Below, one piece after another: positions 1 to 51,566 of a DNA stretch of 51,566 nucleotides (position 1 is its first letter; each line of letters starts with the position of its first letter). The stretch lies in the IMG/VR virus record IMGVR_UViG_3300032560_000024, positions 1 through 51,566 of that record. The stretch is one strand, 5' to 3'. The notes beneath the pieces are model-generated. The model did no database searches. It saw only the letters and a program-made list of their open reading frames with translations, and was not told the origin of the DNA. This stretch comes from a virus. The position numbers were made by a program, and so were the translations under genes.

Positions 1-35
1 GTAGGTGTTGAGTTCGATCCTCACCGTCCGTACCA
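1..35 (+). tRNA. tRNA, 3' part only (identity unknown)
   Basis: The window starts inside this gene. Visible are the T arm with loop TTCGATC, the 3' acceptor strand and an encoded CCA at 33-35. The anticodon lies outside the window, so the identity cannot be given. One T-stem pair looks mismatched. It is the first of a plus-strand tRNA cluster. Confidence 0.75.
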
Positions 36-52
36 TAAAATTTTGAAAAAAT

Positions 53-127
53 GCTCGGTTAACTCAGCGGTAGAGTGCTGCTTTTACACGGCAGTTGTCA
101 GTGGTTCGATCCCACTACCGAGTACCA
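53..127 (+). tRNA. tRNA-Val (anticodon UAC)
   Basis: Complete cloverleaf. The acceptor GCTCGGT pairs with ACCGAGT (one G-U at the first pair), the D stem is ACTC/GAGT, the anticodon stem CTGCT/GGCAG encloses loop TTTACAC (anticodon TAC), and the T stem AGTGG/CCACT encloses TTCGATC. CCA is encoded at 125-127. It reads GUA valine codons, which suits an AT-rich phage. Confidence 0.92.
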
Positions 128-243
128 TATTAGATGCTAAGAAAATATCCGTAAAAACTTAGCCCCGCATCGGGAAGATGACATAGATAGACTATCGGTA
201 AGGGAGCTATCCAAGAAGTTGAAAGGGCTTCACAGAGTTTCAT
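128..243 (+). other. tRNA-cluster spacer, nothing resolved
   Basis: No gene and no complete cloverleaf is seen here. Short pairings such as CCCCG/CGGGG near 158-168 exist, but I could not assemble a tRNA from them. It may hold a degenerate or split tRNA. Confidence 0.4.
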
Positions 244-317
244 AGCGGGTGGGAGGTTCAGTATCTCACTAGGCTCATATCCTAGAAAACCGGTGCAAAT
301 CCGTGACACCGCAACCA
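244..317 (+). tRNA. tRNA-like, CAT anticodon (Met type), imperfect
   Basis: A perfect anticodon stem CTAGG/CCTAG encloses loop CTCATAT, giving anticodon CAT. A D arm (GAGG/TCTC) and a 3' terminal CCA at 315-317 are also visible. The acceptor pairs well only if G249 is bulged (GCGG/CCGC plus TG/CA), and the T stem has mismatches around the loop TGCAAAT. It may be an unusual tRNA-Met or tRNA-Ile2, or a decaying copy. Confidence 0.55.
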
Positions 318-323
318 ATTAAT

Positions 324-405
324 GCCCTAGTATCCCCCTCCGCTACGAACGGAGCGAAAGGTAACTGGAACTAACATGTGGGTTCGAATCCTACCTAGGG
401 TGCCA
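324..405 (+). tRNA. atypical tRNA, ACG anticodon candidate (Arg), no normal D arm
   Basis: The acceptor GCCCTAG/CTAGGGT and the T arm GTGGG-TTCGAAT-CCTAC are fully paired, and CCA is encoded at 403-405. The middle is not canonical. Only seven bases separate the acceptor from a perfect hairpin CTCCG-CTACGAA-CGGAG, which reads as anticodon ACG. About 23 bases then precede the T stem. There is therefore no room for a D arm, and an extra segment lies on the 3' side. The identity is tentative. Confidence 0.55.
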
Positions 406-549
406 ATATTGTTTTAGTAGTGTAGTTAAACGATCAATAAATAGCACACCAATCACAAAGGCCAAAAATAGTCATATAGAAGGCTTGACAGTAAGATGGT
501 AGAGCGGGTGAAGAATCGTCACTCCCGCCTAAAACTAAATAAAGAATAT
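406..549 (+). other. spacer with tRNA fragment
   Basis: No gene. Bases 498-510 repeat 13 bases of the D arm and anticodon stem of the neighbouring tRNA-Pro (567-579), followed by an inverted GCGGG/CCCGC pair. This looks like a truncated tRNA copy left by duplication. Confidence 0.4.
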
Positions 550-625
550 CGGGAAGTAGCTCAGGTGGTAGAGCGGGTGCTTTGGGAGCATCAGGTCGCA
601 GGTTCGATCCCTGTCTTCCCGACCA
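550..625 (+). tRNA. tRNA-Pro (anticodon UGG)
   Basis: Canonical cloverleaf. The acceptor CGGGAAG/CTTCCCG, D stem GCTC/GAGC, anticodon loop TTTGGGA (anticodon TGG), T arm GCAGG-TTCGATC-CCTGT and encoded CCA at 623-625 are all present. Confidence 0.95.
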
Positions 626-670
626 ATTGTATATACGTTTCATATGCTAGTATTTTATGAGGGATTAAAT

Positions 671-829
671 ATGTCACATGATCGTCCAGATTTTAACGAA
701 TATATAGAACATATTAAAACGATGCCTAGAGAACATTTAGAATTACTAGTCGTAATATTGGCAGGCACATCGGCAAACTCACTGCATCAATATAAAGAAA
801 TAATAGAAATTATAAATAATTTTAATTAG
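671..829 (+). CDS. small hypothetical protein
   Basis: 52 residues, not recognised. The start ATG at 671 is chosen because GAGGG lies about eight bases upstream; an earlier in-frame start has no such site. The protein is acidic and helical in appearance. The stop is TAG, followed in frame by TGA ten codons later. The next gene starts eight bases downstream. Confidence 0.6.
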   Translation: MSHDRPDFNEYIEHIKTMPREHLELLVVILAGTSANSLHQYKEIIEIINNFN

Positions 830-836
830 GTTGCAT

Positions 837-1040
837 ATGACCGATCAAGAAATAATAGATGATATATTCGATAGTAGTAAATATTTCTATCCGCAAACAT
901 TTAGCTTTCTTAAAGCTTTACCGAATACCAAACCACGGGATGGCGGCGGAATAATATTTTATTATTCAGATGTTATAGATTATGCAACTAAAAATGATTT
1001 AGTTATTAAGAACCAAAATGTCGTTAATCTCGGACAATAG
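837..1040 (+). CDS. small hypothetical protein
   Basis: 67 residues from ATG 837 (TTG at 831 is an alternative). No family was recognised. The N-terminus is acidic (DQEIIDDIFD) and a GGG motif lies mid-protein. The stop is TAG with a TAA nine codons further on. It is probably co-transcribed with the preceding small gene. Confidence 0.55.
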   Translation: MTDQEIIDDIFDSSKYFYPQTFSFLKALPNTKPRDGGGIIFYYSDVIDYATKNDLVIKNQNVVNLGQ

Positions 1041-1062
1041 GTAGCATGCATCAGAGCTGCTC

Positions 1063-1071
1063 TGGTATAAT
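1063..1071 (+). promoter_or_regulatory. possible extended -10 promoter
   Basis: TGG-TATAAT is a perfect -10 with a TG extension. No clear -35 is seen 17 bases upstream. It would drive the hairpin and tRNA-Trp downstream. Confidence 0.35.
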
Positions 1072-1090
1072 ACAGAGATTAAGTTTTCTT

Positions 1091-1117
1091 GCAGGGTTTT
1101 TCTTTAAAAAACCTTGC
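1091..1117 (+). other. stable hairpin ahead of tRNA-Trp
   Basis: An 11-bp stem (GCAGGGTTTTT with AAAAAACCTTGC, one G-U) closes a five-base loop. There is no T run after it, so it is not a typical terminator. It could be a processing signal for the tRNA that starts seven bases later. Confidence 0.5.
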
Positions 1118-1123
1118 CCTCAC

Positions 1124-1201
1124 GTTTGCGTAGTGATCAATGGTTTAACACGTCAGTCTCCAAAACTGAAAATCTGGGTTCGAATCCCAGCGCATTCGCC
1201 A
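1124..1201 (+). tRNA. tRNA-Trp (anticodon CCA), imperfect acceptor
   Basis: The anticodon stem TCAGT/ACTGA encloses CTCCAAA, giving anticodon CCA. The T arm CTGGG-TTCGAAT-CCCAG is perfect and CCA is encoded at 1199-1201. The acceptor GTTTGCG/CGCATTC has two T-T mismatches and the D stem only three pairs, so function is plausible but not certain. Confidence 0.7.
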
Positions 1202-1210
1202 ATATTTTCC

Positions 1211-1239
1211 TTGACATAGTAATATCAAGTCTATATAGA
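1211..1239 (+). promoter_or_regulatory. sigma70-like promoter
   Basis: TTGACA, 17 bases, TATAGA. It lies about 35 bases ahead of the next gene and just behind tRNA-Trp. The sequence after the -10 (AAGGC) resembles that at 8197. Confidence 0.7.
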
Positions 1240-1274
1240 AGGCAACATTACTTAATGTTTTGAAAGGAAGTAAT

Positions 1275-1712
1275 ATGTTTGAAGATGCCAAAAAAGCTAT
1301 CATGAACTCATCACAAAGTTCTTCTGTGTATGTTGGCGCAGATAGTATTCGTTATAAGAAAAATAAAAAGTGGATGGCAAAGTATTCAACTGTTATTATT
1401 CTACATAAAGATTCTCGACATGGATGCCAAATTTTTCATCATACAGTAGACCTAGAAGATTATGGCAATCTAAAGCAACGACTACTGACAGAGGTTCAGT
1501 TTGCAGTAGATGCCGCAACTGATATTCTGGAAGTCCTAGGTGGTAGGCATATGTCGGTCCATCTTGATATCAATCCAAATCCAAAGCATAAGTCTAATGT
1601 GGCTGTTAAAGAAGCTCTTGGTTGGGTTAAGGGCTGTCTGGGTATAGATGCACAAATTAAACCTCTGGCATGGGCCGCTACTCACGCCGCCGATCATGTT
1701 GTTAGACACTAG
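1275..1712 (+). CDS. DUF458-type RNase H-like protein
   Basis: 145 residues from ATG 1275, preceded by AAGGAAG. The segment VYVGADSIRYKKNKKW followed by a beta-rich stretch resembles the RNase H-like DUF458 (YkuK) family, where the first Asp would be a metal ligand. Further acidic residues follow around residues 80-110. The biochemical role is unknown. The stop is TAG with TGA four codons on. It is the first gene after the 1211 promoter. Family assignment is by motif only. Confidence 0.65.
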   Translation: MFEDAKKAIMNSSQSSSVYVGADSIRYKKNKKWMAKYSTVIILHKDSRHGCQIFHHTVDLEDYGNLKQRLLTEVQFAVDAATDILEVLGGRHMSVHLDINPNPKHKSNVAVKEALGWVKGCLGIDAQIKPLAWAATHAADHVVRH

Positions 1713-1723
1713 AAAGTAAAATT

Positions 1724-2191
1724 ATGAAAGTAACTAATCGTGTAGTCAAGATATCTCGTAAAGATGTGTGGAATCTTGACTACACGTTAGCACGAATTAT
1801 TCATCCCGCTCTCATCAAATTAAAAAAGAATAAGCATGGTTCATGTATTGTAGATAACGAAGATGTACCAGAAGAATTAAGGAATCATAATTCAGGTTTT
1901 GATAACGATGAAACTGTACATGATAGATGGAATTGGGCTTTGGATGAAATGATTTGGGCATTTGCTCAAATTTTAAAGCCAGAAGATTTTCATCATCATA
2001 GTGATAATATGACATTAGTTTTCACCCCTAAAGCTGATAAACCAAAATATTCAGAAATGCATATAAATGACCAAGTGGATCCAAACAAGCCTAAATATTG
2101 GTATGATAAAGAATCTGCATTAGAATATGATAAACGTATAGCTAATGGATTGATATTATTTGGCAAATATTATAGAGGATTGTGGGATTAA
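1724..2191 (+). CDS. hypothetical protein, acidic
   Basis: 155 residues, start ATG 1724, eleven bases after the previous stop. Rich in Asp, His and Trp (for example HDRWNWALDEMIWAF and DFHHHSDN). No family recognised. It overlaps the next start by one base (TAATG), so translation is probably coupled. Confidence 0.75.
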   Translation: MKVTNRVVKISRKDVWNLDYTLARIIHPALIKLKKNKHGSCIVDNEDVPEELRNHNSGFDNDETVHDRWNWALDEMIWAFAQILKPEDFHHHSDNMTLVFTPKADKPKYSEMHINDQVDPNKPKYWYDKESALEYDKRIANGLILFGKYYRGLWD

Positions 2192-2508
2192 TGCCTATTT
2201 ACAGATTTAAAAATACTGAAACTGATGAAGAATGGGAAGATTATATGGGTATTTCCGCTCGTGAATCTTATTTGGCCGACAATCCTCATATAAAACAAAT
2301 GGTAACTGGATGTGCTATCATAAGCGGAACTGGCGATAGTATCAAACCAGATGCCGGATTTAATGATATGATGGGAAGAATAGCTAGAGCCAATCCTACT
2401 TCTAAAATGGCAGATACATATGGTGATAAAGGTATTAAGCAAACAAAAATTCGAGAAGTCGTAAAGGCTAAACAGAAAAAATTTGGTATCAAAGCTACTA
2501 CAGATTGA
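2191..2508 (+). CDS. conserved T4-like phage small protein
   Basis: 105 residues from ATG 2191. The N-terminus MPIYRFKNTETDEEWEDYM resembles the N-terminal strand of FmdB-type zinc-ribbon proteins common in T4-like phages, but the zinc-binding cysteines are missing here. The C-terminus is basic (REVVKAKQKKFG). It lies in a run with the nuclease gene that follows eight bases later. Function unknown. Confidence 0.7.
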   Translation: MPIYRFKNTETDEEWEDYMGISARESYLADNPHIKQMVTGCAIISGTGDSIKPDAGFNDMMGRIARANPTSKMADTYGDKGIKQTKIREVVKAKQKKFGIKATTD

Positions 2509-2515
2509 ATAAATT

Positions 2516-3181
2516 ATGTCACTTGAATTAATGAAATTTGAAGATTTAGAATGTGAAACTCTACCAACAGGTAGATATTATATCACACCAGATGGTAAAA
2601 AATATCCATCAGTGACTACGGTATTAGGTAAAACATCCGATAAAGACCATCTAATAAAATGGAGACTTAAAATTGGAGATGCAGAAGCTGATAGAATCAC
2701 TAGGGCCGCTGCAATGCGAGGAAATGAATTACATAGTTTGGCCGAACGATTTGTCATGGGAGAAAAAATAGATCCTAGACGGGAAAATAGTTTGGCATTA
2801 GCTCTATTTGGCCAAATAAGACCTATTCTATTAAAAAATGTTAGAAATATTGTAGGGATAGAAGTTCCATTATATTCAGATACACTTCGAATAGCCGGAA
2901 GATCTGATTTAATTGCCAAATTTAAGGGCAAAAGATCGATTATAGACTATAAAACCAGCACCAACGAGAAAAAGAAAGAATGGATAGAAGATTATTTTAT
3001 CCAATCTACGATCTATGCTATCGCATTTAAAGAACTAACTGGGATATCCATTGATCAAGTTGTGATTATCATTGCTAACGAAAATGGCGATGGTCCATCT
3101 GTTTTTATTGAAAATGTATCCGATTGGGTTACAGTCGCACATGAAAGAGTTGACGCATATTATAGCTTGACATCTGAGTAA
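2516..3181 (+). CDS. PD-(D/E)XK exonuclease, Cas4/MGME1-like
   Basis: 221 residues. The core GRSDLIAKF followed by a basic turn and IIDYKTS fits motif II-III of the PD-(D/E)XK nuclease fold, with D and the D-x-K pair as metal and catalytic residues. Upstream YPSVTTVLG and RGNELHSLAERF (about residues 30-85) match the N-terminal region of MGME1 or Cas4-like phage exonucleases. It probably degrades single-stranded DNA ends during recombination or host DNA turnover. No iron-sulphur cysteines are visible. Confidence 0.8.
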   Translation: MSLELMKFEDLECETLPTGRYYITPDGKKYPSVTTVLGKTSDKDHLIKWRLKIGDAEADRITRAAAMRGNELHSLAERFVMGEKIDPRRENSLALALFGQIRPILLKNVRNIVGIEVPLYSDTLRIAGRSDLIAKFKGKRSIIDYKTSTNEKKKEWIEDYFIQSTIYAIAFKELTGISIDQVVIIIANENGDGPSVFIENVSDWVTVAHERVDAYYSLTSE

Positions 3182-3184
3182 AAT

Positions 3185-3218
3185 TGGAATATAACTCCTA
3201 AATAAGGAGACAATTCCA
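3185..3218 (+). promoter_or_regulatory. hairpin sequestering the ribosome-binding site
   Basis: TGGAAT (3185-3190) pairs with ATTCCA (3213-3218), and CTCCT (3195-3199) pairs with AGGAG (3205-3209) around loop AAATA. AGGAG is the Shine-Dalgarno of the gene starting at 3218, so the hairpin would hide both SD and start codon. Confidence 0.6.
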
Positions 3219-3397
3219 TGGCAAACTTTATGGTCGATTTTTATTATTCTAAGAATAATGTTCGTAATCGTCGTCAGCAACAGGGATCCAGTGTGGTCCA
3301 TTTGCATGGGGCTGAATCAGAATTTGCCGTCCAAAGTTACCTAGATCGTCTATATCCTGATGCTAGGATTTCTATTAATAAAATTTCTTGGAGATAA
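3218..3397 (+). CDS. small hypothetical protein
   Basis: 59 residues, ATG 3218, strong AGGAG nine bases upstream but buried in a hairpin. Basic middle (NNVRNRRQQQ) and the ending INKISWR. Not recognised. The next gene starts one base after its stop. Confidence 0.65.
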   Translation: MANFMVDFYYSKNNVRNRRQQQGSSVVHLHGAESEFAVQSYLDRLYPDARISINKISWR

Positions 3398-3398
3398 T

Positions 3399-3854
3399 AT
3401 GCGTTTCATCGTTTATGGAAAAAATAATTGTCAATTTTGTGATAAAGCAAAAGAAGTTCTCACTAATAAGAATTTTGAATTTACATATATGAATCTTGGA
3501 GAGGACTATACCAAAGAAGAGCTTTTAGAATTAGCACCAGATGCTAAGACTGTTCCTCAAATTTGGGTTATATACGAAGATTCTTACTATAGACCTATAG
3601 GCGGGTATGATTCTTTAGTTGAATATATTTCAGAAATGGATGATCAATATAAATCATTATTTTTTCATGATATGACAAATTATTCTCCATTATCGGTTGA
3701 ATATAACACTGGTTTACACAGTGAACAAGATATGCTTACATTTATATCATTAGATCCATTAGATAAAGATATCGTGGTAGTGTCTGGTAAACATGGAAAA
3801 TTTAATCTGAATTATTCAAATGTTATTTCTTATACGATAAGTGAGAGTATATGA
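3399..3854 (+). CDS. glutaredoxin-like protein with C-terminal extension
   Basis: 151 residues from ATG 3399 (an upstream in-frame ATG at 3360 overlaps the previous gene and adds a non-conserved tail). Residues 1-75 are a glutaredoxin: IVYGKNNCQFCDKA holds the CxxC redox pair, TVPQIWV the cis-proline, and GGYDSL the glutathione-binding GG. Such proteins reduce ribonucleotide reductase in T4-like phages. The last 70 residues have no recognised domain. The stop overlaps the next start (ATGA). Confidence 0.88.
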   Translation: MRFIVYGKNNCQFCDKAKEVLTNKNFEFTYMNLGEDYTKEELLELAPDAKTVPQIWVIYEDSYYRPIGGYDSLVEYISEMDDQYKSLFFHDMTNYSPLSVEYNTGLHSEQDMLTFISLDPLDKDIVVVSGKHGKFNLNYSNVISYTISESI

Positions 3855-4012
3855 TACAACCGTTGACCAAATGGGAACATATTAAAGCTAAAATAGCGGT
3901 ATGGTTAGTTGTAAATCTAGCGTCCAGAATAAGTGCAATGGCAGTCTTGTCGTTATGCTTAGATATCGGGCGAAAATATGTTGAAGAAATAGAAATTGGG
4001 GATGAATTGTGA
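3851..4012 (+). CDS. small membrane protein
   Basis: 53 residues, ATG 3851 overlapping the previous stop by four bases. One likely transmembrane helix between residues 12 and 37, then an acidic tail (EEIEIGDEL). Its end overlaps the GTG start of the epimerase gene, so it probably belongs to the same operon. No family recognised. Confidence 0.65.
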   Translation: MIQPLTKWEHIKAKIAVWLVVNLASRISAMAVLSLCLDIGRKYVEEIEIGDEL

Positions 4013-4995
4013 AAGCTATTGTTACCGGAGCAGGGGGATATATTGGCCGAATTCTTTGTAAAATTCTTCATGAATCTGGTTGGAATGTTGTGGCTTTGGA
4101 TATTGATAATAAGCCTTTGGACATCATTTCTAATTATGTTTCTCGTGCTTATAATAATAAGCCTACAGGATATGGCAATATCAACTTTTGGAAAGCTAAA
4201 CAAAATAAAGTTGATGTAATATTCCATTTAGGAGCCAATAGTTTGCTTGGCCCATCTGTGACAAATCCTCTTACATATTTTAAAAACAACAATTCACATT
4301 TAACTGAAATGTTGACTGGTATCGTAGAAGGAGTAAATCAAAAAACTCCTATTGTTTTTGCTTCTTCTGCTGCGGTATATGGTGATGTTGGAACATCACA
4401 TCTAATCAGAGAAGATTTAGCAGGAAATCCCATCAACCCCTATGGATGGACCAAATGGTTCGGAGAGAAGCTCTTAGAGGCTGTATGTGCCGCATATGGT
4501 GCCAGAGCTATGGCTATGAGGTTTTTCAATGTAGCAGGCTCATATGGGGAATTAGGACAGGATGTTGATCAACCTCATATATTGACAAAAATGTCTATGG
4601 CCTCTATAAATAAGTCTGAATTCAAGATATTTGGATCTGATTATAATACATATGACAGAACCTGTGTTAGAGATTACATACATGTAGAAGATGTGTGTCG
4701 AACTCTTATAGCTGCCGCCAACCATATCATCCTCACTGAATATGGATATTTCGACACATTTAACGTTGGAAATGGTAATGCATGCCATAGCTCTAATAAA
4801 GAGCTTGTAAAAATGTTTCAGCAGCATTTTCCTTTAACTTATTCGATAAGCGAAGAACGTTCTGGGGATCCTGCGTATCTTTTAGCAGATACGTTTAAAA
4901 CCATCACACAATTGAATTATAGACCCAAACACAATTTAAGCGATATTATTAAATCGCATTATAGACATATCGAGGAATTAAATTATGAGCATTGA
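4009..4995 (+). CDS. NAD-dependent sugar epimerase, GalE-like
   Basis: 328 residues, GTG start overlapping the upstream stop. Extended SDR fold: Rossmann motif TGAGGYIG (residues 6-13), catalytic SSAAVYG (119-125) and YGWTK (145-149, Tyr and Lys), substrate-side RFFNVAG (171-177), and later CVRDYIHVEDV typical of GalE. The expected reaction is UDP-glucose/UDP-galactose or a related C4 epimerisation. First enzyme of the overlapping sugar operon; 11 bases overlap with the glycosyltransferase. The exact sugar is not decided by sequence. Confidence 0.85.
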   Translation: MKAIVTGAGGYIGRILCKILHESGWNVVALDIDNKPLDIISNYVSRAYNNKPTGYGNINFWKAKQNKVDVIFHLGANSLLGPSVTNPLTYFKNNNSHLTEMLTGIVEGVNQKTPIVFASSAAVYGDVGTSHLIREDLAGNPINPYGWTKWFGEKLLEAVCAAYGARAMAMRFFNVAGSYGELGQDVDQPHILTKMSMASINKSEFKIFGSDYNTYDRTCVRDYIHVEDVCRTLIAAANHIILTEYGYFDTFNVGNGNACHSSNKELVKMFQQHFPLTYSISEERSGDPAYLLADTFKTITQLNYRPKHNLSDIIKSHYRHIEELNYEH

Positions 4996-5995
4996 TCCAA
5001 AACTTTGGTCCCGTAATGAATTAAATAAGAATTCTCATGGCGGAACTGAACAAATGGTAGAAGGTCTTATTTCAAGATTAAACCCGGAATTTCATGATAA
5101 ATTTCAGATTATTCCTTCTCGTGTACGAGAATTACATGATGATAGGCTTAGAATTTATTGGGTTCATGATCTACCAATGGATAGTGAAACTAAACATCTA
5201 CAGGATCCTAATAGCAGAAATAGGTTTCATAAGATAGTATATTGTGGTAATTGGCAAATGAACGCATATCAGATGTTGTTAGGTGTCCCCCAAACTCAGC
5301 AATTCTGTGTAATCGATACCGCAATTGATCCATTTCCAGCAATTAATAAACCAGATCCAAAAAAAGAAATACGTTTAATCTATACCTCCACTCCTCAGAG
5401 AGGATTGAACATCTTGGTGCCAGTATTTGAAGAACTGGCGAAGAAACATCCTAATATAATTTTAGATGTATTTTCTAGCTATGCAATTTATGGATGGTCA
5501 GAAGCTGATGCACAATTCGAAGAATTATTTGAACGTTGTCGAAATCATCCCCAAATTAACTACCACGGATTTGCTAGTAACGAAACTGTAAGACAGCATG
5601 TAGCAAATGCACATATTTTTGCATATCCTTCCATTTGGATGGAATGTAATAGTAGATCCTTGATTGAGGCAATGTCATCTGGTTGTGTATGCGTTCATCC
5701 TAATTTTGCAGGATTAACTGATACAAGTGGTGGGTTGACATTACAATATCAATGGGATAATGATCAAAACAAACATGCTGGATTGTTCTATAATCTCTTG
5801 GATGATACTATTAATCGTCTACAAAATGATAATATGATGCCATATCTTAATTTTGTAAAAACATATGCAGATTTTAGATTTAATTGGGATAGAGTGTCTT
5901 CTCAGTGGAATGCCTTATGCCAATCATTGGTAGCCGAAAACATAGGGAAAGACATTTCTGTAGCGTCTCCAAAGTTCATGTATAGGACCGGATAA
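4985..5995 (+). CDS. glycosyltransferase, GT-B fold (GT4-like)
   Basis: 336 residues. N-terminal HGGTE (residues 18-22) is the donor/acceptor loop common in GT4-type enzymes. The second domain begins near residue 125 with RLIYTSTPQRGL. A C-terminal ECNSRSLIEAMSSGC carries the donor-binding E-x7-E type region. It transfers a nucleotide sugar to an unknown acceptor. It sits between the epimerase and the heptose kinase, suggesting use of the sugar made by this operon. The stop overlaps the next start (TAATG). Confidence 0.85.
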   Translation: MSIDPKLWSRNELNKNSHGGTEQMVEGLISRLNPEFHDKFQIIPSRVRELHDDRLRIYWVHDLPMDSETKHLQDPNSRNRFHKIVYCGNWQMNAYQMLLGVPQTQQFCVIDTAIDPFPAINKPDPKKEIRLIYTSTPQRGLNILVPVFEELAKKHPNIILDVFSSYAIYGWSEADAQFEELFERCRNHPQINYHGFASNETVRQHVANAHIFAYPSIWMECNSRSLIEAMSSGCVCVHPNFAGLTDTSGGLTLQYQWDNDQNKHAGLFYNLLDDTINRLQNDNMMPYLNFVKTYADFRFNWDRVSSQWNALCQSLVAENIGKDISVASPKFMYRTG

Positions 5996-6141
5996 TGACA
6001 GAGGATGGACGTAAAGAAGCCAAGCGCAAAGAATATCACGATGAGCTATGGGATGCTACCCCAGATTGTGACGGGGATATAGTTAATGCCCCCGGCGGCG
6101 GGGTAAAATGTACTAAATGTAGAGGTTGGGGTTGTTATTGA
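5995..6141 (+). CDS. small Cys-rich protein, zinc-ribbon candidate
   Basis: 48 residues, start overlapping the previous stop. The basic-acidic N-terminal half is followed by PDCDGD and CTKCRGWGC. The four cysteines could bind one zinc. It is in-operon between the glycosyltransferase and the heptose kinase; no function recognised. Confidence 0.6.
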   Translation: MTEDGRKEAKRKEYHDELWDATPDCDGDIVNAPGGGVKCTKCRGWGCY

Positions 6142-6150
6142 GGAAATTTT

Positions 6151-7098
6151 ATGATTTTAGCTAAAGCTCCGTTACGGGTTAGCTTTTTTGGAGGTGGTAC
6201 AGATGTTCCAGAGTATTATATTAATAATGGCGGTGGCGCTACAATCTCCATCGCTGTTGATAAATTTGTTTATGTGGCTGTTAGTAAAACTCCGCATCGT
6301 CATGTTAAAATTTCATATATGAAACAAGAACTTGTCTATGATATCAATGATATTGAACATGATATTGTCAGAGAAGTTCTCAAATATTTTGGAATAAAAA
6401 CAGGTATCGAAATTAATACATGGGCGGATATTCCTACGATAGGAAGTGGGCTAGGTGGATCTTCTGCCTTCACATGTGCCCTTATTTCTGCTGTAGTAGA
6501 TTTATATTCTTTTTCTGGATATAATGCATATTCAATAGCAGAGCTTGCCTCTAAGATAGAAATTGAAAAATGCGGATGGAGAATTGGCAAACAAGATCAG
6601 TATGCTTCAGCATTTGGTGGGATGAATTATATCGAATATTCAGAATCTGGATGTAAAATTTCTAAAATTGATGATAATAATATATTGGATAATTGTGTTC
6701 TTATTTCAACTGGAATACAAAGAAAAGCCACCTCAATTTTAGATACTGTGGTGTTTGATAAATCGAACCACTTAGATAAAATAAAAGATATAGCGCATTT
6801 AATTGGAAATTCTAAAGTAGATATAATTCAGTATGGCACAAATTTATCTCATTCGTGGAACCTTAAGAAAAAAACATCATCCGAAATATCAAACAATATC
6901 ATAGATGATATTATTGAAACTTGTTATTCCTTAGGCAGTATCGGATGTAAGGTTCTTGGTGCTGGCGGAGGTGGGTATATATTAGCCATGATGCAAACAG
7001 AAAAAGATCGCAACAAATTAACACAATGTAAGTTTAAAGACACAGTGTTAACAGTTAAAATGGCACCAGAAGGTGCAAAGGTGGTATATCGTGACTAA
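6151..7098 (+). CDS. hddA: GHMP kinase, D-glycero-D-manno-heptose 7-phosphate kinase-like
   Basis: 315 residues, SD GAGG ahead of ATG. GHMP signature: N-terminal PLRVSFFGGGTDVPEYY (7-23), ATP loop GSGLGGSSA (98-106), KQDQYASAFGG (substrate side) and C-terminal LGAGGGGYI (GHMP motif 3). The FGGGTD start and the GmhA partner directly behind point to the HddA type, which makes heptose 1,7-bisphosphate for GDP-heptose. L-fucose kinase-type enzymes are the nearest alternative. Confidence 0.82.
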   Translation: MILAKAPLRVSFFGGGTDVPEYYINNGGGATISIAVDKFVYVAVSKTPHRHVKISYMKQELVYDINDIEHDIVREVLKYFGIKTGIEINTWADIPTIGSGLGGSSAFTCALISAVVDLYSFSGYNAYSIAELASKIEIEKCGWRIGKQDQYASAFGGMNYIEYSESGCKISKIDDNNILDNCVLISTGIQRKATSILDTVVFDKSNHLDKIKDIAHLIGNSKVDIIQYGTNLSHSWNLKKKTSSEISNNIIDDIIETCYSLGSIGCKVLGAGGGGYILAMMQTEKDRNKLTQCKFKDTVLTVKMAPEGAKVVYRD

Positions 7099-7687
7099 AC
7101 CTTATCTAGATTTGCATACTTATGCTGATGACCTAGCAGTAGCAATTCATAATATTGATGAATTTGATTTAGATCAAATAGTTGATATTATGATACAAGC
7201 TATGGGATCTTCTAAAACCATATTCACATGTGGCAATGGCGGGTCAGCAGCAATATCTGAACATTTATCATGTGATTGTATGAAAGGGGTAGCAACAGAT
7301 ACAGAATTATATCCAAAAATTATTTCTTTAGCATCAAATGTTTCTGTTATGACTGCCATCGCCAATGATATTGGTTATGATGAAGTTTTTTCAAAACAAA
7401 TAGAATGGCAAGGAAGGCGCAATGATGTTTTAATTGCTATTAGTTCATCTGGAAATAGTCCAAATATTTGCAAAGCATTACAAACAGCTAAAGCTAAATG
7501 TATGAAAACAATTGCAATTGTAGGATTCGATGGAGGAGCAGCATTAGACTACTCAGATGTTTATTTACATATCGAATCTAATAATTATGGGATTGTTGAA
7601 GATGCAAGCCAAGCATTGATGCATTTTATCGCTCAGACTATCCGTAGAACTCAGAGCGATAAAAATCCAGAGGAGATAAAATACTAA
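7091..7687 (+). CDS. gmhA: sedoheptulose-7-phosphate isomerase, GmhA-like (SIS domain)
   Basis: 198 residues. GTG 7091 is preferred: it overlaps the kinase stop and has AAAGGTGG just upstream. SIS motifs are GNGGSAAISEH (48-58) and ISSSGNSPNI (117-126), plus GFDGG (145-149), all typical of GmhA. It converts sedoheptulose 7-phosphate to D-glycero-D-manno-heptose 7-phosphate, the substrate of the kinase upstream. It overlaps the next gene by one base. Confidence 0.85.
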   Translation: MTKPYLDLHTYADDLAVAIHNIDEFDLDQIVDIMIQAMGSSKTIFTCGNGGSAAISEHLSCDCMKGVATDTELYPKIISLASNVSVMTAIANDIGYDEVFSKQIEWQGRRNDVLIAISSSGNSPNICKALQTAKAKCMKTIAIVGFDGGAALDYSDVYLHIESNNYGIVEDASQALMHFIAQTIRRTQSDKNPEEIKY

Positions 7688-8160
7688 TGATTACAACAAT
7701 TGCTTTAGATATAGATGGCGTATTGGCAGATTTTAATTCTGGATATGATTTTTCTAGTAGCACAAAAGAAGAGTGGCAGTGGAAATTTCCAAAATTTGTT
7801 AAAGATGGTGGATTTGAAACCCTTCCTGTTTTACCAGATGCATTCGATCTTATTAGATATCTTCAATCGATAAATCTTAAAGTTTTTTATCTTTCATCCG
7901 CTGGTGGCATTCAACAGGATTTATTCATTGATGTTGCTAAACAGAAAATTAGATGGTTGATATCCAATGGATTTCCATCTTGGATTCCAGTTATCGTACC
8001 TAAAAAAGAGGTAAAAGCTCTGTATGCAGCGCATGATATATTATTGATAGATGATCAATGGAAAAATGTTGACGCATTTATCACAGCTGGTGGCAGAGGA
8101 ATAACTCATACATCCGCTGAACAGACTATCGACTTGGTATCTAACATAAAAGATTTTTAA
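7687..8160 (+). CDS. HAD-family phosphatase
   Basis: 157 residues. Motif I is DIDGVLADF (residues 8-16, nucleophile Asp and acid Asp), motif II is LSSAG (about 70), a Lys lies at about residue 105, and motif IV is LLIDDQ (about 118). The sequence resembles the 5'-nucleotidase C type. Its position directly after GmhA and HddA suggests it may serve as the heptose-1,7-bisphosphate 7-phosphatase (GmhB role); that is inference from context. Confidence 0.8.
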   Translation: MITTIALDIDGVLADFNSGYDFSSSTKEEWQWKFPKFVKDGGFETLPVLPDAFDLIRYLQSINLKVFYLSSAGGIQQDLFIDVAKQKIRWLISNGFPSWIPVIVPKKEVKALYAAHDILLIDDQWKNVDAFITAGGRGITHTSAEQTIDLVSNIKDF

Positions 8161-8168
8161 ATTTAGGC

Positions 8169-8196
8169 TTGACTTAGTTTTATAAACGTCTATAAA
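8169..8196 (+). promoter_or_regulatory. sigma70-like promoter
   Basis: TTGACT, 16 bases, TATAAA, followed by GGCTTCAA as at 1240. It is placed 25 bases ahead of the next start, after the sugar operon ends. Confidence 0.7.
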
Positions 8197-8220
8197 GGCT
8201 TCAACACAAAGGAGATCTTT

Positions 8221-8562
8221 ATGGGCGTTTATTGCTACACTCGTCGGAAAGATGTTAAGGTCACAGAAGAAGGCATTGAAATTGTACGATTTGACTATGC
8301 TTATAAATGTTCTGGATGGTATAATACCGACTATCAGCGTAGAATAGCAATTATGCATAGCCATGCTGAACGGGCGACAGATGCTACATCTCATGTTAAA
8401 TATGGTGTACTTGGAAGTTGGACCTATGCCTGTGAGAAAGAAGGTCTTAGTATTTTTGAAATAGATCCTGATGAAGAGGCAATTATTGATAATAATATCG
8501 GTAATTATGTTGGGATTTTGCGTAAAAATGGCCGTAAACTTATTATAGAATGGAACGATTAA
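8221..8562 (+). CDS. hypothetical protein
   Basis: 113 residues, ATG with AAGGAG upstream and its own promoter. MGVYCYTRRKD start, several aromatic residues, and a closing strand-like KNGRKLIIEW. Not recognised. First gene of an accessory block. Confidence 0.7.
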   Translation: MGVYCYTRRKDVKVTEEGIEIVRFDYAYKCSGWYNTDYQRRIAIMHSHAERATDATSHVKYGVLGSWTYACEKEGLSIFEIDPDEEAIIDNNIGNYVGILRKNGRKLIIEWND

Positions 8563-8564
8563 TC

Positions 8565-8816
8565 ATGGTAGATATTGAACAATTGATGAAAAAGTCTGAT
8601 AGCCTACGTAAAATTATTCATGAAGAAATTCTGGTGTTTCTTGGTGGAGCTAACGCCAAAAATCTTACTCCTGAATCGTCATTTATTATTGCAGATGCAC
8701 TTAGCGATATTGTTGGTTGGTATGCAAGTGTTATCAATGTGATCGATCCAAATCTAACAACTATGTTGAGGGTAATGATTGAAAGAGCGATTAAAGAAGG
8801 TGAAAATAGGATTTGA
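8565..8816 (+). CDS. hypothetical protein
   Basis: 83 residues from ATG 8565, two bases after the previous stop (8550 is an alternative start inside the previous gene). Helical, acidic N-terminus; it shares length and style (SSFIIADALSDIVGWYASVI) with the protein at 9715. Its 3' end overlaps the -35 of the promoter at 8813. Function unknown. Confidence 0.65.
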   Translation: MVDIEQLMKKSDSLRKIIHEEILVFLGGANAKNLTPESSFIIADALSDIVGWYASVINVIDPNLTTMLRVMIERAIKEGENRI

Positions 8817-8841
8817 CATCTATCGCTAATTAGGTTATATA
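8813..8841 (+). promoter_or_regulatory. sigma70-like promoter
   Basis: TTGACA, 17 bases, TATATA. It overlaps the end of the preceding gene and lies 28 bases before the next ATG. Confidence 0.7.
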
Positions 8842-8868
8842 TTTTCACATCAAATTGAGGATTATATT

Positions 8869-9702
8869 ATGTCACATTTTAGTCTACTGGTAATCACACC
8901 CACTAAGCCTACCCAAATGGAGCTGGAAACCATTCTTGCGCCTTGGCATGAATTTGAATGTACAGGGTTAGATGATCAATATGTCAAAGATATCGACATT
9001 ACGGCTGAGGCTAGGGCAGAATTTAAAGCTCATAATTCATCTCCTGATAATACCAAAATGACATTTGTTGAATTTCTTTCGTATTATTATGGAGATGATA
9101 TAAATGAAAATGGTAAGTATTATCGATTCACCCGTAAATCAAACGGTCACATTAATCGAGTTATTCATCGAACCAATCCTAATAAAAAATGGGATTGGTG
9201 GGTTGTCGGTGGTCGATGGGGTGGACATATTGCCATGGACAAATCAACTAAAGGTGCCATCAATATTGTAAAGATTCGTGATGATGCTGAAGCGTCTGCT
9301 AGAATTAAATGGAAAAAATTTCACACAATTCGTGATGGCCGAGTGCTTCCAACTTATAATTATATTTTGTTGGAAAATGATTATAATCATGATAAGGCTA
9401 GACAAATCTTCTCATCTTCTCCAGTGATTATGGATCTTAATGCATCTGAAGAATTCAGGTGGGATAGAAATTATGAATCATATTCAGTAACTGAAGATGA
9501 ATACGCTAGTAATGCTAGGGCAGCAGCCTTTACAACTTTTGCTGTTGTAAAGGATGGAACTTGGTTCGAACGGGGAGAAATGGGTTGGTTTGGCAGCGTT
9601 TCTAACGAAATGAGTAAAACCGAGTGGTACAATTGGTACGCAGACCTTATTAATAAAACACCATCAGACCAGTGGTTTACTGTGGTCGATTGTCACATTT
9701 AA
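8869..9702 (+). CDS. conserved hypothetical protein
   Basis: 277 residues, leader GAGGATTATATTATG. It contains KKWDWWVVGGRWGGH (about residues 103-117), a Trp-rich motif I associate with a family of uncharacterised phage and bacterial proteins; no catalytic motif is evident. The C-terminus is again Trp-rich. First of four genes with the same AAGGAA-TTATATTATG leader. Confidence 0.75.
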   Translation: MSHFSLLVITPTKPTQMELETILAPWHEFECTGLDDQYVKDIDITAEARAEFKAHNSSPDNTKMTFVEFLSYYYGDDINENGKYYRFTRKSNGHINRVIHRTNPNKKWDWWVVGGRWGGHIAMDKSTKGAINIVKIRDDAEASARIKWKKFHTIRDGRVLPTYNYILLENDYNHDKARQIFSSSPVIMDLNASEEFRWDRNYESYSVTEDEYASNARAAAFTTFAVVKDGTWFERGEMGWFGSVSNEMSKTEWYNWYADLINKTPSDQWFTVVDCHI

Positions 9703-9714
9703 GGAAATTATATT

Positions 9715-10014
9715 ATGAATAAAATAAAAACCGAACGACTAGATGATCTTCATAATTATATTATAGAATTGGTAGCCGAGCTTACAAAGACAACTGATTC
9801 CTATTTTAAATCTCATGATGACTTGACAACCACAGAAAAATTTGGTATTATATCTTCAGCGTTAACATGGAAGATAGAAGGAGTTGTATATACTTTGGCC
9901 ATTCAAGGTGGAGCTAAAACATTAGTTCCAGCATATATTGACCTAATTCAACACCGTATAAATTCTGGTGTGGATCAAGCTCTTCGAGAAATGAAGAACG
10001 TTACTATTAATTAA
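9715..10014 (+). CDS. hypothetical protein, helical
   Basis: 99 residues, leader AAGGAAATTATATTATG. Mostly helical composition; it resembles the 83-residue protein at 8565 in layout (a middle segment of the SxxxIIADAL / GIISSALTWK type), so the two may be distant paralogues. Function unknown. Confidence 0.65.
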   Translation: MNKIKTERLDDLHNYIIELVAELTKTTDSYFKSHDDLTTTEKFGIISSALTWKIEGVVYTLAIQGGAKTLVPAYIDLIQHRINSGVDQALREMKNVTIN

Positions 10015-10033
10015 ATTTTGAAGGAATTATATT

Positions 10034-10426
10034 ATGGGAACTCGGTCACTAACATACTTTTATGAAACTGATGGAAAAACCCCGTTTGTGGCATTTTATC
10101 GTCAATTTGATGGTTATCCTACAGGACATGGTAAGGATATCGCATCTTTTATGAATTCTAAGACTATGGTAAATGGCTACAATGATGCAGCTACCCAATT
10201 TAATGGAATGGGATGTATGGCTGCTCAAATTGTTGGCCGATTGAAAGGTGATAGTGCGGGAGGAATTTATTTGTGTTCTCCTGAATTGAATCAAGATAAA
10301 TGGCAGGAATTTGAGTATCACATTTATCCAGATAAGGTGGTGATCAAGGATCCTACTGATGTAATATTTACAGGATCATGGCGAGAATTTGAAAATTTTT
10401 GCTGCGTCGAAGAAACCGTAGATTAA
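10034..10426 (+). CDS. conserved MGTRSLT-type hypothetical protein
   Basis: 130 residues. MGTRSLTYFYE and AFYRQFDGYPTGHGKDI mark a family widely seen in phages and bacteria but uncharacterised. Beta-rich C-terminal half. The leader is AAGGAATTATATTATG. Co-transcribed with neighbours on both sides. Confidence 0.75.
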   Translation: MGTRSLTYFYETDGKTPFVAFYRQFDGYPTGHGKDIASFMNSKTMVNGYNDAATQFNGMGCMAAQIVGRLKGDSAGGIYLCSPELNQDKWQEFEYHIYPDKVVIKDPTDVIFTGSWREFENFCCVEETVD

Positions 10427-10442
10427 TAAAGGAAATTATATT

Positions 10443-10727
10443 ATGAATAATCTATCTTCTATTCAAATTGCTTGTATGACTTCAAAGACTCGTCAAGATC
10501 TTCTAGGCGTTCCTAGTGATACGAAAGATCAGTCTATCCATATTTTGGTAAACGGTCGCAGGGTTGGAGTAAACAACACTAAACCCGCTCGTACACGGTC
10601 TGGGAAGAAGTTCCCCGGTGGCCGTACTATGCGGCGAGTTCTTACCAAGCTAACATCCCGTCAAAATGAATTTAATGCATCTCCTCGTAAGGAGAAGTAC
10701 ACAAATCCGGGTTCTCGACAGGGTTGA
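10443..10727 (+). CDS. small basic protein
   Basis: 94 residues, strongly basic in the second half (TRSGKKFPGGRTMRRVLTK), a composition expected for nucleic-acid binding. No domain recognised. The leader is AAAGGAAATTATATTATG. Confidence 0.65.
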   Translation: MNNLSSIQIACMTSKTRQDLLGVPSDTKDQSIHILVNGRRVGVNNTKPARTRSGKKFPGGRTMRRVLTKLTSRQNEFNASPRKEKYTNPGSRQG

Positions 10728-10758
10728 TAAAATAATTGCACTTTTTTGAAAAAAGATG

Positions 10759-10787
10759 TTGACTCTTATATCTGTTGGGGGTATAAG
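10759..10787 (+). promoter_or_regulatory. sigma70-like promoter
   Basis: TTGACT, 17 bases, TATAAG. It lies 50 bases ahead of the DUF932 gene. Confidence 0.7.
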
Positions 10788-10836
10788 AGTCACATCAAGA
10801 GCGGATGGACTGCTCTGGTTAAAAGGAAAATATATT

Positions 10837-11802
10837 ATGGCACATGCACTTGAAATGGTAAATGGTGAAGCACAGATGGCTTGGGCTGGTGAATTGCCTT
10901 GGCACGGTCTGGGTACTAAGGTTCCGGCTGATTTGACTCCTGAACAGATTATGCAGGCTGCTGGCTTGGATTGGGAAGTTGCGAAGACTCCTCTTTTCAC
11001 CCATGTAAATGGTGAAACCATTCGAGTTAACGCAAAGTCGGCGTTGGTTCGCACTTCTGATAATCGTATTTTGGATGTTGTTGGTAAGGATTGGAATCCT
11101 GTTCAAAACAGCGAAGCGTTTAATTTCTTTAATGATTTTGTCGCTGCTGGTGATATGGAAATGAATACCGCAGGTTCCTTGAACGATGGTCGTAATGTAT
11201 GGGCACTTGCCAAGATCAATGAATCGTTTGAAATTCTTGGTCATGATCGAGTTGAAGGATTTCTTCTTTTTTCTAACCCGCATCAGTATGGTAAGTCGAT
11301 TGAAATCCGTTTTACTCCTATCCGGGTAGTCTGTGCTAATACTCTTGCAATGGCAATGGGTTCCTCGTTTACTTCTCGGTTCTCAGCTGGTCATCGTAGC
11401 CAGTTTAATGCTGATCTTGCAAAGGAAGCCCTCGGTATTTCGAAGGAGAAGCTTGCTAAGTATAAGGAAATGGCTGAATATCTGTCTAGCAAGCGTTTCA
11501 CCAATGAAACCATTGTTGAATACTTTAACCGTATTTTCCCAGCTGTCAGCAATGCTAAGGCTGAAGAGGGTGAACTGGCCAGCCGTCCAGCTCGTACCGT
11601 ATACGAAGCACTAGAGAGTCAGCCCGGTGCAGAATTTGGTCGTGGCACATGGTGGCAGGCATTTAATGCAGTGACTTATGCCACTGATCACATCCTTGGT
11701 CGTTCGACTGAAAGCCGTCTTCAATCCGCTTGGTTTGGTGCAAACCAGAATCGTAAGATCCAAGCTGCAAACATTGCTATGGAAATGGCAGAAGCTGCCT
11801 AA
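10837..11802 (+). CDS. DUF932 protein (phage/plasmid-like)
   Basis: 321 residues from ATG 10837, chosen for AAAAGGAAAATATATTATG ahead of it; an earlier in-frame start lies inside the promoter. AWAGELPWHGLGTKV (15-29), a helical middle and VRVVCANTLAMA-like RFTPIRVVCANTL (about 165) are the hallmark of DUF932 proteins found on plasmids and phages. Function unknown. Codon choice looks less AT-biased than its neighbours, as for a highly expressed gene. Followed by an intrinsic terminator. Confidence 0.88.
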   Translation: MAHALEMVNGEAQMAWAGELPWHGLGTKVPADLTPEQIMQAAGLDWEVAKTPLFTHVNGETIRVNAKSALVRTSDNRILDVVGKDWNPVQNSEAFNFFNDFVAAGDMEMNTAGSLNDGRNVWALAKINESFEILGHDRVEGFLLFSNPHQYGKSIEIRFTPIRVVCANTLAMAMGSSFTSRFSAGHRSQFNADLAKEALGISKEKLAKYKEMAEYLSSKRFTNETIVEYFNRIFPAVSNAKAEEGELASRPARTVYEALESQPGAEFGRGTWWQAFNAVTYATDHILGRSTESRLQSAWFGANQNRKIQAANIAMEMAEAA

Positions 11803-11810
11803 TTTAACTA

Positions 11811-11837
11811 GGGGGTGGATTTACCACCCCCCCTTCT
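11811..11837 (+). terminator. intrinsic terminator
   Basis: GGGGGTGG pairs with CCACCCCC around ATTTA, followed by a pyrimidine-rich CCTTCTT tail. It ends the DUF932 transcript. Confidence 0.6.
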
Positions 11838-11857
11838 TCCCTCATAGGAAAACCAAT

Positions 11858-12115
11858 ATGTTTATATATTTCGTATGTGCATTACTTATATTCTTTTTGA
11901 TTATTGGAATAATAGGGTTTGCGTACCAATCTGATCCCACACCTTTTTATTATAAAAATGGGGAACTTGACGAGGATATGCTTCTTAAATGCACTTTACT
12001 TCTCATTATAAGCTCTTTGGCATGGCCTATAATTATTATGGTCATTCCAGCTATAATTGTATTTACAATGGGAAAGAAAATTGCTAAACTCTTAAAGGAA
12101 AAAAAGAATGTGTGA
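11858..12115 (+). CDS. small membrane protein, two TM segments
   Basis: 85 residues from ATG 11858. The N-terminal helix (residues 1-24, FVCALLIFFLIIGIIGFAY) is a TM segment or uncleaved signal, a second TM lies around 47-72, and the tail is Lys-rich. Overlaps the next gene by eight bases. First of three small membrane proteins in a row. Confidence 0.7.
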   Translation: MFIYFVCALLIFFLIIGIIGFAYQSDPTPFYYKNGELDEDMLLKCTLLLIISSLAWPIIIMVIPAIIVFTMGKKIAKLLKEKKNV

Positions 12116-12344
12116 ACTTTATATATTGGGAGCAATAGTAACTCTCATTATTCGAGGTTATTTGGCATATGGTAAAGATTTTCAAGTGTTCGATACCTTT
12201 AGTCGTAGTAGGACTACAGAAATCGATGGAGAAAAGGTTTTTGGATATTTGTTATCCAGTGTGGCATTATCCATAGTGTGGTTTATTGCAATATTTCCAA
12301 CTATTGGATTTCTTATTGCAAAATCTAAGGGGAAAAAGTCTTGA
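12108..12344 (+). CDS. small membrane protein
   Basis: 78 residues. Hydrophobic N-terminus (LGAIVTLIIRGYLAYG) and a second TM at about 48-70 (SVALSIVWFIAIFPTIGFLI), with a Lys-rich end. Overlaps both neighbours; a three-gene membrane cluster with the band-7 gene suggests one membrane complex. Confidence 0.65.
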   Translation: MCELYILGAIVTLIIRGYLAYGKDFQVFDTFSRSRTTEIDGEKVFGYLLSSVALSIVWFIAIFPTIGFLIAKSKGKKS

Positions 12345-12571
12345 AATCTTTTTTAAATGTGGCTAAATGGCCATTTATTATATTTGGTGTATTCATCTTG
12401 ATACCAAAGACTATTCAGTTTTTGTTTAATGCTCATGATGATGTCGGAATTGCACTAATCGTATTGATGGTATCGATTATTGTATGGGTTATTTCCATCG
12501 TATTTAAACGAGCAGCGGCAATAATGCCAGTTGTCAATCAAAAGGAAGATGTTAATAATGAAGATTCGTGA
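12341..12571 (+). CDS. small membrane protein
   Basis: 76 residues from a TTG start overlapping the previous stop (GGGG 8-11 bases upstream). Two TM segments (residues 8-30 and 38-58), acidic tail. It overlaps the start of the lipoprotein gene. Function unknown. Confidence 0.6.
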   Translation: MKSFLNVAKWPFIIFGVFILIPKTIQFLFNAHDDVGIALIVLMVSIIVWVISIVFKRAAAIMPVVNQKEDVNNEDS

Positions 12572-13385
12572 TATTATTTTGCTTAGCGTTTGCGCTGTCA
12601 GTCTTGGTGCGTGTTCGAGGGTTGCTCCGGGTAACGTGGGTATCCAAGTTACCTCATGGGGTTCTAATGCCGGTGTAGATCCAGATCCTAAGGGAATTGG
12701 TACTTATTTTACCGGACTAGGCACTTCGATTTATGAGTATCCTGTATCGACTCATACTTATGTTTGGACAGCTTCTTCCAATGAAGGGAATAATGTTAAC
12801 GAGGAATTTCAGTTCAACGATAGTAACGGTATGAGTGCTACAGCAGATATTGGTGTAGCATACCATGTGGATCCATCTAAGGCTCCTAAGTTGTATACAA
12901 ACTATCGTATGGATATGGACGATATCATTGCTGGACCACTTCGCAATGAAATTCGTGGAGCTTTGATTAATCAAGCCTCTGCAATGAGCATTGAAGATAT
13001 CTATGGTGCTAAGAAGGGAGAGCTTTTGGCACGAACTCAGGTTGATGTTCAGAAGTTTTTCAACGACCGTGGTTTGGTTGTAGAGCAGCTTTATTGGGCT
13101 GGCGGTCCTCGTGTTCCTCAGGCTGTTATGGCACAGATCAATCAAAAGATCACTAACCAACAGCAAGCTCTGGCAGCTGAAGCTAATGTCGCAACTGCCA
13201 AGGCTGATGCAGAAGCACGAGTAGCTAAGGCTACAGGTGATGCTAAGGCTACCCAGATCGAGGCACAAGCTCTAGAAGCGAATCCCAACATTCTGAAGCA
13301 AAAGTATCTGGAAAAGTGGGATGGTCATTTGCCAACTTATGTTGCAGGCAATGCATCCAATATGATCCAGCTTCCTAGCAACTAA
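12558..13385 (+). CDS. band-7/SPFH-like lipoprotein
   Basis: 275 residues from ATG 12558 (AAGGAAG upstream). Lipoprotein signal: hydrophobic segment then LGAC (cleavage before Cys19). The middle contains an SPFH/prohibitin-like beta domain followed by a long Ala/Lys/Glu-rich coiled coil (about 205-245, repeats of AxAEARVAKA type). Such proteins form rings at the membrane. It probably acts at the envelope with the small membrane proteins upstream. A terminator follows directly. Confidence 0.8.
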   Translation: MKIRDIILLSVCAVSLGACSRVAPGNVGIQVTSWGSNAGVDPDPKGIGTYFTGLGTSIYEYPVSTHTYVWTASSNEGNNVNEEFQFNDSNGMSATADIGVAYHVDPSKAPKLYTNYRMDMDDIIAGPLRNEIRGALINQASAMSIEDIYGAKKGELLARTQVDVQKFFNDRGLVVEQLYWAGGPRVPQAVMAQINQKITNQQQALAAEANVATAKADAEARVAKATGDAKATQIEAQALEANPNILKQKYLEKWDGHLPTYVAGNASNMIQLPSN

Positions 13386-13393
13386 TTGAATTT

Positions 13394-13420
13394 GGAGGGG
13401 AGAAATCCCCTCCATTTTTT
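13394..13420 (+). terminator. intrinsic terminator
   Basis: GGAGGGGA/TCCCCTCC stem with a GAAA tetraloop, then ATTTTTT. It ends the membrane-protein transcript. Confidence 0.9.
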
Positions 13421-13431
13421 AGGATTATAAT

Positions 13432-13740
13432 ATGAAACTTTTATCTTGCATTATTGCGATATGTTTGCTATCAGGATGCGAAGCCCAAGGTGGGCAATCT
13501 GGTAAACATAATAAAATTAATACATCTCAAGTCGATACAGGAATACCTACTACCAGCGAAACTGATGTTCCTGTCGATACATCTACTTCAACACCACCAT
13601 CAAATGATGGATTGGTAATTGGATATCGGACAGATGGAGATAAAACTACTGACGATATGAATATAATTCAAGATAATAAATATGATTGTCAATATATTCA
13701 GACAAAGGTTGGAATCGTATTAAGAGAGCATTCTTGCTAA
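13432..13740 (+). CDS. small lipoprotein
   Basis: 102 residues. Signal MKLLSCIIAICLLSGC with lipobox LSGC, then a low-complexity Thr/Ser/Asp linker (residues 35-70) and a small C-terminal part with two cysteines (DCQY and the end EHSC). Likely an envelope lipoprotein; role unknown. Similar layout to the one at 15437. Confidence 0.7.
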   Translation: MKLLSCIIAICLLSGCEAQGGQSGKHNKINTSQVDTGIPTTSETDVPVDTSTSTPPSNDGLVIGYRTDGDKTTDDMNIIQDNKYDCQYIQTKVGIVLREHSC

Positions 13741-13748
13741 TATAAATA
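13741..13748 (+). promoter_or_regulatory. T4-type late promoter candidate
   Basis: Exact TATAAATA with no -35 hexamer upstream, placed 52 bases before the NMNAT-Nudix gene. It matches the T4 gp55/gp33-dependent late motif, and gp33 is encoded in this window. Confidence 0.5.
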
Positions 13749-13781
13749 CCGATGCTTAGAGATAGACTCTTTGCATAATTA

Positions 13782-13798
13782 CTCAAAGGAGTTTTGAG
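13782..13798 (+). promoter_or_regulatory. hairpin presenting the SD in its loop
   Basis: CTCAAA pairs with TTTGAG around loop GGAGT, which is the Shine-Dalgarno of the gene at 13801. The same loop and the inner stem occur in front of the NAMPT gene at 17989. Confidence 0.6.
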
Positions 13799-13800
13799 CT

Positions 13801-14898
13801 ATGAATAAAGAATTTGACCTATTGGTTTTTATTGGGCGATTTAGTCCTCTTCACCTTGGCCATGTCAAGGTTATCCAAACCGCTTTAGAGAAATCAAGAA
13901 ATGTCTTGGTTTTGGTTGGATCTGCTGGTAAAGCACGTACAATTCGTACCCCCTTTACATTTCAAGAGCGAGAAAATGTTATTTCTGAGGTATTCTCAGA
14001 TCATGTAGGGATTCCATTTGGATATTCCACAGAAACTGCTAACAGTCGCCTTATTATTAAGCCTCTATATGATAAGCTTTACAATGATAGTGCGTGGGTT
14101 AAGCAAATTCAAGATATTGCTAATAATGTAACTCTTGATATCATTAATGAGGGTGGATTTCATCTTCATGGAACTGCTGATGCCAAAGTAGGCTTGATTG
14201 GAGCCTCTAAAGATCATTCTTCATATTATCTTAAATTGTTCCCCCAATGGGAATCCGTGAATGTGGATGTTCATGGAGATATTCATGCAACTAATATTCG
14301 TGAAGGATTTCTTGAAGGACGGTTACATAAATGGGAAGTCCAAGATTCTCTTCTTCCTAAGGAGAGCGCACAATTTCTCTTTGACCGATTTATTCATACC
14401 TCAGAGTATGACCAATTGAAGTCGGAATTGGTCCACGTAAAGGCATATAAGAAATCATGGGCAGCTGCACCATATCCAGTTAAACATGTTACTGTAGATG
14501 CTGTTGTAGAGCAATCTGGGCATATTCTGTTGGTAAAGCGCCGCAGTGAGCCGGGAAAGGGGCTGTGGGCACTTCCGGGAGGCCATTTAGAGATGGATGA
14601 ACGTATATCCGATGGTATCCTTCGTGAACTTAAGGAAGAAACTCTTATTAAGGTTCCTGAAAAGGTTATCCGTGGTTGTCAAGTAGGCGAACATGTGTTC
14701 GATGATGTGCATCGATCTACTTTGGGTAGGGTTATCACTCATGCTGCCCATTTCAAGTTGACAGATGATGTAAAATTGCCTAAGGTCAAAGGTGCGGATG
14801 ATGCTGAAAAAGCAAAGTGGATCCCTATCGGGGAACTTCGTGAAGATATGCTTTTTGATGATCATTTTCATATTATCAATTTCTTCCTAGGAGTATGA
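13801..14898 (+). CDS. bifunctional NMN adenylyltransferase / Nudix hydrolase
   Basis: 365 residues. Residues 1-200: nucleotidyltransferase with GRFSPLHLGH (12-21, the HxGH site) and a C-terminal ATNIREGF (ISxxR-like). Residues 215-365: Nudix domain with LPGGHLEMDE and RELKEET (Nudix box). Fusions like this join NMN and ATP to NAD+ and cleave ADP-ribose. Together with NAMPT (18009/19824) this completes a nicotinamide-to-NAD+ route. The SD lies in a hairpin loop. Confidence 0.9.
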   Translation: MNKEFDLLVFIGRFSPLHLGHVKVIQTALEKSRNVLVLVGSAGKARTIRTPFTFQERENVISEVFSDHVGIPFGYSTETANSRLIIKPLYDKLYNDSAWVKQIQDIANNVTLDIINEGGFHLHGTADAKVGLIGASKDHSSYYLKLFPQWESVNVDVHGDIHATNIREGFLEGRLHKWEVQDSLLPKESAQFLFDRFIHTSEYDQLKSELVHVKAYKKSWAAAPYPVKHVTVDAVVEQSGHILLVKRRSEPGKGLWALPGGHLEMDERISDGILRELKEETLIKVPEKVIRGCQVGEHVFDDVHRSTLGRVITHAAHFKLTDDVKLPKVKGADDAEKAKWIPIGELREDMLFDDHFHIINFFLGV

Positions 14899-14901
14899 TA
14901 T

Positions 14902-15387
14902 ATGCGTCTACTTTTTGACACTGATACTAATTTGATGGACAAACATCAAGATATTGAATTTCATGAATTTGATGTGAAGAAAATATTGCGAGATTTAATT
15001 GATAACGCAGCGAGCAAATTAGACATGAATATCAGAAAGCAAAATAAAATTACAAAGGCTGAAGATATTGGATGGATATTTTATACCAATATGTTTGATG
15101 TAGCTATTATGCTCGATATGGATAATCAATCTGGCGAACTGTCTGATATTGTAGGCAGAGGAGCTAGTATTGAAGATATCGTCTGTATACCATCAGGAAT
15201 CTTTCCTTCCGATTGTAATATTGCTAATTGTGGCGAAGTTAAACTCGGCGCATTACATTTTATAAATTTAGATCTAAAATGCCCTAGGTGTTGGAAACGA
15301 TATAAAATTGTTGACAATGAAACTGGCTTATGTGATAGATGCAAAAATGTGGTTGAAACACATTATTACCCGGAAACATTGCCATGA
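14902..15387 (+). CDS. hypothetical protein with IleRS-like C-terminal zinc finger
   Basis: 161 residues, three bases after the previous stop. Residues about 126-150 read CPRCWKR followed by LCDRC, the four-cysteine zinc motif found at the C-terminus of isoleucyl-tRNA synthetase and formamidopyrimidine-DNA glycosylase. No aminoacylation motifs (HIGH, KMSKS) are present. The N-terminal 120 residues are not recognised. Possibly a nucleic-acid-binding factor. Confidence 0.7.
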   Translation: MRLLFDTDTNLMDKHQDIEFHEFDVKKILRDLIDNAASKLDMNIRKQNKITKAEDIGWIFYTNMFDVAIMLDMDNQSGELSDIVGRGASIEDIVCIPSGIFPSDCNIANCGEVKLGALHFINLDLKCPRCWKRYKIVDNETGLCDRCKNVVETHYYPETLP

Positions 15388-15436
15388 ATAAATTTAAAAA
15401 TTGGACAAGCAGTAGTAAATTATTAAGGAATTAGTT

Positions 15437-15748
15437 ATGAAATACTTTATTATGATATTAATATGTTTAACTCTTTCTGGTTGTGATGATGACGCCTCTT
15501 CTGGGTATTACATCGGCAATCCCCCATATCGTAATCTAGCTGGAAATGAAAATGAAACTGTGGAAGAACAATATAAGTTACCTGTATCTTCCACAATAGT
15601 TAAAATTTGTGGAGATACGAAAATACAAAAATTACATGGAGGACAGTTTGATGGAAGATTTGCTATTTGGAATGCATATAATGGATGGCAGCTTATTGAA
15701 ACAGACAATATTGATTCAGTTTGCAGTTTAACTGAAAAGTCTAACTGA
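15437..15748 (+). CDS. small lipoprotein
   Basis: 103 residues. Signal peptide with lipobox LSGC (Cys16), followed by an acidic DDDASS sorting-like segment. The C-terminal part has CGDTK and VCSLT, possibly one disulphide. Expected at the envelope. Function unknown. Confidence 0.7.
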   Translation: MKYFIMILICLTLSGCDDDASSGYYIGNPPYRNLAGNENETVEEQYKLPVSSTIVKICGDTKIQKLHGGQFDGRFAIWNAYNGWQLIETDNIDSVCSLTEKSN

Positions 15749-15808
15749 TCGTTATAAATTAAAGATTAGTTAATGTATTTATGAAGTAAATTATTAAGGT
15801 GATTAATT

Positions 15809-16134
15809 ATGTATATTAAGTTCCAAGATAAGTTATTCAAAGTATTAATAGATTCTAATACTGAAAAATTGATGGTAGAATTTTATAATGAGACTAGAAA
15901 TGTAAGAGATAAAATAGAAGCTTATACTACATGTGATTTACGTAAAAAGATATTACAGAAAAGTAATTATTATGGTTCTAGTGATATTTTATCACCATTG
16001 ATATATATACTTTTCTACAAGAACAAATTAATAAATTTAAGATAGGTGATCCAGTTAAGTTTATTAACGAAGATTATAATGATGATGAGGCAACTGAAAA
16101 AGAAATTCTTGATATATTAGATAAGGTCGAGTAA
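15809..16134 (+). pseudogene. frameshifted small gene
   Basis: The first frame runs from ATG 15809 to a TAG at 16045 (78 residues). Its last 20 residues turn unlike phage protein (ILFYKNKLINLR). The other frame continues through the same place as EQINKFKIGDPVKF and then an acidic helix, ending with TAA at 16132-16134, directly overlapping the next ATG. One reading-frame shift around 16000-16020, near an ATATATATAC run, would restore a 108-residue protein. This could be a mutation, a sequencing slip or programmed. Confidence 0.6.
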
Positions 16135-16277
16135 TGTCAGATTTAGATTATTTTAAACTTAAAGCTATTATAACTCGTAAGCTTCCAGATAAAAGACTTA
16201 CATTATATAAGTTAAAGGAAGGCATTGATATCTATAACGAGTATACCAACAGATATCTTTGGTTTAGCTTGAATTAG
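16134..16277 (+). CDS. small hypothetical protein
   Basis: 47 residues, ATG overlapping the upstream TAA by one base, which supports the second-frame end of the preceding gene as real. Basic, with KLKAIITRKLPDKR near the start. The stop is TAG with TAA three codons later. Confidence 0.5.
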   Translation: MSDLDYFKLKAIITRKLPDKRLTLYKLKEGIDIYNEYTNRYLWFSLN

Positions 16278-16300
16278 ATATGTGAATAAAGGATAGAAAA

Positions 16301-16645
16301 ATGAGATTTGCACAATTTGTTATAAACCAAATTAAAAATGAGGGATATGATATCTTATGGGATAATTGGCATGAAACGAGCTATTATGTCAATAAAGATA
16401 GAATTCGTAATATAAACGATAATTGGCGTGTTTGTGTTTATGGATTCTTCTGGAAAACTGTAACATTGACGAGAGGCGCAATTTTAGCAGATAGAGATAC
16501 TCTATTCAACATAGATCTAACATGTGAGGAAAAGAAATTTTTTATTAATATGGATAAAGAATATGAAAGAAGCATTCGTTTAAAACAAAAAAATGCTAAA
16601 ATGCTACGTGAATTTGAACGTAAGAAAGCGCAGGATTGGCCATGA
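16301..16645 (+). CDS. hypothetical protein
   Basis: 114 residues. Trp/Tyr-rich first half, charged helical C-terminus (RLKQKNAKMLREFERKKAQ). Not recognised. Its stop overlaps the ATG of the MazG-like gene (ATGA), so the two are probably co-translated. Confidence 0.65.
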   Translation: MRFAQFVINQIKNEGYDILWDNWHETSYYVNKDRIRNINDNWRVCVYGFFWKTVTLTRGAILADRDTLFNIDLTCEEKKFFINMDKEYERSIRLKQKNAKMLREFERKKAQDWP

Positions 16646-16941
16646 CTAAACCATATTGTATAGGATCAAGCGAATGGAACGGGTTGTCCAAGCTGATCGA
16701 AGAATTGGGTGAACTGCAACAAGTTTGCGGAAAGCTGATTGGATCTGAAGGCAAGACTGATCATTGGTCTGGCGATCTTAATGAAAAGTTTATCGAAGAA
16801 ATCGGTGACGTATACGCTGCTTTGAATTACTTTGTCGCCAATAATTTCAATTTTTCTCAATCGATCGCAATTGTAGAACAGTCTACTAAGAAATACAAAA
16901 CCTTTTGCAAATGGGATGATGAGGTTCGGAATCGAATATAA
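16642..16941 (+). CDS. MazG-like nucleotide pyrophosphohydrolase
   Basis: 99 residues from ATG 16642. ELGELQQVCGKLI (about 20-32) and EEIGDVYAALNYF (52-64) give the ExxE...ExxD metal-binding pattern of all-alpha NTP pyrophosphatases. It likely trims noncanonical NTPs or alarmone-related nucleotides. The 3' end forms half of a perfect inverted repeat. Some codons look more G+C rich than neighbours. Confidence 0.8.
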   Translation: MTKPYCIGSSEWNGLSKLIEELGELQQVCGKLIGSEGKTDHWSGDLNEKFIEEIGDVYAALNYFVANNFNFSQSIAIVEQSTKKYKTFCKWDDEVRNRI

Positions 16942-16965
16942 TTTACCACCATATTCGATTCCGAA
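16925..16965 (+). repeat. perfect 15-bp inverted repeat
   Basis: TTCGGAATCGAATAT (16925-16939) pairs with ATATTCGATTCCGAA (16951-16965) around an 11-base loop. It covers the stop of the MazG gene and ends 21 bases before the next gene. No T run follows, so it may protect the mRNA 3' end or be an operator. Confidence 0.7.
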
Positions 16966-16986
16966 ACGCAATTTGGGATAAATTTT

Positions 16987-17181
16987 ATGATAAATGATAA
17001 AACAACAGATCGTGTTGAATGTGATTGTATAGAATTTTGTTCTAGATGGTCGCTGAATGATGATGGTTCAGGAGGATGTTTTGTTCCTTACAACCCATTT
17101 TCATTAGCCGCTTGTCGTCATATAATTTATGAAAATATGAAGCCGAAAATTCGAAAAATTGAAAGTCAGAACAATGCTTAA
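16987..17181 (+). CDS. small Cys-rich hypothetical protein
   Basis: 64 residues. Cysteines at ECDCIEFC, GGCFVP and AACRH could bind a metal. It ends eight bases inside the macro-domain gene. Not recognised. Confidence 0.65.
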   Translation: MINDKTTDRVECDCIEFCSRWSLNDDGSGGCFVPYNPFSLAACRHIIYENMKPKIRKIESQNNA

Positions 17182-17641
17182 ACATACCAAAGGAAACCTT
17201 ATTGATCTTGCCGAACAAGGTGAGTTTGATGTTATCGTACATGGTTGCAACTGTCAAAACACAATGGCAGGGGGCATTGCCAAGGAAATTCGTGCAAGAT
17301 ATCCGGGTGCATATGATGCTGATTGTTTGGCATCTCAACAGTGGAAGAATCCTGTCGCTAAGCTTGGCAACTTTAGCTCGTATACAACTTTTAATTTCAT
17401 CGTGATCAATGCATACACTCAGGTCCACTATACGCCTCGTGGCATTGATCATTTCGAGTATGAGAGCTTCTATCTTATTCTAAAGAAGCTTACTACACTT
17501 AGTAAAGCTAGATTTGGATTTCCTTATATCGGAATGGGTCTTGCTGGTGGAGATAAAAATCGTATCTTGACTATGCTAGAAGATTTTGCTAAGGTGATAA
17601 CAGAGCAAGGAGGCTCGGTAACTTTAGTGGAGTTTGAATAA
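17174..17641 (+). CDS. macro-domain protein (ADP-ribose binding)
   Basis: 155 residues from ATG 17174 (a TTG at 17159 is the alternative). The start KHTKGNLIDLAEQGEFDVIVHGCNC, then NTMAGGIAKEI (about 34-44) and YIGMGLAGGD (about 117-126) match the ADP-ribose pocket of macro domains, close to the ADP-ribose-1''-phosphate phosphatase type. It fits the NAD/ADP-ribose genes on both sides. Overlaps the next gene by one base. Confidence 0.85.
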   Translation: MLKHTKGNLIDLAEQGEFDVIVHGCNCQNTMAGGIAKEIRARYPGAYDADCLASQQWKNPVAKLGNFSSYTTFNFIVINAYTQVHYTPRGIDHFEYESFYLILKKLTTLSKARFGFPYIGMGLAGGDKNRILTMLEDFAKVITEQGGSVTLVEFE

Positions 17642-17955
17642 TGGTAACATCTAGACATATACTTCCTATTTCACCAAAAGAAGCTTTATCTAGTAAAGTC
17701 CATTATATTCCTCAAATTGTTATCGAAACTGTTAATGAGTTAATTGTTAAGGAATTTAATAATAGACCATTTACAATTTCTCAAAATACAATTATAGAAA
17801 AGCTCATTAAATCTGGGATGACACGAGTAGAAATATTCGAAAATAATTATCTTGATATTGAAGAAATTTATAGACAACAGGGTTGGACTGTAGTATATGA
17901 TTCTCCCGGATGGAATGAAAATTATGATGCGGTTTTTAAGTTTTCGCCTAAATAA
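17641..17955 (+). CDS. hypothetical protein
   Basis: 104 residues, TAATG overlap with the macro-domain gene. The C-terminal half (YRQQGWTVVYDSPGWNENYDAVFKF) resembles a small alpha-beta fold ending in a beta strand, seen in several T4-like phage proteins of unknown role. Sits directly before the NAMPT gene. Confidence 0.65.
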   Translation: MVTSRHILPISPKEALSSKVHYIPQIVIETVNELIVKEFNNRPFTISQNTIIEKLIKSGMTRVEIFENNYLDIEEIYRQQGWTVVYDSPGWNENYDAVFKFSPK

Positions 17956-17988
17956 CGACTGATCTAGGACAGACCAAGATCATTAACA

Positions 17989-18005
17989 AGCAAAGGAGTT
18001 TTGCT
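17989..18005 (+). promoter_or_regulatory. hairpin presenting the SD in its loop
   Basis: AGCAAA pairs with TTTGCT around loop GGAGT, the Shine-Dalgarno of NAMPT. The twelve-base core CAAAGGAGTTTTG is shared with the hairpin at 13784-13796 ahead of the NMNAT gene. Confidence 0.6.
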
Positions 18006-18008
18006 ACT

Positions 18009-18713
18009 ATGAAAAATATTATTCTTAACGCAGATTCGTATAAGTACAGCCAGTTCAATCAATATCCTCCTAACACCGAATATATCTACAGTTATATCGA
18101 GAGTAGGGGTGGAAAGTATGATGAAACCGTATTTTTTGGCCTCCAAGCATTTATCAAGGAATACTTGCTTGCACCTATTACCCAAGACATGATTGATGAA
18201 GCTGAGGCCATTATTACTGCCCATGGTGAACCATTTAACCGTGAAGGATGGGAATATATTCTTCATGCTCATAATGGTTGCCTTCCTGTTCATATTAAGG
18301 CAGTTCCAGAGGGAATGGTTATTCCTGTTCGTAATGTGTTGGCGACTATCATCAACACAGATCCAAAATGTTATTGGTTGACAAGTTTTCTTGAAACTGC
18401 TATTCTTCGTTCGATTTGGTATCCTACAACAGTAGCAACCAATAGTCGTGAAATTAAGAAGGTGATTTTGGATGCTCTTGAACATACTGGCACACCCGCT
18501 GATATTAATTTTAAATTGCACGATTTCGGCGCTCGTGGCGTATCTAGTTTGGAATCTGCTGGAATTGGCGGATCTGCCCATCTTATCAACTTCATGGGTA
18601 CTGACACTATCGAAGCTCTTTTGTATGCTCGTCGGTATTATGGTGCTGATATGGCTGGTTTTAGTATTCCTGCTAGCGAACATTCTATAAGTGCAAGTCA
18701 CCAAAAGGACTAA
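18009..18713 (+). CDS. nadV: nicotinamide phosphoribosyltransferase, N-terminal part of split gene
   Basis: 234 residues. ADSYKYSQFNQYP (10-22), FGLQAFIKEYL (45-55), a DFGARG motif and PASEHSISASHQKD (end) match the first half of NAMPT/NadV. In intact enzymes the chain goes on after the EHS...KD segment; here TAA follows that Lys-Asp at once, and the rest resumes at 19824 beyond an endonuclease gene. The two parts probably assemble in trans, unless the insert is spliced. Makes NMN from nicotinamide and PRPP. Confidence 0.9.
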   Translation: MKNIILNADSYKYSQFNQYPPNTEYIYSYIESRGGKYDETVFFGLQAFIKEYLLAPITQDMIDEAEAIITAHGEPFNREGWEYILHAHNGCLPVHIKAVPEGMVIPVRNVLATIINTDPKCYWLTSFLETAILRSIWYPTTVATNSREIKKVILDALEHTGTPADINFKLHDFGARGVSSLESAGIGGSAHLINFMGTDTIEALLYARRYYGADMAGFSIPASEHSISASHQKD

Positions 18714-19823
18714 ATAAGTGTGTTACTGCAATGGAGCATACTTAAAAATGTTTTATATTATATACGAAACTACAAATACTATCAATGGTATGATATATGT
18801 TGGACAGCATTCTACTACCAACATTGATGATGGATATCTTGGTTCCGGGACTCGTTTTACTAATGCCTTGTTAAAATACGGTGTTCATGCGTTTAGCAGA
18901 CGCATATTATACATGTATGATTCGTTTGATGAGATGAATAACAAAGAAGCGGAACTTGTAAATGAAGATTTCGTGAAAAGGGTAGATACTTATAATATAA
19001 TATCCGGAGGCAGAGGGTGGAATACTAAAAATACGGTTGTTGTTAGATTGCTAGAAGATTCAACTTATTTCAGGATTCCAAAAGATGAGTTTGATTCTAC
19101 TATTCATGCTTATCCTACTAGCAACAGTGTTCGGGTTATAAAAATATCATCTGGTGGTGTTTGTAGAGTTTCCGTAGAGGAATACCGAAACAATAAACAT
19201 CTATATCGCACCGCATCGTCTGGCAAAGTTAGTGTACGAGTTATTGAAACAGGAGAAACAAGTTCCATGCCAGTTAGCATGTTTGATCCTAGTGTTCATG
19301 TTAAGGTGTTTGGAGGGAAAGTAATAGATGATGCTGGAATGCGAAGATATGCAACTACAGAAGACAATCATGAACTTAATGGCATTCATGCAGGTAAGGT
19401 TACTGTAAAAGACTCCTTCACTGATAAAATATGTCATGTAACAACCGAAGAATATTACCATAATAAGGATAGATACTCAACACTGGCGTCCAAAGAAAAT
19501 AGGAAACCTGATCATGGAACAACAAAGGGGATGGTCACAGTCTTTATTAAAGAACTGAATAAGTTTGTGAATATCAACTGCGATGAGTATGATCCTAGTA
19601 TTCACATGAAGGCTACTGACAAGAAAATAGAATGCTATTCCCCGGTAGACAATCTTTTGTTTACCTTTTGTGGTAATAAAGGTTCATTTTTGAGAGAACA
19701 TAGATGCACTGAAGGGGTATGGAACATAGCCATCAAAGAAGGCACATATAATAGTTATTCAAAAAGAAACGCTAAGTTTAATGGATGCTCTTTTAAACTA
19801 GTTGATTGGAAAGGAAATATAAA
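18714..19823 (+). mobile_element. homing endonuclease insertion inside nadV
   Basis: About 1.1 kb separating the two halves of nadV. It carries the new stop, a short spacer, one GIY-YIG endonuclease gene and a new ribosome-binding site (AAAGGAAATATAAAATG) for the second half. Exact borders cannot be fixed without an uninterrupted relative; they lie within a few bases of the Lys-Asp codon pair and the Met-Ser start. Confidence 0.8.
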
Positions 19824-19827
19824 ATGA
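18748..19827 (+). CDS. GIY-YIG homing endonuclease
   Basis: 359 residues from ATG 18748 (GGAG 12 bases upstream). Catalytic domain in residues 1-95: FYIIYETTNTINGMIYVGQH (GIY-YIG region with the x-I-Y...Y-V-G pattern), GSGTRFTNAL and an E within ELVNEDFV. The C-terminal 250 residues hold four loosely repeated 55-residue units (RV...V...EYRNNKHLY, ...EYYHNKDRY, ...DEYDPSIH), as in T4 Seg proteins, thought to bind DNA. Its stop overlaps the start of the nadV C-half. Confidence 0.9.
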   Translation: MFYIIYETTNTINGMIYVGQHSTTNIDDGYLGSGTRFTNALLKYGVHAFSRRILYMYDSFDEMNNKEAELVNEDFVKRVDTYNIISGGRGWNTKNTVVVRLLEDSTYFRIPKDEFDSTIHAYPTSNSVRVIKISSGGVCRVSVEEYRNNKHLYRTASSGKVSVRVIETGETSSMPVSMFDPSVHVKVFGGKVIDDAGMRRYATTEDNHELNGIHAGKVTVKDSFTDKICHVTTEEYYHNKDRYSTLASKENRKPDHGTTKGMVTVFIKELNKFVNINCDEYDPSIHMKATDKKIECYSPVDNLLFTFCGNKGSFLREHRCTEGVWNIAIKEGTYNSYSKRNAKFNGCSFKLVDWKGNIK

Positions 19828-20531
19828 GTGAACGAACCTACATTAACACGATGATTGACAATTTTGGCACCGGTGGTAAGACTTTTGCAATAGTAGGAGA
19901 TACTTATAATATTTTTGAGTTTTGCGAACTCCTAGGAACTGATCCTGAAATTAAACAGAAGATTATCTTGAACGGAGAACTTGGTGGGTTTACCGTTATC
20001 CGCCCAGATAGTGGCGATCCAGCAACAGTGGTAGAAAGCTGCATCCGAATCCTTGATTATCATTTTGGGCATGCTATTAATGATAAAGGATATAAGGTTC
20101 TCAACAATGTTCGTGTAATTCAAGGCGATGGTATTACTATTGACACTATCAAAGAAATTCTGAATGCTATTATTGCTATTGGTTATAGTGCTGATAATGT
20201 GGCATTCGGCCAAGGCGGCGCTCTTCTACAGATTGTTAATCGTGACGATCAAAAGTTTGCAATGAAGTGTTCGGCGGCATTTATCAACGGTGAATGGATT
20301 GACGTGTATAAGGATCCTCTTACTGATTCTGGTAAAAGGTCTAAGAAGGGTCGAATGATTCTTAAGCATACCCCATATTGGGATAGTAAGTTTTTTACTT
20401 ATACCACGGAGAGCCATCCCGTTAAATATGAGATGTATGCAGAAGATGATGTTTTGCAAGATGTGTATTCAGATGGTGAACTATTGCGTGACCAGCTGTT
20501 TGATGATGTTCGTAACAACGCATTGATTTGA
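19824..20531 (+). CDS. nadV: nicotinamide phosphoribosyltransferase, C-terminal part of split gene
   Basis: 235 residues. IVGDTYNIFEF, TVIRPDSGDP (phosphoribosyl site), VRVIQGDGI, FGQGGALLQ, KDPLTDSGKRSKKGR are the second-half motifs of NAMPT in the right order. ATG overlaps the endonuclease stop and has its own AAAGGAA. Together with 18009-18713 it covers the whole enzyme without gap or duplication, so the insertion seems precise and the enzyme may work as two chains. Confidence 0.9.
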   Translation: MSERTYINTMIDNFGTGGKTFAIVGDTYNIFEFCELLGTDPEIKQKIILNGELGGFTVIRPDSGDPATVVESCIRILDYHFGHAINDKGYKVLNNVRVIQGDGITIDTIKEILNAIIAIGYSADNVAFGQGGALLQIVNRDDQKFAMKCSAAFINGEWIDVYKDPLTDSGKRSKKGRMILKHTPYWDSKFFTYTTESHPVKYEMYAEDDVLQDVYSDGELLRDQLFDDVRNNALI

Positions 20532-20561
20532 ACAAAATTTATGAATAGGTAGAATCTCGAT

Positions 20562-20708
20562 ATGTATACAAGTGAAGAAATATCCCAAGCATCTCAATTT
20601 TATCGCCTCCTATATAATAAGAAGAACTTCTATGATCTTCCACATAAGAAACAATTGATGTTTCTTGATAGTGTTTCACAATTTAAGACAATTATAAAAG
20701 GCGAATGA
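20562..20708 (+). CDS. small hypothetical protein
   Basis: 48 residues. EEISQASQFYRLLYNKKNFY, helical and Tyr-rich. It ends four bases before the next ATG. Not recognised. Confidence 0.5.
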   Translation: MYTSEEISQASQFYRLLYNKKNFYDLPHKKQLMFLDSVSQFKTIIKGE

Positions 20709-20712
20709 TAAT

Positions 20713-21354
20713 ATGACTGAACAGCGTAGACAGGGGATTTCTGAAATTCTCAAGATTATTTCTGGAATTAAAGATCCTAAACAACGCCAAGATGCATTGG
20801 GTACATGTGCAAGCATTAAACCACTCGTACAAATTTTGATGTATATGTTTCACCCTGACGTAGTATTTAACCTTCCTGAAGGCGCACCTAACTTTAAAAA
20901 GATGCCAAAGGCTGCTGATAGTGAAGGAAGTCTTTACAGGGAGTCTAGAACCCTTTATCTATTCATCAAAGGACAGGCTGACAATATTCCAGATCTTAAA
21001 CGTCAAACTATGTTTGTACAGCTACTAGAGGCTCTTGATCCAGACGATGCAGAACTTGTTCTTGCTATGAAAGAGAAAAGATGTCCTTATAAGAATATCA
21101 CATATGATTTGGTTCATAACACATTTCCCGGATTATTGCCAGATTTGAATCAGCATAATGTTACAAAAACAGATGATGTTTTAGATCTTCAATCTTCACA
21201 GATTGTGGTATCGGGAAAGGACGAAAAAAAGGACAGAAGCAAAGCAAAGCCATGCCCTTTTGGTTGCATATCATCCGCAGAGGACGGGAATTTTTTACCC
21301 GGCCCACTAGCGAAACATGTGAAGAATTCACACCAATCGGAGAAGGTTGGGTAA
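20713..21354 (+). CDS. conserved T4-like phage protein with C-terminal zinc finger
   Basis: 213 residues. Helical domain in 1-150 ending with ALDPDDAELVLAMKEKRCPY and a short FPGLLPDL, a pattern common in T4-like phage genomes but uncharacterised. A disordered linker follows. The last 35 residues have CPFGC and LAKHVKNSH, a C-x3-C...H-x4-H arrangement that could be one zinc finger. Probably nucleic-acid-binding; the rest is unknown. Confidence 0.75.
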   Translation: MTEQRRQGISEILKIISGIKDPKQRQDALGTCASIKPLVQILMYMFHPDVVFNLPEGAPNFKKMPKAADSEGSLYRESRTLYLFIKGQADNIPDLKRQTMFVQLLEALDPDDAELVLAMKEKRCPYKNITYDLVHNTFPGLLPDLNQHNVTKTDDVLDLQSSQIVVSGKDEKKDRSKAKPCPFGCISSAEDGNFLPGPLAKHVKNSHQSEKVG

Positions 21355-21372
21355 TAGGGAATGAATATACCC

Positions 21373-21401
21373 TTGACACCAGAGTAAAATAGGAGTAAAG
21401 A
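21373..21401 (+). promoter_or_regulatory. possible sigma70-like promoter
   Basis: TTGACA, 17 bases, TAAAGA (weak -10). It lies 34 bases ahead of the next small gene. Confidence 0.4.
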
Positions 21402-21434
21402 ATCTGTGTTTATTGAGAAGAGGTTTTAATTTCA

Positions 21435-21605
21435 ATGTCTAAGAGCCAAGATGATATGCGTAAAAGTCATGAATATGATGATGTTCGAGATTTTAGGCGA
21501 GATATCTTTGATCGTAATTCCCATCGAAAAGAAAAAAAGATACGGAATGCTCTACACACTAGAAATATAGAAGCACTTATGGAGGAAGATGACCTAGATT
21601 GGTAA
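21435..21605 (+). CDS. small charged hypothetical protein
   Basis: 56 residues, very rich in Asp, Glu, Arg and Lys (for example DDVRDFRRDIFDR), likely helical. Not recognised. Confidence 0.5.
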   Translation: MSKSQDDMRKSHEYDDVRDFRRDIFDRNSHRKEKKIRNALHTRNIEALMEEDDLDW

Positions 21606-21608
21606 TCG

Positions 21609-21661
21609 TTTTGTTCTCCGTTTGATAAATAGATTCTTTACTTTTTAAACGGAGAACAAAA
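21609..21661 (+). promoter_or_regulatory. RBS-sequestering hairpin with late-promoter motif in its loop
   Basis: TTTTGTTCTCCGTTT (21609-21623) pairs perfectly, 15 bp, with AAACGGAGAACAAAA (21647-21661), hiding the GGAG site and the A of the next ATG. The 23-base loop begins with GATAAATA, a T4-type late motif. A transcript started there would lack the left arm and leave the site free, as known for T4 gene e. Confidence 0.7.
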
Positions 21662-22032
21662 TGGAAGAACCTTGGGGATGGTTGACTGCCATCGATGCAT
21701 CTAATTGTAATTCAGATGCTATTAATTGTAAGATAACATTTCAAAAGTTTATAGATGAACTTCTTGAACGTATCGAAATGATTAAAATTGGGGATCTTCA
21801 AATCGTATGGTGTGAAACCAACGATCCTAATAAGGTTGGATTCTCCATTTATCAGCTTTTACAAGACTCTAATATATCGGCACATTTTTGCCCGTCTGAC
21901 GGCAATTCTGCCTATGTTGATATTTTTTCTTGCAAACCATATGATCCTATGTTAGTATTGGCCATATTTGAGAAATATTTTTCTCCTGAGAAATTTATTC
22001 ATCATGTTATAGAGCGAAGAGCACCAAGATAA
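21661..22032 (+). CDS. hypothetical protein under hairpin control
   Basis: 123 residues. EEPWGWLTAID start, one DLQIVWCE strand, and a C-terminal helix FEKYFSPEKFIHHVIERR. Not recognised. Its ribosome-binding site is inside a strong hairpin, so read-through messages should be poorly translated. Confidence 0.7.
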   Translation: MEEPWGWLTAIDASNCNSDAINCKITFQKFIDELLERIEMIKIGDLQIVWCETNDPNKVGFSIYQLLQDSNISAHFCPSDGNSAYVDIFSCKPYDPMLVLAIFEKYFSPEKFIHHVIERRAPR

Positions 22033-22044
22033 AAGGTTTATATT

Positions 22045-22281
22045 ATGAGCATGCCTACAAGATTTACTGTTTTAACAGATGATATGGAATTGATACCAAA
22101 TCAATCTTTGTTTACCCTATCGTATAGTGCTGATTTGAAAGATCGGAAAGTATGGTTGGATGCATTTAAAGACTTCTTTGCTAAAGCTCCTAAACGGTAT
22201 ATCCCAGATTGGTATGAAAAATTATATGGTATAACTGTAGATGGATATGGTCATACTTTTTATAGAGAAGAATTGGTATGA
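22045..22281 (+). CDS. small hypothetical protein
   Basis: 78 residues. Middle KDRKVWLDAFKDFFAKAPKRYIP; no family recognised. Overlaps the exonuclease gene by four bases (ATGA). Confidence 0.6.
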   Translation: MSMPTRFTVLTDDMELIPNQSLFTLSYSADLKDRKVWLDAFKDFFAKAPKRYIPDWYEKLYGITVDGYGHTFYREELV

Positions 22282-22736
22282 TTTATTTTTTAGATTGTGA
22301 ATTTAATGGATTCGGCGGAGAATTAATCTCTCTTGCATTGGTCAGGCAGGATGGTGAAAGCATTTATTGTGTAGCTCCTGTATCGAAAAAGAAATGTGAA
22401 CAATGGGTAAAGGATAATGTTCTTCCCATTCTATGGGATATTCCAAGTCCTCTTCCCGGTATGGCATATAAATGTGATAATACAGCCGATATTGGTAGAA
22501 AGATTAAAACCCTTATCGGAAATGATCGTGATCCGGTTATAATTGCAGATTGGCCAGATGATATTAAATATTTTAATGAATGTTTAATTACTGGACCGGG
22601 TATGATGGTAGGGCTTGACAACCTCACCTTTCGTATGGTAAGGGTGGACTCATATCCAAGTAAACTTGAAAATGCTGTTCGCCATAATGCGTGGTGGGAT
22701 GCGATGGCACTTAAAGAAAAATGGATGAATCCATAA
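22278..22736 (+). CDS. DEDD-type 3'-5' exonuclease (Rv2179c-like)
   Basis: 152 residues. FLDCEFNGFGGELISLALV (4-22) supplies D and E of motif I, IIADWPDDIKYF (about 93-104) the second acidic motif, and HNAWWDAMAL (about 136-145) the H...D pair of the DEDDh class. The layout matches the Rv2179c-like family of small exoribonucleases found in phages. Likely trims RNA or DNA 3' ends. Confidence 0.75.
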   Translation: MIYFLDCEFNGFGGELISLALVRQDGESIYCVAPVSKKKCEQWVKDNVLPILWDIPSPLPGMAYKCDNTADIGRKIKTLIGNDRDPVIIADWPDDIKYFNECLITGPGMMVGLDNLTFRMVRVDSYPSKLENAVRHNAWWDAMALKEKWMNP

Positions 22737-22802
22737 TATGTCCTTTATAGCATAAACTTATTTTATGCGTTTAGAGACATAAATTAAGTGAAAGGTTTTA
22801 TG

Positions 22803-23117
22803 ATGATACATGATGATGACAAGACTTGGTGTGAAATGCGGGATGAGCGGGATGCTCTAGTTAAAGAACTAGATATTCTAGATAAAGAACTCGCTGAATT
22901 GAAAGAAGAAAAATTCCGTATGTTGTCTGCAATGAATGATATGAAAACGGCATACCAAGCAACTGCTAAAGCTGCTGCAACACACTTGAAGGATTTGATA
23001 GACACTAAGGCACGGCTGGCGGAGGCGGTGCAGCTGTTAAGAAATTGGGTGGATCCCTGCGATTTACCACCGCCAGTTTCTGACTTTCTCGCAGAACAGG
23101 ACACCAGCCATGATTGA
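22803..23117 (+). CDS. coiled-coil protein, GC-richer 3' half
   Basis: 104 residues from ATG 22803 (AAAGG seven bases upstream). A long coiled coil (15-45, ERDALVKELDILDKELAELK) is followed by an AEAVQLLRNW segment and the ending SDFLAEQDTSH. The last 100 bases are clearly richer in G+C than the surroundings, like the next gene. The end resembles that of the protein at 23589 (FLAKQTTRH), so they may be paralogues. Function unknown. Confidence 0.65.
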   Translation: MIHDDDKTWCEMRDERDALVKELDILDKELAELKEEKFRMLSAMNDMKTAYQATAKAAATHLKDLIDTKARLAEAVQLLRNWVDPCDLPPPVSDFLAEQDTSHD

Positions 23118-23406
23118 GGCGACGCAAGCGGATAGGGAAGCGGCTGGAGCATTAGTGCGCTGGACATTCCCGCACACAGAAGGCGCTGGGGAGGGGATAG
23201 TCGATGGGCAATGGGATCATGAAGTACCTGTCCAAGCCTTCGCCCGCCACAGAATCGCAGCCGAGGATCGTTTAACTGATACTGAAGCAACTTTGGAATT
23301 AGCAGTATCCATTATCGAATGCTTGACATCAGGTGTTATTGCCGGATCATCAGATCATTTAAAACGTGCCAAAGCCTTTCTCACAAACCAAAATAAAGGG
23401 AAGTGA
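23110..23406 (+). CDS. hypothetical protein, foreign base composition
   Basis: 98 residues. MIEATQADREAAGALV start, then VQAFARHRIAAEDR, patterns I know from uncharacterised genes of other proteobacterial phages. Codons are much richer in G and C (GCG, GCC, CGC) than its neighbours, a sign of recent transfer. Overlaps the upstream gene by eight bases. Confidence 0.65.
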   Translation: MIEATQADREAAGALVRWTFPHTEGAGEGIVDGQWDHEVPVQAFARHRIAAEDRLTDTEATLELAVSIIECLTSGVIAGSSDHLKRAKAFLTNQNKGK

Positions 23407-23407
23407 T

Positions 23408-23596
23408 ATGAAGAATATATTATATTTTATCGTGGCAATGATTATATCACCAATTTTTATGGCAATTGCTGGCGTGGGTATGTGTGGCGATTCAATGAAT
23501 TGGAATGCATTTTTTGGTCCCGTTAGTGCTATGGTTCTTGGTTTTATTTTTGGTCGTCTCAGTAACGATGTAGAACGAGACACTAACCATGACTAA
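23408..23596 (+). CDS. small membrane protein
   Basis: 62 residues from ATG 23408. Two TM segments (residues 4-22 and 33-50) with GxGMCGDS between them, ending in a charged tail. Overlaps the next gene by eight bases. Role unknown. Confidence 0.65.
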   Translation: MKNILYFIVAMIISPIFMAIAGVGMCGDSMNWNAFFGPVSAMVLGFIFGRLSNDVERDTNHD

Positions 23597-24053
23597 CCAA
23601 ATGCCTGAAGATGAACTGAATGCACTGGTGGAACAACTTTACTTATCTGCTATTGCCTCTTCGGAAATTAGTAAGATGATGGCCGAAGCGAAGTCACTAC
23701 GCCAAACTGACAATCTAGATGGACGCACCGATTTATATTCTTGGCCCACACCAGATAAAACATATGAGGGACGAGCCGCCACCGTGATTACTGAACTACG
23801 GTATGAGGTTGCTCATCTTAAACGTAACGTGATAGCTCTCAGAGAAGATGCAGATCACCGCATAACTGCCCTAAAATACGCTAAAGAATTACTCGATATA
23901 ACCAACGCCAAGCTTACCAATACCAAAGAAATCTTAGCTGAAGCGGTGGAATGGGAATGTGAGGCACGTAATTTACTCAAACAAGCTGCGAATTATATGC
24001 CTCGAATTATGTTCTTTCTTGCAAAACAAACTACTCGCCATGCACCACAATAG
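23589..24053 (+). CDS. coiled-coil protein
   Basis: 154 residues, mostly helical; coiled coil about residues 75-125 (ELRYEVAHLKRNVIALRED). The C-terminal AEAVEW and FLAKQTTRH echo the protein at 22803. The stop is TAG, with TGA nine codons later. Function unknown. Confidence 0.65.
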   Translation: MTNQMPEDELNALVEQLYLSAIASSEISKMMAEAKSLRQTDNLDGRTDLYSWPTPDKTYEGRAATVITELRYEVAHLKRNVIALREDADHRITALKYAKELLDITNAKLTNTKEILAEAVEWECEARNLLKQAANYMPRIMFFLAKQTTRHAPQ

Positions 24054-24079
24054 ACCGTGAATAAAAGGGAAATTAAAAT

Positions 24080-24247
24080 ATGAGTATGATTATTTTTCTT
24101 GTGACTTTAGCATGGCCTATAATTGGATTGTTTCTCGTAATTGGTGGAGCTGGAAATTTTATGACCACTTCGGAACTTGTATGGTGGCCTGTTGCACTTA
24201 TTAAGTATATGATAAAAAGTTTATATGAGGTTTTAACCAAATGGTGA
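24080..24247 (+). CDS. small membrane protein
   Basis: 55 residues. TM segment at 4-24 (IIFLVTLAWPIIGLFLVIGG) and a second hydrophobic part at 33-43. It overlaps the next start by seven bases. Confidence 0.6.
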   Translation: MSMIIFLVTLAWPIIGLFLVIGGAGNFMTTSELVWWPVALIKYMIKSLYEVLTKW

Positions 24248-24447
24248 TGATATTTTATTACATTCTTACATTTTTAATGTTGTGGATTGGAGTATGTGAT
24301 ATAGCCCGTACATTCGACAAGAATAATCCAATACATAGGTTTTCTATGGTGTCTCGTATTGCATATTATATCACTAAATGTGCTATGGATCTTATAGTGA
24401 TCACAGTAGGGTTTATCTTTTTGGTAGAAGCGATTTTAAATTCATGA
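24241..24447 (+). CDS. small membrane protein
   Basis: 68 residues. TM segments at 3-22 and 46-66 with a basic loop between. GAGG lies nine bases before ATG 24241; ATG 24247 is the alternative. Its stop overlaps the next ATG (ATGA). Confidence 0.6.
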   Translation: MVMIFYYILTFLMLWIGVCDIARTFDKNNPIHRFSMVSRIAYYITKCAMDLIVITVGFIFLVEAILNS

Positions 24448-24986
24448 CAAATGGTTTCATAGCTTCTTCATTTGATCTTTTACATGCTGGGCATTTACTA
24501 ATGCTTAAGGAATGTAGGGAGAATTGTAGCCACCTCTATATTGGATTGCATACTGATCCCACTATAGATCGCCCTGAGAAGAACAGACCTATCCAATCAT
24601 ATTTCGAACGATGGTTACAATTAAGTAGTTGTATTTTTGCATCAGGTGCCACAATTATTCCATACGAAACAGAAGATGATCTATATGCTATCTTGACAAC
24701 GTATCCAATTGATGTTAGATTTCTTGGTGCTGATTACAAACATAATCATACTTTTACAGGGGCTAATTTACCTATTAAGATTCATTATTGTTCTCGTGAT
24801 CATCATTTTAGTTCGTCTGGTCTACGTAAAAAGATCTATGATGCAAATGTTAGTAAGACACCTAAACCTTATCTCTATGAAGGATTGGATCATATTGCCA
24901 ATTTTCTAAATTCTTTAGATACGGAAGGTATGTCGGCAAATGACGTAAGATCAAGGATTTATAAAGAATGTATGGACCCGAGTTAA
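24444..24986 (+). CDS. cytidylyltransferase-like nucleotidyltransferase
   Basis: 180 residues from ATG 24444. GFIASSFDLLHAGHLLML (residues 4-21) has the HxGH site, and FSSSGLRKKI (about 133-142) is the ISSTxIR-like motif. The fold family includes glycerol-3-phosphate cytidylyltransferase and the HldE nucleotidyltransferase domain. It could activate the heptose phosphate made by the 4-8 kb operon, but the sequence does not fix the substrate, and it is 16 kb away. Confidence 0.78.
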   Translation: MTNGFIASSFDLLHAGHLLMLKECRENCSHLYIGLHTDPTIDRPEKNRPIQSYFERWLQLSSCIFASGATIIPYETEDDLYAILTTYPIDVRFLGADYKHNHTFTGANLPIKIHYCSRDHHFSSSGLRKKIYDANVSKTPKPYLYEGLDHIANFLNSLDTEGMSANDVRSRIYKECMDPS

Positions 24987-25033
24987 TCAATAAGAAATGT
25001 TTTGTATATTGTGGAATCGAAAGGTGTAATTGT

Positions 25034-25330
25034 ATGGCTGGTAATAATCCATTCACAAAGGAAGAAATGCAAGAGTTAAAGAAGCTGTCTGATGAATTAG
25101 AAGCTTCTCTAGTTCGTGAATGCTTTCCAGATAAAATCGATTGGGTATATCGGGATCTGCCTAGAATGACACGAAAAGTAATGGCCGATTTTGTAAATCT
25201 TGTAGGAAAAGAAAATCTTCATTGGTTGACTTTTGCTGATTATGGAGATTCTGCAAGAGGTCAAGTAATTATTTCTCCCGCAGGCATGCGCAGTGTCGAA
25301 CAATACAACAGAGAAAATAAAAATGTTTAA
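25034..25330 (+). CDS. hypothetical protein
   Basis: 98 residues from ATG 25034 (AAAGG 9 bases upstream). Charged helical N-terminus (FTKEEMQELKKLSDELEASL), then LPRMTRKVMADFVNLVGKE. Not recognised. Overlaps the next small gene by eight bases. Confidence 0.65.
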   Translation: MAGNNPFTKEEMQELKKLSDELEASLVRECFPDKIDWVYRDLPRMTRKVMADFVNLVGKENLHWLTFADYGDSARGQVIISPAGMRSVEQYNRENKNV

Positions 25331-25442
25331 CCCTATAGAAACTATTTCGAAATTCTATGACCTGATGGCAAGGGCAAAGAATCCTAAGTTCCAAGCCTTA
25401 TGGAAAGCCAAGGCAGAAGAGCTTAAGTCTAAACTAAACTAA
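25323..25442 (+). CDS. very small helical protein
   Basis: 39 residues, ATG overlapping the upstream stop. Lys/Ala-rich amphipathic helix (FYDLMARAKNPKFQALWKAK). Real coding is supported by tight packing between neighbours. Confidence 0.5.
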   Translation: MFNPIETISKFYDLMARAKNPKFQALWKAKAEELKSKLN

Positions 25443-25463
25443 TATTATTAAAGGAATGAATAT

Positions 25464-25943
25464 ATGAATAAGTCTATTTTGTTTGCTATCGCTACAGCTG
25501 TCCTTGCATTTGCTGCAACTCCTGCTATGGCAGATAGCTTTACTGGACCTCGTGTGACAGCGACAGCTGGCTATCAGGATGTTACAAATGTGCCTGCGAA
25601 CCATAGTTTCAATTATGGCGTAGAAGCTGGATATGATGCAAAGCTTGTCGGACCTGTTACGGTAGGTGTAGAAGCTGGGTTGTCAAACGTATTTGATCGT
25701 TCTGACATCAACGTTGGTGGCCGAGTTGGTTACGAATTGAATAACCATGCGCTTCTTTATGCTGGTGCGGCATATGATAATTTCCGTGATTTTAATGCTC
25801 GTTCCATTAAGGGAGCTGTTTTCACTGGCGGTGTCGAGGTTAATGTTGTTGGTCCGGTATCTGTAGGTGCCCAATACCAATATCATGATTTGGGATCTAC
25901 CCATAAGAATGCTGTAGCTGCTACGGCAACTCTACGATTCTAA
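25464..25943 (+). CDS. outer-membrane beta-barrel protein
   Basis: 159 residues. Signal peptide cut after PAMA (about residue 23). The mature chain alternates short beta strands with turns (GYQDVT, YGVEAGYDAKL, VGVEAGL, GGRVGYEL, AGAAYDNF, GGVEVNV, GAQYQYHDL) and ends in ...LRF, the terminal Phe recognised by the outer-membrane insertion machinery. It resembles OmpX/OmpA-type eight-stranded barrels. Unusual in a phage; it could alter the cell surface. SD AAGGA, own terminator. Confidence 0.8.
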   Translation: MNKSILFAIATAVLAFAATPAMADSFTGPRVTATAGYQDVTNVPANHSFNYGVEAGYDAKLVGPVTVGVEAGLSNVFDRSDINVGGRVGYELNNHALLYAGAAYDNFRDFNARSIKGAVFTGGVEVNVVGPVSVGAQYQYHDLGSTHKNAVAATATLRF

Positions 25944-25979
25944 ATTAGAGCATGGGCTGATTTAGAATAGGCGGGGAAA

Positions 25980-26007
25980 GGGGAGGGAGAAATCTCTCCC
26001 CTTTTTT
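25980..26007 (+). terminator. intrinsic terminator
   Basis: Nine-bp stem GGGGAGGGA/TCTCTCCCC (one G-U) with GAAA loop, then TTTTTT. Follows the barrel protein gene. Confidence 0.9.
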
Positions 26008-26021
26008 ATTAAGGAAAATTT

Positions 26022-26372
26022 ATGACAGACGAAGAAATTAAACAAACTCAACGTTATAATGAGTTTAGACAAAGACTATTGGATAAATCAACAAATGAAG
26101 ATCTACCAAAATGGATGCGTGATGGTGCATTAGAATTATTGGAAACGGTCGATAGAATTAGATCCAGATCATCACCTACATCCGATGAGGCACAGGTCGC
26201 TTTGGCATGGTGTAAGCACAATGGTAATCCTCATTTAATATTTTTGGATGAGGATATTCACGCAAAGGAAGTCATTATAATTAATCACACTTTTGATAAA
26301 AATATCATTTCTAATTTCTGGCAGAAGATTTTAGATTTTATCTATATGATTATATCGAAGTCAAAAATTTAA
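26022..26372 (+). CDS. hypothetical protein with duplicated 3' end
   Basis: 116 residues. The N-terminal 80 residues are helical and acidic. From residue 77 on (DEDIHAKEVIIINHTFDKNI) the DNA copies the leader and first codons of the next gene (26409 onward), so the C-terminus looks created by a partial duplication. Not recognised. Confidence 0.6.
   Translation: MTDEEIKQTQRYNEFRQRLLDKSTNEDLPKWMRDGALELLETVDRIRSRSSPTSDEAQVALAWCKHNGNPHLIFLDEDIHAKEVIIINHTFDKNIISNFWQKILDFIYMIISKSKI
26250..26305 (+). repeat. direct repeat, copy 1
   Basis: 29 identical bases 26250-26278 and 26409-26437, with similarity continuing for about 27 bases more. Here the repeat is coding; in the second copy it is the leader and start of a gene. 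Confidence 0.8.
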
Positions 26373-26408
26373 AATAAATGTTGACACTATAATTAAAATA
26401 TATTAGAA

Positions 26409-26464
26409 GAGGATATTCACGCAAAGGAAGTCATTATGACCAATCACACTTTTGATGAAAATCT
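26409..26464 (+). repeat. direct repeat, copy 2 (leader and gene start)
   Basis: Second copy of the repeat at 26250. It holds the AAAGGAAG ribosome-binding site and ATG 26436. A TTGACA lies 23 bases upstream, without a well-spaced -10. Confidence 0.8.
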
Positions 26465-26810
26465 TATTTCGGATATCCATAAGGATGCATACGGATATCG
26501 TCCTACTTCTAATTTCTGGCAACAGTGGAAGAGTGCTGATGATGACGGTAAGCAAGCAATTTGGGATGAAGTTTGTGAAATTTCTGACGCTTCTATTGAA
26601 CGTGAACGGATTGAACAAAAAAATCGGGAAGCTGATTTCAATAATCGTATTCTGATTATTCGTGATGCAATGAACAATAGTCGTGAAGACGCTATTCGAA
26701 TCCTCATTTGTGCAGAAGGACTTGAAGAACAATTTAAATTTTATGGCTATGATTATATCGAATATGAATTCGGTTTGGGGTATAACTTCATCAAAAATTC
26801 TTTGGCATAA
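26436..26810 (+). CDS. hypothetical protein
   Basis: 124 residues. NHTFDENLISDIHKDAYGYRP start, then SNFWQQW and a long charged helix (SIERERIEQKNREADFNNRI). The pattern is known to me from uncharacterised phage proteins only. Its leader and start are duplicated upstream. Confidence 0.7.
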   Translation: MTNHTFDENLISDIHKDAYGYRPTSNFWQQWKSADDDGKQAIWDEVCEISDASIERERIEQKNREADFNNRILIIRDAMNNSREDAIRILICAEGLEEQFKFYGYDYIEYEFGLGYNFIKNSLA

Positions 26811-26868
26811 GATAACCAATAATTAATCTATTGGTGTTATACCAAATCAATTGATAAGGAGTTCAACC

Positions 26869-27069
26869 ATGAAGTATTTTATTATGTCGATTACTATCTT
26901 GATTTCTAATCCTGTCTATGCCAAGGATATTCATGGATCTGTGGGTGATCCTATCGGAAATATTATCATCCATACTAGGCAAGCTGAGACTGCATGGGCA
27001 GCTGCACAAGACGTTATGAAGAACTACCCGAAAGGTCGATCAGCCCACTCCCATGTGTTAGCCCGTTAA
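26869..27069 (+). CDS. small exported protein
   Basis: 66 residues from ATG 26869 (AAGGAG). Signal peptide MKYFIMSITILISNPVYA, then a short mature chain of 48 residues. It runs convergent into the spike gene, overlapping its last 56 bases. Function unknown. Confidence 0.55.
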   Translation: MKYFIMSITILISNPVYAKDIHGSVGDPIGNIIIHTRQAETAWAAAQDVMKNYPKGRSAHSHVLAR

Positions 27070-28813
27070 AAAGGGTTAATACTTGGCGTCTATTTCCTCC
27101 ACCATTATATGATATATGAATCCATGGTAATTTAGTACCAGAATTTTTATACTCTAATAATAATTGATCGTATGGTACATTATCTCGTATCCATTGAGCA
27201 TATGTAAAGTATTGATTTCTATTTGCATTTGCAGATGCAAATTGCATATCACATGCCATACCTCGTTCATGTTGAGAATTAGAACTTCCTAATCTAAATC
27301 CACTTGTAATCTGCATGTCTGGAAACTTTTTCTTAATTAATTCCAGAGAATTCAATGCTAACATTTGAAGATTTTGTACCATCTGCAATTGACTTAACCC
27401 ATGTTGAGCTACTACTGATGTAGGGCTTGCCAAAGCATGTTTAGAAAGTCTTCCCAAAGTGAAATTAGGCGATAGCTGAAGATTATCTAAAGCACCTCCA
27501 CTAGGCAGCGCAATAATAGAAGTTGGAATAGCATTAAAATTGACATTAGGCGCACCAGCCGCATCTGATTGACCAGCCGCAGGTGGTATAAGATCCGCAG
27601 ATTGGATAGTACCATTTTTAAGACCTGTTTGAATAGCTGTCATTGCAGATTGGGTATCATCATCATTCATCATATAAACGTCATCTGGATTGTTAGATCC
27701 AGTTATACCAGATCCATTAGATAATTGAGCTGGAACAAATTGATCTGGGGATTGACTACTACCACTAGCTGAACCTTGTCCTTGAACAGGAGTACCAGAC
27801 GCTAACATATTAGTTTGACCTTGTGCATTTAATATCCCGGCTACTTCTATAGATGATCCTGTTAATACAGTCTTGCCACCAGAAATAATATCTGTATCTC
27901 CTTGGGATTGCATATAAATTCCTCCGCTTGCCTGAGCGACAATATCAGACATAGAATGTTCTGATATCTTTTGAGCTTCTATAACCAAATTCTGCCCAGC
28001 TTTGATAGATGTTATATTATCACTTTGGATAGCTGTCGATTGACTTTTAATATTAGTGGATCCAGCGGCTGTCATAGTTAAATTGGCAGCAGATAGGAAT
28101 GAAATATCACCAGATGTGGATTCGAAAGCCAAACTAGAAGCTCTAACTCTTAGTGCCCCCTTTGATACTAAGTTACATCCTCCATCTGTTATAATATTAA
28201 TGGAACCACCTATTCTCATATTACATTCTTGTTCGCCATGAACTAATATAGAACCTTGAACTGTAATATGATCTGCGCCCGCAACAATTGTATAACTGTC
28301 ACCAACCACCTTGATAACATGGTCGCCTGAAGCCTTCATTTCCTGATATGTACCAGATACATGCTGATCTAACAAACGTTCATTACCGGGAGTATCGTCT
28401 ATTTCTTTAAGATGGCCTGACTCACTCACATAAGCTTTATTATATGGATAATAGCTAACCTGCCCCGCTACAGGAGGTTCATTACCTATTGGATTGACAT
28501 ATCTAGTGGTTGGATTAACAACTCCATTGGCAGATGTATTTGATCCAGTTATATCACTTCTAACACTAACGTTTGGATTATATAATATTGTATTAGTGTC
28601 TACATCTGAAGTAGTGGAAGAAAGCGTTGGATATGTTTCTACAGTAGAAATGGGGATAGTATTAGTAAAACTTTGAATATATTGGGTTAGATTATTTACA
28701 GATAAGTTCCCTGCTCCACCGAAAACAGAAAGAAAATCTGTTGATGCTATATCTACTATTGCCATTTCTGTAGAAGTTATGATATTATTAATTGTGTTTG
28801 ATAAATCTGTCAT
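27014..28813 (-). CDS. baseplate spike protein with C-terminal M15-type peptidase
   Basis: 599 residues. A beta-helical middle (residues about 165-320) repeats short segments such as DHITVQGSILVHG and NLTMTAAGSTNIKSQS, as in the gp5/VgrG needle. The C-terminal domain (about 460-580) has SGFRLGS, QHERGMACDMQF and PWIHISY, giving the H, D and H zinc ligands of M15 D-Ala-D-Ala-type peptidases. Likely sits at the tail tip and cuts peptidoglycan cross-links. Overlaps the preceding gene by four bases. Confidence 0.85.
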   Translation of the reverse strand: MTDLSNTINNIITSTEMAIVDIASTDFLSVFGGAGNLSVNNLTQYIQSFTNTIPISTVETYPTLSSTTSDVDTNTILYNPNVSVRSDITGSNTSANGVVNPTTRYVNPIGNEPPVAGQVSYYPYNKAYVSESGHLKEIDDTPGNERLLDQHVSGTYQEMKASGDHVIKVVGDSYTIVAGADHITVQGSILVHGEQECNMRIGGSINIITDGGCNLVSKGALRVRASSLAFESTSGDISFLSAANLTMTAAGSTNIKSQSTAIQSDNITSIKAGQNLVIEAQKISEHSMSDIVAQASGGIYMQSQGDTDIISGGKTVLTGSSIEVAGILNAQGQTNMLASGTPVQGQGSASGSSQSPDQFVPAQLSNGSGITGSNNPDDVYMMNDDDTQSAMTAIQTGLKNGTIQSADLIPPAAGQSDAAGAPNVNFNAIPTSIIALPSGGALDNLQLSPNFTLGRLSKHALASPTSVVAQHGLSQLQMVQNLQMLALNSLELIKKKFPDMQITSGFRLGSSNSQHERGMACDMQFASANANRNQYFTYAQWIRDNVPYDQLLLEYKNSGTKLPWIHISYNGGGNRRQVLTLFNGLTHGSGLIDLSGSSS

Positions 28814-29781
28814 GAATAGGTTCCTGTTCCACTAACTGGCTGGCCAGTACCTTTCATGCCAGCCCATATCAATTGTGCATAATTTATGCGACGAGGTGTT
28901 GTAGTGGCTAAACATCTATAGGCAGGACGTTCAAACTGTCCTAGGACATAGGACGTTGCCCCTATGATATTATCCACATTATGTGGTCCGTTAGGATTTC
29001 CAGCTGCACTATGCGTACCGCCAGATGCTAACGCATTTAACATACCTTTAAATGATCCTGTAAGTTCATATATGAGAAAACTCATATTAGCATCCTCGCT
29101 CTGAGGGTTCTTATTATGTTGGCTACAATAATTGAGATAATTAACCAATCTACTATTGGTCCATTGTGCAAATCCGTATCCGACATTATGACTGTTGATA
29201 GGAGGAGGGCCAGATGGATGCCCAAAATGTCCTTCTACCACGGCTTGAACACCAGATTCGCCAGCAATATTTCCCATTATTGCCGCTGCATGAAAATCTT
29301 TTATTTTAAATCCTGCATTATTTAAATTCTGTAATAGAAATTTAGCATAGAATGCTCCACGGGATATCATGCCAGTTGATGCAGCTGTGGGAATAAAGCC
29401 CGCTACGAAGCCTGATAACGTATCCCCTAGTGATGCACTAGAACCTGCGTCAAGGTGTCCTACACCGCCTGCAATCGTTCCTAGCATATATGGAAGCTGG
29501 CGCTCTATACCATCAGCAAATATACCAAAAACTGTTGTACCAATAACTGGTCCTACAGGAGAATGCCCCATGCCAGCAAAAGCCGGTGATCCATTAACAG
29601 GAAGAATTGGCATAGCCCATGGAAGATCTGTGGTAGGAACTAATGTTTTATCATCAGGGTGTACACCAATTATTCTAACTTGACATCTACCTAACATTAA
29701 TGGATCATCTCTATTTTCTACAACTCCGACATACCATATAGTATGATCTACTCCCATAATATGTTGAAGGTCACTAATCAT
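28810..29781 (-). CDS. baseplate hub protein: OB fold plus tail lysozyme
   Basis: 323 residues. Residues 1-110 form a gp5-like OB domain (WYVGVVENRDDPLMLGRCQVRI). Residues 135-310 match the phage tail lysozyme family: AAAIMGNIAGESG (the catalytic Glu) and GYGFAQWTN. The needle that T4 carries in the same chain is encoded by the next gene, so the gp5 role is divided between two proteins. Overlaps both neighbours by four bases. Confidence 0.88.
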   Translation of the reverse strand: MISDLQHIMGVDHTIWYVGVVENRDDPLMLGRCQVRIIGVHPDDKTLVPTTDLPWAMPILPVNGSPAFAGMGHSPVGPVIGTTVFGIFADGIERQLPYMLGTIAGGVGHLDAGSSASLGDTLSGFVAGFIPTAASTGMISRGAFYAKFLLQNLNNAGFKIKDFHAAAIMGNIAGESGVQAVVEGHFGHPSGPPPINSHNVGYGFAQWTNSRLVNYLNYCSQHNKNPQSEDANMSFLIYELTGSFKGMLNALASGGTHSAAGNPNGPHNVDNIIGATSYVLGQFERPAYRCLATTTPRRINYAQLIWAGMKGTGQPVSGTGTYS

Positions 29782-31217
29782 TTAGAATTTCCTGTGTTAG
29801 ATGTGGTATTTGATTTAGGTAAATCCATTGTTGGTAGTTTTGTGTCAACAGCATTCTTATAGATATCCATTTTCATATGATAATATGTTTGACTTATGAT
29901 ATGTCGAATAGTACAAACAAGATAATAGCCACTAATAAATTTATTAGGAGAATTATCTACACTAGACGGAATGGTGGCATAAATGACATCACCTGCATTT
30001 ACTTTGGTATTCCCATAAGTATCTAGAGTAAACATATTCTGGGCCATTCCTGTAAAATATGATGCCCTGTTAGGATAAATCGTATCTAGAAATGTGTCTG
30101 GTTGGCTTGTATCTTTAGGTATCATGAAAAATTTACTATATTTAACGACATTATCGCTATTAGATGTAGCAAATGTCATAAAAGAATTACTATTGGTAGG
30201 AAAAGAGTTTCCTGTCTCATTACCCAATCCAACCTGATTGGTATTGGTTTTGTCAAGAGTAGTTATATATCTATATCTGGTAGGAGAATAAGTTCCTTTG
30301 GTATAATCGAATAGGACTGTATCGGATTCTATTAGTCCTCTTTTTAATTTTTCAATAGTATCAAAATAATGTTTTTGATGCATTGCTTGAATGGCATTCA
30401 TTTCTCTTAGTTGTGGTTGTTTAGAGGTAGAGCCAACCACAATAGGATCTTCGAATCTGTATACCATAGGATGATAATCTGTCTGAGAAGTATATTTACC
30501 AAATGAATTAAATTTTGTTATTCCTTGGGTGATAAGATATTCCAAATCACAAAAATTAAATCCTTTAAAGTTTTCAAAGAATAGGTATGTACCTGTATTC
30601 ATCGCTGCATCTGCCGCAATAGAACGTCTGGCAAGAAAATGTGCGGCTTGAATTGGCGGCAATCTAGGAATGACAACATTCTGGTTGCCTCTGGTCGGCT
30701 GTATCTTATCGAATTTCTTAATTGCATGTCCTTTATATGGTATATCTACCTTATCTATTTGTAAGAAATCCTTACATAGATTTTGAACATTATCTGAATT
30801 AATGCCAGTATAGCTTTTCATTACCACTGTAGTAGAATCGATCAGATGTTCTTCACTACAGAAATTAAGGGTGTACTGTTTTTTAAAATTGGATTTTCCG
30901 TATACGATATCGTCAACAGAATATACCATAAATCTTAAATTAACTGTATCTTGATTTAACGGAGTATACGATACCAAAAGGAATTCTTCTCCGACTATAG
31001 GAAAGCCTTGTAAATTTGGATTATTTGGCGCACCTTCGAGAAGGCCGATTGCATCTTTGATAATAACCGATCCGTATAATGTATTCTTGAAAATATCTTC
31101 AGTAATAGAGAGATTAACGAATATAGAAGATATGTCTATTTGTTTAGATCCATCAAAGTTGGTGATGATTAGGGATATCTTGGATAAGGATCCGGGATTA
31201 TATGTATTGTTAGGCAT
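29778..31217 (-). CDS. baseplate hub protein, gp27-like
   Basis: 479 residues. FVNLSITEDIFKNTLYGSVIIKDAIGLL near the start and GEEFLLVSY are typical of gp27/gpD hub proteins forming the ring beneath the tail tube. Placed between gp53 and the gp5-like gene, as expected for a hub operon. Overlaps gp53 by eight bases. Late-type regulation from the promoter at 32708. Confidence 0.8.
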   Translation of the reverse strand: MPNNTYNPGSLSKISLIITNFDGSKQIDISSIFVNLSITEDIFKNTLYGSVIIKDAIGLLEGAPNNPNLQGFPIVGEEFLLVSYTPLNQDTVNLRFMVYSVDDIVYGKSNFKKQYTLNFCSEEHLIDSTTVVMKSYTGINSDNVQNLCKDFLQIDKVDIPYKGHAIKKFDKIQPTRGNQNVVIPRLPPIQAAHFLARRSIAADAAMNTGTYLFFENFKGFNFCDLEYLITQGITKFNSFGKYTSQTDYHPMVYRFEDPIVVGSTSKQPQLREMNAIQAMHQKHYFDTIEKLKRGLIESDTVLFDYTKGTYSPTRYRYITTLDKTNTNQVGLGNETGNSFPTNSNSFMTFATSNSDNVVKYSKFFMIPKDTSQPDTFLDTIYPNRASYFTGMAQNMFTLDTYGNTKVNAGDVIYATIPSSVDNSPNKFISGYYLVCTIRHIISQTYYHMKMDIYKNAVDTKLPTMDLPKSNTTSNTGNSK

Positions 31218-31806
31218 TTAGTAATCCAGATAATTCAGAAACAATTCGTTGTAATAGACTTTTATCTATGAGTGATATATTACGTTTATTTTCGTTAAGT
31301 TCATTCTCATAATCATACGCATATACTGGAAAGTAATTGGCCGGATCTTGTATAGTAGCATATGATGATGGAGTTATTCTTAAATCTGTATTATTTACCA
31401 CAACATTATATCCCTGTTGCGGAGAAGATGAAAATTGACTACCATCAGGAGATAGATATCCTATATCTGGCTCTCGTCTATAGAATAATATTTCAGATTG
31501 AGCGGCTTGTATACTACCATATGTTTTAATAATATAATCTGAAAATTGAGCAGATGTTTTGGGCCATTGACTATAAGGATCTATGATATTATTTGCTAGG
31601 TAAATTACCCAATCATAAACGGGACTACCATAATACCAAGATGCGATGCCATCAGCAGTTTCTCCTTCTTCTATAACATATGGATAATATACAGATGAAG
31701 CCAGCCGTAACGTTTCTAGAAATTTAACTCGCATGAATATATTAGGAATAGTTGTTCCATTATAAACTGTATTAGGAAAATTTCCGAAATAAGAAGGCGT
31801 TGTCAT
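31210..31806 (-). CDS. gp53: baseplate wedge protein gp53-like
   Basis: 198 residues. The segment VIEEGETADGIASWYYGSP followed by YDWVIYLANNIIDPY (about 44-77) is the gp53 core, a LysM-like fold that joins wedges in T4. Length matches T4 gp53 (196). Overlaps the next upstream gene by one base. Confidence 0.92.
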   Translation of the reverse strand: MTTPSYFGNFPNTVYNGTTIPNIFMRVKFLETLRLASSVYYPYVIEEGETADGIASWYYGSPVYDWVIYLANNIIDPYSQWPKTSAQFSDYIIKTYGSIQAAQSEILFYRREPDIGYLSPDGSQFSSSPQQGYNVVVNNTDLRITPSSYATIQDPANYFPVYAYDYENELNENKRNISLIDKSLLQRIVSELSGLLNA

Positions 31807-32675
31807 TATGATATATCCGACGATGTTATAATAGTACGTTCTCTAAATGATATCATAAGGTCTACTTCTACTGGTGCATTAGAATTTAAAAAGAATGCAG
31901 GACTCGTAGATCCACCATAGCTTACCTGAATATCTTCGATAAAGCAACCAAAACCTGCAAATGTAATTAATCCGTTACCCTGAGGGCCATTCAAAGATAA
32001 AAATGCAACATCTGGATAATCTAGGATAGTAAAACTACTACCAGCGTTTCTAGATGGAAGAGCAGCCGTTTTTAAAAGTTTTATTATTCCGTATATTTGA
32101 TTAGATTCAGCAGAATTTTTGGCTACCAATTTCCATCGGAACGAATGAGTTCTAATACCTATTCCTTTAAATAAGACAGATATATTAGGATTAACAGCTT
32201 GTCCTACAGCTTGTTGCCCGATTGTGCCAGTTTTATTTAAAATAGCCCCGTGAAGTTCTGATCCCACAAAGGCAGATATACCCTCCCATTCACCATAATA
32301 ACTATTTTTTATACCATCTTCTACTCTAGAAATATATCCTGCATGGGGATCACCTGCAACTGTTCTATTATGAAGCGCAGCCATAACAGCAGCCGCTGTA
32401 CCACCTAAAACATCTCTAGCAGTATTTTCATAATCGATATGAAAATTATCTTCTAATCCTGCGTATGGTATAGGCAGGTGAATATTATATCCTGATACAG
32501 AAGGAGCAGAACCTCCACTAGTTATTCCGGGAGTATTTTGATATGATCTGATATTCATAGATAAAAAATTAGCAGATTTTGCTAATTCAGGCGGAAATAC
32601 ATGCGATTGTGAGCCAGTATATGGCTTGTAAGATTGTTTTACTACATTTGGGTCAGTAATAGTGGTTGAACTCAT
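31806..32675 (-). CDS. baseplate/tail-tube junction protein, gp48/gp54-like
   Basis: 289 residues from ATG 32675, chosen for AGGGA upstream; a longer frame reaches 32795 but runs through the divergent promoters. The C-terminal half has HSFRWKLVAKN, GFGCFIEDIQVSYGG and a final VDLMISFRE strand, the pattern of tube-fold junction proteins gp48 and gp54 that start the tail tube. First gene of the five-gene minus-strand hub operon. Confidence 0.75.
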   Translation of the reverse strand: MSSTTITDPNVVKQSYKPYTGSQSHVFPPELAKSANFLSMNIRSYQNTPGITSGGSAPSVSGYNIHLPIPYAGLEDNFHIDYENTARDVLGGTAAAVMAALHNRTVAGDPHAGYISRVEDGIKNSYYGEWEGISAFVGSELHGAILNKTGTIGQQAVGQAVNPNISVLFKGIGIRTHSFRWKLVAKNSAESNQIYGIIKLLKTAALPSRNAGSSFTILDYPDVAFLSLNGPQGNGLITFAGFGCFIEDIQVSYGGSTSPAFFLNSNAPVEVDLMISFRERTIITSSDIS

Positions 32676-32684
32676 GGCTTTCCC

Positions 32685-32692
32685 TATAAATA
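32685..32692 (+). promoter_or_regulatory. late promoter for gp4 operon
   Basis: Exact TATAAATA on the plus strand with no -35, 37 bases before gp4. Confidence 0.6.
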
Positions 32693-32707
32693 TTATATTG
32701 GATAAAG

Positions 32708-32715
32708 TATTTATG
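32708..32715 (-). promoter_or_regulatory. late promoter for hub operon
   Basis: CATAAATA on the minus strand, 33 bases before the gp48/54-like start. Faces away from the plus-strand late promoter 16 bases to its left, and the two transcripts overlap at their 5' ends. Confidence 0.5.
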
Positions 32716-32728
32716 TGAGATAAATTAA

Positions 32729-33166
32729 ATGAACTATAAAACCTATAAAGGCCGTTATACCCCAGAGAATCCCGATAAATATATGGGCAATCCAAATAAT
32801 ATTATATATCGCTCTGGGTGGGAACTACAAGTATTCCGTAGATTAGATTTAGATCCTTCTGTTTTAAAATGGGCATCAGAGGAATTTTCTATTGTATACT
32901 TTAATCCTATTGACCAAAAAAGCCATAGATATTTTCCAGATATTTACTTAGAAAATAAAGCTGGTGATAAAATTGTAATGGAGATTAAACCCGATAAGTA
33001 TACCAAACCTCCTGTTAAACCTAAACGTCAAACTAAAAGATATCTAGAAGAAGCCTCTACGTATATGATCAATCAGGCGAAATGGAATGCATGTAAAAAA
33101 TTCTGTGATGAACGAGGCTGGATATTTGTTATATCTACAGAAAAGAACAGTGGGTTTATCAACTAA
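32729..33166 (+). CDS. gp4: head completion protein gp4-like (nuclease fold)
   Basis: 145 residues, close to T4 gp4 (150). YKGRYTPENPDKYMGNP, IYRSGWELQVFRRLDLD, RYFPDIYLE and VMEIKPDKYTKPPVKPK line up with the gp4 family, whose D...E-x-K arrangement suggests an endonuclease fold. Needed to finish heads before tail joining. Starts a plus-strand late operon running to 37422. Confidence 0.9.
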   Translation: MNYKTYKGRYTPENPDKYMGNPNNIIYRSGWELQVFRRLDLDPSVLKWASEEFSIVYFNPIDQKSHRYFPDIYLENKAGDKIVMEIKPDKYTKPPVKPKRQTKRYLEEASTYMINQAKWNACKKFCDERGWIFVISTEKNSGFIN

Positions 33167-33192
33167 ATATATAAAACGAGGAATGATTTTAA

Positions 33193-33849
33193 ATGGTTTC
33201 AACTACCACCAGTAAATATATCTATAGTAATATGCTTAAAAAAGCCGCTGATTTGGGTATTCTTCCTAATAAATCTAAAGAGGCAAGAGATTGGTTTCGT
33301 AATAAGGCATTAAATTATAGGGCTGCTAGATTGATTTCTAATAGAGATAACCTATTTGGGAATGCTTTGGCCACTAATACATGTATGCCGGGACGTATGT
33401 ATATGTTCACATATGATGCTAAACATAAAGATGAGCTTCCGTATTGGGATGCATTCCCTCTTATATTTCCAGTAGCAACATTCCCCGGAGGATTCTACGG
33501 TATTAACCTACACTATCTTCAACCAGTGCTAAGGGCTAAACTAATGGATGCTTTGTATGTGATAGCTAATAATAAAAAGTATGATGATACAACTCGTTTA
33601 ATGATATCATACCAAACCTTAAAAAATGCATCTAATCTTTCATTATTCAAGCCATGTTTTAAAATGTATTTATACGATCATGTGAGATCCCAATTTTTAT
33701 ACATTGAGCCTAAAGAATGGGATATTGCATTGATGTTACCTACTCAGAAATTCCAAAAAGCAACTACTGCTGCTGTTTGGAAGGATTCTGCTGCTATGTT
33801 GTCATCCGTGAAACAAAAGAAACCTGCTAAACCCATAAGGAAGAAATAA
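33193..33849 (+). CDS. T4-like virion protein, gp2-type candidate
   Basis: 218 residues. CMPGRMYMFTYDAKHKDEL, PYWDAFPLIFPV and GFYGINLHYLQP are motifs I associate with T4-like phage proteins listed as DNA end protector (gp2), and gp2 lies close to gp4 in T4. The length is shorter than T4 gp2 (about 270). If right, it binds packaged DNA ends and shields them from exonucleases. Ends one base into the next gene. Confidence 0.55.
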   Translation: MVSTTTSKYIYSNMLKKAADLGILPNKSKEARDWFRNKALNYRAARLISNRDNLFGNALATNTCMPGRMYMFTYDAKHKDELPYWDAFPLIFPVATFPGGFYGINLHYLQPVLRAKLMDALYVIANNKKYDDTTRLMISYQTLKNASNLSLFKPCFKMYLYDHVRSQFLYIEPKEWDIALMLPTQKFQKATTAAVWKDSAAMLSSVKQKKPAKPIRKK

Positions 33850-34469
33850 TGTCATTCAATATCCAAACATTCTTATCTCAAACAAATCAAAGTTTGGCAC
33901 GAGAAGCCCATTTTGAAATGATGCTAAATCCTCCTAGTAGTGTTAAAGGATCTGCCCAAAGTATTAATCTATTATGTACATCTGCCCAACAGCCAAATAG
34001 ACGTATCGAAACTAATTCTACAAAACGTCTCGGATATGGTATTGATATGCCATATGCTACAGGTACGAATTTTTCCAACTTAGATCTTATGTTTTATTGT
34101 GATGCATCTGGAAATATTTTAGAACTTTTACAAAGTTGGATAAATCTAGTGATGCCCTCGTATTCAGGATCAGGGGCTATGCTCTTAAACTATCACGATA
34201 GCTATATCGGGCAAGGAACCCTTACGCAATTTGGGCAAGATGGCGGAACGATCATGACAACCACATTTAAAGATATATTCCCTGTATCAGTCGGTCCTAT
34301 TAATTTTTCATGGGCTGCAACGGACAGCTTGGTGCTTGTTCCAGCTTCTTTTGCGTATACGTACTACTCCACAACTAATCCTGTTAATTTTAATACAAAT
34401 AACCTATCGATATCACAACAGCCTTCCCAAATAACAAATTTACCAGCAACTGGTATTACCATACTATAA
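33849..34469 (+). CDS. tail-tube-fold protein, gp19/gp54-like
   Basis: 206 residues. It has the order typical of T4 tube proteins: N-terminal REAHFEMMLNPP, mid GYGIDMPYATG, then TTTFKDIFPVSVGPINFSWAATDSL and a last AYTYYS strand. It could be the tail tube itself or the tube initiator gp54; its place next to gp26 favours the latter. One-base overlap with the upstream gene. Confidence 0.75.
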   Translation: MSFNIQTFLSQTNQSLAREAHFEMMLNPPSSVKGSAQSINLLCTSAQQPNRRIETNSTKRLGYGIDMPYATGTNFSNLDLMFYCDASGNILELLQSWINLVMPSYSGSGAMLLNYHDSYIGQGTLTQFGQDGGTIMTTTFKDIFPVSVGPINFSWAATDSLVLVPASFAYTYYSTTNPVNFNTNNLSISQQPSQITNLPATGITIL

Positions 34470-34480
34470 TGAGGTTTTAA

Positions 34481-35170
34481 ATGACTCTTCCAATTATTTC
34501 CGCTCCAACTTTTGAGACATCTTTGATCAGTGTAAAAGATAAAGTAAAATTTAGACCCTTTACTGTAAGAGAAGAAAAAATATTTCTTATAGCCCAAGAA
34601 AGCAATGATCCAAAAGATACAGCGAATGCTGTTAAACAAGTATTAACAAATTGTCTTGGTGACAGTTCTATAGATGTCAATAAACTACCAATATTTGATG
34701 TAGAGTATCTATTTTTACAAATTAGAGCCAAATCTGTCAATGATGTTGTGACCCTACGATATAGAGATAAAGAGGATAATAAGATATATTCATTTGATGT
34801 CGATATAGATTCTATTAAGCCCACTATATTTCCAGAACATCATACATTAATAGATATCGGAAATGATATTAAAATTCAATTCCGATACCCTACTATTAAT
34901 GATACATCGGTAAAAACTAAAATTGATATGATAGCATCCTGTCTGGAAACGATTTATGAAGGAGATAAAGTATATGATGCTGCATCATATAGCTTAGAAG
35001 AAAAACAGGAATTCATAAATAATTTTGGAAAAGTAAATTATGAAAAGATTTTAGATGAATTTGTAGATACAATGCCAAAACTTCGCCATACTATTAAGTA
35101 TACCAATACTAAAAAGAATGATAGAATTATTGAATTGGAAGGAATTGCTGATTTTTTTCCGTGGGGCTGA
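34481..35170 (+). CDS. gp26: baseplate hub protein gp26-like, zero-frame product
   Basis: 229 residues. FRPFTVREEKIFLIAQES (about 24-41) and LPIFDVEYLFLQIRAKSV (68-85) are the hallmark of the T4 gp26-type baseplate family. The zero frame stops soon after GIADFF. In related proteins the chain continues with a C-terminal segment that is present here in the -1 frame (35158-35334), reached through T-TTT-TTT at 35152-35158. The shifted product would have 284 residues. Confidence 0.88.
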   Translation: MTLPIISAPTFETSLISVKDKVKFRPFTVREEKIFLIAQESNDPKDTANAVKQVLTNCLGDSSIDVNKLPIFDVEYLFLQIRAKSVNDVVTLRYRDKEDNKIYSFDVDIDSIKPTIFPEHHTLIDIGNDIKIQFRYPTINDTSVKTKIDMIASCLETIYEGDKVYDAASYSLEEKQEFINNFGKVNYEKILDEFVDTMPKLRHTIKYTNTKKNDRIIELEGIADFFPWG

Positions 35171-35334
35171 GTCATAATTCGTTAATAAACTATTACTATT
35201 TAATATTTAATTTGACTCAGCGCCATAATTTCTCTATACCAGAAATAGAAAATTTATTTCCTTTTGAAAGAGATATCTATTCGGGTTTAATACAACAGAA
35301 GCTTAAAGAGGAACTAGAGAATAACGATGGCTAA
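35152..35334 (+). other. -1 frameshift site and C-terminal extension of gp26
   Basis: Seven T residues let codons TTT TTT slip back one base. From 35158 the -1 frame reads SVGLSHNSLINYYYLIFN and, after it, IPEIENLFPFERDIYSGLI, ending with TAA at 35332-35334. The PFER-DIY ending is conserved in many T4-like gp26/gp51-type proteins. No start codon with an SD exists for this frame, and it overlaps the next gene by eight bases. Confidence 0.7.
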
Positions 35335-37138
35335 AGAACCTATTACCATCAATGGCGAAAAATATTCATTTGATGAATCGAATGGAAAATGGTTTGCCGG
35401 GAAAAAAGAAGCTCCGATAGCTACTGCTAAAATGCTTGACCGTGTTTCTGCAACAGTTAAAACTGCGGAAGTACAAGAAGATGTATCAACAGCTGAGTTA
35501 CTGAAACCAGAACCCCAAGCACAAAAACAAGAAAGTGATAAGCCTCGACTTCCTAAGGTATCAAGTGATAATTTAAAAGAATCTTTGAATCATATTGACG
35601 CTAATCTAGATAAATCAAGTGATAATTTAAAAGAATCTTTGAATCATATTGACGCTAATCTAGATAAATCAAGTGATAATTTAAAAGAATCTTTGAATCA
35701 TATTGACGCTAATCTAGATAAATCTAGTAAAGTATTAGATAATCTAAGTAAAGTTCTTGATAATATCAAAGATGCATTTATTAAGCGCAAACCTATCAAT
35801 GAGAGAGAGTCTCTTGGTAAGTTAATGGATCTTACAAATGCAGAAAAAACTCGTCTTAAAAAGATGGGTATTGCTCCGATGTCTCCCAATGACTTTTCTT
35901 ATAGAAAAGATGGAATACCACTTTCTAAAAATGATATTACCGAACATTTAAATAATCATGCTAATGACCATAATAAAAAATTAGGTGACCAGCACGATAA
36001 GGTAAATAACCATCGTGATAAAGTTAAGAGACTGGCTGGCGATGCGGCCAAGAAATATGTAGGACACGTTCATGAACGATTGGCTGTTCACATGCCAATT
36101 ATGGATGATATTGCAAAGGTAATGAATTGGTTCAAAAAAGATAAAGAACCTATTAAAAGAGAACATGCGTTCCCAATTATGAATCTAGATTCTTCTAAAT
36201 TATTAATGTCGATAGATAAGAACGTATCGAATATTCTTTCATATATGATGACAGGTAAAATAAAAGAAGAAGAAAAACAAGAACATGAGCAAGTAGAAAA
36301 GCTTAATGAACGTGAGGATAAAGAGCGCCATGATGCAGAACAAGTATCAGAAAAAAGCAAGACAAGTGTAGGAGAGAAACTTAAAAAGTTGTTCACCAGA
36401 GAATCTAAAGATGAAGAATCTAAAGATGAAGAAGGTGAAGGGAATAAAGGTAGTTTCCTACATGATGCAACTAAAGTTGCTGCTGGTGTTGCTGAAGAAA
36501 AGGTAGGAGAGCATGTTCTTTCTAAAGTTGGTCCTAAAGTTAAAAATTTATTTGGTAATGGTAAATCTCCTAAAGGTGGAAGTCTCTTAAAAGATGCCGC
36601 TCCTGAAGCGGCTGGGGCTGAGGCATTAGGTGGAGAGGCAGGTGCCGCTGTAGGGGGCGCAGAGGCGTTAGGAGGGTTAGTAGAAGGTGGTGGCCTACTA
36701 GCTGGTATAGGAGAGGGTCTAGCGGGCGTTGGAGCTGTTCTAGCTGCACCAGAAGTATTAGCCGGAGCGGCTGCTGTCGCTGGTACAGCGGCTTTGGGAT
36801 ATGGGGCTTATAAATTATTTGATGGTGGGGATGCGTCTCCCGCACCCACGGCTACACCAACTACTAAACGAAGTCCTATGATAGCTACACCTAAAACTCA
36901 TCCTGCCACTAAAATACATGCGCCATTACAAGAAAAATCAAAACAATTGGTGACCATGGATAGAGAACATGAAAAAAGGAAGGATGCTAAAACATCTAAG
37001 CAATTTGCTACTGCCGGTCATACTATTATAAATAATAAAACAAACAATTCAAGTGCTGGTGGTAGCGGTGGTGGAGTAACTATTTCTCCAACGGCAGCAC
37101 CAAGAAATTCATTAGATTTAAATTATTGGAGCAATTAA
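35327..37138 (+). CDS. tape-measure/hub candidate, gp29-like, with perfect repeats
   Basis: 603 residues (T4 gp29 has 590). Short N-terminal domain, then three identical 18-residue repeats (79-132), helical charged middle, an Ala/Gly-rich hydrophobic stretch (about 425-500) as in tape measures, and a low-complexity C-terminus with TIINNKTNNSSAGG. Position after gp26 and before the holin candidate fits gp29. No enzyme motif. The assignment rests on size, context and composition. Confidence 0.55.
   Translation: MAKEPITINGEKYSFDESNGKWFAGKKEAPIATAKMLDRVSATVKTAEVQEDVSTAELLKPEPQAQKQESDKPRLPKVSSDNLKESLNHIDANLDKSSDNLKESLNHIDANLDKSSDNLKESLNHIDANLDKSSKVLDNLSKVLDNIKDAFIKRKPINERESLGKLMDLTNAEKTRLKKMGIAPMSPNDFSYRKDGIPLSKNDITEHLNNHANDHNKKLGDQHDKVNNHRDKVKRLAGDAAKKYVGHVHERLAVHMPIMDDIAKVMNWFKKDKEPIKREHAFPIMNLDSSKLLMSIDKNVSNILSYMMTGKIKEEEKQEHEQVEKLNEREDKERHDAEQVSEKSKTSVGEKLKKLFTRESKDEESKDEEGEGNKGSFLHDATKVAAGVAEEKVGEHVLSKVGPKVKNLFGNGKSPKGGSLLKDAAPEAAGAEALGGEAGAAVGGAEALGGLVEGGGLLAGIGEGLAGVGAVLAAPEVLAGAAAVAGTAALGYGAYKLFDGGDASPAPTATPTTKRSPMIATPKTHPATKIHAPLQEKSKQLVTMDREHEKRKDAKTSKQFATAGHTIINNKTNNSSAGGSGGGVTISPTAAPRNSLDLNYWSN
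35561..35722 (+). repeat. three perfect 54-bp tandem repeats
   Basis: Units at 35561-35614, 35615-35668 and 35669-35722 are identical and in frame (18 codons each). A decayed partial unit follows. Identity at silent positions means recent expansion. Confidence 0.95.
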
Positions 37139-37422
37139 TGAAAATAACTCTCGCATTTTCATATGTATCAAAAATTCTTCAGGATTACGATGGCGTCCCT
37201 TCCTCTAAACGATGGGTCGCATTTATCTGTTTGATGATGGTGGTTGCTACTTGGGCTTCCAATTTATATTATGGAAAGACTATTACCGAATTTATCTACG
37301 ATTCTTTAGTATATCTAATAATCGGATGCCTTGGTATAAGTGGTGTCGAAAAATTTGTTCCTAAAAAGAAACCTACTCCCCAACCAGATGATGCTGGCGA
37401 CAGTGGATCATCCAACAACTAA
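37138..37422 (+). CDS. holin-like membrane protein
   Basis: 94 residues from ATG 37138 (GGAG six bases upstream), overlapping the previous stop. Two TM segments (about 27-44 and 57-74) joined by a short loop, and a charged, disordered C-terminus (KKKPTPQPDD). Size and topology suit a class II holin, but no motif proves it. Last gene of the late operon. Confidence 0.55.
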   Translation: MKITLAFSYVSKILQDYDGVPSSKRWVAFICLMMVVATWASNLYYGKTITEFIYDSLVYLIIGCLGISGVEKFVPKKKPTPQPDDAGDSGSSNN

Positions 37423-37463
37423 ATAAAATTAGACTAGAACAAAATAATAACTGTCTATAAACT

Positions 37464-37488
37464 AAAGGGGAGCATTAGCTCCCCTTTT
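37464..37488. terminator. bidirectional intrinsic terminator
   Basis: Ten-bp stem AAAGGGGAGC/GCTCCCCTTT, four-base loop, T runs on both strands. It separates the plus-strand late operon from the minus-strand genes. Confidence 0.9.
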
Positions 37489-37490
37489 TA

Positions 37491-37694
37491 TTATCCTGCT
37501 AGATACTCTGGCCCAGATGTACTCGAACCTTTATCGCACTCTGCAATAATCACAGGCTTAAGATCTATAACACCCATATCTTTTTCATGAACTGCAAAAT
37601 TTACATTTAGACCTTTTCCAAAAGTAAAGGCTTCTGACGCAGTTTCGAATTCCTTATTAATAGAAATTCCATTCCCTAAAATAATATATTTCAT
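37491..37694 (-). CDS. small hypothetical protein
   Basis: 67 residues. MKYIILGNGISINKEFE with ASEAFTFGKGLN; a short alpha-beta layout. It shares four overlapping bases with its upstream neighbour. Not recognised. Confidence 0.6.
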   Translation of the reverse strand: MKYIILGNGISINKEFETASEAFTFGKGLNVNFAVHEKDMGVIDLKPVIIAECDKGSSTSGPEYLAG

Positions 37695-37903
37695 GCGTAT
37701 ATCTCTCCATCAGGACCACCATCGCTATTGATGGAAATCAGTTCCATAAATTCGTTGTAAATTTTTACCAAATCATGCTCAAATTCTGAAGCTATACGTT
37801 TAGCTTCTTCTAGATTTCTAGCAAATTTGTTTGTAGTTTGAAGTCTGCCTTGGTCATCCCATTTGTATAATACTACGGAATGAGGATCTAATTCGCTTGA
37901 CAT
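37691..37903 (-). CDS. small hypothetical protein
   Basis: 70 residues. YKWDDQGRLQTTNKF and a helical NLEEAKRIASEFEHDLVK. Not recognised. A TATAAATA on the minus strand (37958-37965, inside the glycosyltransferase gene) could give it a late start. Confidence 0.6.
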   Translation of the reverse strand: MSSELDPHSVVLYKWDDQGRLQTTNKFARNLEEAKRIASEFEHDLVKIYNEFMELISINSDGGPDGEIYA

Positions 37904-37905
37904 TG

Positions 37906-38967
37906 TTATGATACCCTTTTAAAATAGTTTTCCCAGATTTTACGTGTCTTGTTAGTGTATTTATACAATTTCTTTTGATTTCTTCGTACATTGACATTTG
38001 GAAACATATATGTGCGAGTCAATGCCTTAGCAATACCATCGCTATTATATGGCTCGGCATTGAATAACCTAGATGCCCAAGGAATTTCACTGGATCCTAC
38101 AATAGGGACGCCTTGTGAAACAAGATCTGCACTAACAATATTAAACGTTTCTGAATGATTACACTGCATTCCAATATCCATATCGGAACATACTTTTAAA
38201 AATTGTTCTCTAGGACACCATGTATGCATGATAATTTCATGTTTGGCAGTGGAAGTAGAAAAATGTTGGAACATCCCCTTAAGATTATTAAGAATGGGAT
38301 CTCCCTTCATCTCAATTCTATCACCATTCACATGAAATCGCAATTGCTTTTTAATGGAATTAGCAAACTTTAATGCAGCAAGAGCCTGTAATACATGATT
38401 TTTAAGAGGTCTGACCGCTCCGAAACAAGATATATCGATCCAATATTTATCTTTATCAAAAGATTTAATTGAATATTCTTGTGGGTAAAAATTTGGAAGG
38501 TAAATAACCTTATCCTCTGTCTTCTCATTAGACCATCTAAATTTTGATTTTAGAAATACCCTTACCTCACCTAGCATTCTTGGTGCGTTACAGGCTATTA
38601 AAACATTATTGAATGAAGCATAATCGCCCATCCAATCCAATGCAATACCTTCGCCAGCCATGAAGGGCATTTCGCTGTGTAGTCTAATAATCCATGTCAC
38701 ATTAGGATGTAATTTTGTAAGCTCGGCAAATTTAGAAGGTACTACCCAAAGTGCTTCTATAATTACGTGAGTTGGGTTATGTTCAGTCACGAGTCTGTCT
38801 ATGCAATTATTATCGACAGCCACCTCTAAGACAGAATCAAATCCAGATTCCACCATCATATCATTCATGAATTTAGCGGAATTATATAATCCTGTGCTTA
38901 GACCAATTTTTGAATGTATTTCAGAATTATAATCTTCTCTTCTTTTGAGAATAAAAAGCAACTTCAT
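37906..38967 (-). CDS. glycosyltransferase, GT-B fold
   Basis: 353 residues. Two Rossmann-like halves: N-terminal with LSTGLYNSAKFMNDMM and HVIIEALWV, C-terminal from about residue 180 with CFGAVRPLKNHVLQALAAL, the typical start of the donor domain, then SETFNIVSADLVSQGVPIVGS with the donor-binding E. The acceptor is unknown; glycosylation of DNA, a virion protein or a surface polymer are all possible. The gene stands apart from the sugar operon. Confidence 0.8.
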   Translation of the reverse strand: MKLLFILKRREDYNSEIHSKIGLSTGLYNSAKFMNDMMVESGFDSVLEVAVDNNCIDRLVTEHNPTHVIIEALWVVPSKFAELTKLHPNVTWIIRLHSEMPFMAGEGIALDWMGDYASFNNVLIACNAPRMLGEVRVFLKSKFRWSNEKTEDKVIYLPNFYPQEYSIKSFDKDKYWIDISCFGAVRPLKNHVLQALAALKFANSIKKQLRFHVNGDRIEMKGDPILNNLKGMFQHFSTSTAKHEIIMHTWCPREQFLKVCSDMDIGMQCNHSETFNIVSADLVSQGVPIVGSSEIPWASRLFNAEPYNSDGIAKALTRTYMFPNVNVRRNQKKLYKYTNKTRKIWENYFKRVS

Positions 38968-38982
38968 ATAGGAATCTCTTTG

Positions 38983-39015
38983 AAAAAAATAGGGTGGCTA
39001 TTACACCACCCTATT
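38983..39015 (-). terminator. intrinsic terminator of the gp32 gene
   Basis: Ten-bp stem AATAGGGTGG/CCACCCTATT; read on the minus strand it is followed by TTTTTT. Confidence 0.9.
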
Positions 39016-39022
39016 TAGGATA

Positions 39023-39970
39023 TCAATCTTCTAACAACTTAGCGAAGTCATCAGGATCGAAGTCATCCGATCCAAAGGTTGTATTAGAGTCAGAACCACT
39101 ATCCCAAGGCAATGACTCATCTACTGATTCTTCTTTCATTGACTTGGAAAGAGCCTTTTTAAGCTCCTTAGGCTCTTCTCTTGGTGACGAATCAGGCTTA
39201 CTACCCAAAACAAATGCGAGGCGCTTATGAAGCTCTTCAAAGCTCTTAAATGTCGCTGGATCAATAAATTCTTTTATTGAAAATTCATTTGCATGGATTT
39301 TTTCCAATTCGTTATCTGGTGCCAACACACGAGGTGCGCCCCATGAAGAATTTTCATATGTGCGTTGCTTATTTTTAACATTAAAACGCATATAAAAATC
39401 TGCACCAGTCCAAAAATTGAATGGATCAAATGCCGCATGCAAAGGTTCTTTTGTCAAATCATCAATAGGTGGATTCATTGCTGTTTTAATGAAATTGAAA
39501 ATTCCGGGACCAAAATCATATAAAAAGATCTTACCTTCATTCTGGGGAGCATTGGTATCCTTGATCACAAGGATATTTGCAACGAAATGTTGATGTCTCT
39601 TTTGCTTACGAGCTTGTTCACGCTCAGGGGATTTATCGTTATACGATCCATCTTCCCAAAGTTTACCATTGACCTCCATTACAGGATCTGGTAATCCAAT
39701 TGTCGAACGGCACTTTTCAATGTACCATTTTCCATTTGCTTCGTTTTTGAATGAGTGCCCGTAATATTTGACATATGGTTGCCTATCGCCACCATCTACG
39801 GCTGGTGTAGCTAAAAATCGAATGATGGCCGAACCATTACCTTGCTTATCTGCGGTAGGCTTCCATAGACGATCATCTGCCTTATTGTTATTACCTTCGG
39901 TCTTCGCTAAATCTTCACTAAGCTTACGAAGAGAGTCTTGTTGGGATTGTTTAAATTTACTAAATGACAT
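39023..39970 (-). CDS. gp32: single-stranded DNA-binding protein gp32-like
   Basis: 315 residues (T4: 301). N-terminal basic, helical cooperativity region, OB-fold core with IIRFLATP, KYYGHSF and KIFLYDFGPGIFNFI, and a very acidic C-terminus (SDDFDPDDFAKLLED) that docks partners. The zinc-binding cysteine cluster of T4 gp32 is not present (one Cys at the matching place). Coats ssDNA in replication and recombination. Followed by its own terminator; gp59 lies upstream. Confidence 0.9.
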   Translation of the reverse strand: MSFSKFKQSQQDSLRKLSEDLAKTEGNNNKADDRLWKPTADKQGNGSAIIRFLATPAVDGGDRQPYVKYYGHSFKNEANGKWYIEKCRSTIGLPDPVMEVNGKLWEDGSYNDKSPEREQARKQKRHQHFVANILVIKDTNAPQNEGKIFLYDFGPGIFNFIKTAMNPPIDDLTKEPLHAAFDPFNFWTGADFYMRFNVKNKQRTYENSSWGAPRVLAPDNELEKIHANEFSIKEFIDPATFKSFEELHKRLAFVLGSKPDSSPREEPKELKKALSKSMKEESVDESLPWDSGSDSNTTFGSDDFDPDDFAKLLED

Positions 39971-40022
39971 GTGATATTTCCTCTTATATTCTCTGATGGT
40001 ATGAGGATCTAAGCCTCGGTAG

Positions 40023-40030
40023 TATTTATG
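40023..40030 (-). promoter_or_regulatory. late-type promoter candidate for gp32
   Basis: CATAAATA on the minus strand, 52 bases before gp32; no -35 is seen. T4 gene 32 has both middle/early and late promoters. Confidence 0.4.
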
Positions 40031-40054
40031 TTCACAATATCATAACAAAGAGGA

Positions 40055-40630
40055 TTAACCCCATTTTTCTTTCAAAATTTTCTTTATTTTTACCATATCT
40101 ATTTGTACGAAAGGTTTATATTTCCGTACCCGAGATATGACATCTTGATAGAAGATGGGATCATCAATTAACTTATCCCAATATGAGATAAAGTTAAGTA
40201 CATAGTCCATAGCTATTAAGCTTTCTGTTGATAAGGATCCATCAACATACAACTGAAATAGCTTTGGATAATCGCCGCTAGTTTTTATTAACGACGATAA
40301 ATCATCCGATAAGGATGAAATTTCATTAGAAAGATTATAGGATAAGGATCCTAAAGAAGCCGCCCATTTGCGGTAATTATCCTGATATTCAGGACTCTTC
40401 ACTAAATCTCCAATCCAGATAGTATATCCGCATTTTGAGAAATTTGCAATCAAAAAACCTTTAGGATCTGGATGTAAAGAGAGTTTTTTAAAGAAATATT
40501 TATCTTTTCTTTTTTCAAATGTTGAATCTGTTAGTTTTGTCTTACCATTGTACTTGAAAAAATTATACTTTTCATCTCTAAAATGCTGTTTTAGAGCATT
40601 ATAAAGTTTATATGCTTCGAATGGTGTCAC
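40055..40630 (-). CDS. gp59: helicase loader gp59-like
   Basis: 191 residues (T4: 217). The start TPFEAYKLYNALKQHF, then YNFFKYNGKT and DKYFFKKLS are characteristic of gp59, which loads the replicative helicase on gp32-coated forks. Gene order 33-59-32 is as in T4. Overlaps gp33 by four bases. Confidence 0.92.
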   Translation of the reverse strand: MTPFEAYKLYNALKQHFRDEKYNFFKYNGKTKLTDSTFEKRKDKYFFKKLSLHPDPKGFLIANFSKCGYTIWIGDLVKSPEYQDNYRKWAASLGSLSYNLSNEISSLSDDLSSLIKTSGDYPKLFQLYVDGSLSTESLIAMDYVLNFISYWDKLIDDPIFYQDVISRVRKYKPFVQIDMVKIKKILKEKWG

Positions 40631-40857
40631 AAATCGATTCTACTTGTTTTTTGAGTTAAAAAGTTGAGGTCTTCAGCCTCCGTTTGGATTTTAGACCTCA
40701 ACTTTTCATTAGATTTTATAGCTTTGGCTATAGTTTCTATTTCGATTCCATTTTCTTCACAATAATGAATAGCTGCATCCATATAAGGGATCTTATATGT
40801 TTTAACTAGTCCATCTAAAATAACGCATAGATCTTTAATCTCAGGTAAAGACGACAT
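40627..40857 (-). CDS. gp33: late transcription coactivator gp33-like
   Basis: 76 residues. YMDAAIHYCEENGIEIETIA is the core that contacts the RNA polymerase flap in gp33-type proteins of T4-like phages; the C-terminus is short. Its presence supports reading TATAAATA motifs here as late promoters. One-base overlap with the gene upstream. Confidence 0.85.
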   Translation of the reverse strand: MSSLPEIKDLCVILDGLVKTYKIPYMDAAIHYCEENGIEIETIAKAIKSNEKLRSKIQTEAEDLNFLTQKTSRIDL

Positions 40858-41012
40858 TACTCAGACTCTTCTTCGTAATATTCTTTTAACTGATCATAAT
40901 CAATAAATCCCTCATTTTTTAAGAAATCTACAATAATATTTGCTTGGAATTTATTTAGGCGGGCGACTTTAACAAAATCAATCGCCAATTCATCATACAC
41001 GTTACTTGCCAT
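40857..41012 (-). CDS. small protein in the dsbA position
   Basis: 51 residues. ELAIDFVKVARLNKFQANII then an acidic tail (YYEEESE). It takes the place of T4 dsbA (next to gene 33) but is shorter; similarity is not clear. Stop overlaps the gp33 start. Confidence 0.6.
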   Translation of the reverse strand: MASNVYDELAIDFVKVARLNKFQANIIVDFLKNEGFIDYDQLKEYYEEESE

Positions 41013-41015
41013 TAT

Positions 41016-41462
41016 TTAAACCTTATAGAAAACTAACTGACCAATTCTTATAGCATATCTATGTTTGCATGTCAAGCGGGTTGATCTAAAAAATAATGAC
41101 CCGTTAGATGGATCATTTGTTTGACCATTATATACTCTTTCCGCTATTGGGATAACGCTTGCATACAATTTTCTGTCTCGTACTTTTGCATGTGTACAAA
41201 CCCATGAAAATTGGCAAGTGCGTTTTGTTCTTTGATGTATAACTGAGCAGGCGGAACTACCAAATCGGCCATCCCTAATCCTATTCATCACTGTAGTTGC
41301 AACTGCAATCTTGCCACGTTCGGGTTGGTTTCCAGCCTCAAAATATATGTTTTGTGCAAGGCAGTTAATTTCATTTTGATTATTTGCTGCATAGGCTACT
41401 GATGGAGCCATGGTAACGAAAGCTAGGGCAAATGTTAATCCTAGTGCGATTTTCTTTAACAT
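41016..41462 (-). CDS. SleB-like cell wall hydrolase with signal peptide
   Basis: 148 residues from ATG 41462, at the signal peptide start (cleavage after AYA, about residue 25). The mature part has CLAQNIYFEAGNQ (catalytic Glu), AVATTVMNRI, CQFSW and a C-terminal SLFFRS, the signature of SleB/hydrolase_2 peptidoglycan lytic enzymes. With a signal peptide it could be an exported endolysin. Transcribed behind the tRNA-Ala genes. Confidence 0.85.
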   Translation of the reverse strand: MLKKIALGLTFALAFVTMAPSVAYAANNQNEINCLAQNIYFEAGNQPERGKIAVATTVMNRIRDGRFGSSACSVIHQRTKRTCQFSWVCTHAKVRDRKLYASVIPIAERVYNGQTNDPSNGSLFFRSTRLTCKHRYAIRIGQLVFYKV

Positions 41463-41784
41463 TGTATTCTCTTGTCTAAACGACTTTGGCAATAAAATAA
41501 AGACTTAATAACGTATCTCAACGTATATCTTAAATTATGCTATAGAAGATACAATAAAGGATCTTCTTCATCCATTCCCCATTACTAGAAATGCAAAATC
41601 GTTTGGTTTCGTAGGTGTTTATATCCTAAAATATAAACGCTTTCTTAGCCATTAAGACTTGAAGCTTGTTGTAATGTTTCACAGAGGAAGATCCTCTAAT
41701 TTATATGACTGGCTTCCCGTATCCTGCCGTCATAACCTTATCTCTTCAGATACCCACAGCCAGATCCCCTCTAGGGAGATTGAT
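41463..41784 (-). other. gene-free, hairpin-rich stretch
   Basis: No ORF. On the minus strand several small helices are seen: CTGGCT/AGCCAG enclosing a TATCT/AGATA hairpin (about 41709-41765), AGAGGA/TCCTCT (41683-41698) and GTTTATA/TATAAAC (41618-41639). It is part of the tRNA-Ala transcript, perhaps a structured RNA or decayed tRNAs. See findings. Confidence 0.4.
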
Positions 41785-41841
41785 GAACAGCTTGTAGAAG
41801 TCGAATCTACCTTAATGCACTAGCTCCCACGAGCAAGCTGA
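41785..41841 (-). tRNA. truncated tRNA-like element
   Basis: CAGCTTG pairs with CAAGCTG (41834-41840 and 41788-41794), and a perfect T arm GTAGA-TTCGACT-TCTAC is present. Only about 23 bases separate acceptor and T arm, so the D and anticodon arms are not both possible, and CCA is not encoded. Probably a tRNA remnant. Confidence 0.35.
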
Positions 41842-41854
41842 ACCTATAAAACTT

Positions 41855-41925
41855 TGGTGGAGCTACGGGAAATCGAATCCCGGTTAGTAGACTGCCAGCC
41901 TGCCACCCGACCCATCGGTAGCCCC
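41855..41925 (-). tRNA. tRNA-Ala (anticodon GGC), short D arm
   Basis: The acceptor GGGGCTA/TAGCTCC contains G3-U70, the alanine identity pair. T arm CGGGA-TTCGATT-TCCCG; CCA encoded (41857-41855 on the minus strand). Best anticodon loop CTGGCAG (GGC) with one stem mismatch. The D arm is about five bases short, so it is unusual. Confidence 0.7.
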
Positions 41926-42016
41926 ATAATTTATTATTTTAAACCGCCCCATCCCTCAGATGGTTGGTGACTTTTATTGTTAATCCAACTGCCACTCATA
42001 TAAAATTCCTAAAAAT

Positions 42017-42092
42017 TGGTGGAGATGAGGAGGCTCGAACTCCTGACCTTAAGCTTGCAAAGCTTCTGCTCTCCCAACTGAGCTACATCCCC
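42017..42092 (-). tRNA. tRNA-Ala (anticodon UGC)
   Basis: The acceptor GGGGATG/CATCTCC has G3-U70; D stem GCTC/GAGC, anticodon loop TTTGCAA (TGC), T arm AGGAG-TTCGAGC-CTCCT and CCA encoded. Canonical length of 76 bases. Preceded by a near-consensus promoter. Confidence 0.93.
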
Positions 42093-42105
42093 ATTTACAT
42101 ATCTA

Positions 42106-42134
42106 TTTATAGAGTATAAAATTTAGACTGTCAA
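42106..42134 (-). promoter_or_regulatory. sigma70-like promoter of the tRNA-Ala transcript
   Basis: On the minus strand: TTGACA, 17 bases, TATAAA, about 14 bases ahead of tRNA-Ala(UGC). Confidence 0.8.
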
Positions 42135-42180
42135 CATCTAATAATCGATTCATCGTATATTATACACATTATAACTATGA

Positions 42181-42222
42181 AAAAGGTGGAATGCCCTCCA
42201 TCACAACGACATTCCACCTTTT
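42181..42222. terminator. bidirectional intrinsic terminator
   Basis: 13-bp stem AAAAGGTGGAATG/CATTCCACCTTTT around a 16-base loop. On the minus strand it ends the VWA-gene transcript and insulates the tRNA-Ala promoter. Confidence 0.8.
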
Positions 42223-42231
42223 ATTTATTGG

Positions 42232-42300
42232 TCTGACAATTCCTGATATCACATTTCAATATATCAGGCACAGACTGTATGGTTTGTATACCATAGCAAT
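42232..42300 (-). ncRNA. structured RNA element downstream of the VWA gene (candidate)
   Basis: GTCTG/CAGAC encloses CCTGATAT/ATATCAGG, next to a TATGGT/ACCATA hairpin, all between the VWA stop and its terminator. It would be transcribed as the 3' end of the VWA mRNA. No known family was recognised. Confidence 0.35.
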
Positions 42301-42307
42301 AAATTAT

Positions 42308-43711
42308 TCAATAAGAATAACGATCCGAAAGGACTGCCTTCTTCATGATACCTTCTGGTGTCATTCCAGACATATCTCCATCCAATATCGACTTCATAAT
42401 GGAAGGAGAAAATCCAGAGACAAGTGCAGTACCCTTTTCATCGAAACGAACAGGCACATTGTCAGAGGAATTCAAATTCCAAAAGATGACGTTAGGAGCT
42501 TCATATCCAGCTTCATGATACTTACGATGAATCATCTGGAATGCAGTATCATCATAATTCATACAGCAATTAAACTGCATATCGGAAAGGATCAGAAGAG
42601 CCTTAGGCATGTCTTCAGGTGGAACTCGATTAGAAACCGCTACTCGCAGAATTTCATTAAACGCCGAATGAAGATCAGTAGACATTTCCCAATGTGAACT
42701 TTCCATTTGGCGAAGCTTCTGAGAAAGAGTCCCCTTCAGATGTTCAAACTTAGGCTTGCTGCTAAAGGTCAAGAATAGATCCTTGAATGCTCCTGTATTC
42801 TTATCAGAAAGATACAAACCAAGAGATACTGCAACATCCAGACAAGAGATAGTAGAGCTACCTCCAACCTTAGAAGTCATAGACCCTGAAACATCAACCA
42901 ATGGTAGGGCCATTGCATCACCAACATAGTTTGGCAAAGCTTTCCATTGCTCATCAGCAAGAGAATTATCCCCATAACGAACGTTCTTAACAATGTCGTA
43001 AGGATAAACTGCTCCCGCATTTACCTTGACCTTAGGATCATCACCCTTCTTCAAGGCTTCCTTATAGGAAGTAAATGCATCAGGAGCATTCTTACCAAAT
43101 GCCTTAGAGTAACGAGACATTGCAAGTGAAGGAACGTGGCTAAAGTTGATGGTATCCCATTCCTTAGAACACATTTGAGTTTCTACAACCTTGGTAAGTT
43201 CTACAAGACGCTTACGATAGAACTTAGGACTCCATCCAAGATAGCTACGGAGTTCTACAGCAACCGCACCCTTACGAGGCATCCACTTTGCACATAGACC
43301 ATTTCCAGCCTCCAACGCCTTTGCAATCAAAGAAAATGCATATGCCTTAACTTCTACATCTTCAAAAATCAAAAGATCGTCCCAACGTCCAATTTCAGGG
43401 ACATTAACAAGAAGAGTAGTATCCAGAAGATCACTCTTGAAATTCTTTTCAATTAGCTTGAGAGCTTGACGGAACAGCTGGCGTTCACCTGCTCCACCAC
43501 GAACATCTCGTGCCCATTGGATGATACGAAGGGTAAGGTCACGATCTTCATGATATGCCTTAAGCAAATTTACCGAAATATCCTTACCACGGCTTGCACC
43601 GATCTTAAAAAATAGGTCAGTAGTATTGCTAAGAGTGGACTCCAACGCACTCATACCATTCTTGGTACGAGCTACTACAGGTGTATTCAAAACAGCATTC
43701 TTAAAAGACAT
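42308..43711 (-). CDS. VWA-domain protein, DUF2828/Ro60 (TROVE)-like
   Basis: 467 residues from ATG 43711 (GGAG upstream). N-terminal helical-repeat part begins MSFKNAVLNTPVVARTKNG and has RIIQWARDVRGGAGERQLF (about 65-83), as in TROVE/DUF2828 modules. The C-terminal VWA domain starts at about 270 with DVSGSMTS, the metal-site (MIDAS) motif, followed by ILSDMQF. Ro60-type proteins bind misfolded RNA and Y RNAs. It lies next to tRNA, tmRNA and a long untranslated leader. Codons suggest good expression. Confidence 0.82.
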   Translation of the reverse strand: MSFKNAVLNTPVVARTKNGMSALESTLSNTTDLFFKIGASRGKDISVNLLKAYHEDRDLTLRIIQWARDVRGGAGERQLFRQALKLIEKNFKSDLLDTTLLVNVPEIGRWDDLLIFEDVEVKAYAFSLIAKALEAGNGLCAKWMPRKGAVAVELRSYLGWSPKFYRKRLVELTKVVETQMCSKEWDTINFSHVPSLAMSRYSKAFGKNAPDAFTSYKEALKKGDDPKVKVNAGAVYPYDIVKNVRYGDNSLADEQWKALPNYVGDAMALPLVDVSGSMTSKVGGSSTISCLDVAVSLGLYLSDKNTGAFKDLFLTFSSKPKFEHLKGTLSQKLRQMESSHWEMSTDLHSAFNEILRVAVSNRVPPEDMPKALLILSDMQFNCCMNYDDTAFQMIHRKYHEAGYEAPNVIFWNLNSSDNVPVRFDEKGTALVSGFSPSIMKSILDGDMSGMTPEGIMKKAVLSDRYSY

Positions 43712-44324
43712 AATAATTCTCCATTTTCTACAGGTTAAGTGTGGACTGTTCATGTTCCACAAATTTTGCTATTATGAGAACATAATAGCATCGGTTTTGG
43801 TAAACTGATTAAATGCGGTAATTAACCTTTAATCAACGGGATCAACTTTTGCGTTTTTGATTACAAGTCAAATGCATAGTTGTTTGCTGAACTGATCCCA
43901 AATTTAATTTTTCAACAGGCTAGTTTTTGTTTTAAGGAGTTGAACCTTATCATTTTTGAATTGAAGTCAAAAACTTTACCGTTAAGTAAAATTGCTAAAC
44001 CTAGCCTTAAATTGATATATGCAGGATGCTATTTGATTTCGGATCTTACCTCTTCTTCTATTCGGAGAAGCCCTACTCCTAGTTTATGCTAGGCCACGAT
44101 ATACTCTTGAAAGAATATATCTTCCATAAAGAATCCAAATGGATTCGAGGTGCCCGAAGGCGCTAATGGTTTGCAGTAATCATCCTAATAATTACATTAA
44201 TGTAGAAGAAATAAGGAAACCCTCGAAAACTCTTCTACATTAAATTATACAGGCTCCGCTTTGGTCTTTTTTCACAGAAAGATTTTTTTGAGTTGCGGTA
44301 AGGAGCCTTAAACTCTATTTTCGT
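43712..44324 (-). ncRNA. long structured leader / candidate Y-RNA-like region
   Basis: About 600 bases without a gene, transcribed from the promoter at 44325. Hairpins on either strand's reading: AATGTAGAAG/CTTCTACATT (44200-44242), GGCTCC/GGAGCC (about 44251-44306), GAATCC/GGATTC (44131-44146), GATATA/TATATC (44097-44120), CCTAG/CTAGG (44078-44093), GGGATCA/TGATCCC (43838 and 43891 area). No tRNA could be closed. Its place ahead of a Ro60-like gene recalls bacterial Y RNAs; that is inference. Confidence 0.45.
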
Positions 44325-44353
44325 AATATACCAAACTTCATAATACATGTCAA
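44325..44353 (-). promoter_or_regulatory. sigma70-like promoter
   Basis: On the minus strand: TTGACA, 17 bases, TATATT, transcribing into the 600-base leader and the VWA gene. Confidence 0.75.
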
Positions 44354-44360
44354 GAAGTTT

Positions 44361-44687
44361 TTAATGTCTACCAAACTTTAGTAGATTGAAAGCCAGCAAT
44401 GCTCCTCGATTATCTTCATCAATCGGTGTAGTTGCAATGGATGTGATTTCGTCATTCAAATCTGGTTCAGAAAAGACTTCAAACCGAAAATTAAATTTAA
44501 TTAAAATTTCTGCCACGGCTTCTAGAGCTTCTCGATTTCTAACTCCGATCACTGTAAAATAAGTATTATCAGGATTAATAACCGACCCATATTCTACACC
44601 CAATTTAAGGGCAACATGTGATGTTTGTACCAATTGTTGCTCTGGGCTTATATCTTGTCGAGTAAAAAAGTAAACATATTTCTTCAT
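44361..44687 (-). CDS. PTH2-like protein (peptidyl-tRNA hydrolase fold candidate)
   Basis: 108 residues. YVYFFTRQDISPEQQLVQTSHVALKLG at the start, a strand FTVIGVRN, and PDLNDEITSIATTPI near the end correspond to the PTH2 order (basic strand, Q-x-x-HA helix, ...D/E-x-T-x-I-A-T). True PTH2 catalytic residues are not fully clear. Activity would be release of stalled peptidyl-tRNA or a related role; placement beside suppressor tRNA and tmRNA supports a translation link. Confidence 0.55.
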   Translation of the reverse strand: MKKYVYFFTRQDISPEQQLVQTSHVALKLGVEYGSVINPDNTYFTVIGVRNREALEAVAEILIKFNFRFEVFSEPDLNDEITSIATTPIDEDNRGALLAFNLLKFGRH

Positions 44688-45097
44688 GCAAATTCCTTTT
44701 CATAATCATTTTGTGCAAATTTAATAGATGTTTTAATAAATGAATCAAATAATGTCAAGTCATTTTCATCTAAAATATCAGATTTTTTGCACCCGAGGAT
44801 ATTACCTTCTCTTATTTTTACTTCATTTTCATCATTTAAAGTAAATGGGAAAGGTTTTCTATCCTTAAATTCGTCATATAATCCTCTAGCAGCATATTCA
44901 ACAGCAGAATAAGGATATTTTCTATGTGCAGCACCACGATTTCCCGCTGTGAATGCTTTCCTAATTAGGCCATGAAGTGCCTGTTCTTTATCAGATTTTG
45001 CCTTAATAGCTTTATAAATAACTAATGCCAACATATCGGCGTTTGTCAAGGACTTATTTTTAGCTTTGTTTTTAAATTCTGTAATAAAATTAATCAT
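44684..45097 (-). CDS. hypothetical protein
   Basis: 137 residues, SD AGGAG. Helical, basic N-terminal half (EFKNKAKNKSLTNADML), then RKAFTAGNRGAAHRKYPYSAVEYAARGLYDEF. No family recognised. Overlaps the PTH2-like gene by four bases, so the two are probably functionally tied. Confidence 0.65.
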   Translation of the reverse strand: MINFITEFKNKAKNKSLTNADMLALVIYKAIKAKSDKEQALHGLIRKAFTAGNRGAAHRKYPYSAVEYAARGLYDEFKDRKPFPFTLNDENEVKIREGNILGCKKSDILDENDLTLFDSFIKTSIKFAQNDYEKEFA

Positions 45098-45222
45098 TTG
45101 TATTCTCCTAAAATATATTCAACGTATTAAATTAAGTCAAAATATTTTAGGGAGGTTTAAGATCAATCTAGACAGTAGTTACCTTATCATTCATCATATT
45201 TCTCCTTATTGTTAGAAGTAAA

Positions 45223-45299
45223 TGGTGCCTTCTGTGGGATTCTAACCCACGACCAAAAGTGTTAGAAACTTCCGCTCTAACCGACTGAGCTAAGAAGGC
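45223..45299 (-). tRNA. tRNA with CUA anticodon (amber suppressor)
   Basis: Complete cloverleaf: acceptor GCCTTCT/AGAAGGC, D stem GCTC/GAGC, anticodon stem GAAGT/ACTTT (last pair G-U) enclosing TTCTAAC, so the anticodon is CTA, which reads UAG. T stem GTGGG/CCCAC; discriminator A; CCA encoded. The T loop is TTAGAAT, with A instead of the near-invariant C56. The amino acid cannot be read from the sequence with certainty. Confidence 0.85.
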
Positions 45300-45307
45300 A
45301 TTAAGTT

Positions 45308-45499
45308 TGGTAGACCTGGAGGGAATCGAACCCCCATCTAACCGTTATCCTTAAATATCAAAACTCACAATTACAAATAAGCTTTGATATTTAAGGATTA
45401 AACCATATAAAGGCATCTGTAACTAAATGCCTTTATATGGTGCTAGGGAAATGTTCCCCCCGAATGAGCGGCCAGCTCTAACCGTTGAGCTACAGGTCC
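45308..45499 (-). tRNA. tRNA-Met (CAT) interrupted in the anticodon loop
   Basis: The 5' half: acceptor GGACCTG, D arm GCTC-AACGGTTA-GAGC, stem GGCCG and loop start CTCAT. The 3' half: AA, stem CGGTT, T arm GGGGG-TTCGATT-CCCTC, acceptor CAGGTCT, A, CCA. Between CTCAT and AA lie 117 extra bases (45347-45463). Without them the gene is a normal 75-base tRNA with anticodon CAT. Whether the insert is removed is unknown. Confidence 0.8.
45347..45463 (-). repeat. insert of two perfect hairpins in tRNA-Met
   Basis: 45347-45362 pairs with 45383-45398 (16 bp, no mismatch) and 45402-45416 pairs with 45427-45441 (15 bp, no mismatch); a third small stem GGGAA/TTCCC lies at the 5' side of the insert. At 117 bases it is smaller than known group I introns. 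Confidence 0.8.
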
Positions 45500-45607
45500 A
45501 AAAATTTATTGCTGGGTATTCTGTTGATAGGAACCCGGCGAACCCCGGAGTCTTAGGCTGTTAAGCGAAGATCACCATATGTGCAATTGTCATTGTCATG
45601 TAAATAC

Positions 45608-45636
45608 TATATATGACAATTTATCTCACATGTCAA
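45608..45636 (-). promoter_or_regulatory. sigma70-like promoter for tRNA-Met and suppressor tRNA
   Basis: On the minus strand: TTGACA, 17 bases, TATATA. Between it and the tRNA-Met gene (45500-45600) I see no gene. Confidence 0.8.
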
Positions 45637-45649
45637 GAAGTTTTTTTAG

Positions 45650-45910
45650 AAAGAAGGTTTTCTGTTTCGAGGATAACCTACAACCCAAGTAAATCAAGCC
45701 GCTAGGGCAAAATCCACAATGTCGTTATCATTTGCGACATTTAAAGTTTTAGCCACTCGGCCAGCGAATCAGTCTCGGTATCCCTATTCCACGAAAATCG
45801 ATTCCCAATGTTCACCCCCGTCAATTATACTGACAGTCAGTATAAATGGTGGAGGTGCGGGGATTCGAACCCCGGTCTTTTCGTTTTTAATGTCAACTGT
45901 CATCAACTAA
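45650..45910 (-). ncRNA. ssrA: tmRNA, circularly permuted two-piece form
   Basis: The acceptor piece comes first (about 45910 to 45847): T arm CGGGG-TTCGAAT-CCCCG, CACCTCC, A, CCA. Then a palindromic spacer (TATACTGA/TCAGTATA). The coding piece starts at 45819 with GGGGGTG, which pairs with CACCTCC including the alanine-specific G3-U70 pair. Helix 2 joins TTTTCGT of the coding piece to ACGAAAA of the acceptor piece. The resume region TTTAAATGTC-GCA precedes the tag at 45735-45694. The 3' end near 45650 is estimated. Confidence 0.9.
45694..45735 (-). CDS. tmRNA proteolysis tag ANDNDIVDFALAA
   Basis: The resume codon GCA starts a 13-codon reading frame, ANDNDIVDFALAA, then TGA. ANDN starts are usual in alphaproteobacterial tags and ALAA is the recognition end for ClpXP-type proteases. 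Confidence 0.88.
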   Translation of the reverse strand, partial: ANDNDIVDFALAA

Positions 45911-45917
45911 TATGGTA

Positions 45918-45946
45918 TTTATACATTATCGAGAATAATATGTCAA
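45918..45946 (-). promoter_or_regulatory. sigma70-like promoter of the tmRNA (also TATAAATA)
   Basis: On the minus strand: TTGACA, 17 bases, TATAAATA. The -10 is at the same time an exact late motif, so early and late expression are both possible. Confidence 0.8.
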
Positions 45947-45953
45947 GATATTT

Positions 45954-46307
45954 TTAGTCATTAGCAGGAATACCTTTAAAATCAGCATGTGGAGGATCCT
46001 CATTTCTACCTATAACATATCGATAACCATTTTCAGTTTTGGTTACGGTTAATCCAACAATATTACAAAAATTAATTGCATCGGATTGAAATGGATGAAA
46101 ATATCCTTGGGATCCGACGATAAGACTTTTCAAAGCCTCCACAAAAAATACAATAAATGGAGCCATTTTAATCTTATCGACCTGAATCCCAGCAACATCG
46201 GTTAAATTAATCAAAACATCAGTAGCAAGAGAAGCCCCCATAGCAATTAACTCATTATACTTCTTTTCATTTTTGTAATGATTAAAATCTACAATATTCT
46301 CATTCAA
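45954..46307 (-). CDS. hypothetical protein
   Basis: 117 residues. The helical first half has SLATDVLINLTDVAGIQVDK; later VEALKSLIVGSQGYFHPFQ and a beta hairpin TVTKTENGYRYVIG. Not recognised. It follows the AAA+ gene on the same strand. Confidence 0.65.
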   Translation of the reverse strand: MNENIVDFNHYKNEKKYNELIAMGASLATDVLINLTDVAGIQVDKIKMAPFIVFFVEALKSLIVGSQGYFHPFQSDAINFCNIVGLTVTKTENGYRYVIGRNEDPPHADFKGIPAND

Positions 46308-46336
46308 ATTAATTATCCTCTATTATATTCGATTAT

Positions 46337-47467
46337 TTAAGCAATAAGAGAAAACCAATTCATTTGATTGTTAACCTTCTTGGTTGCAATCATCTTGACA
46401 TTACCAGATTGATATTCGAACGTTCCGGCTGTTGTATCACAATTTGTAATATCAGATGACTTAAATACAACACGACAATACTGTTCTTTATTAGAAGAAG
46501 TTTGTTCGCCCTCACCAATATCATTGTCTTCATCATCTGGTATATATGCCTTAGACACAACAGGAATATTAGAATAGAACGAAACACGAATATTTTCTTG
46601 TGTCAAAGGAGATTCCTTCAATTCTTCTGGATGAACTCGTTTAGTCATTAAGACATCATTCACAAATAGTTGCACAGTATACACGTTATGCTTATCATCC
46701 TGCGGACGAGCATTAATATACTTGATAGCTTCAAGCGGGGATTCATTAAATCTCTTACATTCTTCCACAATAGCCTTTAAAATATCAAAATTGAAACTTT
46801 TAAACAGAGACGCAAATCGACAAATTTGATCTGTGTGATCCTGAGTCAATTCATTATCATTACAATATTCAATGATAAATTGCTTTTCTAAACCTTCAAA
46901 TTCTAGGAAATAGTAAAACCTACCGGGACGATTACGCATATGCGAATCTATCTTGTATGGATCATTACATGAAACAACAAATAACTTCTTGGTAGGATAA
47001 ACTCCATCAAACAAAGTAAGGATTTTCCCTTGATGTTCAATAGGATAGATCTTTTCAAATTCATCAAAAATGATAATCGCCTGTTGGTCAATATCCTGAA
47101 TGAATTTATTGAATTCATCTCCTAGATAAGGCGCATTAACCAACAATGTAGGAATACCCTTTGAATATCCATGGATAGAAAGTTCTTTTGCAAGAAGAGT
47201 TTTACCAGAGCCTTTTTCACCAGAAAGCATTACGCCTGTCCCTGAAGGACGTTCATTAAAGGTATAAAGGATTCGTTCAACATCTTTAACAAGGTGCCCA
47301 TAATATTTAGGAAGACTTGTAAATTTATCAGTTTCCTCTAGAAAATAAGATCCAGATCGTTCATCAAATTTAACGATATAATTTCCGGCATCTAGCTTTT
47401 CTGAAATGTTAATAGCTGCCTCATCTGTCAGCTTGACAATGTTTCCATTACGAATATAATATGTCAT
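46337..47467 (-). CDS. AAA+ ATPase
   Basis: 376 residues. Walker A SGEKGSGKTLL (about 84-94), Walker B IIIFDEFEK (about 136-144), sensor 1 VVSCNDP (171-177) and arginine fingers in RNRPGRF (185-191). Typical of FtsH/Cdc48-like remodelling ATPases seen in T4-like phages. Residues 1-60 and the C-terminal 120 are accessory. The substrate is unknown. Confidence 0.88.
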   Translation of the reverse strand: MTYYIRNGNIVKLTDEAAINISEKLDAGNYIVKFDERSGSYFLEETDKFTSLPKYYGHLVKDVERILYTFNERPSGTGVMLSGEKGSGKTLLAKELSIHGYSKGIPTLLVNAPYLGDEFNKFIQDIDQQAIIIFDEFEKIYPIEHQGKILTLFDGVYPTKKLFVVSCNDPYKIDSHMRNRPGRFYYFLEFEGLEKQFIIEYCNDNELTQDHTDQICRFASLFKSFNFDILKAIVEECKRFNESPLEAIKYINARPQDDKHNVYTVQLFVNDVLMTKRVHPEELKESPLTQENIRVSFYSNIPVVSKAYIPDDEDNDIGEGEQTSSNKEQYCRVVFKSSDITNCDTTAGTFEYQSGNVKMIATKKVNNQMNWFSLIA

Positions 47468-47475
47468 AATAATCC

Positions 47476-47682
47476 TTAATATTTAATAATTAGTAGAATA
47501 CTTCTATAAATCCATTTAAGGATATGAACAGAAAATTTAATCCATGCTAGTGGCCATAGCACAATACATGCCATGATAAGTTCTGTATTGACTTTCCTAT
47601 CTTTGGAAAGTTCGATTTCCATCCCACATAAAATCCAACATGTAAGACCTACTCCAATAAGATATATTAAAACATTAACCAT
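47476..47682 (-). CDS. small membrane protein
   Basis: 68 residues. TM segments at about 2-19 and 34-62; Cys-containing. It lies one base after the following secreted gene's end. Role unknown. Confidence 0.6.
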   Translation of the reverse strand: MVNVLIYLIGVGLTCWILCGMEIELSKDRKVNTELIMACIVLWPLAWIKFSVHILKWIYRSILLIIKY

Positions 47683-47683
47683 A

Positions 47684-48130
47684 TTAACGCTTCCTCATCA
47701 AAACTATCGTTCCAATTACGGCTAGAGCTACAGCCATCAATACCAAAATAAATACAATTACACCAGAAATCCCTTGAGATGCATTTGATTGTGGTTGTTG
47801 AACATATCCTGCATTAGGATCAATATTAGGCTGTTGGTTATTTCCGTTATCGTAATACGAATTGCCATTATTCATATTACGAGCAACATAACCTGTTCCC
47901 ATTCCCATACTTTGAGTCTGTTGGCGATTACGCACCATCCTCATCATTCGAGATGTGCGAGAAGGCGTAGCTGCCTTATACGAATAAGATGGTCGAGAAA
48001 ATGAATAAGATCGAGACGAGCTAGAACTAGAGAAAGACGAATGACCGCCTCCTCCACCACCGCCTTTGGCATAAACAGGAGAAATTGCCATAGACGCCAC
48101 AGCGGCCAACATAATAAACTTTTTAAACAT
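47684..48130 (-). CDS. exported, membrane-anchored low-complexity protein
   Basis: 148 residues. Signal peptide (cut after VYA, about residue 21), Gly run and Ser/Arg/Tyr-rich segment (22-60), Asn/Gln-rich linker and a C-terminal TM (about 123-143) followed by MRKR. The topology predicts a periplasmic display on an inner-membrane anchor. Driven by the promoter at 48160. Confidence 0.7.
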   Translation of the reverse strand: MFKKFIMLAAVASMAISPVYAKGGGGGGGHSSFSSSSSSRSYSFSRPSYSYKAATPSRTSRMMRMVRNRQQTQSMGMGTGYVARNMNNGNSYYDNGNNQQPNIDPNAGYVQQPQSNASQGISGVIVFILVLMAVALAVIGTIVLMRKR

Positions 48131-48159
48131 ATTTTAAATCTCCATAATCAGTGAAATGG

Positions 48160-48188
48160 GTTATAACGAGTTGGGAACCCATTGTCAA
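48160..48188 (-). promoter_or_regulatory. sigma70-like promoter
   Basis: On the minus strand: TTGACA, 17 bases, TATAAC, for the exported protein and probably the AAA+ gene. Confidence 0.75.
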
Positions 48189-48199
48189 CTATTTTTTAC

Positions 48200-48207
48200 C
48201 TAAATAT
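48200..48207 (+). promoter_or_regulatory. late-type promoter candidate for gp25
   Basis: CTAAATAT, 24 bases ahead of gp25, no -35. One base off the TATAAATA pattern. Confidence 0.4.
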
Positions 48208-48230
48208 CAAAAAAGGAGTTAAGGTAAAAG

Positions 48231-48638
48231 ATGACAATCCAGACACCAACACAACAACAAACTGTTTATTCAGACTTTTTATCAGATTTTAGGATAAATC
48301 CTTTAACGAAAGATCTCATTTCAGTAACGAATGAACAATCTGTCATAAATTCTATAAAGAAGATATTAAAAACTAATAATTATGAGGTTCCATATGCACC
48401 TTATTTTGGTGCAAACATTCGCCATTACCTTTTTGAAAATTATACCCCAATAACAGAAGCCGAACTTAAGAATGAAATTACATTTGCAATAGAAAATTTT
48501 GAACCTAGAGCTAACCTTATTGACGTTCTAATAAACGGATATCCAGATCAAAATAGTTTAGATATTAGCGTAACTTTTTCGATCATAAATAGTATAACGC
48601 CTATAACAGTATCGACAACATTAACGAGGGTAAGATAA
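48231..48638 (+). CDS. gp25: baseplate wedge protein gp25-like
   Basis: 135 residues (T4: 132). DFRINPLTKDLISVTNEQSVINSIKKIL and the FEPRANLIDV part (about 90-99) are typical of gp25, a lysozyme-like-fold wedge component that starts sheath assembly. Followed by gp6 after three bases. Confidence 0.93.
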   Translation: MTIQTPTQQQTVYSDFLSDFRINPLTKDLISVTNEQSVINSIKKILKTNNYEVPYAPYFGANIRHYLFENYTPITEAELKNEITFAIENFEPRANLIDVLINGYPDQNSLDISVTFSIINSITPITVSTTLTRVR

Positions 48639-48641
48639 GTA

Positions 48642-50402
48642 ATGGTAGCTAATAATACGCTGGCAGTCAGTAATCTTGACTTCACAGGAATTCAACAAAA
48701 TCTTGTAAATTTCTTACAAAATTATCCTCAATTCAAAGATTATAATTTTGAAGGCTCAAATCTTCGAACTATTATAGATTTACTTGCGTATAATACCTAT
48801 ATGAATTCTTTTTACACAAATATGGCTATCAATGAAATGTTCATTGATACTGCCGTTATGCGTGAATCCATTGTATCTCACGCTAAAGAATTAAATTATA
48901 TACCTCGTTCAGCTCGTTCATCTGAAGCGTATATCGATATAACAATGTACCCAACTGGCAATCCAGCATTTGTTACCATTCCTAGCGGAACACCTTTTCA
49001 AGGGTCTAATGGTAATAATATGTACACATTTTTAACTGGTCAGACTACTATTATCAATCCTAATAATGGAAATTATTCCGTCACAACCGTTCCTATTTTT
49101 GAGGGGGTTTTGATAACAGAAACTTTTACGGTTGACACCACCCTAACTAATCAAAGATTCATATTGTCTAATCCAAATATAGACACAACATCTTTAACCG
49201 TTTCGGTCACAGATGCTTTCGGAAATTCCCAACCTTGGAATTATTTTGATAGCCTTCTAAATGTATCCACTACAACTCAGGCTTGGTTCATGCAAGCCAC
49301 AGGAGATAATTATGAAATCATGTTTGGTGATGGGGTAGCAGGAATTTATCCTCCAAACGGGTCTACCATAACTGCAAATTATCGTGCCTGTAATATGGAT
49401 GCTCCAAATGGAATAACTAATTTCACGGCTGCATCCTCGTTAGGCGGATATGGAACTTTTATCGTAAGCACATCTAATGATGCTAATGGCAATCCTATAC
49501 CAGCATCAGGAGGAAGTCAACCAGAAAGTAACTCATCAATACAATTTAATGCTCCTAGAAGTTATCAGACCTTGGAACGTGCTGTTACAACTGATGACTA
49601 TAAAAATATTTTATATAGCCAATTTCCAGAAATTCGTGCAATAAATGTGTATGGAGGCGAATCTGTTTCTCCCCCTCAATATGGTAAGGTTTTCATAGCT
49701 GTTGATGTTAATAATGCTGTAGGATTATCTCAGCTAGAAATGAGTAAGATCCAGAGCTTTATATCTACTAAAACATTTGTTATTCAACCTATGGTGATAG
49801 CCCCAGACTATACGTTTTTAGCTATTACAACTAATATCACATATGATTTAAATAAATCATCATTGGCTGCATCAGATATCCAAGGAAAAGTTTTATCATC
49901 GATATCATCATATAATTCTAACAATTTAATAAATTTTGATACCTTATTCAGGTACAGTAAACTTGCCGCAACTATTGATAATACAGATACGTCAATTCTA
50001 AGCTCAGAAACAGATATTAGAATTTTTAAAATTATCAGCCCTACAACTAATACAAATTACTCGGCAGCACTTCGTTATCAAAATGCATTAACTCCAAATT
50101 CAATCACGTCTTCATCATTCACATACGATGGGCTTCAATGCTCATTACAAGATGATGCTAACGGTAATATTGAAATAATATCAACAAGTGGAAATACAGT
50201 TTCAACAATTGCTAAAACTGGAACAATTAATTATTCTACTGGCGAAATAGATATTACAAATTTAGATGTAACTGCATTCAATGGAGAAGGTATAGCGATA
50301 TTTGCAAATACAGTCAACTATGATATTCAAGTATCTCAAAATACTATAATTGAAATAGATCCAACAAATACTACAGTTAATGTGACCGGAGTTAGAGGGT
50401 GA
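48642..50402 (+). CDS. gp6: baseplate wedge protein gp6-like
   Basis: 586 residues (T4: 660). NLRTIIDLLAYNTYMNSFYTN and AVMRESIVSHAKELNYIPRSA at the N-terminus are the family hallmark, later GDGVAGIYPPNGSTI and the gpJ-like FNAPRSYQTLERAVTTDDYKN. gp6 forms the ring linking wedges. The stop overlaps the GTG start of the next gene. Confidence 0.93.
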   Translation: MVANNTLAVSNLDFTGIQQNLVNFLQNYPQFKDYNFEGSNLRTIIDLLAYNTYMNSFYTNMAINEMFIDTAVMRESIVSHAKELNYIPRSARSSEAYIDITMYPTGNPAFVTIPSGTPFQGSNGNNMYTFLTGQTTIINPNNGNYSVTTVPIFEGVLITETFTVDTTLTNQRFILSNPNIDTTSLTVSVTDAFGNSQPWNYFDSLLNVSTTTQAWFMQATGDNYEIMFGDGVAGIYPPNGSTITANYRACNMDAPNGITNFTAASSLGGYGTFIVSTSNDANGNPIPASGGSQPESNSSIQFNAPRSYQTLERAVTTDDYKNILYSQFPEIRAINVYGGESVSPPQYGKVFIAVDVNNAVGLSQLEMSKIQSFISTKTFVIQPMVIAPDYTFLAITTNITYDLNKSSLAASDIQGKVLSSISSYNSNNLINFDTLFRYSKLAATIDNTDTSILSSETDIRIFKIISPTTNTNYSAALRYQNALTPNSITSSSFTYDGLQCSLQDDANGNIEIISTSGNTVSTIAKTGTINYSTGEIDITNLDVTAFNGEGIAIFANTVNYDIQVSQNTIIEIDPTNTTVNVTGVRG

Positions 50403-51566
50403 CTAATCTAGATCAGATTATTTCTACAACAGTTGCCCATCAGTTTCCTGAATTTTATGAAACTGATGGTCCTAATCTTATTGCATTTATCCGTGCTTAT
50501 TATGAGTTCATGGAACAGCAGGGATATGCTGTAAATGCATCTAAAAACTTACTAAATTATATGGATATCGATTCCACAATCGATCAATTCGTGTTAAATT
50601 TTAAAAATGAGTTTTTGGTAAATTTCCCGTCTATAACTGCAACCAACCAAAAGTTGATGGCTAAAAAGATTAAGGATTTCTATACTGCTAAAGGTAGTAA
50701 TCAGGGAATGCAACTTCTTTTTAGATTATTATTCGATGACGATATCACAATATATAATCCCGGAGTCGATATACTAAGGGCGTCTGATGGTGTATGGACT
50801 ATACCCGTCTATCTAGAAACTGAACATAATACAAGAAATATTTCATTTAAAGGTAATCAGATAACAGGATCAATTTCTGGTGCCACTGCATTTGTGGAAT
50901 CAGTACATACCACGGTTGTGAATCAACGAATTATAGATGTTATCAATATCAGTTCCGTAAAAGGTTATTTTATATACGGAGAATCCATCACTGATGACGG
51001 AAATCTTGCAAATGCTCCGATCATTTCAGGATCATTAACAGATATAACCATTACAGATGGCGGAGCTAATAACAGTCCGGGAGATCTTTTTGAAATTGTT
51101 TCTTCTTCAACAGGTTGGAAAGGCTCAGCTAAAGTTGTTTCTGTCACTAATGGTACAGGAAGAGTTTCCTTCACATTGGAAGACGGTGGATCTGGATATA
51201 CAAATTCAGCTTCCCAAGTATTTGTTTCTAATACTATCATATATGATCTTCAAAGATCTCAAACAACAATTAATTATACACCATTCTCCTATGTGTGTCA
51301 ACCCCTAAATTCACTTGTATATACAGTTTCCTCTCCTTCGATTCCAAATGCTGATGTTTTACAGATGCAGGCCGTGTATGGATATAATTCTTCTAATGCT
51401 GTTATAGCATCAGGAAAAGTTGTATCTTATAATCCATCAATAAAAACAGCCATAATCTCAGTTACGAATGGTTCATTTTCGCAAGTGGTATCTGTAGGAA
51501 CAACCTCTAATTCAGTTTTATTTTCTGGATTTACCATATCAAATACCTCTGCTACCGGATTTGTTA
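50399..51566 (+). CDS. baseplate wedge protein, gp7-type N-terminal part
   Basis: At least 389 residues, GTG start overlapping gp6, running off the window. HQFPEFYETDGPNLIAFIRAYYEFMEQQG and FYTAKGSNQGMQLLFRLLF are widely seen at the start of wedge proteins encoded after gp6 in large T4-like phages. The later part is beta-rich with Gly-rich repeats (ITDGGANNSPGD, EDGGSGYTNS). Confidence 0.75.
   Translation, partial: MTNLDQIISTTVAHQFPEFYETDGPNLIAFIRAYYEFMEQQGYAVNASKNLLNYMDIDSTIDQFVLNFKNEFLVNFPSITATNQKLMAKKIKDFYTAKGSNQGMQLLFRLLFDDDITIYNPGVDILRASDGVWTIPVYLETEHNTRNISFKGNQITGSISGATAFVESVHTTVVNQRIIDVINISSVKGYFIYGESITDDGNLANAPIISGSLTDITITDGGANNSPGDLFEIVSSSTGWKGSAKVVSVTNGTGRVSFTLEDGGSGYTNSASQVFVSNTIIYDLQRSQTTINYTPFSYVCQPLNSLVYTVSSPSIPNADVLQMQAVYGYNSSNAVIASGKVVSYNPSIKTAIISVTNGSFSQVVSVGTTSNSVLFSGFTISNTSATGFV

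Follow-up and report, generated by a model that had tools for sequence, protein, structure and literature searches.

The window analyzed here, a 51,566-base IMG/VR virus record (IMGVR_UViG_3300032560_000024) from a fragmentary genome, carries a circularly permuted tmRNA gene on its minus strand, directly followed on the same strand by an orphan coding module of another allele type, M2. The explanation that best accommodates all the observations, and which we hold with high confidence, is that the gene encodes a phage permuted two-piece tmRNA, that M2 is the relic of a replaced allele, and that HNH genes reside in the spacers of related tmRNA genes. T4-type proteins were identified in the window, namely gp25 and gp6 baseplate domains, gp32, and gp59, and the stretch is evidently a fragment of an uncultivated T4-like phage.

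A first-pass annotation of this DNA had placed a phage-encoded permuted tmRNA at 45650-45946 and given no strand; Rfam RF04321 and ARAGORN both confirmed the gene and assigned it to the minus strand. In the covariance search that the annotation had proposed as a check, RF04321 (tmRNA_permuted) matched at 45908-45694 (-) over the full model length with 79.3 bits (gathering score 47; E 1.2e-13), and alpha_tmRNA (RF01849) passed its cut-off of 50 at 45950-45650 with 53.9 bits. The beta_tmRNA model (RF01850) gave 61.8 bits, which was above the alpha_tmRNA score but under its own cut-off of 84. ARAGORN called a permuted tmRNA at 45603-45942. The features of the locus are as follows.

45918..45946, minus strand: promoter-like TTGACA-N17-TATAAA before the tmRNA gene (exact pattern match)
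45847..45908, minus strand: acceptor piece with P2 strand, T arm, acceptor 3' strand, and CCA; 5' end approximate (RF04321 alignment, acceptor profile)
45820..45846, minus strand: intervening spacer, 27 nt, hairpin (sequence and fold)
45650..45819, minus strand: coding piece with GGGGGUG strand, UCGA motif, tag frame, and 3' pseudoknot-like region; 3' end approximate (RF04321, alpha_tmRNA, profile)
45694..45738, minus strand: tag frame VANDNDIVDFALAA-stop, with ANDN... from 45735 (ARAGORN)
45608..45636, minus strand: second promoter-like TTGACA-N17-TATATA (exact pattern match)
45497..45602, minus strand: orphan coding module M2, with tag-like frame DNDNCTYGDLRLTA-stop and pseudoknot-like region (nhmmer, alpha_tmRNA)

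The anatomy of the intact gene was in good agreement with the earlier description. ARAGORN reported the permuted type (tmRNA*), with the acceptor piece preceding the coding piece and the spacer between them, and the two piece ends that had been predicted, the CCA end at 45847 and the 5' G of the coding piece at 45819, proved exact. The acceptor stem GGGGGUG/CACCUCC forms 7 of 7 pairs and contains the expected G3-U70, the acceptor piece carries the T arm and CCA in the RF04321 alignment, and the spacer described as palindromic folds as a 27-nt hairpin continuing the acceptor stem. Profiles from which the window and its near relative had been excluded independently recovered both pieces: one of 14 other phage acceptor pieces found the acceptor piece (44.5 bits, E 6.3e-13), and one of 21 other phage coding modules found the coding piece (53.7 bits, E 5.5e-16). 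The best-scoring coding modules for the intact gene were those of two related viral contigs, L072 and L106, with the tag VASNDNDIVNYALAA, and the gene evidently belongs to a phage clade. Among the related tmRNAs, the T loop was GGCAGTA by eye, rather than the usual TTCGANT, in L042, L046, L052, L056, L060, L062, L064, and L115.

The tag of the intact gene was read as (V)ANDNDIVDFALAA-stop, ending in the protease signal LAA (ARAGORN). The length of 13 residues that had been proposed for this ANDN...ALAA tag holds when the frame is read from GCA, whereas ARAGORN reads 14 residues because of an extra GUC triplet at the resume site, which makes the first tag residue uncertain. The same triplet is present in 3 of the 21 other aligned phage modules (L064, L072, and L106). 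As for the tags of hosts, a first genome scan gave no match, and a second returned 57 loci, in none of which ARAGORN called a tmRNA.

The proposal that the gene has its own promoter is supported by the exact TTGACA-N17-TATAAA promoter-like sequence on its 5' side, within which TATAAATA also matches the T4 late-promoter consensus, quoted in the available text of one report as TATAAAT (PMC9004378). Across the window, the pattern TTGACA-N17-TATANW occurred at 8 exact sites and at 22 sites with at most one mismatch; at the latter stringency, shuffled sequences averaged 5.8 sites, with at most 14, and 0 of 100 shuffles reached 22. Four of the eight exact sites precede RNA genes, namely the intact tmRNA, M2 together with two tRNAs, the tRNA-Ala at 42017, and a stretch containing tRNA-like elements (site 44325).

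The tmRNA gene is a member of a kind already known from phages and is not itself new; both the published phage two-piece tmRNAs and the orphan module just downstream had been overlooked in the first-pass annotation. According to the accessible part of one report, phage Melnitz has a two-piece tmRNA, and a survey of 18,146 phage genomes with ARAGORN yielded 53 two-piece tmRNAs, of which 50 had a marine or aquatic origin (PMC9004378). The available portions of two further sources count 79 bacteriophage tmRNA sequences and describe the making of RF04321 (PMC11915505), and list ten earlier phage ssrA genes (PMC4131195). As far as the Melnitz gene is described in the text at hand, the gene in the window resembles it in being a permuted tmRNA that is carried by a T4-like phage and is akin to those of alphaproteobacteria, but is followed by an orphan second coding module; moreover, the Melnitz gene has a predicted glutamine riboswitch, whereas no such family matched at the window gene (PMC9004378). 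With the permuted tmRNAs of RF04321 and RF01849, as presented in the part of the source available (PMC11915505), it shares the piece order, tRNA-like domain, G3-U70, spacer, and tag frame, both models scoring above cut-off, and it differs in that its spacer is a 27-nt hairpin; in relatives, the spacer holds an HNH ORF. A comparison of the window gene with isolate phage records returned 10 records, in which only 8-10% of the query was matched.

The orphan module was detected by the independent coding-module profile (nhmmer) at 45594-45497 (33.6 bits, E 9e-10; the runner-up in the window had 8.1 bits), and by alpha_tmRNA at 45640-45510, with the tRNA-like part skipped and a score of 33.1 bits that falls short of the cut-off of 50 (E 5.4e-6 for the window as a whole). 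Its homology is confined to the coding half, and a tRNA-like domain such as a tmRNA would have was not found for it. No GGGGGUG strand precedes M2, and the sole acceptor piece upstream of it in the window, as searched with the acceptor profile, is that of the intact gene. The pseudoknot pattern of M2 is present in 42 viral contigs, one of which (L074) is an ARAGORN tmRNA. The other 41 were all examined. In 35 of them the same strand carries an acceptor match at a distance of 136-702 nt upstream, and these include L006, a near relative of the window in which that acceptor is the intact gene's; four have less than 300 bases upstream, and in two (L322 and L336) no acceptor was found. A second orphan coding module (107 bits) occurs in L060, where an ORF lies between it and the ARAGORN tmRNA of that contig. 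In L055, L067, and L060, the 3' end of the tmRNA gene bears inserted genes; the insert of L067 holds an apparent HNH-type ORF on the opposite strand (by eye). Translations of genes of L067 and L005, with stops rendered as X, matched no Pfam family, probably because the frames were wrong.

We infer that M2 is what remains of a different, since replaced tmRNA allele, and that both M2 and the L060 orphan would be scars of one tmRNA having been replaced by another. That M2 is instead functional, as a short RNA from its own promoter, a trans-translation decoy or regulator, or a small translated peptide, seems improbable. M2 does begin just after the promoter-like TTGACA-N17-TATATA, is still recognized by the coding-module profile, and differs at one position from the near relative (by eye); however, its first tag codon is Asp where relatives have Ala, its tag ends in LTA rather than LAA, its 5' acceptor strand is missing, and the promoter may merely be that of the two tRNA genes further downstream. 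The window and its near relative, L006/L007, share 97.4-99.7% identity across four long blocks, which is too similar for conservation to count or for purifying selection on either module to be inferred, and the conservation of M2 as a sign of function was dropped for this reason. Less likely again is a tandem duplication of the intact gene minus its first half, which would account for the shared strand, the adjacency, and the similar promoter-like site; M2 aligns better to other alleles (L261, 75; L042, 71; L183, 66; L074, 66) than to the module of the intact gene (27), and this ordering favors allele replacement.

In the proposed working of the intact gene, its own promoter would give rise to a single transcript, which host tRNA-processing nucleases would cut on either side of the spacer hairpin. 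This would yield an acceptor piece ending in CCA and a coding piece starting with GGGGGUG, and pairing in the acceptor stem and helix P2 would keep the two pieces together. The tmRNA would be charged by host AlaRS via G3-U70 and delivered by host SmpB to stalled ribosomes; there, (A)(V)ANDNDIVDFALAA would be appended to the product, which would then be degraded by host proteases. No SmpB gene was found in the 51.6-kb fragment, so that the tmRNA gene would depend on a host partner, and ribosome rescue by this tmRNA with host SmpB, AlaRS, and ClpXP is the activity suggested by these features. Phages often acquire RNA genes, and the partner protein is absent from the fragment, but it is very unlikely that the entire tmRNA is a decaying host-captured gene unused by the phage, given the intact acceptor pairs, the open tag frame, the spacer hairpin, the strong promoter, and the commonness of relatives: 73 of 84 contigs picked by a separate downstream motif have, upstream and in the same orientation, a permuted tmRNA or coding module (in 68 of them called by ARAGORN).

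This motif, located at 41660 in the window, belongs to a conserved structured RNA (41490-41706, minus strand) that directly precedes an endolysin gene of the SleB type and stands 3.9 kb from the tmRNA. When only the 78 motif contigs that extend 300 bases or more upstream were counted, the same number, 73, had a permuted tmRNA or coding module there. A TAAATA late-promoter-like sequence lies 30-75 nt before the motif in 79 of 81 cases, and the ORF after it resembles a SleB-type wall hydrolase in all 28 distinct sequences printed (by eye); that of the window matched PF07486 (E 4.2e-18) and the endolysin family phrog_938. In an alignment of 20 sequences, thinned to less than 95% identity from 78 usable ones, both partners vary in 12 of 40 pairs, as against 8.0 in shuffles, and the covariation score was 0.287 as compared with 0.123 in shuffles and at most 0.067 in slid versions. 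A protein-coding explanation of the motif was rejected, as a frame that runs open in L005 is interrupted in the window (by eye), and the base pairs covary. No Rfam family reached its cut-off on the leader, no isolate phage record matched it, and no similar endolysin leader appeared in the titles and abstracts of the papers listed by a literature search. We consider this RNA a candidate cis-regulatory leader that may control endolysin production and lysis.

Several other tRNA-like elements were observed on the minus strand. A third tmRNA at 41821-41882 was considered and rejected: the region scored 23.9 bits with beta_tmRNA but only 7.6 bits with the acceptor profile, and the fold of 41700-41930 was no better than shuffles (z -0.13). 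The stretch at 41855-41925 is tRNA-like by eye, having a G3-U70 acceptor, a T arm, CCA, and a tiny anticodon arm with no proper loop. A tRNA-Met/Ile (CAU) at 45308-45499, found by ARAGORN with introns allowed and present also in L007, holds in its anticodon loop a 117-nt insert of strong hairpins (fold z -10), which is shorter than ordinary group I introns. Next to it, at 45223-45299, lies a tRNA with a CUA anticodon of the amber suppressor type, called tRNA-Pyl by ARAGORN; TAG serves as the stop in only 3 of the 59 long ORFs of the window. Two further stretches, 43835-43905 and 43931-43991, look tRNA-like by eye, their apparent anticodon loops being UGU and UCA and their outer arms odd; the second stretch matches the Rfam tRNA model. 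Near such odd tRNA-like stretches, 42308-43762 encodes a protein with DUF2828 and DUF7788 (PHROG 850, 'RNA-binding protein'), which we take to resemble the Ro60-type RNA-binding proteins. In other genomes, Ruegeria phage RpAliso (OR257569.1, L004) has at 2864-3207 a permuted tmRNA unannotated in its record, with the tag ANENFAPVEMAVAA, and several tRNA-like genes around it seem to hold inserts sharing a CTTCTA-type motif (by eye). In addition, L015, a contig with a relative of the AAA ATPase of the window, has at 11571-12045 a GOLLD RNA with an internal tRNA call.

Some spacers of related tmRNA genes were revealed to house protein genes. Among 89 permuted tmRNA calls, a set with many near copies, the shortest spacer measured 5 nt and the longest 155 nt. 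ARAGORN finds no tmRNA in L059, yet both halves are present there with a 156-aa ORF between them, which matched Pfam HNH PF01844 (5.8e-6). Nested HNH proteins matched phrog_655 'homing endonuclease' in all four tested, that of L059 included (2.8e-12 to 6.7e-15), and they are predicted homing endonucleases. Two scans for relatives of the L059 protein, the second being the best 80 of 470 relatives, gave 134 loci, of which 37 had a tmRNA half in the flanks (up to 1.5 kb) and 97 had none; L260, related over nearly the whole protein (55%), has no tmRNA half in its flanks. Four of the 37 were excluded, three (L305, L307, and L310) with both tmRNA halves downstream of the HNH match and one (L227) with the coding module on the opposite strand to it, and the remaining 33 were searched for an acceptor stem spanning the ORF.

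In all 27 loci with a script-readable 3' strand, which include many near copies, the acceptor stem re-pairs across the HNH ORF with a fully pairing 7-nt 5' strand. All 27 have G3-U70, though the search did not require it, and 10 different 3' strands are represented; when 3' strands were swapped between loci, a match was obtained in 48 of 243 combinations. The coding module was found in 25 of the 27, but not in L257 and L258. As for the other six of the 33, inspection by eye showed L262 and L293 to fit as well, L263 and L264 are apparent copies of L262 according to the listed figures, L188 is cut by the contig end, and in L312, when viewed, the ORF lies outside, both halves being downstream of the HNH match. 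By the listed identities, about 17 near-copy groups were counted. In 15 of 15 nested representatives, the two ends of the spacer pair with each other in a helix of 9-16 pairs, as compared with a mean of 6.0 pairs for swapped ends, 46 of 210 of which reach 7. RF04321 spans the insert above its cut-off in five of six nested loci tested (L259, L181, L279, L293, and L291), and in L262 it matches the coding side only (40.2 bits). The HNH genes occupy the loop of the spacer hairpin, and their ends often lie a few bases from the acceptor strand or reach into it; TATAAATA or CTAAATA stands 5' of the nested ORF in the spacers read by eye, except in L279 and L293. With ordinary settings, ARAGORN called a tmRNA in none of 16 nested loci. 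In isolate phages, 23 records matched the HNH protein, over at most 53% of the query, and the regions taken from four of these, cyanophages with partial HNH relatives, contained no tmRNA by Rfam (E up to 0.1) or ARAGORN. The spacer of the window is itself empty, with no HNH ORF.

Homing genes are usually found in introns, in inteins, or intergenically. Normal processing of the transcript would discard a nested HNH gene with the spacer, so that splicing would not be needed and the tmRNA need not suffer. In the accessible portion of one source, the spacer of one permuted tmRNA holds a tRNA-Ala gene and that of another a repetitive element, and LAGLIDADG endonuclease genes lie in group I introns of tmRNA genes (PMC11915505). 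The nested genes resemble the latter in being mobile endonuclease genes in a transcript part absent from the mature RNA; they differ from them, as described there, in being of the HNH type with neither intron nor splicing, removal of the spacer presumably occurring by tRNA-type processing. An endonuclease gene in a permuted tmRNA spacer was undescribed among the literature matches listed, as far as their available text goes, a set that left most subscription journals and preprints uncovered.

Taken together, these observations make it probable that the permuted tmRNA spacer is a splice-free home for mobile endonucleases, the window being an empty-site allele and M2 a scar of endonuclease-driven allele turnover. 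If so, this reading would offer a reason both for the variable spacer length of phage tmRNAs and for an orphan half beside an intact gene. Further nested cases may have been overlooked elsewhere, because ARAGORN with ordinary settings reported none of those examined here, and a gene split in two by design would constitute a further splice-free hiding place for homing genes.
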